A DNA stretch of 34,203 bases from a virus. Of the stretch, positions 1-34,203 are shown in pieces. Position 1 is the first letter of the stretch. Each line of letters opens with the position of its first letter. Location of the stretch: IMG/VR virus record IMGVR_UViG_3300050821_014392, positions 1-34,203 of that record; one strand, 5' to 3'. The position numbers were made by a program, and so were the translations under genes. The notes under the pieces are model-generated. The model saw only the letters and a list, made by a program, of their open reading frames with translations. It ran no database searches and was not told the DNA's origin.

Positions 1-320
1 GGTTTAATGTTAACGTTTCTCAGAATTCAAGACAACCACGTTATACATTTAGGAAAGTGATTAATTTTGGCACATTGCCAAATGCAACTACTAAAAGTGT
101 TGCTCATGGAATACCTGTAAACTCTAATTATATTTTTACCAGAATTTACGGAAATGCAAATAATGGTACTTTCTGGATTCCATTGCCTTATGTTAATTCA
201 GCTTCCAAAAATGCTGATATAGAATTATTTATTGATGCAAACTATGTAAATATAGTTACAGGGGTTGATCGTACGAGTTACACACAGTGTTATGTTATAT
301 TGGAGTTTATCAAGGGATAG
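1..320 (+). CDS. C-terminal part of a virion/tail appendage-like protein (5' truncated)
   Basis: The reading frame is open from the first bases of the window, so only about the last 105 residues are present. A GTG at 57 is possible but has no ribosome binding site, and the residues before it (SQNSRQPRYTFRKVINFG) read as ordinary protein. The sequence has GTLPNATTKSVAHGIP, FTRIYGNA and IPLPYVN, alternating hydrophobic and polar residues as in beta-rich phage surface proteins, and ends LEFIKG. I know this pattern from phage structural proteins with AHGI and TRIY motifs, but cannot name the family. The gene lies directly before other virion genes on the same strand. Its stop at 318-320 is followed by a promoter for the next gene. 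Confidence 0.6.
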   Translation, partial: FNVNVSQNSRQPRYTFRKVINFGTLPNATTKSVAHGIPVNSNYIFTRIYGNANNGTFWIPLPYVNSASKNADIELFIDANYVNIVTGVDRTSYTQCYVILEFIKG

Positions 321-321
321 A

Positions 322-351
322 TTGACATAGATGTAGAAAGGAATATATAAT
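322..351 (+). promoter_or_regulatory. Consensus sigma-70-type promoter before the HNH gene
   Basis: TTGACA at 322-327 and TATAAT at 346-351, separated by 18 bases. It starts two bases after the preceding stop codon and 20 bases before the HNH start. It would give the inserted endonuclease gene its own transcription. A short inverted repeat (AGGAAT/ATTCCT) spans the -10 element. Confidence 0.6.
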
Positions 352-370
352 TCCTCCGTAGAGAGGTTTT

Positions 371-1003
371 ATGAGAAAAAAAATAGAAATAGGTAGAGTA
401 TATAACTCAATAATTATTGTTGAAAAAATAGTGAAAGGAAAATGGAAATGTAAATGTAAATGTGGCAACTTTTTAGAAGTTTCTTCTTCAAATTTGCCTA
501 ACACAAAAACTTGTGGATGTTCAAAAAGAAAACAAAATGAAATTTATTTAGAAAAAAGAAAAATGCAATTTTTAAAAAAGATTAAAGTGATAAAAACATG
601 TTGGGAATGGCAAGGATTTATAAATAAATTGGGATATGGAACTACATCTTTAAGAAGTAAATTTATTTTAGCTCATCGTTTGGCATGGATTCTTTTTAAA
701 GAAGAAATTCCAAAGGAAATACATGTGTGTCATACATGCGATAATCCGTTGTGTGTAAATCCAGATCATCTTTTTTTAGGCACTCATCAGGACAACATGA
801 ATGATATGTTTATGAAAAATCGTAAATCTCATAAAGGTGAGAATCATCCGAGATCCAAATTGTGCGAAAAAGATATCAATGAAATATTTAAATTAAGAAA
901 AAATGGATGGACTCAAACAAAGATCGCTGAATTATTTGGAGTTTATCAAACTGTAATTAGTCGAATTTTAAACAAAAAGTTATGGTCTCATATTAAAGGA
1001 TAG
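371..1003 (+). CDS. HNH homing-type endonuclease with zinc finger and C-terminal helix-turn-helix
   Basis: 210 residues with three visible parts. Residues 25-51 form a cysteine-rich finger (WKCKCKCG ... TCGCS) common at the front of phage HNH enzymes. Residues 75-150 are the HNH nuclease: CWEWQG, AHR at 101-103, and CHTCDNPLCVNPDHL with the metal-binding His and Asn. Residues 168-205 look like a helix-turn-helix (NGWTQTKIAELFGVYQTVISRIL) for target binding. It probably nicks or cuts double-stranded DNA at a specific site. It stands between two virion genes, has its own promoter (322-351) and an AGAGG ribosome site, and is richer in AT and lysine than its neighbours, as expected of a free-standing selfish endonuclease. 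I see no intron signature around it. Confidence 0.85.
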   Translation: MRKKIEIGRVYNSIIIVEKIVKGKWKCKCKCGNFLEVSSSNLPNTKTCGCSKRKQNEIYLEKRKMQFLKKIKVIKTCWEWQGFINKLGYGTTSLRSKFILAHRLAWILFKEEIPKEIHVCHTCDNPLCVNPDHLFLGTHQDNMNDMFMKNRKSHKGENHPRSKLCEKDINEIFKLRKNGWTQTKIAELFGVYQTVISRILNKKLWSHIKG

Positions 1004-1009
1004 GTTTAT

Positions 1010-1768
1010 ATGGCTGGTTTTTTCAGCAAATTAGCTCAAAATGGATTTTTAGGCGGGGCGGTGGGAGCATATGCCACTAATAAAAAATTCAGAGGTGGCG
1101 TGAATGATTTCCTTTTTGGTACTGAATCAGAAATGAATCCTTACAACCAAGATTCATTATCGTCTCTACAAGAACTATTGCAAGGAGGAGGACTTCAGGG
1201 AAATGATTTATATGGTTCTGGACAATCCTATCTTCAAAATCTTTTAAATGGAAGTCCGCAAGCTTTTCAAAACTTTGAAGCTCCTTATTTGCAAAACTTT
1301 CAACAGAACATTGCCCCGGGCATCGCAGAACGTTTCGCTGGTGCTGGAACTGGTGGAGGAGCGATGAGTTCTAGTGGACTTAATCAAGCCCTTGCGCAAG
1401 CGGGTAGAAGCCTTCAAACTGATTTAGCAGGACTTAGGTCAGGATTACAAATGCAGGCGCTTCCACAGGCTTTAAACTATGCACAGCAGCCAATTCAAAA
1501 CAGATTGAATGCAGCAAGTCAAATCCCTGGTCAATATTATGAACGACCTGGACAACCTGGATTTTTGCATACTGCGGGACCTGCAATAGCAAGCGCTGCT
1601 GCTAATTATTTTGCTCCTGGATCAGGTGCTTTATTTTCAGGGGGGGGAGGAGGAGTCCAACGAGCTGGTGGTGGAGGAATAAGCCCAGGGGGATTTGGTG
1701 GTCAAGGGGGAGGCATAAGAGGTGCTTTACCAGGTTTTAATTCTAGTTTAAGCTATGGGAGATATTAA
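1010..1768 (+). CDS. Probable virion internal/ejection protein, Gly- and Gln-rich
   Basis: 252 residues, starting 6 bases after the HNH stop with AGGATAGG as ribosome site. The N-terminus (MAGFFSKLAQNGFLGGAVGAYATNKK) is a short amphipathic or membrane-active segment, followed by long alanine/glutamine helices (residues about 80-190). The tail from about 205 is glycine-rich and low in complexity (SGGGGG and GGGG runs). Small amphipathic, A/Q/G-rich proteins in this position are typical of podovirus proteins that leave the capsid with the DNA. That role is inferred from composition and from the two large genes that follow in the same operon; no named domain is recognised. Confidence 0.5.
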   Translation: MAGFFSKLAQNGFLGGAVGAYATNKKFRGGVNDFLFGTESEMNPYNQDSLSSLQELLQGGGLQGNDLYGSGQSYLQNLLNGSPQAFQNFEAPYLQNFQQNIAPGIAERFAGAGTGGGAMSSSGLNQALAQAGRSLQTDLAGLRSGLQMQALPQALNYAQQPIQNRLNAASQIPGQYYERPGQPGFLHTAGPAIASAAANYFAPGSGALFSGGGGGVQRAGGGGISPGGFGGQGGGIRGALPGFNSSLSYGRY

Positions 1769-1770
1769 TC

Positions 1771-3189
1771 ATGGTTCATGTTTCCACACCCAGACCTTCT
1801 TTAGGGGCAGCATTAGGACAAAGTGTTAATCAAGTTTTAACTCCTAGATTTGAACAGCAGTACCAACGAGGATTGACTCAAGAAGCTTTGCAACAAGTGA
1901 GGGGTATTGGAAATAATCCTAATGCTTCTCCTTTTGACTTAGCTAGTTCCTTGATTTCTGCAACTGCTGGTATACCGGGAGCTGAAAGATATGTAGGTCA
2001 ACTTTTTCCTGTTTTAATGAAAGAATTACAAGCTAGACAAGCTCAGAATGTTAATTATGGACCGCAAGAAAGAGCACCAGAAAGACAACAATTCAACCAG
2101 GAAAATCAACCGATACAAGTTCAGCAACTTCCTGCATTTGGAGCCAATAGACAACAAATGCAACAAAATCAATTCTTTCCTTCAAACATTGGTCCTAATC
2201 AAGAACCAGGTAATTTGCCTCAAGCAGCCACAGAAGGAAAGGTCCGACCTGTTTTAGATTTACCCGCTTTACGGAATGAAGGAAAAAGAATTGCTAGTGA
2301 ATCAACAAGAGAAGGTATCCCCATGACTCCTACGGAGGGCTACCAGATTGCAAAAGAAAACAATGAAGAAAATAAGCTTTATAACGCTAACGTTGAAAAA
2401 GAAACACAGGCTAGACGATCAAGTCAAAGAGAATATGGTAATATTGCTGTTGAAAAACTTTTAAAAGTTCTTCCTGGTGCTACCGATGAACAACAAGCAT
2501 ATTTTAAGAGAAAAGGAGAGGAAGTAGCTGGAAGATCTCAAAGCGAAGCCGATACAGAAAGAACTCTTGCAAAAGAAGCGACAAAATTCAAAAATACTTT
2601 GAGCAATATTGAAAATGACCTTCCCCCTGCACGTACATATAATAAAATATTTCAAGAGACTTTAGGTACGGGAAAAGACTATGAAAAAGCAAAAAATGAT
2701 CTTCGGTTAAAATTAGATCCACTTTTGAAAGAAGGTCTTTATGATACAGCTAGAAATCTACTTTCCAAGTTAGGATACTATCCTGAAGAAAGAGAAGGAA
2801 TCATTACAGATTTAGGAGAAGGAGCCTCCAAGGCTGTAAGTGAAATGCCTCAAATAAAAAAGATCCAGAGGTTAAAACCTCTCAAAGAGGGAGAACTTTT
2901 CACACATGAAATGGAAAATTTCTATACTCCTCAGCAACATGCTCAAGTCAACGATGCATTGAAAAAAGCTTTAAGTTCCGATCCTTCAGCAAATCTAATC
3001 TTGTTGAGAAGAGAATTTGAAAAAAAAGGTGTGGACTGGAGAGAATTTAAGGATAATCTTAATGAACTCATTCAAGGAGAGAATTTTTCTTTAAATGATG
3101 ATCAATTCAATCAACTCCGGACTCTCGATCAACCTCCCTTGAATAACCTTGAAAAAATCTTGCACGGACTAAAGTTAATAGGTAGATAA
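1771..3189 (+). CDS. Large hypothetical structural/ejection-type protein
   Basis: 472 residues, beginning 2 bases after the previous stop. Residues 1-85 are helical (PRPSLGAALGQSVNQVLTPRFEQQYQRGLTQEALQQV). Residues about 90-150 are glutamine/asparagine/proline-rich (QERAPERQQFNQENQPIQVQ broken by Q runs), and the rest is a charged, mostly helical domain with many Lys/Glu. No signal peptide or membrane segment is seen. The N-terminal layout, the disordered Q-rich linker and the position between two similar genes suggest an internal virion protein or portal-associated protein injected with the DNA. The stop codon lies inside a 17-base tandem duplication (3171-3204) shared with the start region of the next gene. 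I do not recognise a named family. Confidence 0.5.
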   Translation: MVHVSTPRPSLGAALGQSVNQVLTPRFEQQYQRGLTQEALQQVRGIGNNPNASPFDLASSLISATAGIPGAERYVGQLFPVLMKELQARQAQNVNYGPQERAPERQQFNQENQPIQVQQLPAFGANRQQMQQNQFFPSNIGPNQEPGNLPQAATEGKVRPVLDLPALRNEGKRIASESTREGIPMTPTEGYQIAKENNEENKLYNANVEKETQARRSSQREYGNIAVEKLLKVLPGATDEQQAYFKRKGEEVAGRSQSEADTERTLAKEATKFKNTLSNIENDLPPARTYNKIFQETLGTGKDYEKAKNDLRLKLDPLLKEGLYDTARNLLSKLGYYPEEREGIITDLGEGASKAVSEMPQIKKIQRLKPLKEGELFTHEMENFYTPQQHAQVNDALKKALSSDPSANLILLRREFEKKGVDWREFKDNLNELIQGENFSLNDDQFNQLRTLDQPPLNNLEKILHGLKLIGR

Positions 3190-3204
3190 AGTTAATAGGT
3201 AGAT
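3171..3204 (+). repeat. Perfect 17-base tandem duplication at a gene junction
   Basis: Unit AAAGTTAATAGGTAGAT occurs at 3171-3187 and again at 3188-3204. The first copy encodes the last residues of the upstream gene. Its stop TAA spans the junction (3187-3189), and the second copy supplies the AGG ribosome site 7 bases ahead of the ATG at 3206. It looks like a recent slippage duplication. Confidence 0.85.
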
Positions 3205-3205
3205 A

Positions 3206-4573
3206 ATGATTCCTTCAGTTTTTAAAGCATTGAAATCGGGATTTTCAGCAAAGACTATCTTAGACTTCTTCACTAAGAAAAATCCCCATCTTGCTAGTAA
3301 GATAAATTCAGCTTTATCACTAGGATATAGTGCTGATTATGTCCTCAAACACCTTACTGGTGGTAGGGGAGACTATGAAAACGCCGATTCAACATTAACC
3401 GAAAGCGAACAAACTCATAACGTTGATGCGCAAAGAAAAAAGACTATTGGCACTAATACGGCTTTAGCTGTGGCAGCTCCGCTGGGTGCCTATGCCCTTC
3501 AACGCGCTATTCCACAAGCAGTTCAACAAGTTGCACCGCAATTAGCGCAACAGGCTGTTTCCCCTGTTCAAACCCCTATTACCCCTATTGCTGAACAAAC
3601 TCCAGGAATTGCGCCAAATCCTGCACCAATCGCGCAACAAACACCGGCTATTGCGCCAGTTAATCCTAACATTCAAGTTGCTCAAAATATCCTAAACAAA
3701 TCTCCTGTAAAGCAGTTTATAGATAAAGCTTTGACTATGAATCAAAGTTCTGATGATGTGGCAGCTGCTGCTCGAAAGATTCATCCTAAAGAAGTGGGAG
3801 CGATTGAGAAAGTTGCTAAGGTTCCCTTAGAGGAAATCATAAGAGATCTTAAACCAGAAACTCCAAATGCCCAAGAAAAGCAACTGCAGTCACAAGAACG
3901 CCAGAATGTGGAATCGATTGGCCAAGAATTAAATCAGGTCAATAAATCGCCTGAAAGGCCAAAAGAATTAGAAACAGAAGGCAATCTTGCCCTAATGCCA
4001 AACGGAGATCTTGGAGAAATCCAATCCGTCAAAAATGGCATAGCAAAGATGAATGTCAATGGAATAGAAAGACATCGTAAATATGAAGATCTTGAAACAC
4101 TTCCGATTACTCAACCTGATATTGCAGATCTATATTCTAATTTGGTTCAAGCAATACCTGAGGAATTGAGATCTAGTGTGATTAACTTTGCGGGATATGA
4201 TGCAGATTTTAACGAATTAGCTTTTCGACCTCATAATGGAGCATTATATATTTATAAAGATATTCCTCTTGATTTTGCGGATAAACTTAAAAATTCAATG
4301 TTTAAAGCCAAAACAACTGGAGAAAATTTCTATGGGGCATGGGGTGAAGGAGAAGGGTCTAGATTCTCAGGTCTTGGACAATTAATCCGAGATCTTCAAA
4401 AACAATATGGCGGTAAGGGGAAAGAATACACACGAAAATATCAAACGATTTATGATTTCCTTGGAGCTCCTGAAGCAGCCAAAAAAGCCAAACATAAAAA
4501 AGAAATTGAAGAAAAGAAAGCCTCCAAACAAAAAGATAAAGATGAAAAAAAGAAAAGAAAAAAAACCATCTGA
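3206..4573 (+). CDS. Structural/ejection-type protein with a C-terminal KTSC-like domain
   Basis: 455 residues. Residues 1-60 are helical (KSGFSAKTILDFFTKKNPHLASKI). A hydrophobic alanine stretch at about 85-105 (ALAVAAPLGAYAL) could enter a membrane. Residues 105-155 are a Pro/Ala/Gln repeat (PITPIAEQTPGIAP, PAPIAQQTPAIAP). Residues about 330-390 resemble the KTSC domain (SSVINFAGYD ... LAFRPHNGALYIYKDIP ... GENFYGAW), a short fold found in phage and bacterial proteins whose function is unknown. The end is very rich in Lys/Glu. Placement after two similar proteins supports a virion internal role; the KTSC match is by eye. Confidence 0.5.
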   Translation: MIPSVFKALKSGFSAKTILDFFTKKNPHLASKINSALSLGYSADYVLKHLTGGRGDYENADSTLTESEQTHNVDAQRKKTIGTNTALAVAAPLGAYALQRAIPQAVQQVAPQLAQQAVSPVQTPITPIAEQTPGIAPNPAPIAQQTPAIAPVNPNIQVAQNILNKSPVKQFIDKALTMNQSSDDVAAAARKIHPKEVGAIEKVAKVPLEEIIRDLKPETPNAQEKQLQSQERQNVESIGQELNQVNKSPERPKELETEGNLALMPNGDLGEIQSVKNGIAKMNVNGIERHRKYEDLETLPITQPDIADLYSNLVQAIPEELRSSVINFAGYDADFNELAFRPHNGALYIYKDIPLDFADKLKNSMFKAKTTGENFYGAWGEGEGSRFSGLGQLIRDLQKQYGGKGKEYTRKYQTIYDFLGAPEAAKKAKHKKEIEEKKASKQKDKDEKKKRKKTI

Positions 4574-4637
4574 AGATATGATTAAAATTCTATATGCGTT
4601 AATAGGATTGGGAAAGAAAAAAAGTAAGAAATCTTAG
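4542..4637 (+). CDS. Possible 31-residue basic peptide overlapping the previous gene
   Basis: ATG at 4542 opens a frame (MKKRKEKKPSEDMIKILYALIGLGKKKSKKS) that overlaps the end of the preceding gene in another frame and stops 4 bases inside the convergent gene. A short hydrophobic helix (MIKILYALIGLG) is flanked by lysine clusters, a layout seen in tiny phage membrane peptides. The ribosome site is weak (AAGATAAAG). It may be chance coding in an A-rich tract. Confidence 0.25.
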   Translation: MKKRKEKKPSEDMIKILYALIGLGKKKSKKS

Positions 4638-4891
4638 GATTTTCTTTTTTCTTCAATGGCACATAATCTCATTTTAAATTCTTGATCTTGAAGAGCAAGC
4701 CGAGTATGAAAATCTCTCATTTCTTCCTTAATTTCATTATGAATTTCTCGTATGAGTTCCCGATTAGCTTGTAAAGTCGCATCCATATGTCGGATATCTG
4801 ATCGATTTTCAGATCTATTCCATAACCATAATCCGCCCACTCCTAAACAGAAAACAACAAATTGCGTCCAGTCCATTATTTCTTTCTCCAT
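4634..4891 (-). CDS. Small membrane protein with cytoplasmic coiled coil (RLCxIEE family, copy A)
   Basis: 85 residues. A single hydrophobic segment at about 9-24 (FVVFCLGVGGLWLW) is followed by a conserved NRSENRSDIRHMDATLQANRELIREIHNEI helix and a C-terminal signature MRLCAIEEKRKS. Heptad spacing from residue 30 onward predicts a coiled coil. It is clearly paralogous to the gene ending at 5079 (shared WNR-x-E-x-R-x-DIRHMD and RDFH motifs) and to the gene at 24233. Its start overlaps the preceding gene by 16 bases, so the three leftward genes form one operon. Function is unknown; holin, superinfection exclusion or membrane-organising roles are all possible. Confidence 0.7.
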   Translation of the reverse strand: MEKEIMDWTQFVVFCLGVGGLWLWNRSENRSDIRHMDATLQANRELIREIHNEIKEEMRDFHTRLALQDQEFKMRLCAIEEKRKS

Positions 4892-5082
4892 ACTATTTTT
4901 GATACCTTTCCCTCTTCCTTTGTTATAGCCTCAAGATGATATTCAGGATCTCCAAATCCTAATTCTTCATCTGACATTTCTTCAATCTTTGAAGTAATAT
5001 CCCCGATAGTTTCATTGTCAGATACTTCCATATCAAGAGTAGCGTATTGGATTTTTTTCAGGACGTGCTTATATTTTTTCAT
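4876..5082 (-). CDS. Hypothetical 68-residue protein
   Basis: MKKYKHVLKKIQYATLDMEVS ... GFGDPEYHLEAITKEEGKVSKIVWRKK: small, basic at both ends, acidic in the middle (KIEEMSDEELGFGD). It overlaps the preceding paralogue by 4 bases (ATGA) and the next by 16, so the three are translationally coupled. No signal peptide, membrane segment or known motif. Function not recognised. Confidence 0.6.
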   Translation of the reverse strand: MKKYKHVLKKIQYATLDMEVSDNETIGDITSKIEEMSDEELGFGDPEYHLEAITKEEGKVSKIVWRKK

Positions 5083-5291
5083 TTTTTGTTACGTTCTTCA
5101 ATAGAACACAGTCTATTATGAAAATCTCTTGTTTCATCATAAATAGCTCTTACAAGTTCCCTAGTTGCTTCTAATTTTATATCCATGTGGCGAATATCAG
5201 CTCTAGATTCGGCTCTATTCCATAGAAAAAGAGGAACAATTAAGGCAAAATTTGCTACAATTAAAGCTAAAACTGGTCCCCATACTTCCAT
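5079..5291 (-). CDS. Small membrane protein with coiled coil (RLCxIEE family, copy B)
   Basis: 70 residues from the ATG at 5291, chosen because MEVWGPVLALIVANFALIVPLFLW aligns with the membrane start of its paralogues and AAGGAG lies 8 bases upstream. An in-frame ATG at 5321, with its own AGGAG site, would add MINLRKRRNF. After the membrane helix come NRAESRADIRHMDIKLEATRE, RDFHNRLCSIEERNKK and a predicted coiled coil. It is the first gene of the leftward operon and faces the tail operon across a regulatory palindrome (5402-5425). The motif block is nearly the same as in the genes at 4634-4891 and 24233-24511. Confidence 0.7.
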   Translation of the reverse strand: MEVWGPVLALIVANFALIVPLFLWNRAESRADIRHMDIKLEATRELVRAIYDETRDFHNRLCSIEERNKK

Positions 5292-5398
5292 AAAATTTCT
5301 CCTTTTTCTTAAGTTTATCATATTTATCTCCTGGCAACCAGACATAATTTTTCCTTTAATTTTGGTGAAATTAAACCACTCCTTTCGTTAGCCTGTAT

Positions 5399-5425
5399 TC
5401 AAATATTTACTTGATAGTAAATATT
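5399..5425. promoter_or_regulatory. Inverted repeat and shared 16-base motif between divergent operons
   Basis: A perfect 10-base inverted repeat, AATATTTACT (5402-5411) and AGTAAATATT (5416-5425), with a TGAT centre, sits between the leftward membrane-protein operon and the rightward tail operon. It overlaps TCAAATATTTACTTGA (5399-5414), whose reverse complement occurs exactly at 10501-10516 and nearly at 21731-21746. This is a good candidate operator. Confidence 0.5.
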
Positions 5426-5453
5426 AACTGACATAAGCGCATGGAGGCGTATC

Positions 5454-6404
5454 ATGACCGGAAAAAATCCTTTAGGGCAAAACAAAGAATCTCAAGCTTA
5501 TGAAGGCATAAATATTATTGTGCCCGTAGGTGGATGGCAATTTGTCAAATCAAAATTGGATCCTACGACAAATAATACAAAATTTCCATTAGGTACATTG
5601 TGGCTTAATACTGTAACAAGAAATGTGTGGATATTAACCTCAGTTCCTGGACTTTGGACTCAAATTGGAACTACTTTGAGTTTTACAAATTCTAGATTGA
5701 CAATTCTTCCAACAATCAATTCTATTCCCGTAATGTCTGCAAGCACAGGTGGAACCGCTGCTGTCACGATTAATACCGCAAATGTCTGGTCTATACCACA
5801 GTGGGGTGGATATTTTGAACAATATAATACCACGGTTTCTAGTGCTATCGCTCCTACTTTAAGCACAACCGCAGGGAATGGATTAAATATTGATACAATC
5901 GGAGGAGCAGCTTCTAAAACAATTGAAATTACTGAAGGAAATTCAGTAAATTCTAAAAATGCATTCGTCACAGGTACATCAGCCGCTTTTTATGTTCAAG
6001 CCTCCTTTAATGTAGCGATTATTGCCGACGTTACGGATTTATATGTAGGATTTAGAAAAGTACAAGCCTATCAAGCTACCGTTCCAGCAGGATATACAGA
6101 CTATGCAACTATGGGAGTTCACGGGATTTCTGGATTGTTAGAATCTCAAACCCAAGTCGGTTCAGGAGGTAATATAATTACGAGTTCCACTCAATCGATT
6201 ACCGCTGCAACGACATTTACGATAAGAGTCAATGTGAATGCTGCGGGTGTTGTGACATATCTTATTAATGGAGCTGTCCCATCCGCCTCAGCGGCATATA
6301 CTTTCACCAGTGCTTCGACGGTTATTCCTTATATTATCTATACCACGCCTGCCGGTGGACATGCTGAAGTAGACCTAGTTAATTATCAATGCGGATTCCA
6401 ATAA
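5454..6404 (+). CDS. Tail fibre/appendage protein with C-terminal lectin-like domain
   Basis: 316 residues, Thr/Ser/Ala/Gly-rich, with few charged residues. The N-terminal 65 residues carry FPLGTLWLNTVTRNVWILTS, matching YPIGSFWINTTQSNRIWVVT in the fibre gene at 7596, so both probably attach through the same kind of head domain. The C-terminal half (about 165-316) has alternating beta strands (AAFYVQASFNVAII, LYVGFRKV, VTYLINGAVP, AEVDLVNYQCGF) like a jelly-roll/concanavalin-type domain. It begins the tail operon. The ribosome site GGAGG lies in a GCATGGAGGC element 5 bases before the ATG. Host binding is inferred. Confidence 0.6.
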   Translation: MTGKNPLGQNKESQAYEGINIIVPVGGWQFVKSKLDPTTNNTKFPLGTLWLNTVTRNVWILTSVPGLWTQIGTTLSFTNSRLTILPTINSIPVMSASTGGTAAVTINTANVWSIPQWGGYFEQYNTTVSSAIAPTLSTTAGNGLNIDTIGGAASKTIEITEGNSVNSKNAFVTGTSAAFYVQASFNVAIIADVTDLYVGFRKVQAYQATVPAGYTDYATMGVHGISGLLESQTQVGSGGNIITSSTQSITAATTFTIRVNVNAAGVVTYLINGAVPSASAAYTFTSASTVIPYIIYTTPAGGHAEVDLVNYQCGFQ

Positions 6405-6413
6405 GGAGTAAAT

Positions 6414-6749
6414 ATGACGACTAGGCTTTTAAAAAGACAAGTCCGAACGATTGCGGGATCATCCTTAACAACCTCCAACCAGAACGTTGGATCCATTGTA
6501 ACTATTGCAGGATATAAAGTTTCCATAGTTAATGCGACCACAACAGATGTGAATATTTCTGATGGCACTCCTTCGGATGCTTACTATATTCCGGCAGGTA
6601 GCACCCTTTCTATTGGAGAAGGAATCCCGGGTGGTCCTCAACAGGAAGATAAACAAGCATCTGAACCTTCTCAAACACAATTTCAAGCTAAATTGCCTTC
6701 GGGATCAGCTGGCACAGGAACTTTAATCATCACCGTTTTGGGGTATTGA
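6414..6749 (+). CDS. Small tail-operon protein
   Basis: 111 residues; AAGGAG ribosome site. The sequence (RTIAGSSLTTSNQNVGSIVTIAGYKVSIVNATTTDVNISDGTPSDAYYIPAGSTLSI, interrupted by polar turns) is beta-rich, and it ends GTGTLIITVLGY. It resembles small beta-sandwich phage proteins that sit on fibres or capsids. It lies between two fibre genes in the same direction, and its stop overlaps the region just before the next start. No specific family recognised. Confidence 0.5.
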   Translation: MTTRLLKRQVRTIAGSSLTTSNQNVGSIVTIAGYKVSIVNATTTDVNISDGTPSDAYYIPAGSTLSIGEGIPGGPQQEDKQASEPSQTQFQAKLPSGSAGTGTLIITVLGY

Positions 6750-6751
6750 TT

Positions 6752-7594
6752 ATGACAATATATTCAAGTCTTAATAGCGCCACCGGTATTGTTGGGATAA
6801 TAGGCCCAGCAAATGGGGGAACTGGCGTTGCAAATCCGACAGCTAATAGTATTCCAGTTGCCGAAGGATCTTCTAATTTTCAATTTATTGGTCCTCCCTC
6901 TCAAATAGGAACTCTTGAATGGTTTAATGGTGTTCCTCAAGCAAGCACAGCCTCAAATAGATATCGTTTCTATGATGACATGAGCAGTGCAATGGAATTC
7001 GATATCCATGTCACAGGAACAGGCGCCGCGGCTGCTCCAGCTTCTCCTATTGATAATGCTCATGCCGGATTAATTGAAATGCAGGTGGGCACAACGAGTA
7101 CAGGAAATGTTAGTGTAAGTCTTGGAATTGGTTCCACTCCGGCAGTTGTTTTGGGTGGTGGCAATTTATATTTTGAAACATGTTTTAATATTCAAACTTT
7201 AGCCACCACGGCAGTTGATGATTATACTCTGTATCTTGGAATACATGATGGATGGGTTTTCACAAATCCTCCTAATAATGGATTTTACTTTACATATCTT
7301 GTAAACACTTCGGCCAATTGGCTTATCAATAGTGCCAATGGGGGAATTAGAACAACAACCACTTCCTCCACAGCAGTATCTACTGGATGGACACGTCTAG
7401 GAATTTCTTACAATTTAGGGACTACAACAGCCACGTTTTTTGTCAATGGAGTATCGATAGGTACCATCAATACAAATATTTCTACTAATGCTATAGGCCC
7501 TACCTGGACAGCTTTTAAAACGGTCGGTACAACCAATCGTATATTTTATATAGATTATGTCGATCTCATGATAGATTTTACTACTCCTAGGTAA
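6752..7594 (+). CDS. Tail appendage protein with LamG/jelly-roll-like domain
   Basis: 280 residues from the ATG at 6752, preferred over the TTG at 6746 because GGGG lies 9 bases before it. The N-terminus has the tail-fibre motif GPANGGTGVANPTANSIPVAEGSSNFQFIG. Residues about 135-280 have the strand order of a laminin-G/concanavalin fold: LYFETCFNI, DDYTLYLGIHDGW, GFYFTYLV, WTRLGISYN, ATFFVNGVSIGTI, FYIDYVDLMIDF. Such domains bind sugars or host surfaces in other phages. The C-terminal arrangement resembles the gene at 5454, suggesting a duplicated appendage family. Confidence 0.6.
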   Translation: MTIYSSLNSATGIVGIIGPANGGTGVANPTANSIPVAEGSSNFQFIGPPSQIGTLEWFNGVPQASTASNRYRFYDDMSSAMEFDIHVTGTGAAAAPASPIDNAHAGLIEMQVGTTSTGNVSVSLGIGSTPAVVLGGGNLYFETCFNIQTLATTAVDDYTLYLGIHDGWVFTNPPNNGFYFTYLVNTSANWLINSANGGIRTTTTSSTAVSTGWTRLGISYNLGTTTATFFVNGVSIGTINTNISTNAIGPTWTAFKTVGTTNRIFYIDYVDLMIDFTTPR

Positions 7595-7595
7595 T

Positions 7596-9269
7596 ATGAC
7601 GACTAATTCGGATAGTTTTCGTAATGTAACAAGATATTTAGGTCAAGATTATCGTTTTGCTCCTTCTTATCTTCGACCAAGAGATCCTCTTAATGGTACT
7701 GACGGAACTCCTTTTACTTCTCCAGACATTAGACCAAAAGAACAAACGGGATATTATCCAATTGGTAGCTTTTGGATTAATACCACTCAATCTAATAGGA
7801 TTTGGGTCGTTACTCAATATGGATTAGATGCTAACACTCAAACTTGTGCACATTGGGAATTATTAGAATCTTCGGGTATTACTGGAGTTGAACAGTTTTT
7901 ATTGCCGGATACAAATATCATCACCCCTAGGGGGATTCCTCCTCAGATTGTTTTCACTCAAGGAACAGGGATACAAATCACGCAGGGTATTAATAATCAT
8001 ACTATTAATATTGCTGCAACTGGAGTAGGAGGAGCTATAACAGGAGTACACCCTGATGCTCATACTGCCCCCGGAACTGATCCTGTTTTGCCTGACGGGA
8101 GCGGAAACATAAAGATTGAGGGTGGAACTACTTTTACCACGGGAACGCAAGCAAATCCCATTCGAACAAATAGCCTTGCAGCCAATACAATAGATTTACA
8201 AATTCAGCTTGCCGGATCTAATGCAGCAGTTTCAACAGCCAATGATTTTGGAGTAGCTCAATTTGATGCTAATATGTTCACCGTTACTTCTGGATTCGTT
8301 CAAGTTAAAAATTCTGGAAACACAGGGGTTGTCACTGAGCTTATAGGAGATGACTCTCTTGCAGTAGTTCCAGCCGCAGGAACGGGAGCGATAACATTAG
8401 ATGGAGTTACAGTAACCAATGCAACACATGCAAAACCTGTATTTTTTAAGAAAAATGCTACAAACACAGAAGAATTAGATGTTCAAGTAACAACAACAAG
8501 CACATCGGCAGCAAAAAATATTAATAATGCTGGATTGGCAAGTTTTGATAGCACTGATTTTACTGTTGATTCCGCTACAGGTTTTGTTTCTCTTACTGGT
8601 GGGGCAAGTTCAGCAATTCAGACTTTGACAGGTGATACAGGAGGGGCCGTAAGTCCTACGGGTTCTCCAGAAAATATAAATATTTCAGGAGCTACCACAA
8701 CTTTTGTAACGGGAAATCCTGGGACTCATTCTTTAAAAACAGAAGTTGTTTCTACTCTAAATACTTTTCTTTTAGGACAAGGAGCAACAACGCCATCGAC
8801 TACCATCGGTCCTTTAACTAATGGTCAAGTCATCATTGGAGACACCGGAACTGCGCCTGTAGCTGCAACATTAACAGCAGGCTCGGGAATCTCAATTGCT
8901 AACGGCCCAGGATCAATAACTATTAGTGCTTCTTCTTCTGCTCTTTCTTGGCATGTCATTGCTGCAAATCAGGTCGGAATTACAAATAGCGGTTATATTT
9001 GTATCTCCCCTGGAGGGACGTTAACAGTTTCTTTGCCAACAGCTTCGTCTCTTGGAGATATTTTTGAGGTAGTTTTAGATGGCGCAACTTCATGGCAAAT
9101 TACCCAAGGTATTGGTCAACAAATAAGAATTTCCAGCTCACAAACTACCTCAGGAACCGGAGGAAGTATCACAACTACTGCAAATGGAGATGCGATAAGA
9201 CTTGTTTGCGAAACAGCTAATCTTAGATGGGTAGCAACTAGTTTTACGGGTAATTTAACAATAGCATAG
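7596..9269 (+). CDS. Tail fibre protein
   Basis: 557 residues, mostly Gly/Thr/Ala/Ser with repeated beta-type patterns. Residues 45-75 (GYYPIGSFWINTTQSNRIWVVTQ) match the head of the fibre gene at 5454. A middle region contains GTGAITLDGVTVTN and GTGIQITQGINNHTINIAATG, typical of phage fibres: TGxGxIT turns alternating with hydrophobic strands. The last 120 residues (SSSALSWHVIAANQVGITNSGYICISPGGTLTVSLP, broken by turns) resemble a trimerising beta tip. It is the longest gene of the tail operon and probably forms the main shaft. Receptor specificity cannot be read from the sequence. Confidence 0.7.
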   Translation: MTTNSDSFRNVTRYLGQDYRFAPSYLRPRDPLNGTDGTPFTSPDIRPKEQTGYYPIGSFWINTTQSNRIWVVTQYGLDANTQTCAHWELLESSGITGVEQFLLPDTNIITPRGIPPQIVFTQGTGIQITQGINNHTINIAATGVGGAITGVHPDAHTAPGTDPVLPDGSGNIKIEGGTTFTTGTQANPIRTNSLAANTIDLQIQLAGSNAAVSTANDFGVAQFDANMFTVTSGFVQVKNSGNTGVVTELIGDDSLAVVPAAGTGAITLDGVTVTNATHAKPVFFKKNATNTEELDVQVTTTSTSAAKNINNAGLASFDSTDFTVDSATGFVSLTGGASSAIQTLTGDTGGAVSPTGSPENINISGATTTFVTGNPGTHSLKTEVVSTLNTFLLGQGATTPSTTIGPLTNGQVIIGDTGTAPVAATLTAGSGISIANGPGSITISASSSALSWHVIAANQVGITNSGYICISPGGTLTVSLPTASSLGDIFEVVLDGATSWQITQGIGQQIRISSSQTTSGTGGSITTTANGDAIRLVCETANLRWVATSFTGNLTIA

Positions 9270-9275
9270 GAAAAT

Positions 9276-10178
9276 ATGGCCAATCAACAATTATCCACTA
9301 ATACTTTTGCAGTTGAAAAATGGATTGTTTCTCCTACTGCTTCAGATGGTACCCATACAACTATTGGTGCAGCTTTGGCATCGGCTAGCAGTGGAGACAC
9401 TATTTTAATTCGCCCTGGTCAATATACTGAAAATTTAACGCTGAAGGCTGGAGTAAATTTGACAGCTTATTCTGCGGATGGAGATATTCCTAATGTTACA
9501 ATAGTTGGAAAATGCACTGCAACTTTTACTGGAACCGCGTGCATTTCTGGAATTAGACTGCAAACTAATTCAGATTTCCTATTAGCAGTAACAGGAGGAA
9601 ATAATACCAACGTTAATTTATTTAGGTGCTATTTGAATTGTACCAATAATACGGGAATCAGCTTCACTTCTTCGGGAAATTCAAACGTTATAGTCTTTTA
9701 TTGCAGTGGAGATACGGGAACTACAGGAATATCTTTAGGAACAAGTACAGCAGGTGGAGCATTAAACTTTAGTTATGGAAACTATACCAATACTGGAAAT
9801 AGCACAACACCCGTGACAACTTCAACAGGTACAGTTTATTTTCGTTATTGCACTTGTGGTTGTGTTTTCACAACTTCTTCAGCCGGTAAGTTAGATCTTA
9901 GGTGGAATATCATTGATACGGCGGCTAGCAATACTATTGCAATTACTACAGCAGGAACTGGCGGTGGCACAGTTCTACATAATTCAATTTCATGTGGTTC
10001 CGCAGCATGTATTTCGGTTGGAGCTGGTACTACTGTATCGGCGTTTTCTAATCTAGTTACATCTTCGGCTACTAACGTATTTACAGGAGCAGGAACGATA
10101 AAAACTGCTTCAAACGCTTGTAACGGTACAGGATCAGGAGATAATGTGGTTACCATTACTCCTTTAACATTAATTTGA
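9276..10178 (+). CDS. Right-handed beta-helix (pectate-lyase-like) tail protein
   Basis: 300 residues. The N-terminus has the classic beta-helix entry pattern: TIGAALASASSGDTILIRPGQYTENLTLKAGVNLTAY (three short coils), then VTIVGKCT. After that come regular 20-25-residue coils with Asn/Thr/Cys turns (FRCYLNCTNNTGISF, VIVFYCSGDTGTTGISL, VYFRYCTCGC, VLHNSISCGSAACISVG). This fold occurs in tailspikes and polysaccharide-active proteins, but no catalytic acids can be assigned with confidence. It has unusually many cysteines (CTCGC) for a fibre. It is the last gene of the tail operon and overlaps the convergent gene by 9 bases. Confidence 0.65.
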   Translation: MANQQLSTNTFAVEKWIVSPTASDGTHTTIGAALASASSGDTILIRPGQYTENLTLKAGVNLTAYSADGDIPNVTIVGKCTATFTGTACISGIRLQTNSDFLLAVTGGNNTNVNLFRCYLNCTNNTGISFTSSGNSNVIVFYCSGDTGTTGISLGTSTAGGALNFSYGNYTNTGNSTTPVTTSTGTVYFRYCTCGCVFTTSSAGKLDLRWNIIDTAASNTIAITTAGTGGGTVLHNSISCGSAACISVGAGTTVSAFSNLVTSSATNVFTGAGTIKTASNACNGTGSGDNVVTITPLTLI

Positions 10179-10436
10179 TTTTTCTATGTGACATGGACAA
10201 TCTTCGGCATGGATAATTTCTCCAGTGTACCATTTATGATTTTCCATAATTAAATAGGGACGAGCTTCCATTTCTTGTTCATTCACCCATTCCCAGGACA
10301 ATCTACAAACATAAGTTCTAAAAGCAGACTTTTTTTGCAAAACATCTCCATATCCATTTTCATCAGAAAATAGATCACAGAATTGACCGAAAGCAATTAT
10401 GAAAGCAATTCCCATGTAAAGCAGTTTTACATTCAT
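10170..10436 (-). CDS. Small exported protein with HxxDCxC tail (copy 1)
   Basis: 88 residues. An N-terminal hydrophobic stretch (MNVKLLYMGIAFIIAFGQFCDLF) looks like a signal peptide or anchor. The C-terminus (YLIMENHKWYTGEIIHAEDCPCHIEK) matches the gene at 11142 (YVFLRNSW ... DKLLHDPDCQCKNK) through Y-x3-[ML]-x-N, W, two aliphatics, and H-x2-DC-x-C. The Cys/His set could bind metal or form disulphides outside the membrane. It is transcribed against the tail operon. GGAG (AAAGGAGAAAACC) precedes the start. Function unknown; lysis or surface modification are guesses. Confidence 0.6.
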   Translation of the reverse strand: MNVKLLYMGIAFIIAFGQFCDLFSDENGYGDVLQKKSAFRTYVCRLSWEWVNEQEMEARPYLIMENHKWYTGEIIHAEDCPCHIEKSN

Positions 10437-10470
10437 GGTTTTCTCCTTTCTTTTATTTTCATTTTTTCGG

Positions 10471-10499
10471 TTGTTTTTCTCAACACCTTTATCTATAAT
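10471..10499 (+). promoter_or_regulatory. Sigma-70-type promoter upstream of the DUF6496 gene
   Basis: TTGTTT at 10471-10476 and TATAAT at 10494-10499 with a 17-base spacer. The 16-base near-palindrome TCAAGTAAATATTTGA starts two bases further downstream (10501-10516), where a bound protein would block or control initiation. Confidence 0.55.
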
Positions 10500-10500
10500 G

Positions 10501-10516
10501 TCAAGTAAATATTTGA
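10501..10516. promoter_or_regulatory. Second copy of the shared 16-base motif
   Basis: TCAAGTAAATATTTGA is the exact reverse complement of 5399-5414. Its TCAA/TTGA ends make it nearly palindromic. It lies at the expected transcription start of the promoter at 10471-10499. Confidence 0.5.
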
Positions 10517-10530
10517 AAAAAGGATATAAT

Positions 10531-10731
10531 ATGCCCTCTCATGATGGTAATAAAGATAAATCTAAAGGAAAAAAGAAAATAGAAAAAGTGATGCATGAGT
10601 ACAAAGAAGGATCTTTGCATAGCGGATCCAAAAAGGGTCCTACGGTAACTAATCCTAAACAAGCTATCGCTATAGGACTTTCTGAAGCCCGAAAACAAGG
10701 TGCTCATATTTCAAAAAAGAAAGGGAAATAA
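10531..10731 (+). CDS. DUF6496-like small basic protein
   Basis: 66 residues from the ATG at 10531, chosen for its AAAGGATAT ribosome site; upstream codons in frame are low-complexity Phe-rich DNA. The core KVMHEYKEGSLHSGSKKGP and NPKQAIAIGLSEARKQG is the hallmark of the DUF6496 family of small phage and bacterial proteins, whose function is not established. It is strongly basic (many Lys) and could bind nucleic acid. The next gene starts 1 base after the stop, so they form an operon. Confidence 0.7.
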   Translation: MPSHDGNKDKSKGKKKIEKVMHEYKEGSLHSGSKKGPTVTNPKQAIAIGLSEARKQGAHISKKKGK

Positions 10732-10732
10732 T

Positions 10733-10984
10733 ATGGTTCACAATAAATCATATAAAGAAATGGATTCATTTGAACAAGATCATCACAAAGGATTTCAATT
10801 CGGTGGTAATCCTATGGCGATGACCCCATTCGAACAATCTTGTGTTGCTAAAGAAGTCCATGAAAGAACTAAAGCGAGAGAAAAATATGTACAAGGAATC
10901 CAAGGGCGTGATGGCGGTTGTTCATATCCAAAAAAAACCTACTGTAAAGCCCATGATGATTATGAGAGCGATCCCCTTTATTAG
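10733..10984 (+). CDS. Hypothetical 83-residue polar protein
   Basis: MVHNKSYKEMDSFEQDHHKGFQFGGNP begins the protein after a GAAAGGGA ribosome site. It is soluble, rich in His, Lys and Glu, with three cysteines late (GGCSYPKKTYC plus one earlier). The C-terminus overlaps the following lipoprotein-like gene by 32 bases in another frame. I do not recognise it. Its position beside a DUF6496 gene and small exported proteins suggests an accessory late module. Confidence 0.55.
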   Translation: MVHNKSYKEMDSFEQDHHKGFQFGGNPMAMTPFEQSCVAKEVHERTKAREKYVQGIQGRDGGCSYPKKTYCKAHDDYESDPLY

Positions 10985-11153
10985 CATTTTGCCTTTCATA
11001 ATTTCTTGTACTGCATGGCCTGAATTTATAGAAACTGCTGATGACATTTTTACAGATAATGCCATCAAGATAGAAGTACAAAAAGAGGCCATGCAGAATA
11101 ATAAAGATGTTATGATTATAATTGATATGATAGATAAAAAATCAATCCGCTAG
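10953..11153 (+). CDS. Probable small lipoprotein
   Basis: 66 residues from the ATG at 10953 (other ATGs at 10956 and 10962). The N-terminus MMIMRAIPFISILPFIISC is a short signal sequence ending in a lipobox-like F-I-I-S-C, so Cys19 is the likely lipid-modified residue. The mature part (TAWPEFIETADDIFTDNAIKIEVQ) is acidic and helical. The start lies inside the previous gene, an arrangement like nested Rz1-type spanin genes, but the protein is not proline-rich as those usually are. An outer-membrane lysis or exclusion lipoprotein is possible. Confidence 0.5.
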   Translation: MMIMRAIPFISILPFIISCTAWPEFIETADDIFTDNAIKIEVQKEAMQNNKDVMIIIDMIDKKSIR

Positions 11154-11396
11154 AATTTTATTTTTGCATTGACAATCAGGATCATGCAATAATTTATCTC
11201 CAGCAGCACTCCACGAATTTCTTAAAAAAACATAAGAATGTCCTTCATAGGTTAATTTGTAAAGATAGCGACCATTAGGCATTTTCATTTCATTGTTTAG
11301 AGAAGATTTTGTTTCTTCAGAATTTATTGCTAAATAAATAGTAGTAAAAACACAGGAGACAGAAATAAAAATTAATATATATTGGATTGTTTTCAC
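11142..11396 (-). CDS. Small exported protein with HxxDCxC tail (copy 2)
   Basis: 84 residues. The N-terminal hydrophobic segment (QYILIFISVSCVFTTIYLAI) is a signal anchor or signal peptide. The C-terminal half (RYLYKLTYEGHSYVFLRNSW, KLLHDPDCQCKN) is similar to the gene at 10170-10436, including the H-x2-DC-x-C ending. It is the last gene of the long leftward recombination operon, 3 bases from the membrane/coiled-coil gene before it. Its 3' end overlaps the convergent lipoprotein gene by 12 bases. Function unknown. Confidence 0.6.
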   Translation of the reverse strand: MKTIQYILIFISVSCVFTTIYLAINSEETKSSLNNEMKMPNGRYLYKLTYEGHSYVFLRNSWSAAGDKLLHDPDCQCKNKILAD

Positions 11397-11399
11397 GAT

Positions 11400-11618
11400 T
11401 CAAGGCTTCCTTTCTTTAAGTAAATCGACAAACATTTTATAAAGCTGATCAATCCTTGTAGCATGTCCATCGAGCCTATTTCCCAAGCTCTTTACATCAG
11501 TTGATATATTTTTTACATCGGTATCTAGCTTATTAACAACCCATACAATAAGAGTAGCAAGAGCACCTATTAATGCAATATTTACGCCAATAATTGTTAA
11601 AACTTGCCACCAATTCAT
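11400..11618 (-). CDS. Small membrane protein with coiled coil (divergent member)
   Basis: 72 residues with AGGGGA 8 bases before the start. A membrane helix at about 6-28 (VLTIIGVNIALIGALATLIVWVV) is followed by a polar heptad helix (NKLDTDVKNISTDVKSLGNRLDGHATRIDQLYKM). The layout equals the RLCxIEE family found at 4634, 5079, 17871 and 24233, and the RLDGHATRID stretch is close to VRIDGVHTRID in the gene at 17871, but the RLCxIEE end is absent. It sits behind the exonuclease gene in the leftward operon. Confidence 0.65.
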   Translation of the reverse strand: MNWWQVLTIIGVNIALIGALATLIVWVVNKLDTDVKNISTDVKSLGNRLDGHATRIDQLYKMFVDLLKERKP

Positions 11619-11628
11619 AAAATTTCCC

Positions 11629-12510
11629 CTAGTTTTGTGTTATTTTCCAGCATTCCACTGGACCCTTACGATACTTCTCTAAATCTACATTAGCCAATTC
11701 TGGGATTAATTTATAGTCCACAGATCCTTTGCGAACTTCCTTGGACAATTTGATACCTGCGCCCTTGATATTTAATCCTCCAGATAATTGTATTAACTCC
11801 TCCCGCAGCTCTGCTTCTTGCGATTCTAGCCATTTGATTTGGGACGTAACGCCTTGCCATTTCTTTTCTGTATTTAACCATATTGGATCACTCCTTTCAA
11901 CATAAGGTTGAGGAGGGGGACATAATGTCACCACCCATTGATAAAATTCCTTTTCTTCCTCGATTAATTTTTGGATATAGGATTCATCACGAGAAACTTC
12001 AATAATGACTCCCTTTTCCCCATCAAAGCTAAAATAATATATCATAGGCAATGCAGTGACTGCAAGCTGATGTTGCAATTGAGAATAGTAGTACTTAGGA
12101 ATCTTGCCCTTAAGTGCTAACTCGTGATTTTCTAACCCGTTGCATTTAATTTCTAAGGCATACTGACGGCATTTTGAAAAACCATCAAGGGAAGCGCCCA
12201 TCCAAGGATATAAAGTAGATTCTAGGACCGCGGAAGGCATTTTTAGACGTGTCATTTCTTCAAAACAAGCGCGGGCCATTGGTTCCAAATCAATTCCCCT
12301 TTGCATTTTTTCCGTAATTTTTTTGGGATCAGTTAAACCTTGTTTTTCTTCCCATTTTTTTTGTTTTGTGTTCCAGGGATCAACACCTAAGATAGAGGCG
12401 GCATCACTCGCCCCTATCTTAGTTTTTCTCCATTTATGCCATTCTGGAGATCCCTGTATTAAATCTAATTCCACATAAGGAAATTGAATCGATGTTTCTG
12501 CGCTAATCAT
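11629..12510 (-). CDS. YqaJ-type viral exonuclease (PD-(D/E)XK)
   Basis: 293 residues with the YqaJ/lambda-exonuclease motif order: GASDAASILG at 33-42, GIDLEPMA with Glu76, LDG with Asp109, LEIKC with Glu120-x-Lys122 as the catalytic pair, and QLQHQLA at 144-150. It would resect double-strand ends 5' to 3' and make single strands for the annealing protein encoded three genes upstream in the same operon, a Red-like recombination pair. The C-terminal 60 residues (TSQIKWLESQEAELREELIQLS) add a coiled coil. The start overlaps the upstream small gene by ATGA, so expression is coupled. Confidence 0.85.
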   Translation of the reverse strand: MISAETSIQFPYVELDLIQGSPEWHKWRKTKIGASDAASILGVDPWNTKQKKWEEKQGLTDPKKITEKMQRGIDLEPMARACFEEMTRLKMPSAVLESTLYPWMGASLDGFSKCRQYALEIKCNGLENHELALKGKIPKYYYSQLQHQLAVTALPMIYYFSFDGEKGVIIEVSRDESYIQKLIEEEKEFYQWVVTLCPPPQPYVERSDPIWLNTEKKWQGVTSQIKWLESQEAELREELIQLSGGLNIKGAGIKLSKEVRKGSVDYKLIPELANVDLEKYRKGPVECWKITQN

Positions 12511-12662
12511 TCTTCGACCTCCAATTCTATTACTTCAAATTCATTAGAATCATATTCATTTTTATTTTTTATATATGCATCCGCTGATTTCTCGGATTTA
12601 AATATTTTCTCTACTCCTAGAAACTCTTTGTATATTGATTTTATTACAACGTAAACTTTCAT
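12507..12662 (-). CDS. Small recombination-operon protein (51 aa)
   Basis: MKVYVVIKSIYKEFLGVEKIF, then KSEKSADAYIKNKNEYDSNEFEVIELEVEE. The pattern (beta strand VYVV, then a helix F-x-S-x-E-x-A-x-x-Y-I, then strand EVIELEV) is typical of small phage proteins of the DUF7336-like kind; that label is by memory. It is joined to both neighbours by 4-base ATGA overlaps. It is acidic and soluble; its role is unknown. Confidence 0.65.
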   Translation of the reverse strand: MKVYVVIKSIYKEFLGVEKIFKSEKSADAYIKNKNEYDSNEFEVIELEVEE

Positions 12663-12829
12663 TTTTTAACCTCGTCTTCTCTCAAATGAATATTTTTTAT
12701 TATATTAATATATTGATATATTGAATCTACTTCAGAAATTTTTAATATTTCGTTTAATACACGTTTCATTAGATTTGATGAGTACTGATATCCAGCTTCC
12801 CAACTTTCAGAATATTCATGTTGATTCAT
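12659..12829 (-). CDS. Small helical protein (56 aa) between RecT-like and exonuclease genes
   Basis: MNQHEYSESWEAGYQYSSNL and further helices (MKRVLNEILKIS, IYQYINIIKNIHLREDEVKK). ATGA overlaps with both neighbours show it is a real coupled gene. A GAAAGA ribosome site is weak, which fits translation by coupling. No known domain. Confidence 0.6.
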   Translation of the reverse strand: MNQHEYSESWEAGYQYSSNLMKRVLNEILKISEVDSIYQYINIIKNIHLREDEVKK

Positions 12830-13641
12830 TCTTTCACTTCTCCCGTTTCTACATTCACATTTAGCATTTCAGCTTCAGCCAATTTCTTTTGATATTCTGC
12901 TGATCTCAGAGTAAATAAGGTATTGTATCGATCAAATTCCTCTTCTGGTAATTCATCGATTAATACTATCTTAAACTTATCCTGAATGAATTTAAGAGCA
13001 TTCTTTTGCACTTCAGGATCGCATTTAGATAATAATTGAGACAATTCAATCGCCTGGGCAGATGAAATTGATTTTTTCTCAATGTAAAGCGATTTTATAT
13101 CCTCTAAGTAAAGCGGTTTTATATCCTCTAGTGCCATTTCTTCCAATTCGCTTTTTTCGTAGCATTTGGTTCCAATGTCGGGAAAAAGAATTCTCTTTAA
13201 TCTAGATAAAGCTCGTGCCCAAAACATGTCCTTTTTATTTTTATCATAGTTTTTTCCGGCACTTCTCATATCCTCAATTCCATAGGAAACTTCTGCTGTA
13301 TCCCCCGTGTCGCATCTTTTTCCTATGATAATGCATCCTGTTTCATCTAACTTTTTCAATGTAATACTATGGCCAGCCATTCTTATTTTCTTATTCATCG
13401 CTTCAGCTGCCATTCCTACACGCCCTTGAACATAATAAAGCTCTCCATTCAAGGCTTCTAAAACAGGCATTCCAAGGGTTTTAGCCATCATTCCAATGGC
13501 AAAAATCCCATCTTCTCCCATCTTTTGATAATGCTTGCTTTGTACTAATTTTTTTGCTAATTGATGCATTTTCTCTACATCATTCACCATTGTATCAACG
13601 GAACAAACTGGTATATTTTCTATTTTTGTTAACGCAGACAT
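12826..13641 (-). CDS. RecT-like single-strand annealing protein
   Basis: 271 residues. The N-terminal two thirds carry the RecT-family layout: KLVQSKHYQKMGEDGIFAIGMMAKTLGMPVLEALNGELYYVQGRVGM in pieces (residues 32-78), then a strand-rich core (TLKKLDETGCIIIGKR) and the FWARALSRLKRILFPDIGTKCYEKSELEE block (about 140-168). This fits proteins that bind and anneal single-stranded DNA. With the YqaJ exonuclease in the same operon it would form a two-part recombination system. Residues LEDIKPLY/LEDIKSLY are an in-frame 8-residue duplication (DNA 13084-13131). The C-terminal tail is acidic. Confidence 0.75.
   Translation of the reverse strand: MSALTKIENIPVCSVDTMVNDVEKMHQLAKKLVQSKHYQKMGEDGIFAIGMMAKTLGMPVLEALNGELYYVQGRVGMAAEAMNKKIRMAGHSITLKKLDETGCIIIGKRCDTGDTAEVSYGIEDMRSAGKNYDKNKKDMFWARALSRLKRILFPDIGTKCYEKSELEEMALEDIKPLYLEDIKSLYIEKKSISSAQAIELSQLLSKCDPEVQKNALKFIQDKFKIVLIDELPEEEFDRYNTLFTLRSAEYQKKLAEAEMLNVNVETGEVKE
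13084..13131 (-). repeat. 24-base tandem duplication inside the RecT-like gene
   Basis: Two 24-base units at 13084-13107 and 13108-13131 differ at 2 positions. They encode LEDIKPLY and LEDIKSLY in the linker after the conserved core, so the change is in frame and probably neutral. Confidence 0.8.
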
Positions 13642-13698
13642 GAGTTTTCCTTGTGTTTAAAAAAAAGATTTGATAGTTTAGGGTTGTTTTGTGTCTTT

Positions 13699-13726
13699 GC
13701 GGGGGGCTTGATACACCCCCCGGGCC
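13699..13726. other. GC-rich hairpin between operon genes
   Basis: GGGGGG (13701-13706) pairs with CCCCCC (13716-13721) around a 9-base loop, exceptional in this AT-rich DNA. It lies just after the stop of the gene ending at 13730 and before the RecT-like gene. On the leftward strand no T-run follows, so it may attenuate or stabilise the mRNA; on the other strand GGGCC and TTTTT follow. Confidence 0.45.
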
Positions 13727-13729
13727 TTT

Positions 13730-14032
13730 TTAGTCAAAACATTCTTCGAATCTTTCTCCTAAAATTCTTTCAAACCATTTGTCATATACACGATCAAATG
13801 CTTGATTATTATGATGTAAAGAATAAATTTGCAGTTGCGTTAATTGTAGTTCATCGATTACTTTTTCCGCTGAAGAGTGACCATCTATGTACGCATAAAC
13901 CATTGCTTTTGCAAAATCTTCAGATAGCTCACGACTTACTAAAGATTGAAAAGCGTCTATTGCTTCTTTTTGGCACTCTTCTTTTTTTCTTTCTCTTATT
14001 TCTGAATAATCATACTCTTGTCTTAAAAACAT
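13730..14032 (-). CDS. Hypothetical helical protein (100 aa)
   Basis: Strong ribosome site (AGGAGG) 7 bases before ATG. The protein is soluble and helical: MFLRQEYDYSEIRERKKEECQKEAIDAF, then FAKAMVYAYIDGHSSAEKVIDELQLTQLQIYSL and a final acidic FERILGERFEECFD. The central part could be a small DNA-binding helix bundle (a helix, HSSAEKVIDEL, then QLQIYSL), but no family is recognised. It lies in the leftward operon, one base from the stop of the gene before it. Confidence 0.6.
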   Translation of the reverse strand: MFLRQEYDYSEIRERKKEECQKEAIDAFQSLVSRELSEDFAKAMVYAYIDGHSSAEKVIDELQLTQLQIYSLHHNNQAFDRVYDKWFERILGERFEECFD

Positions 14033-14033
14033 T

Positions 14034-14210
14034 TTATCCTCCTGTATGTTCTTTTATTTCTTTCAATTGATTAGTCATTCTCAACATTTCCCAGCTATAT
14101 ACTTCTAACATGTTTTGCACATCATGACAAAAAATTTTTTCATTTTCTGATGCAATTTCTAGATTTCGACACAGGGTTTCCCCTGCATCAATCAATTCTT
14201 GGATATTCAT
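14034..14210 (-). CDS. Small helical protein (58 aa)
   Basis: MNIQELIDAGETLCRNLEIA followed by SENEKIFCHDVQNMLEVYSWEMLRMTNQLKEIKEHTGG. Its start overlaps the upstream stop (ATGA), and its last codons contain the ribosome site of the next gene, so the three are coupled. Two cysteines; no known domain. Confidence 0.6.
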   Translation of the reverse strand: MNIQELIDAGETLCRNLEIASENEKIFCHDVQNMLEVYSWEMLRMTNQLKEIKEHTGG

Positions 14211-14413
14211 GATTCTCCTATTCCTTTTAAATAGTGCCTAAACGCTTTTTCCCCTTTCTCATGCTTAATGACAATGCCAAGTAAAACGTTAGTCTGAGTT
14301 ATTTGATCCCATTTATATAAACGGGCATCTCTTTTGGCTTTAGCCATGTCATCAGCTAAACATCCGTCGTTTCCTAAAGTCGTTAAGAAATTTATCACTG
14401 CTTCTTTTTTCAT
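14207..14413 (-). CDS. First gene of the leftward recombination operon (68 aa)
   Basis: Start at 14413 is set by AAGGGGA just upstream; an in-frame TTG at 14443 has no such site. MKKEAVINFLTTLGNDGCLADDMAKAKRDARLYKW, then TNVLLGIVIKHEKGEKAFRHYLKGIGES. It resembles small phage proteins of the recombination/replication control region but I cannot name it. It is divergent from the regulator at 14520 across a palindromic operator. Confidence 0.6.
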   Translation of the reverse strand: MKKEAVINFLTTLGNDGCLADDMAKAKRDARLYKWDQITQTNVLLGIVIKHEKGEKAFRHYLKGIGES

Positions 14414-14433
14414 AAGTCCCCTTAGATTTGCCC

Positions 14434-14462
14434 TTGAAAACAATTCAAAGGCAGTGTAATGT
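14434..14462 (+). promoter_or_regulatory. Possible rightward promoter for the regulator
   Basis: TTGAAA (14434-14439) and TAATGT (14457-14462), spacer 17, pointing to the regulator gene at 14520. Confidence 0.4.
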
Positions 14463-14484
14463 TTATGAAAGCCATGTTATCATA

Positions 14485-14502
14485 TGGTACAATTTTGTAC
14501 CA
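14485..14502. promoter_or_regulatory. Perfect 18-base operator palindrome
   Basis: TGGTACAA-TT-TTGTACCA, fully symmetric, 17 bases before the regulator start. On the leftward strand it lies directly upstream of TATGAT (plus positions 14479-14484), so it occupies the -35/-10 spacer of a candidate leftward promoter. The most likely ligand is the adjacent helix-turn-helix protein. Confidence 0.6.
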
Positions 14503-14519
14503 CAAAAAAAGAGAAAAAC

Positions 14520-14774
14520 ATGAAATTAAACGATTATTTTGAAGAGTATTCCGTAAACATACAAGGATTTTGCAAGGATCATGGAATACCCCGCCAGATC
14601 ATCTATAATATATTTCAGGGTATGACGCCTACATTAAAATGGGCCGTTTTAATCGAAAAGGGGACAAAAGGAAAGGTAAAATGCAAAGATCTTTTGTCAG
14701 AAAAAAAAGTGAAAAAGAAAACAAAAAACGATGAAACCATTAAAAAAACAGACAAAATATATGAACCATGTTAG
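14520..14774 (+). CDS. Cro/YdaS-like helix-turn-helix regulator
   Basis: 84 residues from the ATG at 14520 (AAAAAGAGAAA upstream); an earlier ATG at 14484 would place the operator inside the gene. MKLNDYFEEYSVNIQGFCKDHGIPRQIIYNIFQG, then MTPTLKWAVLIEKGTKGKVKCKDLL matches the Cro/YdaS pattern: a helix, a turn (HGIPRQ), a recognition helix (IIYNIFQG), then A-x-x-I-E-x-x-T-x-G-x-V-x-x-x-D-L. The basic tail (KKVKKKTKNDETIKKTDK) would add non-specific DNA contacts. It probably binds the palindrome at 14485-14502 and controls both its own gene and the divergent recombination operon. Confidence 0.7.
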   Translation: MKLNDYFEEYSVNIQGFCKDHGIPRQIIYNIFQGMTPTLKWAVLIEKGTKGKVKCKDLLSEKKVKKKTKNDETIKKTDKIYEPC

Positions 14775-14840
14775 GGCTTTTTCTTTATCTATGCCCTCTA
14801 TAATCTCTCTAAAAACCTCTTTCATACAGTAAAATATATA

Positions 14841-14883
14841 TTGTCAAGAGTTTTTTGACAACAAATTTTTTTATTGTTAAAAT
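14841..14883 (+). promoter_or_regulatory. Consensus promoter overlapped by an inverted repeat
   Basis: TTGACA (14855-14860), 17-base spacer, TAAAAT (14878-14883). The -35 is one arm of an inverted repeat TTGTCAA (14841-14847)/TTGACAA (14855-14861) and would be covered by a repressor dimer. It points to the replication genes from 15045. Confidence 0.65.
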
Positions 14884-14913
14884 TTATTGAAAATTATAGT
14901 CTTTGTAAAAAAA

Positions 14914-14976
14914 AACTGGGGCACGAACCCCAGTTAAGAAAAAGTAATGTGTTGATTTGCTTTCCCCACATTACTT
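14914..14976 (+). promoter_or_regulatory. Two strong hairpins in the 5' leader of the replication operon
   Basis: AACTGGGG/CCCCAGTT (14914-14921 and 14928-14935, 6-base loop) and AAGTAATGTG/CACATTACTT (14942-14951 and 14967-14976) are both perfect. The first has an A-run on its left, so it would act as an intrinsic terminator for leftward transcripts. On the rightward mRNA both lie between the promoter and the gene at 15045. The rest of 14775-15044 holds the promoter above and nothing else I can identify. Confidence 0.5.
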
Positions 14977-15044
14977 AAAGGACGGTTTCCAAAAACTTTA
15001 TCACATTTCCTTTTTTTTACCCTACATTTTAAAACAGGTTTTTT

Positions 15045-15350
15045 ATGACTATTGAAAAATTTACTCAAAATAATGAGAATGAATGGCCTCCGACAATGTA
15101 TTTTAAGCAAGTATTACAGCATTGTCCTACTGCTGCACTTTTATATTCTGAAATGTGGTCTCAAAAAGATAAAAACAATCGTCTCACCATTCCTAAAAAA
15201 GAAGTTTTTCCAAAATTTCTTCTTTCAGTAGCAAATTTAAAATTACGTTTAGGCATGCTATGCCGCGAAGGTCTAGTAAGTATTGATGAGGACAAAAAAG
15301 TCATTAAGGTCGAAATAGTCGATTGGGACTATTCGGAGGATGAAGAATGA
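15045..15350 (+). CDS. Hypothetical early protein, possible winged helix (101 aa)
   Basis: First gene behind the promoter at 14855. WPPTMYFKQVLQHCPTAALLYSEMWSQKDKNNRL, then IPKKEVFPKFLLSVANLKLRLGMLCREGLVSIDEDKKVIKVEIVDW. Helix-turn-helix spacing followed by a C-terminal two-strand wing (GLVSIDEDKKVIKVEIV) suggests a winged-helix fold like phage replication or control proteins. The tail is acidic (DYSEDEE). An ATGA overlap couples it to the next gene. Function is not recognised. Confidence 0.55.
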   Translation: MTIEKFTQNNENEWPPTMYFKQVLQHCPTAALLYSEMWSQKDKNNRLTIPKKEVFPKFLLSVANLKLRLGMLCREGLVSIDEDKKVIKVEIVDWDYSEDEE

Positions 15351-15646
15351 TAGCAAAAACGCTTCATTGCCAAACTTGCTATGAAAACATAAAAATGCGC
15401 GGGGAGCAAGTAAAAACTCTTTATGAGCTTATTTGTAACTACTATACTGCATATGCCGCTGTATGTTTGGAATTAAAAAATGATGGCACTTTAGAAATTT
15501 TGCTTCAATATTTAGAGCAATCTGGTTATGTTGTTACGTCAGAAGCAAATCACCTCTCCATGATCTTTGTGAAGCCCTGTGGGCATGCTACATTCGATGA
15601 TGAAGGGTGTATAACGACATATTGCTCGAAACCCCACCTCCATTAA
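15347..15646 (+). CDS. Cysteine/histidine-rich hypothetical protein (99 aa)
   Basis: MIAKTLHCQTCYENIKMRGEQVKTLYELICNYY, then TLEILLQYLEQSGYVVTSEANHLSMIFVKPCGH and CITTYCSKPHLH. Cys8-x2-Cys11 with the late Cys/His set (PCGH, C-x5-C, H-x-H) could form a zinc site. Translationally coupled to the gene before it. It precedes the long structured gene-free region. No family name can be given. Confidence 0.55.
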   Translation: MIAKTLHCQTCYENIKMRGEQVKTLYELICNYYTAYAAVCLELKNDGTLEILLQYLEQSGYVVTSEANHLSMIFVKPCGHATFDDEGCITTYCSKPHLH

Positions 15647-15653
15647 ATAAAAA

Positions 15654-15782
15654 CTCCCTCGCCAGTATGACGAAGGAGCTAAAGGAGGGATATGAGATTC
15701 GGAAACCATAATGACAAATAATTTATTTAATGTGAAGACAAAAAAGAAGAGCCAGGTTCGAAAACCTGACTCCCTCCCTTTA
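15654..15782 (+). other. Nested stem-loops in a gene-free region
   Basis: CTCCCTCG/CGAAGGAG (15654-15661 with 15671-15678, one mismatch) is followed by TAAAGGAGGGA (15680-15690) pairing with TCCCTCCCTTTA (15771-15782) around a smaller hairpin GAGCCAGGTT/AACCTGACTC (15749-15772). No open frame of useful length and no T-run terminator. It may be part of an RNA that continues to 16014, or origin DNA. Confidence 0.4.
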
Positions 15783-15898
15783 GACTCTTAATTTAACATT
15801 AACATTTGCAACAGAACAATAATAACATACGAATCAAGTACGCTACAAAGGACGAAGATAAGATAAGGACGTAATTTATCTAACCAACACCAAACCAC

Positions 15899-16014
15899 AA
15901 CTAGTCCGCTACTATTATGTCTGTAGCAAAATGTTTTGCAGAATACCCTTGTTGACTATACGAATCAACGAGGGTCCCTTTTAACATTTGCATTTTCATA
16001 GTAGCTGACTGGTT
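15899..16014 (+). ncRNA. Candidate structured RNA or origin element before the replication gene
   Basis: A closing stem pairs 15899-15906 with 16007-16014 and 15908-15915 with 15998-16005, 16 pairs including one G-U and one C-U mismatch. Inside are GCAAA/TTTGC (15926-15939) and an 11-pair hairpin, ACCCTTGTTGA (15945-15955) with TCAACGAGGGT (15965-15975, one G-U). TTAACATTTGCA occurs both upstream, near 15797, and at 15981. A stem this long is unlikely by chance, and the stretch is free of genes. Whether it acts as RNA or as DNA (for example a replication origin) is open. Confidence 0.45.
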
Positions 16015-16061
16015 AAAATAACACAATATACAAAAATTATTTTAATTTAGGACGCAATATT

Positions 16062-17039
16062 ATGTCAGTCATACGAGCAATCAAAGATAGCCTCAATCCA
16101 TTTGTGCAGATCAACAAAAAAGTTTTTGATGATCCTAATCTTTCTTTAAAGGCAAAAGGGCTCATTGGTTTTTGTCTTTCGAAACCGGATCATTGGGTTT
16201 TTCGCATTAATCATTTGGAAAAAGTTTTGAAGGAAAAGGAGAAGGCCCTTTACTCAACTTTAAACGAATGTATCAATCAAGGATATGCCTTAAGATTTCA
16301 ACATCGCCAAAAAAACGGGGACTTTGGACTTTGGGAAACGATCGTATCGGATAGTAAAGAAGAAATCCAAAGATTAATAAAGACACTCGAAAAAGACCCT
16401 GGTTTTCAAAAAATGTTTACGCTCCGCCGTTTTGGGGATCCGCTAAATGGGGATCCCCAAAAGGAGGAACTAGTAATACCTAATCTTAGTAATACTGATC
16501 TAAAAGAAACTACTACTAGCAGCAGTTTTTCTGAGCATGCAGAGGAAAGCAAGAAAAGCGTACCTGACCTAAAAGCACCAACTAAGCAAAGTACACCAAA
16601 AAAGCCCTCCAAATCAAAAGCTTCTTCTTTTCTCATTGACGAAAGATTGAAAGGTTTGGATATACCAACATCTTCTAAACAGACGATTTCTAAGCATTTT
16701 GATGGCCCTACAATCGAAAAAGCTATTGCTTGGGCTACCAATCCCTTGACCAAGATAAAAAAGAGCTTAGAAAAGGCTATTTACTGGGCTTGTGAAAATC
16801 CGGATAAGCTGGAAATCAAGAATAAAGAACAAGACACTAAAGAAAACAAAGCTTATGCCAAGGAAATTCATAAGAAAGCAAAGATTCCTAGCACTGTTAA
16901 CTTTGAAGTGCTAAATTCATATGTTGAAATCGGACAGAAAGGGGGAAACTCTCTACCTACAATAATAGATTATGTAGACCGACCTTCAGTTTTCAGAGGA
17001 CTTCTTGCGAGTGCAATGAAAAAATACAAGATCGAATGA
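16062..17039 (+). CDS. Phage replication protein with N-terminal winged-helix domain
   Basis: 325 residues. Residues 1-110 (FVQINKKVFDDPNLSLKAKGLIGFCLSKPDHW, IRHLEK-like helix, ALYSTLNECINQGYALRF) are the helix-turn-helix domain typical of phage replication initiators or primosome loaders. Residues 125-195 are a low-complexity linker rich in Ser/Thr/Lys, with GDPLNGDP encoded by a 12-base inverted repeat. The C-terminal part is helical (about 195-325), a plausible partner-binding region for helicase loading. The leader before it holds the structured element 15899-16014. AGGA lies 9 bases before the ATG. Origin recognition is inferred from family and position. Confidence 0.7.
   Translation: MSVIRAIKDSLNPFVQINKKVFDDPNLSLKAKGLIGFCLSKPDHWVFRINHLEKVLKEKEKALYSTLNECINQGYALRFQHRQKNGDFGLWETIVSDSKEEIQRLIKTLEKDPGFQKMFTLRRFGDPLNGDPQKEELVIPNLSNTDLKETTTSSSFSEHAEESKKSVPDLKAPTKQSTPKKPSKSKASSFLIDERLKGLDIPTSSKQTISKHFDGPTIEKAIAWATNPLTKIKKSLEKAIYWACENPDKLEIKNKEQDTKENKAYAKEIHKKAKIPSTVNFEVLNSYVEIGQKGGNSLPTIIDYVDRPSVFRGLLASAMKKYKIE
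16430..16462. repeat. 12-base perfect inverted repeat inside the replication gene
   Basis: TTTTGGGGATCC (16430-16441) and GGATCCCCAAAA (16451-16462), 9 bases apart; GGGGATCC also occurs as a direct repeat. It lies in the linker coding region. Phage origins inside the initiator gene, as in lambda O, are an established precedent. Confidence 0.5.
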
Positions 17040-17050
17040 GGCTATAAGGC

Positions 17051-17440
17051 ATGGATGCCGAGAAAATAGTCGATTGGATAAATGCAATGACCATCGTTAG
17101 CGAAGCTAATCGCACGGGGGAACATTGGACATCCAAAAGAAAAAGACATAAGATTCAGCAATGGCAGATCAAAGCTCTATTTCAAGAGTTTGATCATCCT
17201 ATTCCTTTGCCATGCAAAATCGTTATGACTAGACTTTATCCAAGACTACTTGATTATGTTAATCTAACTTCCTCTTTCAAATGGATACAAGATCAGATTG
17301 CGGATTGCATATTACCAGGGTTAGCAAAAGGAAGGGCGGACGGAGACCCACGGTTATCTTGGGAATTTATGCAAGAGAAGTCTTCAGTGAAAGGAATGAG
17401 ACTAGAGATTTATGCAAATGTGACGCTCAAGGATGAATAA
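17051..17440 (+). CDS. RusA-like Holliday junction resolvase-fold protein
   Basis: 129 residues. LPCKIVMTRLYPRLLDYVNL (53-72), FKWIQDQIADCI (76-87), DGDPRLSWEF (97-106) and MRLEIY (116-121) follow the order of small phage RusA-type proteins, which usually read R-x-x-P-R-x-L-D-D-D-N-L, D-x-I-A-D, D-D-x-x-I. Here the D-D-D-N cluster is LDYVNL, keeping Asp68 and Asn71 but losing the other acids; Asp81 and Asp85 remain. It may still cut branched DNA, or be a degenerate version. It follows the replication gene by 11 bases and overlaps the convergent gene by 39 bases. Confidence 0.55.
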   Translation: MDAEKIVDWINAMTIVSEANRTGEHWTSKRKRHKIQQWQIKALFQEFDHPIPLPCKIVMTRLYPRLLDYVNLTSSFKWIQDQIADCILPGLAKGRADGDPRLSWEFMQEKSSVKGMRLEIYANVTLKDE

Positions 17441-17605
17441 TCTTTCTTGAAGCTCAGATACCTGTTTTTTAAGCTCTCCATTCTTAGCATGCAAGCTTTT
17501 TCTCAATCGTTCATATTTCTCTATCTGGCATTCATAGAGATTCTCAAGATAAGCCACTTTGTCTTCGGGTTTTAACTCAACACAAAATGGAAGTTCAAGC
17601 TGCAT
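17402..17605 (-). CDS. Coiled-coil protein (67 aa)
   Basis: MQLELPFCVELKPEDKVAYLENLYECQIEKYERLRKSLHAK (in pieces) and a heptad helix NGELKKQVSELQERLFILERH. Leucines recur every seven residues from about 40. The start (ATG 17605) shares one base with the stop of the gene before it. It is the last gene of the leftward three-gene operon. Function not recognised. Confidence 0.5.
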   Translation of the reverse strand: MQLELPFCVELKPEDKVAYLENLYECQIEKYERLRKSLHAKNGELKKQVSELQERLFILERHICINL

Positions 17606-17871
17606 TAATCTATATCCTTTTTTTGTTCGAGATTATTTGATAATATTTTGAAAACTAATTGACAAAAATAATTCCTATTATCTCTTTGGACCGAAGTAAT
17701 AGCAAAAAGGCTTAAGGTTACACATAAACTATTGAGAATACCATCGCATCCTTCAGGTGTGTCGACTCCAAATTTTTGAACCAGAGTTTCTAGAATTATT
17801 CGACCCGTTTCATTTGCCTCTTTCATATCTTCTTCGCTAAGATTTTTAAAGGCTTTTCTTTTTTCTTTCAT
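17605..17871 (-). CDS. Hypothetical helical protein (88 aa)
   Basis: MKEKRKAFKNLSEEDMKEANETGRIILETLVQKFGVDTPEGCDGILNSLCVTLSLFAITSVQ (pieces) then RNYFCQLVFKILSNNLEQKKDID. The middle is moderately hydrophobic (LCVTLSLFAI) but not a clear membrane segment. The start overlaps the upstream stop by one base. The layout resembles small phage helical-bundle proteins; no name can be given. Confidence 0.55.
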   Translation of the reverse strand: MKEKRKAFKNLSEEDMKEANETGRIILETLVQKFGVDTPEGCDGILNSLCVTLSLFAITSVQRDNRNYFCQLVFKILSNNLEQKKDID

Positions 17872-18260
17872 TATTCCGCCTCTTTCTCTTTATACGTCTG
17901 ATTGAATAAACAATGTCCGTGTGTTGCTAAGCTGCCTTCGATTCTGCATAACCTTCTATCAACATCTTCGACCTTTTCACCTAGCTTATCAATGCGTTGT
18001 GATAATTTTTCTTCAACATCATCAATTCGTTGATTTAGTCTTTCTTCAACCTGGCTTAATTTCTCATCTAATTTGTCGATTCTAGTATGTACCCCGTCAA
18101 TTCTTACATTAGTGCCTAAAATGTCAGCAGAAAGTCTTGTCTCTAATTTTTCTATTTTTCCGTCCAATCTATGATAAAAAAACCAAAACATTCCACCAAT
18201 TACTACTAGTTGGCCGATATTCAAACTTTTCAAAAGTTCTATAATATTTTCCATTTTCAT
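17871..18260 (-). CDS. Membrane-anchored long coiled coil (RLCxIE family, extended member)
   Basis: 129 residues. A membrane helix (about 14-29, IGQLVVIGGMFWFFYH) is followed by a very regular coiled coil (30-112) built from LDEKLSQVEERLNQRIDDVEEKL-like repeats of about 11 residues, ending DVDRRLCRIEGSLATHGHCLFNQ. The RRLCRIEG stretch corresponds to RLCxIEE in the three shorter members, and RIDGVHTRID matches the gene at 11400. It is the first gene of the leftward operon behind a TTGACA promoter at 18294-18323. Possible roles: membrane scaffold, spanin-like connector or exclusion protein; none proven. Confidence 0.65.
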   Translation of the reverse strand: MKMENIIELLKSLNIGQLVVIGGMFWFFYHRLDGKIEKLETRLSADILGTNVRIDGVHTRIDKLDEKLSQVEERLNQRIDDVEEKLSQRIDKLGEKVEDVDRRLCRIEGSLATHGHCLFNQTYKEKEAE

Positions 18261-18293
18261 GCTCCGATTTATGTCCTCACGATATCACAGGAA

Positions 18294-18323
18294 ATTATTT
18301 TTGTCTGTAAAAAAAGATGTCAA
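18294..18323 (-). promoter_or_regulatory. Leftward promoter for the coiled-coil operon
   Basis: On the minus strand TTGACA (plus 18318-18323) and AATAAT (plus 18294-18299) are spaced by 18 bases. A second TTGACA lies at plus 18350-18355 with a weaker -10 (TATTTT). Confidence 0.5.
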
Positions 18324-18406
18324 CCATAAAATATATTAAAAATATTTCTTGTCAAAAAACACCTAATAAGCAATTCTCTATGAATCGAAACAAGAGAAAT
18401 TCTTAA

Positions 18407-18688
18407 ATGATAAACTGCGAACCTCTTCCAATTTCTGAAAATACCTTCAAAGAAATTGCTCTTAAAATAATTACTGATTTGGTCGACTATTACGAAATGA
18501 CCATTCAATACAAACACCATCCCGATCAATTTACCTTCACAGAATGGAAATCCATTCTAAAAGACATTAGAGATGGATTTCTTATCTCGATAAGCAGAGA
18601 AAAAAAGACCCAAAAAGATGAAAAAATAATAGAAAGAGCTTTGTTTCTTTTTTGTAGATATTTCTTAGATTTAATTGAAAAAAGGTAA
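18407..18688 (+). CDS. Hypothetical protein before the terminase (93 aa)
   Basis: Helical and charged: NTFKEIALKIITDLVDYYEMTIQYK, FTEWKSILKDIRDGFLISISREKK, ALFLFCRYFLDLIEKR. No signal peptide. It starts the packaging operon, 2 bases before the small terminase gene. Its place suggests a packaging or regulatory accessory, but no domain is recognised. The ribosome site is weak (AAGAGAAA). Confidence 0.5.
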   Translation: MINCEPLPISENTFKEIALKIITDLVDYYEMTIQYKHHPDQFTFTEWKSILKDIRDGFLISISREKKTQKDEKIIERALFLFCRYFLDLIEKR

Positions 18689-18690
18689 TT

Positions 18691-19110
18691 ATGGGAACCA
18701 GCGGAGTGCCTTTAGACAAAAACCTTATAATCAAGGGAATTTATGATAAAAAAGGAATTATAGAGCATGCAGCCAAATCAATAGGTTGTGATACGACTTC
18801 TATTTATGCATGGATGAGAAAAGATGAGGATGTAGAATTTGCTGTCAAAGATGCTCGACAAAAAGCTGATCAAGAGCGAATTGACAAAAGAGAAGTCCTC
18901 AAGCAAAAAGCTTATGCATCAGCCGAAGCTAATCTCGATCAATTTGATGGGACAATGACTATATTTCTTCTTAAAACTTTATGCGGATTCACTGAAAATA
19001 CTCGCGAACAATCCATTGTCTTGAATTTAGTCGACCGACCATATAACGAAGGCGAAGAAAAATTATCTACAATGAGCTTAAATGACCAAGAGCTTGCAGA
19101 TCCCGCATAA
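18691..19110 (+). CDS. terS: Terminase small subunit
   Basis: 139 residues. The N-terminus has a helix-turn-helix (IIEHAAKSIGCDTTSIYAWMRKDEDVEFAVKDAR, residues about 20-55) used by small terminases to bind packaging-site DNA. A long helical region (QKADQERIDKREVLKQKAYASAEANL) for oligomer assembly follows, then TIFLLKTLCGFTE. This is the usual layout of phage TerS proteins. Its 3' end overlaps the large subunit gene by 29 bases, as often seen. The C-terminal tail (EEKLSTMSLNDQELADPA) is acidic and may contact the motor. Confidence 0.75.
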   Translation: MGTSGVPLDKNLIIKGIYDKKGIIEHAAKSIGCDTTSIYAWMRKDEDVEFAVKDARQKADQERIDKREVLKQKAYASAEANLDQFDGTMTIFLLKTLCGFTENTREQSIVLNLVDRPYNEGEEKLSTMSLNDQELADPA

Positions 19111-20431
19111 ATTCCAATGTCGCCCTTATCAAATATCGGCGTGGGAAGCATGGAAACAGCGCAAAAAAAAGATGTGCCTTTGTTGGCATAGGGGAGCTGG
19201 AAAAGATCTATTTGCTTTGAATTGCTTTATTTGGCGCATGGTACGAGAGCCGGCCGTTTATCTGCATTGCTTTCCTCAATATAGCCAAGGAAAAAAAGCC
19301 ATCTGGAATAGTCTTCACCAAACCGATGAGCAAGAGCCCATTTCATATTTAGATCACTTTCCCAAAGAGATCATAAAATATAAAAACAGCACTGAGATGC
19401 GCATCGAATTATTTAATGGAGCTATCTATTGCATTATGGGAATAGATGGCAAAAACGCCCAGCTTGCACGTGGCATGAACCCTACCCACGTTATTGTTTC
19501 AGAATATGCATACATGAATGAAGAGTCATGGGATGTCATAGAGCCCCGCGTGTCGCAAAATGGCGGCACAGTCATCTTTGCGTCTACGCCCAACGGAAAG
19601 AACCACTTTTATCGGGAGTTTAACTATGCAGCTAGTGGCCATAAACCTGATTATTTTGCTAGTCTTGTTACTAATGACGATACGCACATTCATACTTCTG
19701 AGCATTTGGAAGACCTACGTGCGAAAGGCAAGCCTGAAGATTTTATTAGACAAGAATACTTTTGTGACTTTTCAAGAGGGGCAGCAGGATCCTACTATGG
19801 GAACCTTATTCAAAAAGCTCGTCAAGAAGAGCGCATTACTACTTTGCGTATTAGTCCCAATTTACCTGTGCATACTGCTTGGGATATTGGCATTGGTGAT
19901 AGTAATGCTATATTCATTTTTCAATGCCTCAACAATGGCAATGTAAACATCTTGCACTATTACGAAAATAGCAATGAAGGCCTTCCTCATTACATAAAAT
20001 ATTTAGACAATTGGAAGGCAAAGCATGGGGCAATATGGGGCACTCATTTCGTTCCTCATGATATGCAAAACCGTGAATATACTTCCGGCGTTGATAGGTT
20101 ATCATCGGCGCGAAATTTAGGCTATGAAATGCGTATAGTACCTAAAAAGGGAATAGAAGATGGGATCGAGGCGGTTCGATCTCTTCTTCCGCATTGTAGC
20201 TTCGATGATAAGGAATGCAAGCGCGGTATTGACTGCCTAGACTTCTATCGAAAGAAATGGAATGACACTTTGAAAGTCTATTATGACGAACCCTTACATG
20301 ATCAATATAGTCATGGGGCCGATGCTTTTCGCATGCTAGCGGTTGGTATTAATGCATTAGGTACAGGGGGAAATAATAAATTAACTCCGGATAAAATTAG
20401 AGAAATGAGAGTAAAAAGCTATGGATATTAG
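19082..20431 (+). CDS. terL: Terminase large subunit
   Basis: 449 residues, a usual size. ATPase part: CWHRGAGKD (34-42) is the Walker A loop, HVIVSEYA (136-143) the Walker B site with Ser in place of the usual Asp before Glu, and VIFASTPNGKNHFY (164-177) the coupling motif. Nuclease part: AWDIGIGDSN (Asp268), VPHDM (Asp327) and HGADAFR (Asp414) are the three acids of the RNase H-like headful/cutting domain. It packages DNA through the portal and cuts it. It is followed by a run of small genes before the portal, a longer gap than usual. Confidence 0.9.
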   Translation: MTKSLQIPHKFQCRPYQISAWEAWKQRKKKMCLCWHRGAGKDLFALNCFIWRMVREPAVYLHCFPQYSQGKKAIWNSLHQTDEQEPISYLDHFPKEIIKYKNSTEMRIELFNGAIYCIMGIDGKNAQLARGMNPTHVIVSEYAYMNEESWDVIEPRVSQNGGTVIFASTPNGKNHFYREFNYAASGHKPDYFASLVTNDDTHIHTSEHLEDLRAKGKPEDFIRQEYFCDFSRGAAGSYYGNLIQKARQEERITTLRISPNLPVHTAWDIGIGDSNAIFIFQCLNNGNVNILHYYENSNEGLPHYIKYLDNWKAKHGAIWGTHFVPHDMQNREYTSGVDRLSSARNLGYEMRIVPKKGIEDGIEAVRSLLPHCSFDDKECKRGIDCLDFYRKKWNDTLKVYYDEPLHDQYSHGADAFRMLAVGINALGTGGNNKLTPDKIREMRVKSYGY

Positions 20432-20440
20432 GAGATAAAA

Positions 20441-20698
20441 ATGACAAAAAAGCTAAAAAGTTATGACGTTTTTTATAACCGTACTAAAAAATCAGTTTTT
20501 AAAGTAAGAGCCGAAAATGAAGAACAAGCACGAATCGTGGCCGATAATTTTTTGTTAAAAGATAGACATTTCGATAAAAGTTATGATGGAATAATTGAAT
20601 TTGACAAGGTATTAGATAGCAGCGATCCTCTTCCTCAACCCGCTATTTTTGATGGAACTGGTTATAAATGGAAATGTTCAGATTATGATTGGGAATAA
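20441..20698 (+). CDS. Hypothetical protein (85 aa)
   Basis: MTKKLKSYDVFYNRTKKSVFKVRAENEEQARIVADNFLLKDRHFDKSYDG (pieces), then IIEFDKVLDSS. Strand-helix-strand layout, with FKVRAENEEQARIVADNF like small phage proteins that carry a ferredoxin-like fold (V-x-A-x-x-E-E-A). AGGAG lies 8 bases before ATG. First of the small genes between terminase and portal; function unknown. Confidence 0.6.
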   Translation: MTKKLKSYDVFYNRTKKSVFKVRAENEEQARIVADNFLLKDRHFDKSYDGIIEFDKVLDSSDPLPQPAIFDGTGYKWKCSDYDWE

Positions 20699-20700
20699 AT

Positions 20701-20916
20701 ATGAAACTTTCCATTCCAAAAGATATTTATGCCACCATTATGAGTAATAAAGTGCTTCATAAAATGTTTCACGATTTTATCGAAGTAGTTAAGACAGAAG
20801 ATGATAAAAAGATCTTTGAATTTTTAGAAGATAACCCCGAGTTTTATCAAATGATCATGAATTATGCCCAATATGTTGAGATAATAGAAGAGGACGATGA
20901 TGCTACGGAAGTGTAA
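20701..20916 (+). CDS. Hypothetical acidic helical protein (71 aa)
   Basis: Start at 20701, chosen over a TTG at 20689 because GGGA lies just upstream. MKLSIPKDIYATIMSNKVLHKMFHDF, then KTEDDKKIFEFLEDNPEFYQMIMNYAQYVEIIEEDDDATEV. Acidic tail. Overlaps the next gene by 20 bases. No known motif. Confidence 0.55.
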   Translation: MKLSIPKDIYATIMSNKVLHKMFHDFIEVVKTEDDKKIFEFLEDNPEFYQMIMNYAQYVEIIEEDDDATEV

Positions 20917-21121
20917 TAATTGTCTTTCAAAAATTCATGAATGTAAGTTTTTCAGTGAAGAATATAAATCCTGCAAGAAATGCTGTACAGATGAAGAAGT
21001 TAACTCCTATGTGCGACCTCCTCTTTCTAAATGGATGGATGGGTTAACTCCTACCAAAAAGGTTTTGATCATTAAACAAATATTGAAAGAATGGAAGCAA
21101 TCCAATGCATGTAAATCTTGA
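20897..21121 (+). CDS. Cysteine-rich zinc-finger-like protein (74 aa)
   Basis: CNNCLSKIHECKFFSEEYKSCKKCC (about 6-30) has C-x2-C ... C ... C-x2-C-C spacing, a likely zinc ribbon. The C-terminal half is basic and helical (TPTKKVLIIKQILKEWKQSNACK). AGAGG lies 9 bases before the ATG at 20897; the ATG at 20900 is an alternative. DNA or protein binding is inferred only from the finger. Confidence 0.55.
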   Translation: MMLRKCNNCLSKIHECKFFSEEYKSCKKCCTDEEVNSYVRPPLSKWMDGLTPTKKVLIIKQILKEWKQSNACKS

Positions 21122-21308
21122 AACTATCCAGCAATATATTAGCGAAGCTAATGCAAAGATTGAGCTTTTAAAGATGGACATCACCACTTATCAAAAGCGC
21201 ATGAATTCAGCACATAAAGAAATATCTACAATGAATTTCTTGATAGACCAATATGTTAAAGCTTTGGAGTTATTAGAAAATGAACCTTCTAAAGAAAATC
21301 AAAGATAA
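21105..21308 (+). CDS. Coiled-coil protein (67 aa)
   Basis: MHVNLETIQQYISEANAKIELLKMDITTYQKRM, then EISTMNFLIDQYVKALELLENEPSKENQR: continuous heptads with few breaks. It overlaps the previous gene by 17 bases and the next by 29. It may be a scaffold or assembly helper, but the family is not recognised. Confidence 0.5.
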   Translation: MHVNLETIQQYISEANAKIELLKMDITTYQKRMNSAHKEISTMNFLIDQYVKALELLENEPSKENQR

Positions 21309-21534
21309 ATTATTTCCTGAAACTCAAACACTGGATTTAACGGAAATAGATGGATGCATAAGAAAATTAGTGAACATATCTATAGAACATACTAAGAGGT
21401 TGGACAAAATGGATGAGCTTATTAAAAAAGATAAGAAAAAGATGGATAATATGATGAATACACTAGTTAAGAAAGACATTCCTCGGGATAAAAAGATCAA
21501 GAAATGCGATAAAATGATGAAGGAAAAGAAATAA
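21280..21534 (+). CDS. Lysine-rich coiled-coil protein (84 aa)
   Basis: MNLLKKIKDKLFPETQTLDLTEIDGCIRKLVNISIEHTKRL (pieces) then LIKKDKKKMDNMMNTLVKKDIPRDKKIKKCDKMMKEKK. N-terminal amphipathic helix and a long basic helix. GGAG lies about 12 bases before ATG. The stop is the start region of the next gene (shares its first base). Confidence 0.5.
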   Translation: MNLLKKIKDKLFPETQTLDLTEIDGCIRKLVNISIEHTKRLDKMDELIKKDKKKMDNMMNTLVKKDIPRDKKIKKCDKMMKEKK

Positions 21535-21698
21535 TGCCTAAATGGGATGAATTGCGGCATGCTAGGGAATTAGTTAAACCCAATAAACCTATTTCCTTGT
21601 TCCCTGTTGCTTTTAAAATAGTTTTAAATGAAATAAGAGAGTTAAAGAACGAAGTCAAAAAACTTAAATATAAAAATAAAAAATCTTCCAGAATATGA
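21534..21698 (+). CDS. Small basic protein (54 aa)
   Basis: MPKWDELRHARELVKPNKPISLFPVAFKIVLNEI, then RELKNEVKKLKYKNKKSSRI. An amphipathic helix with a basic end. Shares one base with the gene before it and has AAGGAAA as ribosome site. Too short for a family call; its tight packing in the operon supports it. Confidence 0.55.
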   Translation: MPKWDELRHARELVKPNKPISLFPVAFKIVLNEIRELKNEVKKLKYKNKKSSRI

Positions 21699-21730
21699 GC
21701 TAGACTTTCAAAAAAAATTTGGTTAAAGTG

Positions 21731-21746
21731 TCAAATAAATATTTTA
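21731..21746. promoter_or_regulatory. Third copy of the shared 16-base motif
   Basis: TCAAATAAATATTTTA differs from TCAAGTAAATATTTGA (10501-10516) at two of 16 positions, and both are preceded by TG. It lies 23 bases before the small gene that precedes the portal. Confidence 0.4.
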
Positions 21747-21768
21747 GTTTTACTCTACGCAAGGATGC

Positions 21769-21915
21769 ATGATGCCAAAACTAACTATTCAAGAAGCGAA
21801 TGAAAGATGGGCAAAAAGACAAAATAAACCTCAACCTAATGAGCATCCTTGGAAAACTTCTTTCATAAATAACGCAAAAGAGAAAGACACCGCTAAGAAA
21901 ATTAAGAAGAAATAA
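21769..21915 (+). CDS. Small basic protein before the portal (48 aa)
   Basis: Start 21769 or 21772 (two ATG codons in frame), with AAGGATGC just upstream. PKLTIQEANERWAKRQNKPQPNEHPWKTSF, then INNAKEKDTAKKIKKK. Soluble and basic, with a WAKRQ helix. It lies after a short gap that holds the 16-base motif, so it probably opens a new transcription unit with the portal gene. Confidence 0.5.
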   Translation: MMPKLTIQEANERWAKRQNKPQPNEHPWKTSFINNAKEKDTAKKIKKK

Positions 21916-21924
21916 ACCGCTCTC

Positions 21925-21942
21925 TAAAGCAAGGACGCTTTA
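21925..21942 (+). promoter_or_regulatory. Hairpin presenting the portal ribosome site in its loop
   Basis: TAAAGC (21925-21930) pairs perfectly with GCTTTA (21937-21942) around AAGGAC, which contains the AAGGA ribosome site; ATG follows directly at 21943. Similar GC-clamped sites precede the genes at 5454, 21769, 29464 and 29944. Confidence 0.5.
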
Positions 21943-24033
21943 ATGACTTGGCCAACGAGCAACCCCATTGCGCGAGAACTAGATGATTTTTGGAAAGAAT
22001 CTCAATCCCTTTTCCAACAATTTTGGTATGAGGCTGATCTCGACACAAAAATGATGTCGGGTCAACAGGACTATTGGAATACTTTTTACAATAATAACTA
22101 TCGAAATCAAAAGATATTGCAATTCAATAAGATTTTGAGAATCCGCAATATGATCGATGGTTATCAGCGTGACAATAGGCTTGCAACAATCATTTCAGCT
22201 GCGGATAATGACCCGGATGAGGGCGAAACAGCTGATCAATTGACTACAGTTCTCAATTGGGCTATGCGTCAAGATCAAACCTATGAAAAAATATCGGATT
22301 GTTTCGATGGAGCAGTTACATGCGGTCTTAATTTGCATCATATTTGGATGGACTTCCGAGAAGATCCAGAAAATGGTGAAATCAAAAGCGATAGAGTTCC
22401 TTTCAACGCTTTTCTTATGGATGCTTATTGGACAAAGCCTGATCTAAGCGATTGCGGTAGGATATGGACTAGAAAATATGTCACTGAAAGAGAGCTAATA
22501 AGCTTCATGCCTAATCTAAAGAAGGAAATTCCTTCTCTTGGAAAAGGCTATTCTACTAAAGATGGAAAATTTCAGTTCCTGGCTCAAAATTGGTATCAAT
22601 ATAACCAACAACTCTATGCCTATGATGAATATTGGACACGTGATTATAAACAAACACGAAAGCTTTTGGATAGAAAAACTGGAGAAGTTGTCGACTGGAA
22701 AGGTACAAGAGATCAATTCCAATATTTACGCCGTTTCAATCCTAATGTAGAGTTAATAAAAGCCTCAACACCTACGGTAAAATGGCATGTATTAGTTAAC
22801 AATCAATTGGTCTATGAAGAAGTAGGTCCCTACGGTATAACTCGATTCCCTTACGTTCCCTATACATGTTATCATTTTCCAGAGGTTCAAAACTATGCCT
22901 ATAGATACCAGGGCGTTGTCCGTAATACTAGAGATAGTCAAGTAGAACTAAATCGTCGTCGAAATCGCCTTTTAGATATATTGGACGCACAAATCCAAAG
23001 TGGACTCATGGTCAAGGAGGACGCTTTGGTTAATCCCGAAGATGCCTTTTTCCAAGGACCAGGAAAGATCTTGTACTTTAAGCAATCTGCCAATTTGGCT
23101 ACCGATGTGGCACCAATTCCCCCTCCTCCTGTTGCCCAAGGATGGATGGAACTTATTCAAACCATTGAAAAAGAAATAATGGATATTGTCGGCCCTGAAG
23201 AGCTTTTTGCTCAGAATATGGGTGCAAAAGAAATGACTGGTGTCTTAATGAAGCTTAAAATGGGAGCCGGTCTTGTTGGATTACGTAATATATTTGATAA
23301 GCTTAATCAATCTCAGATGTACGTTGGGGATATCATGACTGAAATGATGATGAATAATTTCAGTTTAGGAAAAGTAGCGCATATATTAGGTAAACAGCCT
23401 ACTCAGACTTTGCAAGATACAATGAATCCAGAAAATCAGCTTCTTCATATGGCTGCAAGTATGTTTAAATACAATTGCGCAACGGAAGAAGGGGAATTGA
23501 CAAGCACACAAAGGCAACGTCAATTCCTAGATGCTATTCAAATGAAGCAAATGGGAATACCAATTAGCAATAAATATATCCTTGAAAAATCTACTCTAGC
23601 AGGTAAAAAAGAAATCATTGAAGATATACAGCAACAAGAACAACAGCAACAGCAAATGCAACAACAGCAATTCCAAGCTGAGATGCAGCAATCTCAGGTC
23701 TTAGCAAGATCACTTGAGGCTAAAGCTCAAAGTGACTTCGCTTCAGCAGAAGAAAAGAAAACAAGAGCCATTTCCGATATGGGATTAGCAGAACACCACG
23801 AAGCTTTAGCCGTTGCAGACCGAGCAAAAGCTACATTGGAAAATGTTAAAGCCCTTCACGAGTTAGATGAGATCCCAGAAAACCGTTTAATCAAATTAAT
23901 CGATACAATATTATCTATGCAGGAAAGACAAAAAGCTATGCAACAATCAGAACAGGAAAGCGCAGAAAACGCCGCTGATCGCGCTAGCTCTGAAGTAAAG
24001 AAAGCTGAAAGTGAGACAAAACTTAAATCATGA
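21943..24033 (+). CDS. Portal protein, P22-like
   Basis: 696 residues, the size of podovirus P22-type portals. The N-terminus (FWKESQSLFQQFWYEADLDTKM) starts the clip/wing region. The middle has the long mixed domain (FPYVPYTCYHFPEVQNYAYRYQGVVRNTRDSQVELNRRRNRLLDIL, in pieces), the usual portal stretch in which N-x-R-D-x-Q-x-E-x-N-R-R-R forms the stem helix. The C-terminus (about 565-690) is a very Gln/Ala/Glu-rich helix (QQQEQQQQQMQQQQ), like the barrel of P22 gp1. It forms the DNA entry channel for the terminase encoded upstream and the docking site for ejection proteins. Confidence 0.85.
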   Translation: MTWPTSNPIARELDDFWKESQSLFQQFWYEADLDTKMMSGQQDYWNTFYNNNYRNQKILQFNKILRIRNMIDGYQRDNRLATIISAADNDPDEGETADQLTTVLNWAMRQDQTYEKISDCFDGAVTCGLNLHHIWMDFREDPENGEIKSDRVPFNAFLMDAYWTKPDLSDCGRIWTRKYVTERELISFMPNLKKEIPSLGKGYSTKDGKFQFLAQNWYQYNQQLYAYDEYWTRDYKQTRKLLDRKTGEVVDWKGTRDQFQYLRRFNPNVELIKASTPTVKWHVLVNNQLVYEEVGPYGITRFPYVPYTCYHFPEVQNYAYRYQGVVRNTRDSQVELNRRRNRLLDILDAQIQSGLMVKEDALVNPEDAFFQGPGKILYFKQSANLATDVAPIPPPPVAQGWMELIQTIEKEIMDIVGPEELFAQNMGAKEMTGVLMKLKMGAGLVGLRNIFDKLNQSQMYVGDIMTEMMMNNFSLGKVAHILGKQPTQTLQDTMNPENQLLHMAASMFKYNCATEEGELTSTQRQRQFLDAIQMKQMGIPISNKYILEKSTLAGKKEIIEDIQQQEQQQQQMQQQQFQAEMQQSQVLARSLEAKAQSDFASAEEKKTRAISDMGLAEHHEALAVADRAKATLENVKALHELDEIPENRLIKLIDTILSMQERQKAMQQSEQESAENAADRASSEVKKAESETKLKS

Positions 24034-24230
24034 TAAAATACATTAAGAAGTTTTTTGAAATTAAAAAAATCGAATATCTTCCTGTAAATTGGTGTGAAGG
24101 AAAAACAAACGAAGAACTTCTCTCTAAATTGAAAACAGAAAATCAAATTTCCTTGGCGAGTGGTCACATGATTGTGATCGAGTTATTAGAAAGATTGATA
24201 AAAGATAAAGAGATTTCAAAACAAGGCTAG
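24030..24230 (+). CDS. Hypothetical protein after the portal (66 aa)
   Basis: MIKYIKKFFEIKKIEYLPVNWCEGKTNEELLSKLKTENQISLASGHMIVIELLERLIKDK (pieces). It overlaps the portal stop by ATGA. Basic N-terminal amphipathic helix and a helical C-terminus. No named domain. Confidence 0.5.
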   Translation: MIKYIKKFFEIKKIEYLPVNWCEGKTNEELLSKLKTENQISLASGHMIVIELLERLIKDKEISKQG

Positions 24231-24232
24231 AG

Positions 24233-24511
24233 ATGCAAACATTTGATATTACTACATTAATAGCTATTGGCGGCAGTACTTTTGCCATTATAGCTACAAT
24301 GATAAGCCTTTTTCTATGGATAAGATCAGAAGCTAATAGTGATCGACGAGAAATCCATAGTGTCCAAAGAGAAGACAGAAAGGATCTTCTTCAAATCACA
24401 AGAAATCTTGAAAATACAATGTCTTCATTGCAAATAACCATGCAAGCCATCCAAAACGAGATGAAAGATTTTCACAATCGACTTTGTATCATAGAAGAAA
24501 AGAGAAAGTAA
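24233..24511 (+). CDS. Small membrane protein with coiled coil (RLCxIEE family, copy C)
   Basis: 92 residues. The membrane segment (about 8-29, TLIAIGGSTFAIIATMISLFLW) is followed by IRSEANSDRREIHSVQ and a coiled coil, then EMKDFHNRLCIIEEKRK, nearly the same end as in the gene at 5079 (RDFHNRLCSIEERNKK). It is the last gene of the packaging operon. Unlike its paralogues at 4634, 5079, 11400 and 17871 it is on the plus strand. Function unknown. Confidence 0.7.
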   Translation: MQTFDITTLIAIGGSTFAIIATMISLFLWIRSEANSDRREIHSVQREDRKDLLQITRNLENTMSSLQITMQAIQNEMKDFHNRLCIIEEKRK

Positions 24512-24527
24512 ATAGATTTCCAAGCGC

Positions 24528-24638
24528 GGAAGGTGTATGGCCTCTTCCTTAACGGCCCCCTTCGTTTGACAAAACCCAAGGGTTAGCGAAATATTACTCA
24601 CGATATGCGTGGGTCTGATATTTTTCCGTGTTTTGTTA
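24528..24638 (+). other. Stacked stem-loops in a gene-free interval
   Basis: GGAAG/CTTCC (24528-24532 with 24544-24548); TGACAAAAC (24567-24575) with GTTTTGTTA (24630-24638, one G-U), enclosing GAAATAT/ATATTTT (24588-24594 with 24618-24624) and ACTCACG/CGTGGGT (24596-24602 with 24608-24614, one G-U). Together they make a long irregular hairpin before the terminator at 24643. It may be an RNA element or stacked terminators. No gene lies in 24512-24692. Confidence 0.4.
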
Positions 24639-24642
24639 GGTT

Positions 24643-24679
24643 GCCTACGCCTGTTAGCTACAAACGTAGGCGTTTTTTT
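24643..24679 (+). terminator. Rho-independent terminator after the packaging operon
   Basis: GCCTACG (24643-24649) pairs with CGTAGGC (24665-24671), followed by a run of seven T at 24673-24679. It ends transcription from the terminase/portal operon and lies 14 bases before the metallophosphoesterase start. Confidence 0.75.
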
Positions 24680-24692
24680 ACATGGATTAAGG

Positions 24693-25334
24693 ATGATTAT
24701 AGATGTAGTGAGTGACCTTCATGGTTTCTTTCCCAAACTAGAGGGCGGAGATCTTCTTATTATTGCCGGCGATCTCACGGAGAGAGATACTGAATACCAG
24801 CACGATGATTTTTTCTTATGGCTGAATAATCAAGCCTATACAAAAAAGATATTTATCTCTGGAAATCATGATAATTATCTCGAAAAGAACAATGAAAAGT
24901 TCATCAAAACATTAGAAAAGTCTGATTTAGAATATCTCTCCGACTCAGGAACAGAATTAGAAGGATTTAAGATTTGGGGCTCCCCCTGGACGAAAACCTT
25001 TCGCGGCATGAATCCTAAATGCAAAGCTTTCACATGCGATACCGAGGAAGAGCTAGCTATCAAGTTTTCATTGATACCTGAAGATGTCGATATACTAATT
25101 ACGCATAGTCCTCCCTATGGAATTTTAGACTCAATAAATTTATATGGAAGTAGATCTCTTAGAAAAATAATAGAAAAAATTACTCCTAAATTATGGATAT
25201 GCGGTCATATCCATGAAGGTTATGGTGAATTTAAAGATCACACTCTTGATGGAAGATATTTTCATGTAGTTAATGCCAGCCATGTAAATGAATATTACCA
25301 GCCTGTTAACAAACCTATAAGAGTGATTTTATGA
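24693..25334 (+). CDS. Calcineurin-like metallophosphoesterase
   Basis: 213 residues with the full motif set: SDLHG (Asp8, His10), GDLTE (Asp27), GNHD (57-60), THSPP (His138) and CGHIHEGYG (His172, His174), which bind two metal ions and hydrolyse phosphoesters. Start at 24693 because MIIDVVSDLHG is the usual family start; AAGG abuts the ATG, so initiation may be weak. Related phage and bacterial enzymes act on nucleotides or RNA/DNA ends, but the substrate cannot be told here. It lies between a terminator and a convergent gene, as an accessory unit. Confidence 0.8.
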   Translation: MIIDVVSDLHGFFPKLEGGDLLIIAGDLTERDTEYQHDDFFLWLNNQAYTKKIFISGNHDNYLEKNNEKFIKTLEKSDLEYLSDSGTELEGFKIWGSPWTKTFRGMNPKCKAFTCDTEEELAIKFSLIPEDVDILITHSPPYGILDSINLYGSRSLRKIIEKITPKLWICGHIHEGYGEFKDHTLDGRYFHVVNASHVNEYYQPVNKPIRVIL

Positions 25335-25336
25335 AT

Positions 25337-26200
25337 TTAAATGTTTTCTTTATATTCTAACCTAGGATCCTGTAAAAATTCATTAGTTAACTTTTTAAGT
25401 TCTTCTTCTGTCATGTGTCGGTTTTTTTGTATACATTCATCAATCAAATCAGCAAGATTTCTATCTCCAATAAAATAATGTTCTAGTTTTTTTCTTTCTC
25501 TATCCTTTTTTTCCGACACTTTTTTTATTTTTTTATCTATTTTTTCAAACTCCTTGAGGTTTTGTTCTATAGATTGGCTAGCATATTTTTTCTTTAATTC
25601 AGCCTGTTTTATTTCTGATTGTGTATCTTTAATTTCAGACTTAACTTTTTTCTTCTCTTTTTCCAGATCCGCAATTTTTTTCTTTACATCCTCTATTTTT
25701 TCTTTCTTCGTCGCCGGATTTTTTTCTGAAGACTGTTTTGGATCATCTTTGGGACTCATTTGACCAGTTGTTTTATAAAATGTTTCATATCCATTTTGTT
25801 TTTTTTGCAGCTTCTCTATTTGTTTTTCATCTGTCAAATTACTTTTCTTTCTTTCAAAGTATTCGCTATCAAATTTTTTAATATTGCCATTAATTTTTTT
25901 TGCTTCAATGCCTGATGAAGAAGCAGATAAACGTTCAAATTTTTTTCCTAAACCTAAATCCACAGCACACTTCGTTAAATTTTCTAGAGATTTAGCATCA
26001 TATCTTTCTAAAATTTTTTCAACATTGGCATCTTTTTTAAAATGGATTTCAACCGTAAATTTTTCCTTTTTTCCATCGATTTCAATGGAAATTTTTTTAT
26101 AGGCTGATTTGCCATTTGATGATAATTTAAAATCATTTGGTAAATTATTTGCTTCAATTTCTGTTCTTTTTAAACTTGAATCTAAAGGAGGTACTTGCAT
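25337..26200 (-). CDS. Solitary lysine-rich coiled-coil protein (accessory gene)
   Basis: 287 residues, with GGAG 8 bases before the start. Residues 20-120 are mixed strand/helix (KKISIEIDGKKEKFTVEIHFKK, FERLSASSSGIEAKKING). Residues 165-240 are a strong coiled coil (KKIADLEKEKKKVKSEIKDTQSEIKQAELKK), and the end is helical. It has no signal peptide, membrane segment or enzyme motif. It has its own promoter (26227-26254), faces against all neighbours, ends 2 bases from the convergent phosphoesterase, and is very AT- and Lys-rich, so it looks like a cargo gene. Host-directed activity is a guess. Confidence 0.6.
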   Translation of the reverse strand: MQVPPLDSSLKRTEIEANNLPNDFKLSSNGKSAYKKISIEIDGKKEKFTVEIHFKKDANVEKILERYDAKSLENLTKCAVDLGLGKKFERLSASSSGIEAKKINGNIKKFDSEYFERKKSNLTDEKQIEKLQKKQNGYETFYKTTGQMSPKDDPKQSSEKNPATKKEKIEDVKKKIADLEKEKKKVKSEIKDTQSEIKQAELKKKYASQSIEQNLKEFEKIDKKIKKVSEKKDRERKKLEHYFIGDRNLADLIDECIQKNRHMTEEELKKLTNEFLQDPRLEYKENI

Positions 26201-26226
26201 AAAAACTCCAATTAATTCTTATTGTT

Positions 26227-26254
26227 ATTATAATTTAGTTTAAAATTATTACAA
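26227..26254 (-). promoter_or_regulatory. Leftward promoter of the solitary coiled-coil gene
   Basis: On the minus strand TTGTAA (plus 26249-26254), 16-base spacer, TATAAT (plus 26227-26232). A rightward candidate, TTGATT-17-TAACAT (26266-26294), lies next to it for the gene at 26319. Confidence 0.5.
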
Positions 26255-26318
26255 ACAAAAATTTCTTGATTAATTTTTTTAACATATATAACATATTGAG
26301 CACACATAGGAGGTGTTT

Positions 26319-26516
26319 ATGAATAGAGTCACTGAAGGTTCAAATCCAACTTATTATCAACCAGAAGATAAGAAAGTTAGCAAGATTAGTCCAGAGGAAA
26401 GAAATAAAGCTGTCAAAGCATTTCAAGACTATCAAGAAGCTCAAAAGGAATTAGAAGAGCTAGAAAAACAAAAGAAACAATTGAAAAAACAATTGAAAAA
26501 ATTTCAGCAAGGATAG
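26319..26516 (+). CDS. Small coiled-coil protein (65 aa)
   Basis: Start at 26319, decided by the near-perfect AGGAGGTG site 5 bases upstream; a GTG at 26313 falls inside that site. MNRVTEGSNPTYYQPEDKKV, then ERNKAVKAFQDYQEAQKELEELEKQKKQLKKQLKKFQQG, a basic heptad coil. First of five short genes in one rightward operon. No family name. Confidence 0.6.
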   Translation: MNRVTEGSNPTYYQPEDKKVSKISPEERNKAVKAFQDYQEAQKELEELEKQKKQLKKQLKKFQQG

Positions 26517-26526
26517 GAGATAAAAT

Positions 26527-26667
26527 ATGTCCGGCCTCATTCCCTCTTATATTCCTAAAATATATATTTCCCCCGTGAATCTACCTCCTATTAAAGAAGA
26601 GGAAACTCCTACCACAGATGACGAAGAAAAAGATATATGTGAAGTTATGGAGAATGAACCAAAATGA
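26527..26667 (+). CDS. Small acidic protein (46 aa)
   Basis: MSGLIPSYIPKIYISPVNLP, then PIKEEETPTTDDEEKDICEVMENEPK; Pro-rich start, acidic end. GGAG lies about 9 bases before ATG, and the stop overlaps the next start (ATGA). Unrecognised. Confidence 0.55.
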   Translation: MSGLIPSYIPKIYISPVNLPPIKEEETPTTDDEEKDICEVMENEPK

Positions 26668-26855
26668 GCGGTGATTGCGAAAAATGTCATGAACATGCTT
26701 TGGAATGCATTTGCGAAAATCCAAAATGGTTGAAAGAATTAAAATCTCCATCACTAAGGAGTGAATGGGGAGGCACATTATGCTTCATAAAAGATGGTAA
26801 AAAAGTAAACATGGCTGATCACTTAAATAATCTGGAAAGAGAAAAAAATGAGTAG
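26664..26855 (+). CDS. Small Cys/His protein (63 aa)
   Basis: MSGDCEKCHEHALECICENPKW has C-x2-C-x2-H-x4-C-x-C, a compact possible metal site like short phage zinc-binding proteins. The rest (LRSEWGGTLCFIKDGKKVNMADHLNNLE) is mixed. Overlaps both neighbours by 4 to 8 bases. Confidence 0.6.
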   Translation: MSGDCEKCHEHALECICENPKWLKELKSPSLRSEWGGTLCFIKDGKKVNMADHLNNLEREKNE

Positions 26856-27069
26856 TGATGTGGAATGGATCAGCGTTAAAGATAAACTTCCTTCCGAAGG
26901 TGAAGATGTCTTGGTGTGGGATGGAAATTATGGACTCGATAATCTTAGTGCCTCTTATGAAATAGCTGCTTATAGATCATTTAAAAACGAGAGCCATTTC
27001 ATTAGCGGGCCATATTCATTGCAAAATATTTCACATTGGATGCCTTTACCATCTCCTCCAAAGGAATAA
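26848..27069 (+). CDS. DUF551-domain protein
   Basis: 73 residues with the DUF551 pattern: VEWISVKDKLPSEGEDVLVW at the front and ISHWMPLPSPP at the end, the usual W-I-x-V-x-D-x-L-P and H-W-M-P-L-P blocks. The family is widespread in phages and has no established function. The gene is in the middle of the small rightward operon. Confidence 0.85.
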   Translation: MSSDVEWISVKDKLPSEGEDVLVWDGNYGLDNLSASYEIAAYRSFKNESHFISGPYSLQNISHWMPLPSPPKE

Positions 27070-27071
27070 AA

Positions 27072-27242
27072 ATGGAAAACTTTGATGTAACCAAGAAAAA
27101 TGCCTTTCTTGAACTTTTAAAAATATTCAATCCTGGGAGCAGCGAATGGGAATATGCATTAGATAAATTGCGTGAATATGGAAAAGAATATCTTTCAAAA
27201 GAAAAACTGCAGAAAACAACAAAAGATAGACTGCAAGAATAA
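27072..27242 (+). CDS. Small helical protein (56 aa)
   Basis: Start at 27072 with AAGGAAT upstream. MENFDVTKKNAFLELLKIFNPGSSEWEYALDKLREYGKEYL, in pieces, then SKEKLQKTTKDRLQE. Helical and charged, last of the five-gene run, convergent with the Xre gene 1 base away. No named family. Confidence 0.5.
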   Translation: MENFDVTKKNAFLELLKIFNPGSSEWEYALDKLREYGKEYLSKEKLQKTTKDRLQE

Positions 27243-27243
27243 T

Positions 27244-27468
27244 TTAAACGGGGATTACATCCTTTATAGATATTTTCAAAGCCTTACATATTCTAAACAC
27301 CATTGTCAAGCATGGATCAGCCTGTGCTCTTTCAATATTTCCATATGCATTTGGGCTGCATTCTACTAGCTCAGATACTTCTTCCTGTGTTAACTTAAGT
27401 TCATGTCGTCTAGTCCTAATTCTAGATGAAAACATTCTCAATAAATTTTGATCGGAAGGAAATTTCAT
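27244..27468 (-). CDS. Xre-family helix-turn-helix repressor
   Basis: 74 residues from the ATG at 27468; an in-frame TTG at 27510 is possible. The core (SRIRTRRHELKLTQEEVSELVECSPNAYGNIERAQADPCLTMVFRICKALKI, in pieces) is a complete HTH_3 domain: helix 2 LTQEEVSEL, recognition helix SPNAYGNIERA, then P-x-L-x-x-x-x-x-I-C-K-A-L. It has no protease tail, so it is not a LexA/CI-type cleavable repressor. It lies alone on the minus strand beside a 261-base gap with palindromes (27660-27677), and probably controls that region. Confidence 0.8.
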   Translation of the reverse strand: MKFPSDQNLLRMFSSRIRTRRHELKLTQEEVSELVECSPNAYGNIERAQADPCLTMVFRICKALKISIKDVIPV

Positions 27469-27659
27469 AGTGTATTTTTTATTTTCATGATACGACAATG
27501 GAAAAAACAAATACCTACCGTAAACTGGTTAAAATATTTGTTTTACTTTTGGTAACAAATGGAGAGATTGGATAAATTTGTCAAACTTATAAAAAATAAT
27601 TTTAAATAAATGAAAAAAAATAAGAAAACTGCAGAACGTTGTCAAATCTTTTAAAATGA

Positions 27660-27677
27660 TCCACAATATATTGTGGA
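27660..27677. promoter_or_regulatory. Perfect 18-base palindrome upstream of the HNH gene
   Basis: TCCACAATATATTGTGGA is fully symmetric. A TTGTCA (27639-27644) lies 15 bases before it. It is a likely operator, perhaps for the Xre protein. The 27469-27729 interval holds no other gene. Confidence 0.5.
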
Positions 27678-27729
27678 CATGATGAAAATTTGAATATGCT
27701 AAAATCATCTTTTAGTGTATCCTTAAGCC

Positions 27730-28377
27730 ATGATTTACGAAAAATGTACAAAATGTTTCAAAAAAATGATCGAAACTGGGTCTTCTTACAACAAAAGGAT
27801 AAAGGATATTTTTAATCCGCTTCCTTTCGTGTGTCATGAATGTTTAAGAATAATTAGATTATTCAATCCTAACGAAAAAGATCTAAAAAACAAGAGAAAA
27901 TATCTAAAAATAATAGAACATAAAAATGATTTAAGAAAAGAAGTTAGAACATTTAATAAAAATAAAATAATCCAAGAACAAAAAGAAAAAAAAAGGATTG
28001 ACAATTCTATATACACACGACCTTATACAGCCCAATCACGAGCCAAAAGAAAAAAGGCATCCATTGAATTGGATCAAAATGAAAAGAAAATTATCAGAGA
28101 ACTATATAGAAAATGTCCTCCGGGTTATGATGTAGATCATATAATTCCTATTTCTAAGGGAGGAAAACATTGTGTTGGTAATCTTCAATATCTTCCCTCA
28201 TCAGAAAATCGAAGAAAATCCTCAAAAATACTCATAGACATTCTTGAACAATATTCGGATCATGGAAAATTGTCTGTTTCTTTTTTACAAAGAAAATTTA
28301 AGATGAATGCAGAAGATGCTATAAATATTTTAAAAGAGATCGGTGTTTTAGAACATAATACAAATTATCAGACGTAA
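27730..28377 (+). CDS. HNH endonuclease with zinc finger and FtsK-gamma-like winged helix
   Basis: 215 residues. The N-terminus has a four-cysteine finger (C6-x2-C9 ... C35-x2-C38). Residues 40-110 are a basic helix. Residues 128-166 are the HNH core: CPPGYDVDHIIPISKGGKHCVGNLQYL with DHIIP, GG and N at 151, then SSENRRKSSK. Residues 167-208 (LIDILEQYSDHGKLSVSFLQRKF, NAEDAINILKEIGVLE) follow the FtsK-gamma winged-helix pattern, the domain that reads orienting DNA sequences in FtsK. A nuclease joined to that reader is unusual. Its ribosome site is weak, and it could be a mobile or DNA-processing enzyme. Confidence 0.7.
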   Translation: MIYEKCTKCFKKMIETGSSYNKRIKDIFNPLPFVCHECLRIIRLFNPNEKDLKNKRKYLKIIEHKNDLRKEVRTFNKNKIIQEQKEKKRIDNSIYTRPYTAQSRAKRKKASIELDQNEKKIIRELYRKCPPGYDVDHIIPISKGGKHCVGNLQYLPSSENRRKSSKILIDILEQYSDHGKLSVSFLQRKFKMNAEDAINILKEIGVLEHNTNYQT

Positions 28378-28389
28378 AGGATAAAAAGT

Positions 28390-28767
28390 ATGAATGGAAA
28401 AAATACTAAACACCTACATGAATCTTATCCTCTCCTTTACGATTATCCTATTTATTTTGAATGTGGAGATGGATGGTTTGATATACTCGATCGCCTAAGT
28501 TCTAAAATAGAAAAACTCCTGAAGGAACAAAAAGAAAAATACCCAAATGATGAAATTTTTCCTTCTGTTGCTCAAGTGAAAGAAAAATTTGGTACTTTAA
28601 GATTCTATATAACCGTAGCAATCGATGAAATATATAATCTTATCGATGAAGCTGAAAAAGAAAGCTCTAAAATCTGTGAAATATGCGGTAAAGAAGGAAA
28701 ATTAAACAATGGTCCTTGGTATCAAACATTGTGTTATGAACACATGTATTGTGTTATGAACCCATGA
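28390..28767 (+). CDS. Phage hypothetical protein with C-terminal zinc ribbon
   Basis: 125 residues. YPIYFECGDGWFDILDRLSSKIEKLL, then PSVAQVKEKFGTLRFYI and CEICGKEG ... LCYEH are hallmarks of a phage protein family I have seen annotated only as hypothetical. C-x2-C and C-x3-H would bind zinc. A 20-base tandem duplication (28728-28767) shifts the frame at the very end, giving YCVMNP instead of the shorter end the first copy would give. AAGGAT ribosome site. Confidence 0.65.
   Translation: MNGKNTKHLHESYPLLYDYPIYFECGDGWFDILDRLSSKIEKLLKEQKEKYPNDEIFPSVAQVKEKFGTLRFYITVAIDEIYNLIDEAEKESSKICEICGKEGKLNNGPWYQTLCYEHMYCVMNP
28728..28767 (+). repeat. 20-base tandem duplication at the end of the zinc-ribbon gene
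   Basis: ATTGTGTTATGAAC is repeated at 28728 and 28748 with nearly the same flanks (two mismatches over 20 bases). Because 20 is not a multiple of three, the second copy is read in another frame and supplies the new last residues and stop. Confidence 0.7.
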
Positions 28768-28775
28768 GGTAAAAT

Positions 28776-28961
28776 ATGATCGAATGGATATTTGATATGG
28801 GTAGAGCTTATGCTCATCTAAATAATCTGCGTAATCAAATTGATAAAGATGAAATTTGCAAAGAAAAAATTATATTTGAAATAGAAACGATTCTTGCTTT
28901 AATGGAAGATTCACAAATACAAAAAACATGGGGAGAAATCCATTTTGGCCCAGGACCTTAA
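28776..28961 (+). CDS. Hypothetical helical protein (61 aa)
   Basis: MIEWIFDMGRAYAHLNNLRNQIDKDEICKEKIIFEIETILALMEDSQIQ (pieces) then GEIHFGPGP. Two helices in a hairpin layout; AGG lies 8 bases before ATG. It is followed 6 bases later by the tRNA gene. Unrecognised. Confidence 0.5.
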   Translation: MIEWIFDMGRAYAHLNNLRNQIDKDEICKEKIIFEIETILALMEDSQIQKTWGEIHFGPGP

Positions 28962-28967
28962 CAAAAT

Positions 28968-29038
28968 GCGAAATTAAGTTAATGGTAAACTATCACGCTT
29001 CCAACGTGAATTTGCCAGTTCGATTCTGGCATTTCGCT
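28968..29038 (+). tRNA. tRNA-Gly (anticodon UCC)
   Basis: Perfect 7-pair acceptor stem (28968-28974 with 29031-29037). D arm AGTT/AACT with GG in the loop. Anticodon stem TCACG/CGTGA around loop CTTCCAA, giving UCC at 29000-29002. T arm GCCAG-TTCGATT-CTGGC. The discriminator is T at 29038, and CCA is not encoded. It reads GGA, which by eye is a very common glycine codon in the structural genes, so it may support phage translation. Confidence 0.9.
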
Positions 29039-29156
29039 TTCTAAGAAATCTAATTTTAATCTCCTAAAAAGAAAAATTAATATTTTTACTGACACAAAAG
29101 GATTACCGCTATATTCTAAATTCAAAATATTTTTATTACATTCACGGAGGAATGTT

Positions 29157-29417
29157 ATGCCGCATAAACATCATTCACACGGTCATCATTCACATGGCCA
29201 TAGTTTAAAGTCATCTAACCCAGACAAAGGGCCTCGCATGATGGAAGGTGCTCACCATTTTGATAAGGGTTATGTTTCAGATAATGATTATTTCGCTCCA
29301 AAGACTGAATATCCTGGAGATCATGAAAGAGGCAATCACTATATGCATATGCAAAATGAAATTGTTTCTAAAGATTCTAAAAAGCTACGTAGAGATAAAT
29401 TCACTAAAATTGCTTAG
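29157..29417 (+). CDS. Histidine-rich protein at the head of the capsid operon (86 aa)
   Basis: MPHKHHSHGHHSHGHSLKSSN gives nine histidines in the first sixteen residues, a strong metal-binding motif; more follow (GAHHFDKGY, DHERGNHYMHM). GGAGG lies 7 bases before ATG. A weak promoter may lie around 29087-29110 (CTGACA ... TATTCT). The rest is polar and basic. A role in binding zinc or nickel, or in virion assembly, is inferred only from composition and position. Confidence 0.6.
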   Translation: MPHKHHSHGHHSHGHSLKSSNPDKGPRMMEGAHHFDKGYVSDNDYFAPKTEYPGDHERGNHYMHMQNEIVSKDSKKLRRDKFTKIA

Positions 29418-29463
29418 ATTTTTGATTCAGGGATGAATCTTTATTAGTGCATGGAGGCACATT

Positions 29464-29862
29464 TTGAGCTTATTAGTACCTTATGAAACTTCAGGTCAAG
29501 AATTAGGCGAAACTCGTCAAGCTATGACGAAAACGCTTATGTCTGATCTTGAAAAGATCATCGATAAATTTAAAGGAAAAAAGAACAAATACTATGTTCT
29601 TTTTCATGCCAAACCAGACATGAGAAACCAAAAAATTATTAGGATAAAACCCCTTGCAATGGATTTTAAACCTAGGATGATGCTTTCTTGTCTTTGTTTT
29701 GGTGTGGATAATGAAACAGGTATTTTGACTTTAGAATGGGCATTGCCTGGAGATTGGCCTACTTGGTCAGTAGGGGGAACAAATGAACCCGTGCCGGAAA
29801 CTATAGCTTCGATTGAAAAAAGTGGAATCAAATACCACTATGAAGGATTTTTACCCGAATAA
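29464..29862 (+). CDS. Hypothetical capsid-operon protein (132 aa, TTG start)
   Basis: The TTG at 29464 is chosen because GGAGG, in a GCATGGAGGC element, lies 5 to 9 bases before it and no ATG is better placed. SLLVPYETSGQELGETRQAMTKTLMSDLEKIIDKFKGKK (pieces), then KYYVLFHAKPD, IRIKPLAMDFKPRMMLSCLCFGVDN, LEWALPGDWPTWSVGG. Strand-rich with a helical front. It precedes the scaffold and capsid genes, a place where head-assembly proteins are usual; no family is recognised. Confidence 0.55.
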   Translation: MSLLVPYETSGQELGETRQAMTKTLMSDLEKIIDKFKGKKNKYYVLFHAKPDMRNQKIIRIKPLAMDFKPRMMLSCLCFGVDNETGILTLEWALPGDWPTWSVGGTNEPVPETIASIEKSGIKYHYEGFLPE

Positions 29863-29943
29863 GGGATTATATAGCGTCGTCAGCTAATGGACGAAATATT
29901 AATGGATGTAATAGCACTGTCGTCAAGTGCGCAAGGATGCAAT

Positions 29944-30639
29944 ATGAACGAAGAAACGGAAAACGCAGAGCCTGTATTAGAACAGGAACAGCCACAAGTT
30001 GAATCTAATGAAGCCCAAGAACAACCTAAGGTTGATTCTCAAGCTGAAAACTGGAGAAAAGCTAACGAAATTCTCAGCCTCCAAAAAAGAGAGATTGAAG
30101 AATTACGTCAAAGACTTGAAGAACTTCCTAAACAAAAAGTTCAAGAAGAACCAGACGAATTTTCCACAATGGATCCTGAAGATTATTTGACAGTTGGAAA
30201 AGCTCGGCAACTCGCTGAAAAATTAGCGGGAAAAAAAGCTGAACAAATGGCTCGCCAAGTTGTTCAGGAATATGCACAGCAACAAACAATCGCAAATGAT
30301 GAAATCAAGGCAAGAGGAAAATACGAAGATTATGACTATGTGGTTGAAAACTATGCAATTCCTCTTATCAAAAGTGACCCCGCTTTAGCTCATAAGATAC
30401 AGATGTCTAAAAACCCAGCTGAAACGGCTTATAAACTTGGAAAATTATCTGACGCGTATGAGGAAACCAATATGAAAAACCAAACTAGCCCACGGGCAGA
30501 AAAGATTTTAAAAAATACTTCTCGTCCTGTAAGCAGTGCGGCTGCGGGAACCCCTCTTAAATCACAAGCAGATCAATATTCCAAGATGTCGCCAAGCGAA
30601 GTTTGGCAACAATCTCAAAAATGGGCTAAAGGGGCTTAA
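29944..30639 (+). CDS. Probable capsid scaffolding protein
   Basis: 231 residues from the ATG at 29944, which has an AAGGA site 7 bases upstream; an earlier ATG at 29887 has no site. The N-terminal 40 residues are acidic (MNEETENAEPVLEQEQPQVESNEAQEQ, in pieces), followed by a coiled coil (WRKANEILSLQKREIEELRQRLEELP) and a long helix (ARQLAEKLAGKKAEQMARQVVQEY). The C-terminus is basic and Ser-rich. This is the standard scaffold layout directly before a major capsid gene, 17 bases away. Confidence 0.75.
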   Translation: MNEETENAEPVLEQEQPQVESNEAQEQPKVDSQAENWRKANEILSLQKREIEELRQRLEELPKQKVQEEPDEFSTMDPEDYLTVGKARQLAEKLAGKKAEQMARQVVQEYAQQQTIANDEIKARGKYEDYDYVVENYAIPLIKSDPALAHKIQMSKNPAETAYKLGKLSDAYEETNMKNQTSPRAEKILKNTSRPVSSAAAGTPLKSQADQYSKMSPSEVWQQSQKWAKGA

Positions 30640-30656
30640 AATAGGAAAAGTCAAGG

Positions 30657-32351
30657 ATGACGATTACCACAACAAACGCCCTTCCAGCTCCTGTTCAGCA
30701 ATGGTTTGATAACGTGCTTTTAAGCCGTCCCATGCCTAAGTTGATCCACAAGCAGATGGCGCTAAAAAAAGAGCTTCCGCCTAATTCAGGGCGTATCGCT
30801 CGCTATCGTAGATATACGAACTTAGCCACAGCTACCGTTCCTCTTCCAGATTCTGGCTTAACGCCTCCTGGACAGGTTCTAAATGCTGTTGATATTGATG
30901 CAAGATTAGATTGGTATGGCACCTATGTGACGATCACCGATCAGGTCATGTTTATCAATCAGGACCCTAAAATGTATGGGGTCTTTAAACCCGCTCTAAT
31001 TGACTTGGAACTCCTCGCCGCTTAAGGGAGGAAGACAAGGCGCAAGGGCAATAGAATGTTTTAAATGGTGACCATGAAAACGAGTGTTCAAAGTCCTAAG
31101 ATCAGTCATGAGAGAATAGCGAAGAGCTTTAGTTTCTTGGCTAACAAAAACCTTTCCCCGAACTCGTGGAAAAGTCTCTCTCATTTTGATCATGATTTCA
31201 GCATGTCGTTTTTTAACTTTGAGATGGGGCAAAAGCTCTTTTGTGAGATCTGTAAGAGAATTACCGGAAAATTCAAGGCTGTATGTCACGACTTCATTTT
31301 GTCTAAGCTTTTGTTTTTTGGTCCTCTTATCAATAGAACCACCAAAACGCTCTTGAATCCACTCAAGGACCTCATAGTTGTTATTGCTAATCTTCAAAAG
31401 AGTGTGATAGTTGAAGTTGAAATTGCCCGTGCAAGCCGACTTGGTTTTGAACAGGCCGATGAAAAAACATCCTTCACCATCAATGAAGCCAGCAAGATAG
31501 CAAAGGTCATCGCGATTATACATAATGTCTTCTTTTGTTTAAGACTACATTATTTTAAACCAAAACACGAATATTGTCCAGCGTGAACGACTAAATGAGT
31601 AGGACCCGAAAGGGTATGCGATAGTCTGACCTCTACGTATAAATGAAGGTAGAGAGGCTGATTCGAAGAGGTCGGCCCGCCCAGGTAACTGGGTCACAAA
31701 AGTAACAGAATGGTACTAAATCAAACCGTTTCCCTCTTGGCTCAGTCAATGAGAGAGACAGAAGATGAATTGATTAGAAATATGTTGGCATCGACAGCCT
31801 CCGTAATTAACTGTACGGGCGGCGTAAATGGTGATAACCCAACAGAATTATCTCGAAGCGATATTGATGCTGTGATTTTAGCATTGCTAGGAAACGACGC
31901 AATGATGATCTCTGACAACATCGAAGGTACGTTGAAATTTGGTACTGCTCCAGTTAGAGAAGCATTTTGGGGCATGTTGAATACTGCAATCTTGGACGAC
32001 TTAGAGTCAGTTACTGGCTTTATTTCTCAAGCTCAGTATCCATCCAACATGAACGTGCTTAATGCTGAATGGGGTTCCATTTCGAATATTAGGTTCTTAT
32101 ATAGCTCAAGAGGCTCTATAACTCCTACTGCTTCGTTAAATGGAAATAATGTTTATAATATTTTTGTCACTGGTGAAGAAGCCTATGCTATTGTCGAACT
32201 GACAAGTGCCACAGCCTCCTTTATCTATACCCCTCCTGGTGGACCGACCGATCCACTTCGTAGGTTGCAGTTAGGCGCATATAAATTTGCTCAGGTGCCT
32301 CGTTTGTTGAATGACGCTTGGATCTTCAACCTACGTGCAACGCACTCATAA
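30657..32351 (+). CDS. Major capsid protein, N4-gp56 family, split by a group I intron
   Basis: Two exons, 30657-30968 (104 codons) and 31713-32351 (212 codons), join to 316 residues. The junction reads ITDQVMFINQDP|VLNQTVSLLAQ, in frame, restoring the continuous helix of the family. Other family features: LPAPVQQWFDNVLLSRPMPKLIHKQM at the front, RIARYRRYTNL, DARLDWYGTYVTITDQV, RETEDELIRNMLASTASVINCTGG and the C-terminal WGMLNTAIL and AYKFAQVPRLLNDAW. It forms the HK97-fold shell with the scaffold encoded just upstream. Unspliced, exon 1 would read on into the intron and stop after LELLAA, giving a truncated protein. An ATG at 31710 is the last intron codon and should not be used. Confidence 0.9.
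30969..31712 (+). ncRNA. Group I self-splicing intron in the major capsid gene
   Basis: 744 bases. P1 pairs exon GACCCT (30963-30968) with intron GGGGTC (30978-30983), leaving the required T-G pair at the splice site; the intron ends in G (31712). P4 is CTTG (31004-31007) with CAAG (31036-31039), and P5 CTCC/GGAG (31011-31014 with 31027-31030). P7 is GACTA (31589-31593) with TAGTC (31622-31626), and P8 is ACCC-GAAA-GGGT (31604-31615). P9 is CTCTAC/GTAGAG (31631-31636 with 31649-31654). P9.2 is CCCAG-GTAA-CTGGG (31680-31693), a GNRA loop. The 5' strand of P3 probably lies around 30990-30995. The endonuclease gene occupies the large internal loop, in antisense. Confidence 0.85.
30996..31523 (-). 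CDS. LAGLIDADG homing endonuclease, antisense to its intron
   Basis: 175 residues with one LAGLIDADG motif near the start (LCYLAGFIDGEGCFFIG, residues 7-23) whose last Gly-Glu acid (GEG) would bind catalytic metal. The rest (SIDKRTKKQKLRQNEVVTYSLEF, DLTKELLPHLKVKKRHAEIMIKM) has the family's strand-helix layout and basic DNA-contact loops. One motif implies a homodimer. AAGAAG lies 5 bases before the ATG at 31523, and an AT-rich promoter-like stretch is upstream. It is transcribed opposite to the capsid gene, and its last codons (CLPPLSGEEFQVN) lie antisense to P4-P5 of the ribozyme. Confidence 0.85.
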   Translation of the reverse strand: MYNRDDLCYLAGFIDGEGCFFIGLFKTKSACTGNFNFNYHTLLKISNNNYEVLEWIQERFGGSIDKRTKKQKLRQNEVVTYSLEFSGNSLTDLTKELLPHLKVKKRHAEIMIKMRETFPRVRGKVFVSQETKALRYSLMTDLRTLNTRFHGHHLKHSIALAPCLPPLSGEEFQVN

Positions 32352-32363
32352 GGAGGTTTATTT

Positions 32364-33422
32364 ATGCCTTTTGCAGAACATTTTATGACAAGTGGGACAT
32401 TTACTTTGGGGTCTTCTTTTCCTCAAACGGTGAATGTAAACTGCGGTTTTCAGCCTACTAAAGTTATGTTAACTGATGAAACACAATTTGGCGTTGGAAG
32501 CTCTGCCTTTATGCAAACAGCATTTTGGGATAGTAATACGCCAACTCAAACAAATGTGACTTATGCAGCCAGTGCTAGTACTTTGTTTAATGCGGCAGTT
32601 ACTACAAATGGTATTTCCACATACAATGGTGCAGCTGCTTCGCCTCAACAATTATCTTTAGGACCTAAACTTGCGGGTAGTACATACGCTAAGTCTACAG
32701 GTACTTTTACAATTTCTTCTACTGCCTCTCTTTTTCCTGGCGCAACTGTCCTTATGACAGGTTTTAGCGTAGATAAGCAATTGGGCGGAATGCTTTTCAC
32801 TGTTAGTACAGTGGCAAGTTCCACCACTTTTACAATTGCAAATTCTGGAAACTGGCTTAACACAGCTAGTTTCATAGGGGGAACGCAAACATTTAACGTA
32901 CAATTGGTAACTGTTCCTTCCCTTTATTTTCCTCAAAATTCTCAGATCGTTTTTATTTCTGCTGCTAACTCAGCCGTTATAACTACTTCGACGAATTTAG
33001 GATTATCAGTAGGTCAACAAGTGCGTTTGTATGTTCCTAAAGCTTTTGGGATGACTCAAGCCAATTTCACTACTGCAGTAATTTCGGCCACAAGTGGAAA
33101 CCAAATAACTTTAGGAGGGGCATCAGCAGCAGCAGGCGGAGGATTTGGCGTAAACAATGGGCTAAATTCATCTAGCTTTACAACATTTAGCTGGCCCACG
33201 GCAACGGGAGTTCCTTATACCCCGGCCTATGTTGTGCCGATTGGTTCTGGTCCTTATCCTGAAGGTTTAGGCTTTTATAATGCTGATACCTTGCAAGATT
33301 CCACTATCAATACTGCATTTCAAGGTTTCACTGTAGGATCTAACATTTTACAGACATCAGGCACATTTATTGTGGCTGCTTCTGATGTTATTTCTTGGAC
33401 AGCATGGAGAGGAGACATTTAA
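32364..33422 (+). CDS. Probable capsid decoration/virion surface protein
   Basis: 352 residues, Ser/Thr/Ala-rich, few charges, strand pattern throughout (GTFTLGSSFPQTVNVNCGFQ, TFTISSTASLFPGATVLMTGF). A repeat-like unit (STNLGLSVGQQVRLYVPKAFGMTQANF ... YVVPIGSGPYPEGLGFYNADTLQDSTINT, in pieces) recurs in the next gene. AAGGAGG lies 9 bases before ATG. It directly follows the capsid gene, the usual place for decoration or head-fibre proteins. No named domain. Confidence 0.6.
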   Translation: MPFAEHFMTSGTFTLGSSFPQTVNVNCGFQPTKVMLTDETQFGVGSSAFMQTAFWDSNTPTQTNVTYAASASTLFNAAVTTNGISTYNGAAASPQQLSLGPKLAGSTYAKSTGTFTISSTASLFPGATVLMTGFSVDKQLGGMLFTVSTVASSTTFTIANSGNWLNTASFIGGTQTFNVQLVTVPSLYFPQNSQIVFISAANSAVITTSTNLGLSVGQQVRLYVPKAFGMTQANFTTAVISATSGNQITLGGASAAAGGGFGVNNGLNSSSFTTFSWPTATGVPYTPAYVVPIGSGPYPEGLGFYNADTLQDSTINTAFQGFTVGSNILQTSGTFIVAASDVISWTAWRGDI

Positions 33423-33832
33423 TGACTTTCACTCCTGAAAGGATAGTCATTACTGGAATCACGCAGGCTAACCCCTGCGTGATTTCTGTTCCATCTACAT
33501 CTGGTTTATCAACTGGGCAAGTTGTTAGAATACATGTACCTAAAAATTATGGAATGTTTCAGCTTAACCAATTAGCTGCAAGCATAACAGTTTTGTCTAA
33601 TACAACATTTAGCATCCAATATTCTCAGATCCCAGTAGCTAGTAATGTAAATTCTACTAATTATCCTGCTTTTAGAATTCCTTCTAGTCCACAATTTACA
33701 GCCGAAATAATCCCTATGGGAGCTGGACCTACTCCAATTACAAAAGTTCAATGGCAAATTAACAATAATTTCTGCGCCTCTTCATTAGAAGACGCAACAA
33801 TAAATAACAGCACTTCCCCAATACCTTTTTAA
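33422..33832 (+). CDS. Paralogue of the C-terminal half of the previous virion protein
   Basis: 136 residues from the ATG at 33422, sharing one base with the previous stop (TAATG), GGAG upstream. The motif order S-G-L-S-x-G-Q-x-V-R-[LI]-x-V-P-K-x-[FY]-G-M (residues about 25-45) and I-P-M-G-x-G-P, EDATINNS at the end match the C-terminal half of the gene before it. It is about 40 percent of that gene's length. It is probably a second decoration or fibre-base protein made by partial duplication. Confidence 0.65.
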   Translation: MTFTPERIVITGITQANPCVISVPSTSGLSTGQVVRIHVPKNYGMFQLNQLAASITVLSNTTFSIQYSQIPVASNVNSTNYPAFRIPSSPQFTAEIIPMGAGPTPITKVQWQINNNFCASSLEDATINNSTSPIPF

Positions 33833-33850
33833 ATAACAAGGAGGCCATGA

Positions 33851-34203
33851 ATGGCAAGAACAGAATTAATAAAAACTCATGATAGAACCATGTTGATTCA
33901 TAAGAAAATCAATAAACAACCTGTGAATATCGATTCAATCGAAGCTTTGACGCATGAAACAGATAAGAAAGTCAAAGGAACATTTGTGAATGTAGAATGT
34001 CCTGGACAACCTGCAAAAGTCTGCGGAAAATTTTATAAAGGTCAAGAATATTTTACTCAAGTTTTTGAAGATGGAGAAAAATATACGATCCCTTTGTCTA
34101 TCGCGAGATTTATAAATGAACGTTGTCATTATGAACAGCATAGCCATATTCAAGATGAAAAGGGAAATCCTATTAAAACAGGTAAGACGATCCCACGCTA
34201 TAA
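33851..34203 (+). CDS. Conserved phage hypothetical protein, 3' truncated
   Basis: The frame is still open at the last base (117 full codons then two bases), so the gene runs past the window. AAGGAGG lies 8 bases before ATG. MARTELIKTHDRTMLIHKKIN, then KKVKGTFVNVECPGQPAKVCGKFY, YFTQVFEDGEKYTIPLSIARFINERCHYEQHSHI. The GTFVNVECPGQPAKV and IPLSIARFINERC blocks are familiar from podovirus head operons, where the protein has no assigned function. It follows the decoration genes. Confidence 0.6.
   Translation, partial: MARTELIKTHDRTMLIHKKINKQPVNIDSIEALTHETDKKVKGTFVNVECPGQPAKVCGKFYKGQEYFTQVFEDGEKYTIPLSIARFINERCHYEQHSHIQDEKGNPIKTGKTIPRY

What the first reader, a model, noticed from the sequence alone, without database searches (positions are those of the whole stretch)
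30657..32351. Capsid gene split by a group I intron that carries its endonuclease gene on the opposite strand
The splice sites are defined to the base: the exon GACCCT pairs with GGGGTC, the T-G pair sits at the 5' site, the intron ends in G, and joining restores ...INQDP|VLNQ... in frame. Almost all phage intron endonucleases I know of are in the same direction as the intron; antisense ones are described mainly from nuclear rDNA introns. Antisense placement would separate endonuclease expression from late capsid transcription, and collision between the two transcripts could tune both.
Basis: partly seen in the sequence, partly recalled or inferred. Interest (0 to 1): 0.75.

Follow-up and report, generated by a model that had tools for sequence, protein, structure and literature searches.

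The report
Capsid introns with antisense endonucleases, degradation tags
A phage capsid gene is interrupted by a self-splicing intron whose DNA-cutting enzyme is written on the opposite strand; comparison with about 150 related introns suggests that they also write an in-frame destruction tag onto capsid protein made before splicing, and some relatives hold 29-59-base mini-introns that seem to borrow a neighbour's catalytic core.

Summary
Intron 30969-31712 splits the major capsid gene (phrog_1357; exons 30657-30968, 31713-32351), and many close relatives have the gene uninterrupted. Rfam finds nothing, but 32 related introns give a group I core (P3-P8, P3/P7 pseudoknot) with strong covariation; a model built from them hits both halves of the core here, with the endonuclease in loop L6. 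The endonuclease (minus 30996-31523) is I-CreI/I-MsoI-like LAGLIDADG. Antisense placement is the rule in this family (31 of 34), mostly with a minus-strand promoter-like site.

Two things go beyond the finding. (1) Read unspliced, exon 1 runs into the intron and ends ...ELLAA*. Over 150 introns the exon frame ends in Ala-Ala-stop in 73, the other frames in 1 and 0, shuffled sequence in 0.2%. Spacing compensates for insertion phase; Ala and stop codons vary synonymously. This points to selection for an ssrA-like degron on unspliced product. (2) Fifteen related capsid genes hold 29-59-nt inserts with guide pairings P1 and P10 and terminal G but no core, each closely upstream of a full intron: probably core-less group I mini-introns. 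Splicing and degradation are inferred, not shown.

The parts
30657..30968 (+). capsid exon 1 (codons 1-104)
   Evidence: phrog_1357 columns 22-135; splice-aware alignment to uninterrupted L005
30969..31712 (+). group I intron, 744 nt, phase 0, ends in G
31713..32351 (+). capsid exon 2
   Evidence: phrog_1357 columns 132-341 (scanned from 31710)
30963..30968 (+). P1 5' strand GACCCT, terminal U.G pair at the 5' splice site
   Evidence: sequence
30974..30983 (+). internal guide GTAT|GGGGTC: P10 strand 30974-30977, P1 strand 30978-30983
   Evidence: sequence; P10 enriched family-wide, mean 3.22 bp against 1.07 in shuffles
30990..30996 (+). P3 5' strand
   Evidence: alignment A1, model R1
31002..31025 (+). 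end of the unspliced exon-1 frame: D-L-E-L-L-A-A-stop (Ala codons 31017-31022, TAA 31023-31025), proposed ssrA-like degron
31004..31047 (+). P4-P5-P4' and 5' strand of P6
   Evidence: model R1 hit 30987-31098, coordinates
30996..31523 (-). antisense LAGLIDADG homing endonuclease gene (175 aa) in loop L6
   Evidence: Pfam PF00961 2.1e-10, phrog_5046, I-MsoI/I-CreI
31552..31580 (-). sigma-70-like promoter TGGACA-17-TAAAAT for the endonuclease, -35 box inside P6'
31065..31586 (+). sense frame kept free of stops, codon-aligned with the antisense endonuclease (173 aa)
31578..31585 (+). 3' strand of P6
31587..31593 (+). P7 5' strand with bulged C31588, pairs with 31622-31627
31597..31603 (+). P3 3' strand
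31605..31614 (+). P8 hairpin CCC-GAAA-GGG
31622..31627 (+). P7 3' strand

Best explanation
The window holds a mobile group I intron in the major capsid gene. On the plus transcript the RNA folds into a group I core and excises itself, joining codons 104 and 105. The homing endonuclease sits in loop L6 on the opposite strand and is read from its own minus-strand promoter, so it can be made independently of late capsid transcription and spread the intron. A ribosome that enters the intron before splicing reads in the exon frame for 19 codons and stops after ...ELLAA, a C-terminus like that of the tmRNA/ssrA tag, so truncated capsid protein is probably removed by ClpXP or a similar protease rather than poisoning capsid assembly. 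Shown here: insertion relative to intron-free alleles, group I core with covariation, splice-site pairings, antisense endonuclease, family-wide selection for an in-frame Ala-Ala-stop. Inferred: that splicing occurs, that the promoter works, that the tail is a degron.
For: Intron-free capsid genes at 93.7% identity. Core: 96.1% of cells paired against 76.9% in shuffles, covariation 0.532 against 0.169, 0/500, slid controls at most 0.127; R1 hits in the window. P10 pairing mean 3.22 bp against 1.07, maximum of 2000 shuffles 1.34. Endonuclease; 31 antisense, 3 sense; promoter-like sites. Tail: Ala-Ala-stop in 73/150 exon frames against 1/150 and 0/150 in the other frames and 0.2% of shuffled sequences. 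Distance from splice site to the P3/P4 motif compensates for insertion phase: 84/92 phase 0, 4/5 phase 1, 16/20 phase 2. 37 different endings; the two Ala codons use all four GCN codons and the stop all three stops. Tails are commoner in the first insert of a gene (59/92 against 25/73, p 1.6e-4; 54/68 against 23/41, p 0.016 outside the L055 lineage).
Against: No RNA or protein data. Rfam misses the introns. 77 of 150 tails do not end in Ala-Ala (23 end in one Ala); the L055 lineage mostly ends otherwise, for example VVAFS or AYGIC. Host unknown, so its tmRNA tag and proteases are unknown; the one tag read, from a Simkaniaceae MAG bin holding a relative, ends QAAA. Introns at one site are related, so counts are not independent; one search pattern could favour GC after the motif.
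Confidence: 0.85

Rival explanations
1. Ala-Ala-stop is a by-product of RNA structure: the L5 loop sequence GCNGCNTAR is conserved for folding or tertiary contacts and only happens to read LAA.
For: 37 of the Ala-Ala tails read LELLAA, and 42 introns stop at the same offset in the P4-P5 region.
Against: The tag also arises in the P1 loop (L051, L056, L002 and the minis) and beyond P5 (L053, L073, L115, L186) from different letters; Ala and stop codons vary synonymously; spacing tracks insertion phase; the other frames almost never end so.
Confidence: 0.08
2. The gene is not spliced; the phage uses a split capsid or is defective.
For: No RNA data; Rfam silent.
Against: Covarying core and P1/P10 pairings across some 150 introns at 56 positions, always restoring one conserved capsid frame.
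Confidence: 0.03
3. The 29-59-nt inserts of relatives are ribosome-bypass elements like the T4 gene 60 gap, not introns.
For: Short, with in-frame stop and hairpin.
Against: Take-off and landing codons do not match (GGT against TTG, ATG or AAG); the terminal U.G of P1, P10 complementarity to the 3' exon in 15 of 15, the terminal G and a full intron 26-91 nt downstream fit group I chemistry.
Confidence: 0.15
4. The sense frame opposite the endonuclease encodes a second protein.
For: A codon-aligned open sense frame in 30 of 31 antisense introns; TTA, CTA and TCA strongly avoided.
Against: Its codon position 1 is the most variable (= endonuclease position 3) and its frame relative to the exon varies; no Pfam or PHROG match.
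Confidence: 0.1

Closest known systems
Phage group I introns with endonuclease in a loop of the core (T4 td, SPO1, Twort)
   Same: group I core, P1 with U.G, P10, terminal G, homing endonuclease inside the intron
   Different: endonuclease antisense; unspliced exon frame ends in Ala-Ala-stop; up to five full introns per capsid gene in relatives. T4, SPO1 and Twort are recalled from general knowledge and were not compared by sequence
Nuclear rDNA group I introns with sense or antisense His-Cys endonuclease genes (PMC9548176)
   Same: antisense endonuclease inside a group I intron
   Different: eukaryotic rDNA and His-Cys family, against LAGLIDADG in a phage protein gene
I-CreI / I-MsoI homodimeric LAGLIDADG endonucleases
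   Same: single LAGLIDADG domain over residues 2-122 of the window protein
   Different: those come from algal organelle rRNA introns (general knowledge); about 175 aa here
tmRNA/ssrA degradation tag
   Same: C-terminal Ala-Ala on a truncated product
   Different: encoded in cis in the intron's own reading frame, no tmRNA needed
Euglena group III introns (streamlined group II, general knowledge)
   Same: short introns that lost the core and need it from elsewhere, as proposed for the mini-introns
   Different: group II chemistry; the minis use group I P1/P10 and terminal G
Intron-rich huge gut phages (PMC12363816)
   Same: many group I introns in essential genes; splicing verified there by RNA reads for 37 of 76
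   Different: mean intron length ~206 nt and most endonuclease genes stand-alone; no tail or mini-intron is mentioned in the passages read

Membership tests
group I intron | conserved core with P3-P8 and P3/P7 pseudoknot | tested here: met
   A1 covariation; R1 hits in the window
group I intron | P1 with U.G at the 5' splice site, 3' terminal G, P10 | tested here: met
group I intron | match to the Rfam group I model | tested here: not met
   the Rfam model evidently does not cover this family, while the structure itself was met
group I intron | guanosine-dependent self-splicing | not testable with these tools
   needs RNA
LAGLIDADG homing endonuclease | LAGLIDADG motif and domain | tested here: met
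   PF00961 2.1e-10, I-MsoI 2.6e-11
LAGLIDADG homing endonuclease | cuts the intron-less allele | not testable with these tools
   intron-less alleles exist
ssrA-like C-terminal degron | C-terminal (L)AA on the truncated product | tested here: met
ssrA-like C-terminal degron | degradation by ClpXP or another protease | not testable with these tools
   needs a stability assay
core-less group I mini-intron (relatives only) | P1 + P10 guide + terminal G, no core | tested here: met
   15 of 15 with P10 of at least 4 bp
core-less group I mini-intron (relatives only) | excised by the neighbouring intron's core | not testable with these tools
   only the association is shown

The most novel reading that the evidence does not exclude
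This phage family has evolved substrate-only group I introns of 29-59 nt, found in 15 related capsid genes but not in the window, that keep just the guide (P1+P10) and the terminal G and are excised by the catalytic core of a full group I intron just downstream. It would be a natural group I parallel to group III introns and to the step towards a spliceosome. Both full and mini introns also encode in frame a C-terminal degron that clears translation products of unspliced message.
Probability: 0.6. Interest if true: 0.95.

Novelty: new variant of a known kind. Interest (0 to 1): 0.85.

Why it matters
An intron-encoded degron would explain how introns persist in a highly expressed structural gene where translation starts before splicing: the intron pays for its own failure. 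Searches of the open literature held here found no report of it; papers outside that library were not searched. Core-less mini-introns, if confirmed, would show that group I catalysis can act on a separate guide-bearing intron in nature, an intermediate long assumed for the origin of split catalytic systems. Antisense endonucleases with their own promoters show how a homing gene can be uncoupled from its host gene in phages. All three are testable with small synthetic constructs.

Tried and rejected
Rfam at gathering and at E<=1: nothing, so a model of the family was built. Intein: rejected, stop codon at 31023 in frame. Group II intron: no Rfam match, P1/P10/terminal G fit group I. Pattern for more site-88 mini-inserts: only two known ones (L192=L048, L196=L006); the other 11 hits were unrelated coding sequence. 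Ribosome bypass for the minis: see rivals. Small inserts called by the alignment script with poor P1 or P10 (L154, L078, L142, L242, L081) were discarded as indels, truncations or partial introns, so one search's 16 mini-bearing genes are 15 after L154 is dropped. L091's downstream intron is cut by the contig end and was read by eye. Host: MAG bins carrying the capsid gene are labelled Simkaniaceae, Parachlamydiaceae, Syntrophaceae, Saccharibacteria and Thermotoga, which is inconclusive. The Fisher value for mini association used 16, not 15, and the gene set was partly chosen for introns, so it is only indicative.

Full report
What was checked. The window is an IMG/VR virus record. Exon 1 (30657-30968) and exon 2 (31713-32351) match neighbouring parts of one head-protein profile, phrog_1357. 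A search with exon 2 brought in 64 loci; most carry the capsid gene uninterrupted, for example L005 at 93.7% over all 316 residues. The 744 bases between the exons are therefore an insertion. A splice-aware alignment that lets introns start after T and end in G, in any phase, returns exactly 30968/30969 and 31712/31713. P1 is GACCCU with GGGGUC including the terminal U.G, and P10 is 3' exon GUAC with GUAU just 5' of the P1 strand.

Is it group I? Rfam says nothing, even at E<=1. Thirty-two cores from short endonuclease-free relatives were aligned (A1). RNAalifold predicts P3, P4, P5, P6 and P8, with 17 of 23 pairs showing double changes. Adding the P7 pseudoknot with its bulged base gives 96.1% of cells paired against 76.9% in shuffles and a covariation score of 0.532 against 0.169, 0 of 500; slid partners give at most 0.127. 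The first pair of P7 occurs as A-U, G-C, U-A and C-G. A model of A1 (R1) hits the window twice on the plus strand, E 6e-6 for the 5' half and 1.3e-6 for the 3' half. The endonuclease lies between, in loop L6.

The endonuclease. The minus ORF is a one-motif LAGLIDADG protein (PF00961 2.1e-10) related to I-MsoI and I-CreI. Among introns of at least 430 nt from the related capsid genes, its relatives are antisense in 31 and sense in 3. A sigma-70-like minus promoter lies at 31580-31552 with its -35 box inside P6'; 30 of 31 antisense genes have such a site, mean 8.9 of 12 matches against 6.8 in shuffled sequence, mostly with a 17-nt spacer and often with a Shine-Dalgarno-like AGGAG before the ATG. 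The endonuclease is the constrained strand, since third positions change most. It avoids TTA, CTA and TCA, the complements of stops (Leu TTA+CTA 42/574 against 29/49 in the three sense relatives and 189/392 in window genes), so the sense strand stays open in a codon-aligned frame. I read this as stop avoidance on the capsid transcript, perhaps to keep ribosomes on it and Rho off it; that is inference.

The tail. Without splicing, exon 1 reads on: DP|KMYGVFKPALIDLELLAA*, stop 31023-31025. The same ending turned up in nearly every interrupted relative examined first, at different sites. In 150 non-identical full introns at 56 site/phase positions, the exon frame ends in Ala-Ala-stop in 73 and in a single Ala in 23; the other two frames end in Ala-Ala in 1 and 0. 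Shuffled intron starts give 0.2% Ala-Ala and 4.3% single Ala. Introns occur in all three phases, and the distance from the splice site to the P3/P4 motif changes with phase so that the tail stays in frame: 84 of 92 phase 0, 4 of 5 phase 1, 16 of 20 phase 2. There are 37 different Ala-Ala endings. In the common LLAA form the Ala codons use GCT, GCA, GCC and GCG and the stop is TAA, TAG or TGA. The tail can lie in the P1 loop, in P4-P5 or beyond P5. It is commoner in the first insert that a ribosome would meet (59/92 against 25/73, p 1.6e-4; outside the L055 lineage 54/68 against 23/41, p 0.016). Selection acts on the peptide end. The simplest function is an ssrA-like degron that removes truncated capsid protein. 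One lineage (L055-like) mostly ends otherwise, for example VVAFS or AYGIC; whether its host uses another signal is unknown.

Mini-introns. Fifteen related capsid genes hold inserts of 29-59 nt at codons 81, 86, 88, 91 or 104. Each has P1 with at least 5 pairs including the U.G, each has P10 of at least 4 contiguous pairs (15 of 15; mean 4.73 against 1.85 with shuffled exons), and each ends in G. At site 88 the third base of the following Thr codon is U, C, A or G and the guide base is A, G, U or C. The shortest, L080, is TACGGT|ATAAGTGCCGTAATAGTTTACTGCTAAAG|ACTTAT, whose 12-nt guide matches both exon ends. None has room for a core. Every one sits 26-91 nt upstream of a full group I intron (14; L091 by eye), whereas only 27 of 195 full introns have another full intron that close downstream. 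No mini was found in 47 plus 70 intron-free genes, the two sets overlapping in part. Eleven of 15 end in Ala-Ala-stop when read through. The most economical reading is that the neighbour's core excises them; this is inference from anatomy and association. In L006, L007 and L048 the neighbouring site-104 intron has no such tail, while the mini upstream of it does.

Literature. Searches of the open-access library found no intron-encoded degron and no core-less group I introns; antisense endonucleases are described for nuclear rDNA introns (PMC9548176), and intron-rich phages are known (PMC12363816). Work outside that library was not searched.

Limits. No RNA or protein data; host unknown; introns at the same site are related, so counts are not independent; some loci were gathered with intron patterns. 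Steps shown: insertion, core, splice pairings, antisense gene, tail statistics, mini-intron anatomy. Steps inferred: splicing, promoter use, degradation, core sharing.

Noticed in passing
L006 2431-2488, L007 1129-1184, L048 487-545, L091 (minus, about 978-936), L080 (minus, site 88), L187 (minus, site 104), L216/L229 site 81, L108/L220 site 86, L102/L130 site 91, L074, L132, L233 site 88: 29-59-nt inserts in the capsid gene with group I P1 and P10 pairing and terminal G but no catalytic core, always just upstream of a full group I intron.
   Followed up: partly
window 31065-31586 (+) and 30 other introns: Antisense endonuclease genes avoid TTA/CTA/TCA, leaving an open sense frame codon-aligned with them; the sense protein itself is not conserved.
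   Followed up: partly
L205, L154, L254, L173, L080, L074: Capsid genes of this family with three to five full group I introns; 56 site/phase positions over one gene.
   Followed up: partly
L055-like lineage (L083, L092, L107, L140, L152, L168): Unspliced tails end in VVAFS, VVTFS, AYGIC, EAEA or similar instead of LAA, perhaps another host degradation signal.
   Followed up: no
L132, L168, L181 and L187, introns of 1057-1177 nt: Antisense endonuclease frames of about 280-320 aa, possibly two-domain LAGLIDADG proteins.
   Followed up: no
window 30979-30992 (-): Terminator-like hairpin on the minus strand over the P1 guide, where an endonuclease transcript could end; the scan expects about one such hit by chance.
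   Followed up: no
window 371-1003 and 27730-28377 (+): Two further ORFs with HNH-endonuclease-like sequence next to structural genes, by eye only.
   Followed up: no
L267, L270 (genome contigs): Relatives of the capsid gene in MAG bins called Simkaniaceae and Parachlamydiaceae, which may point to chlamydial hosts; three other bins disagree.
   Followed up: partly
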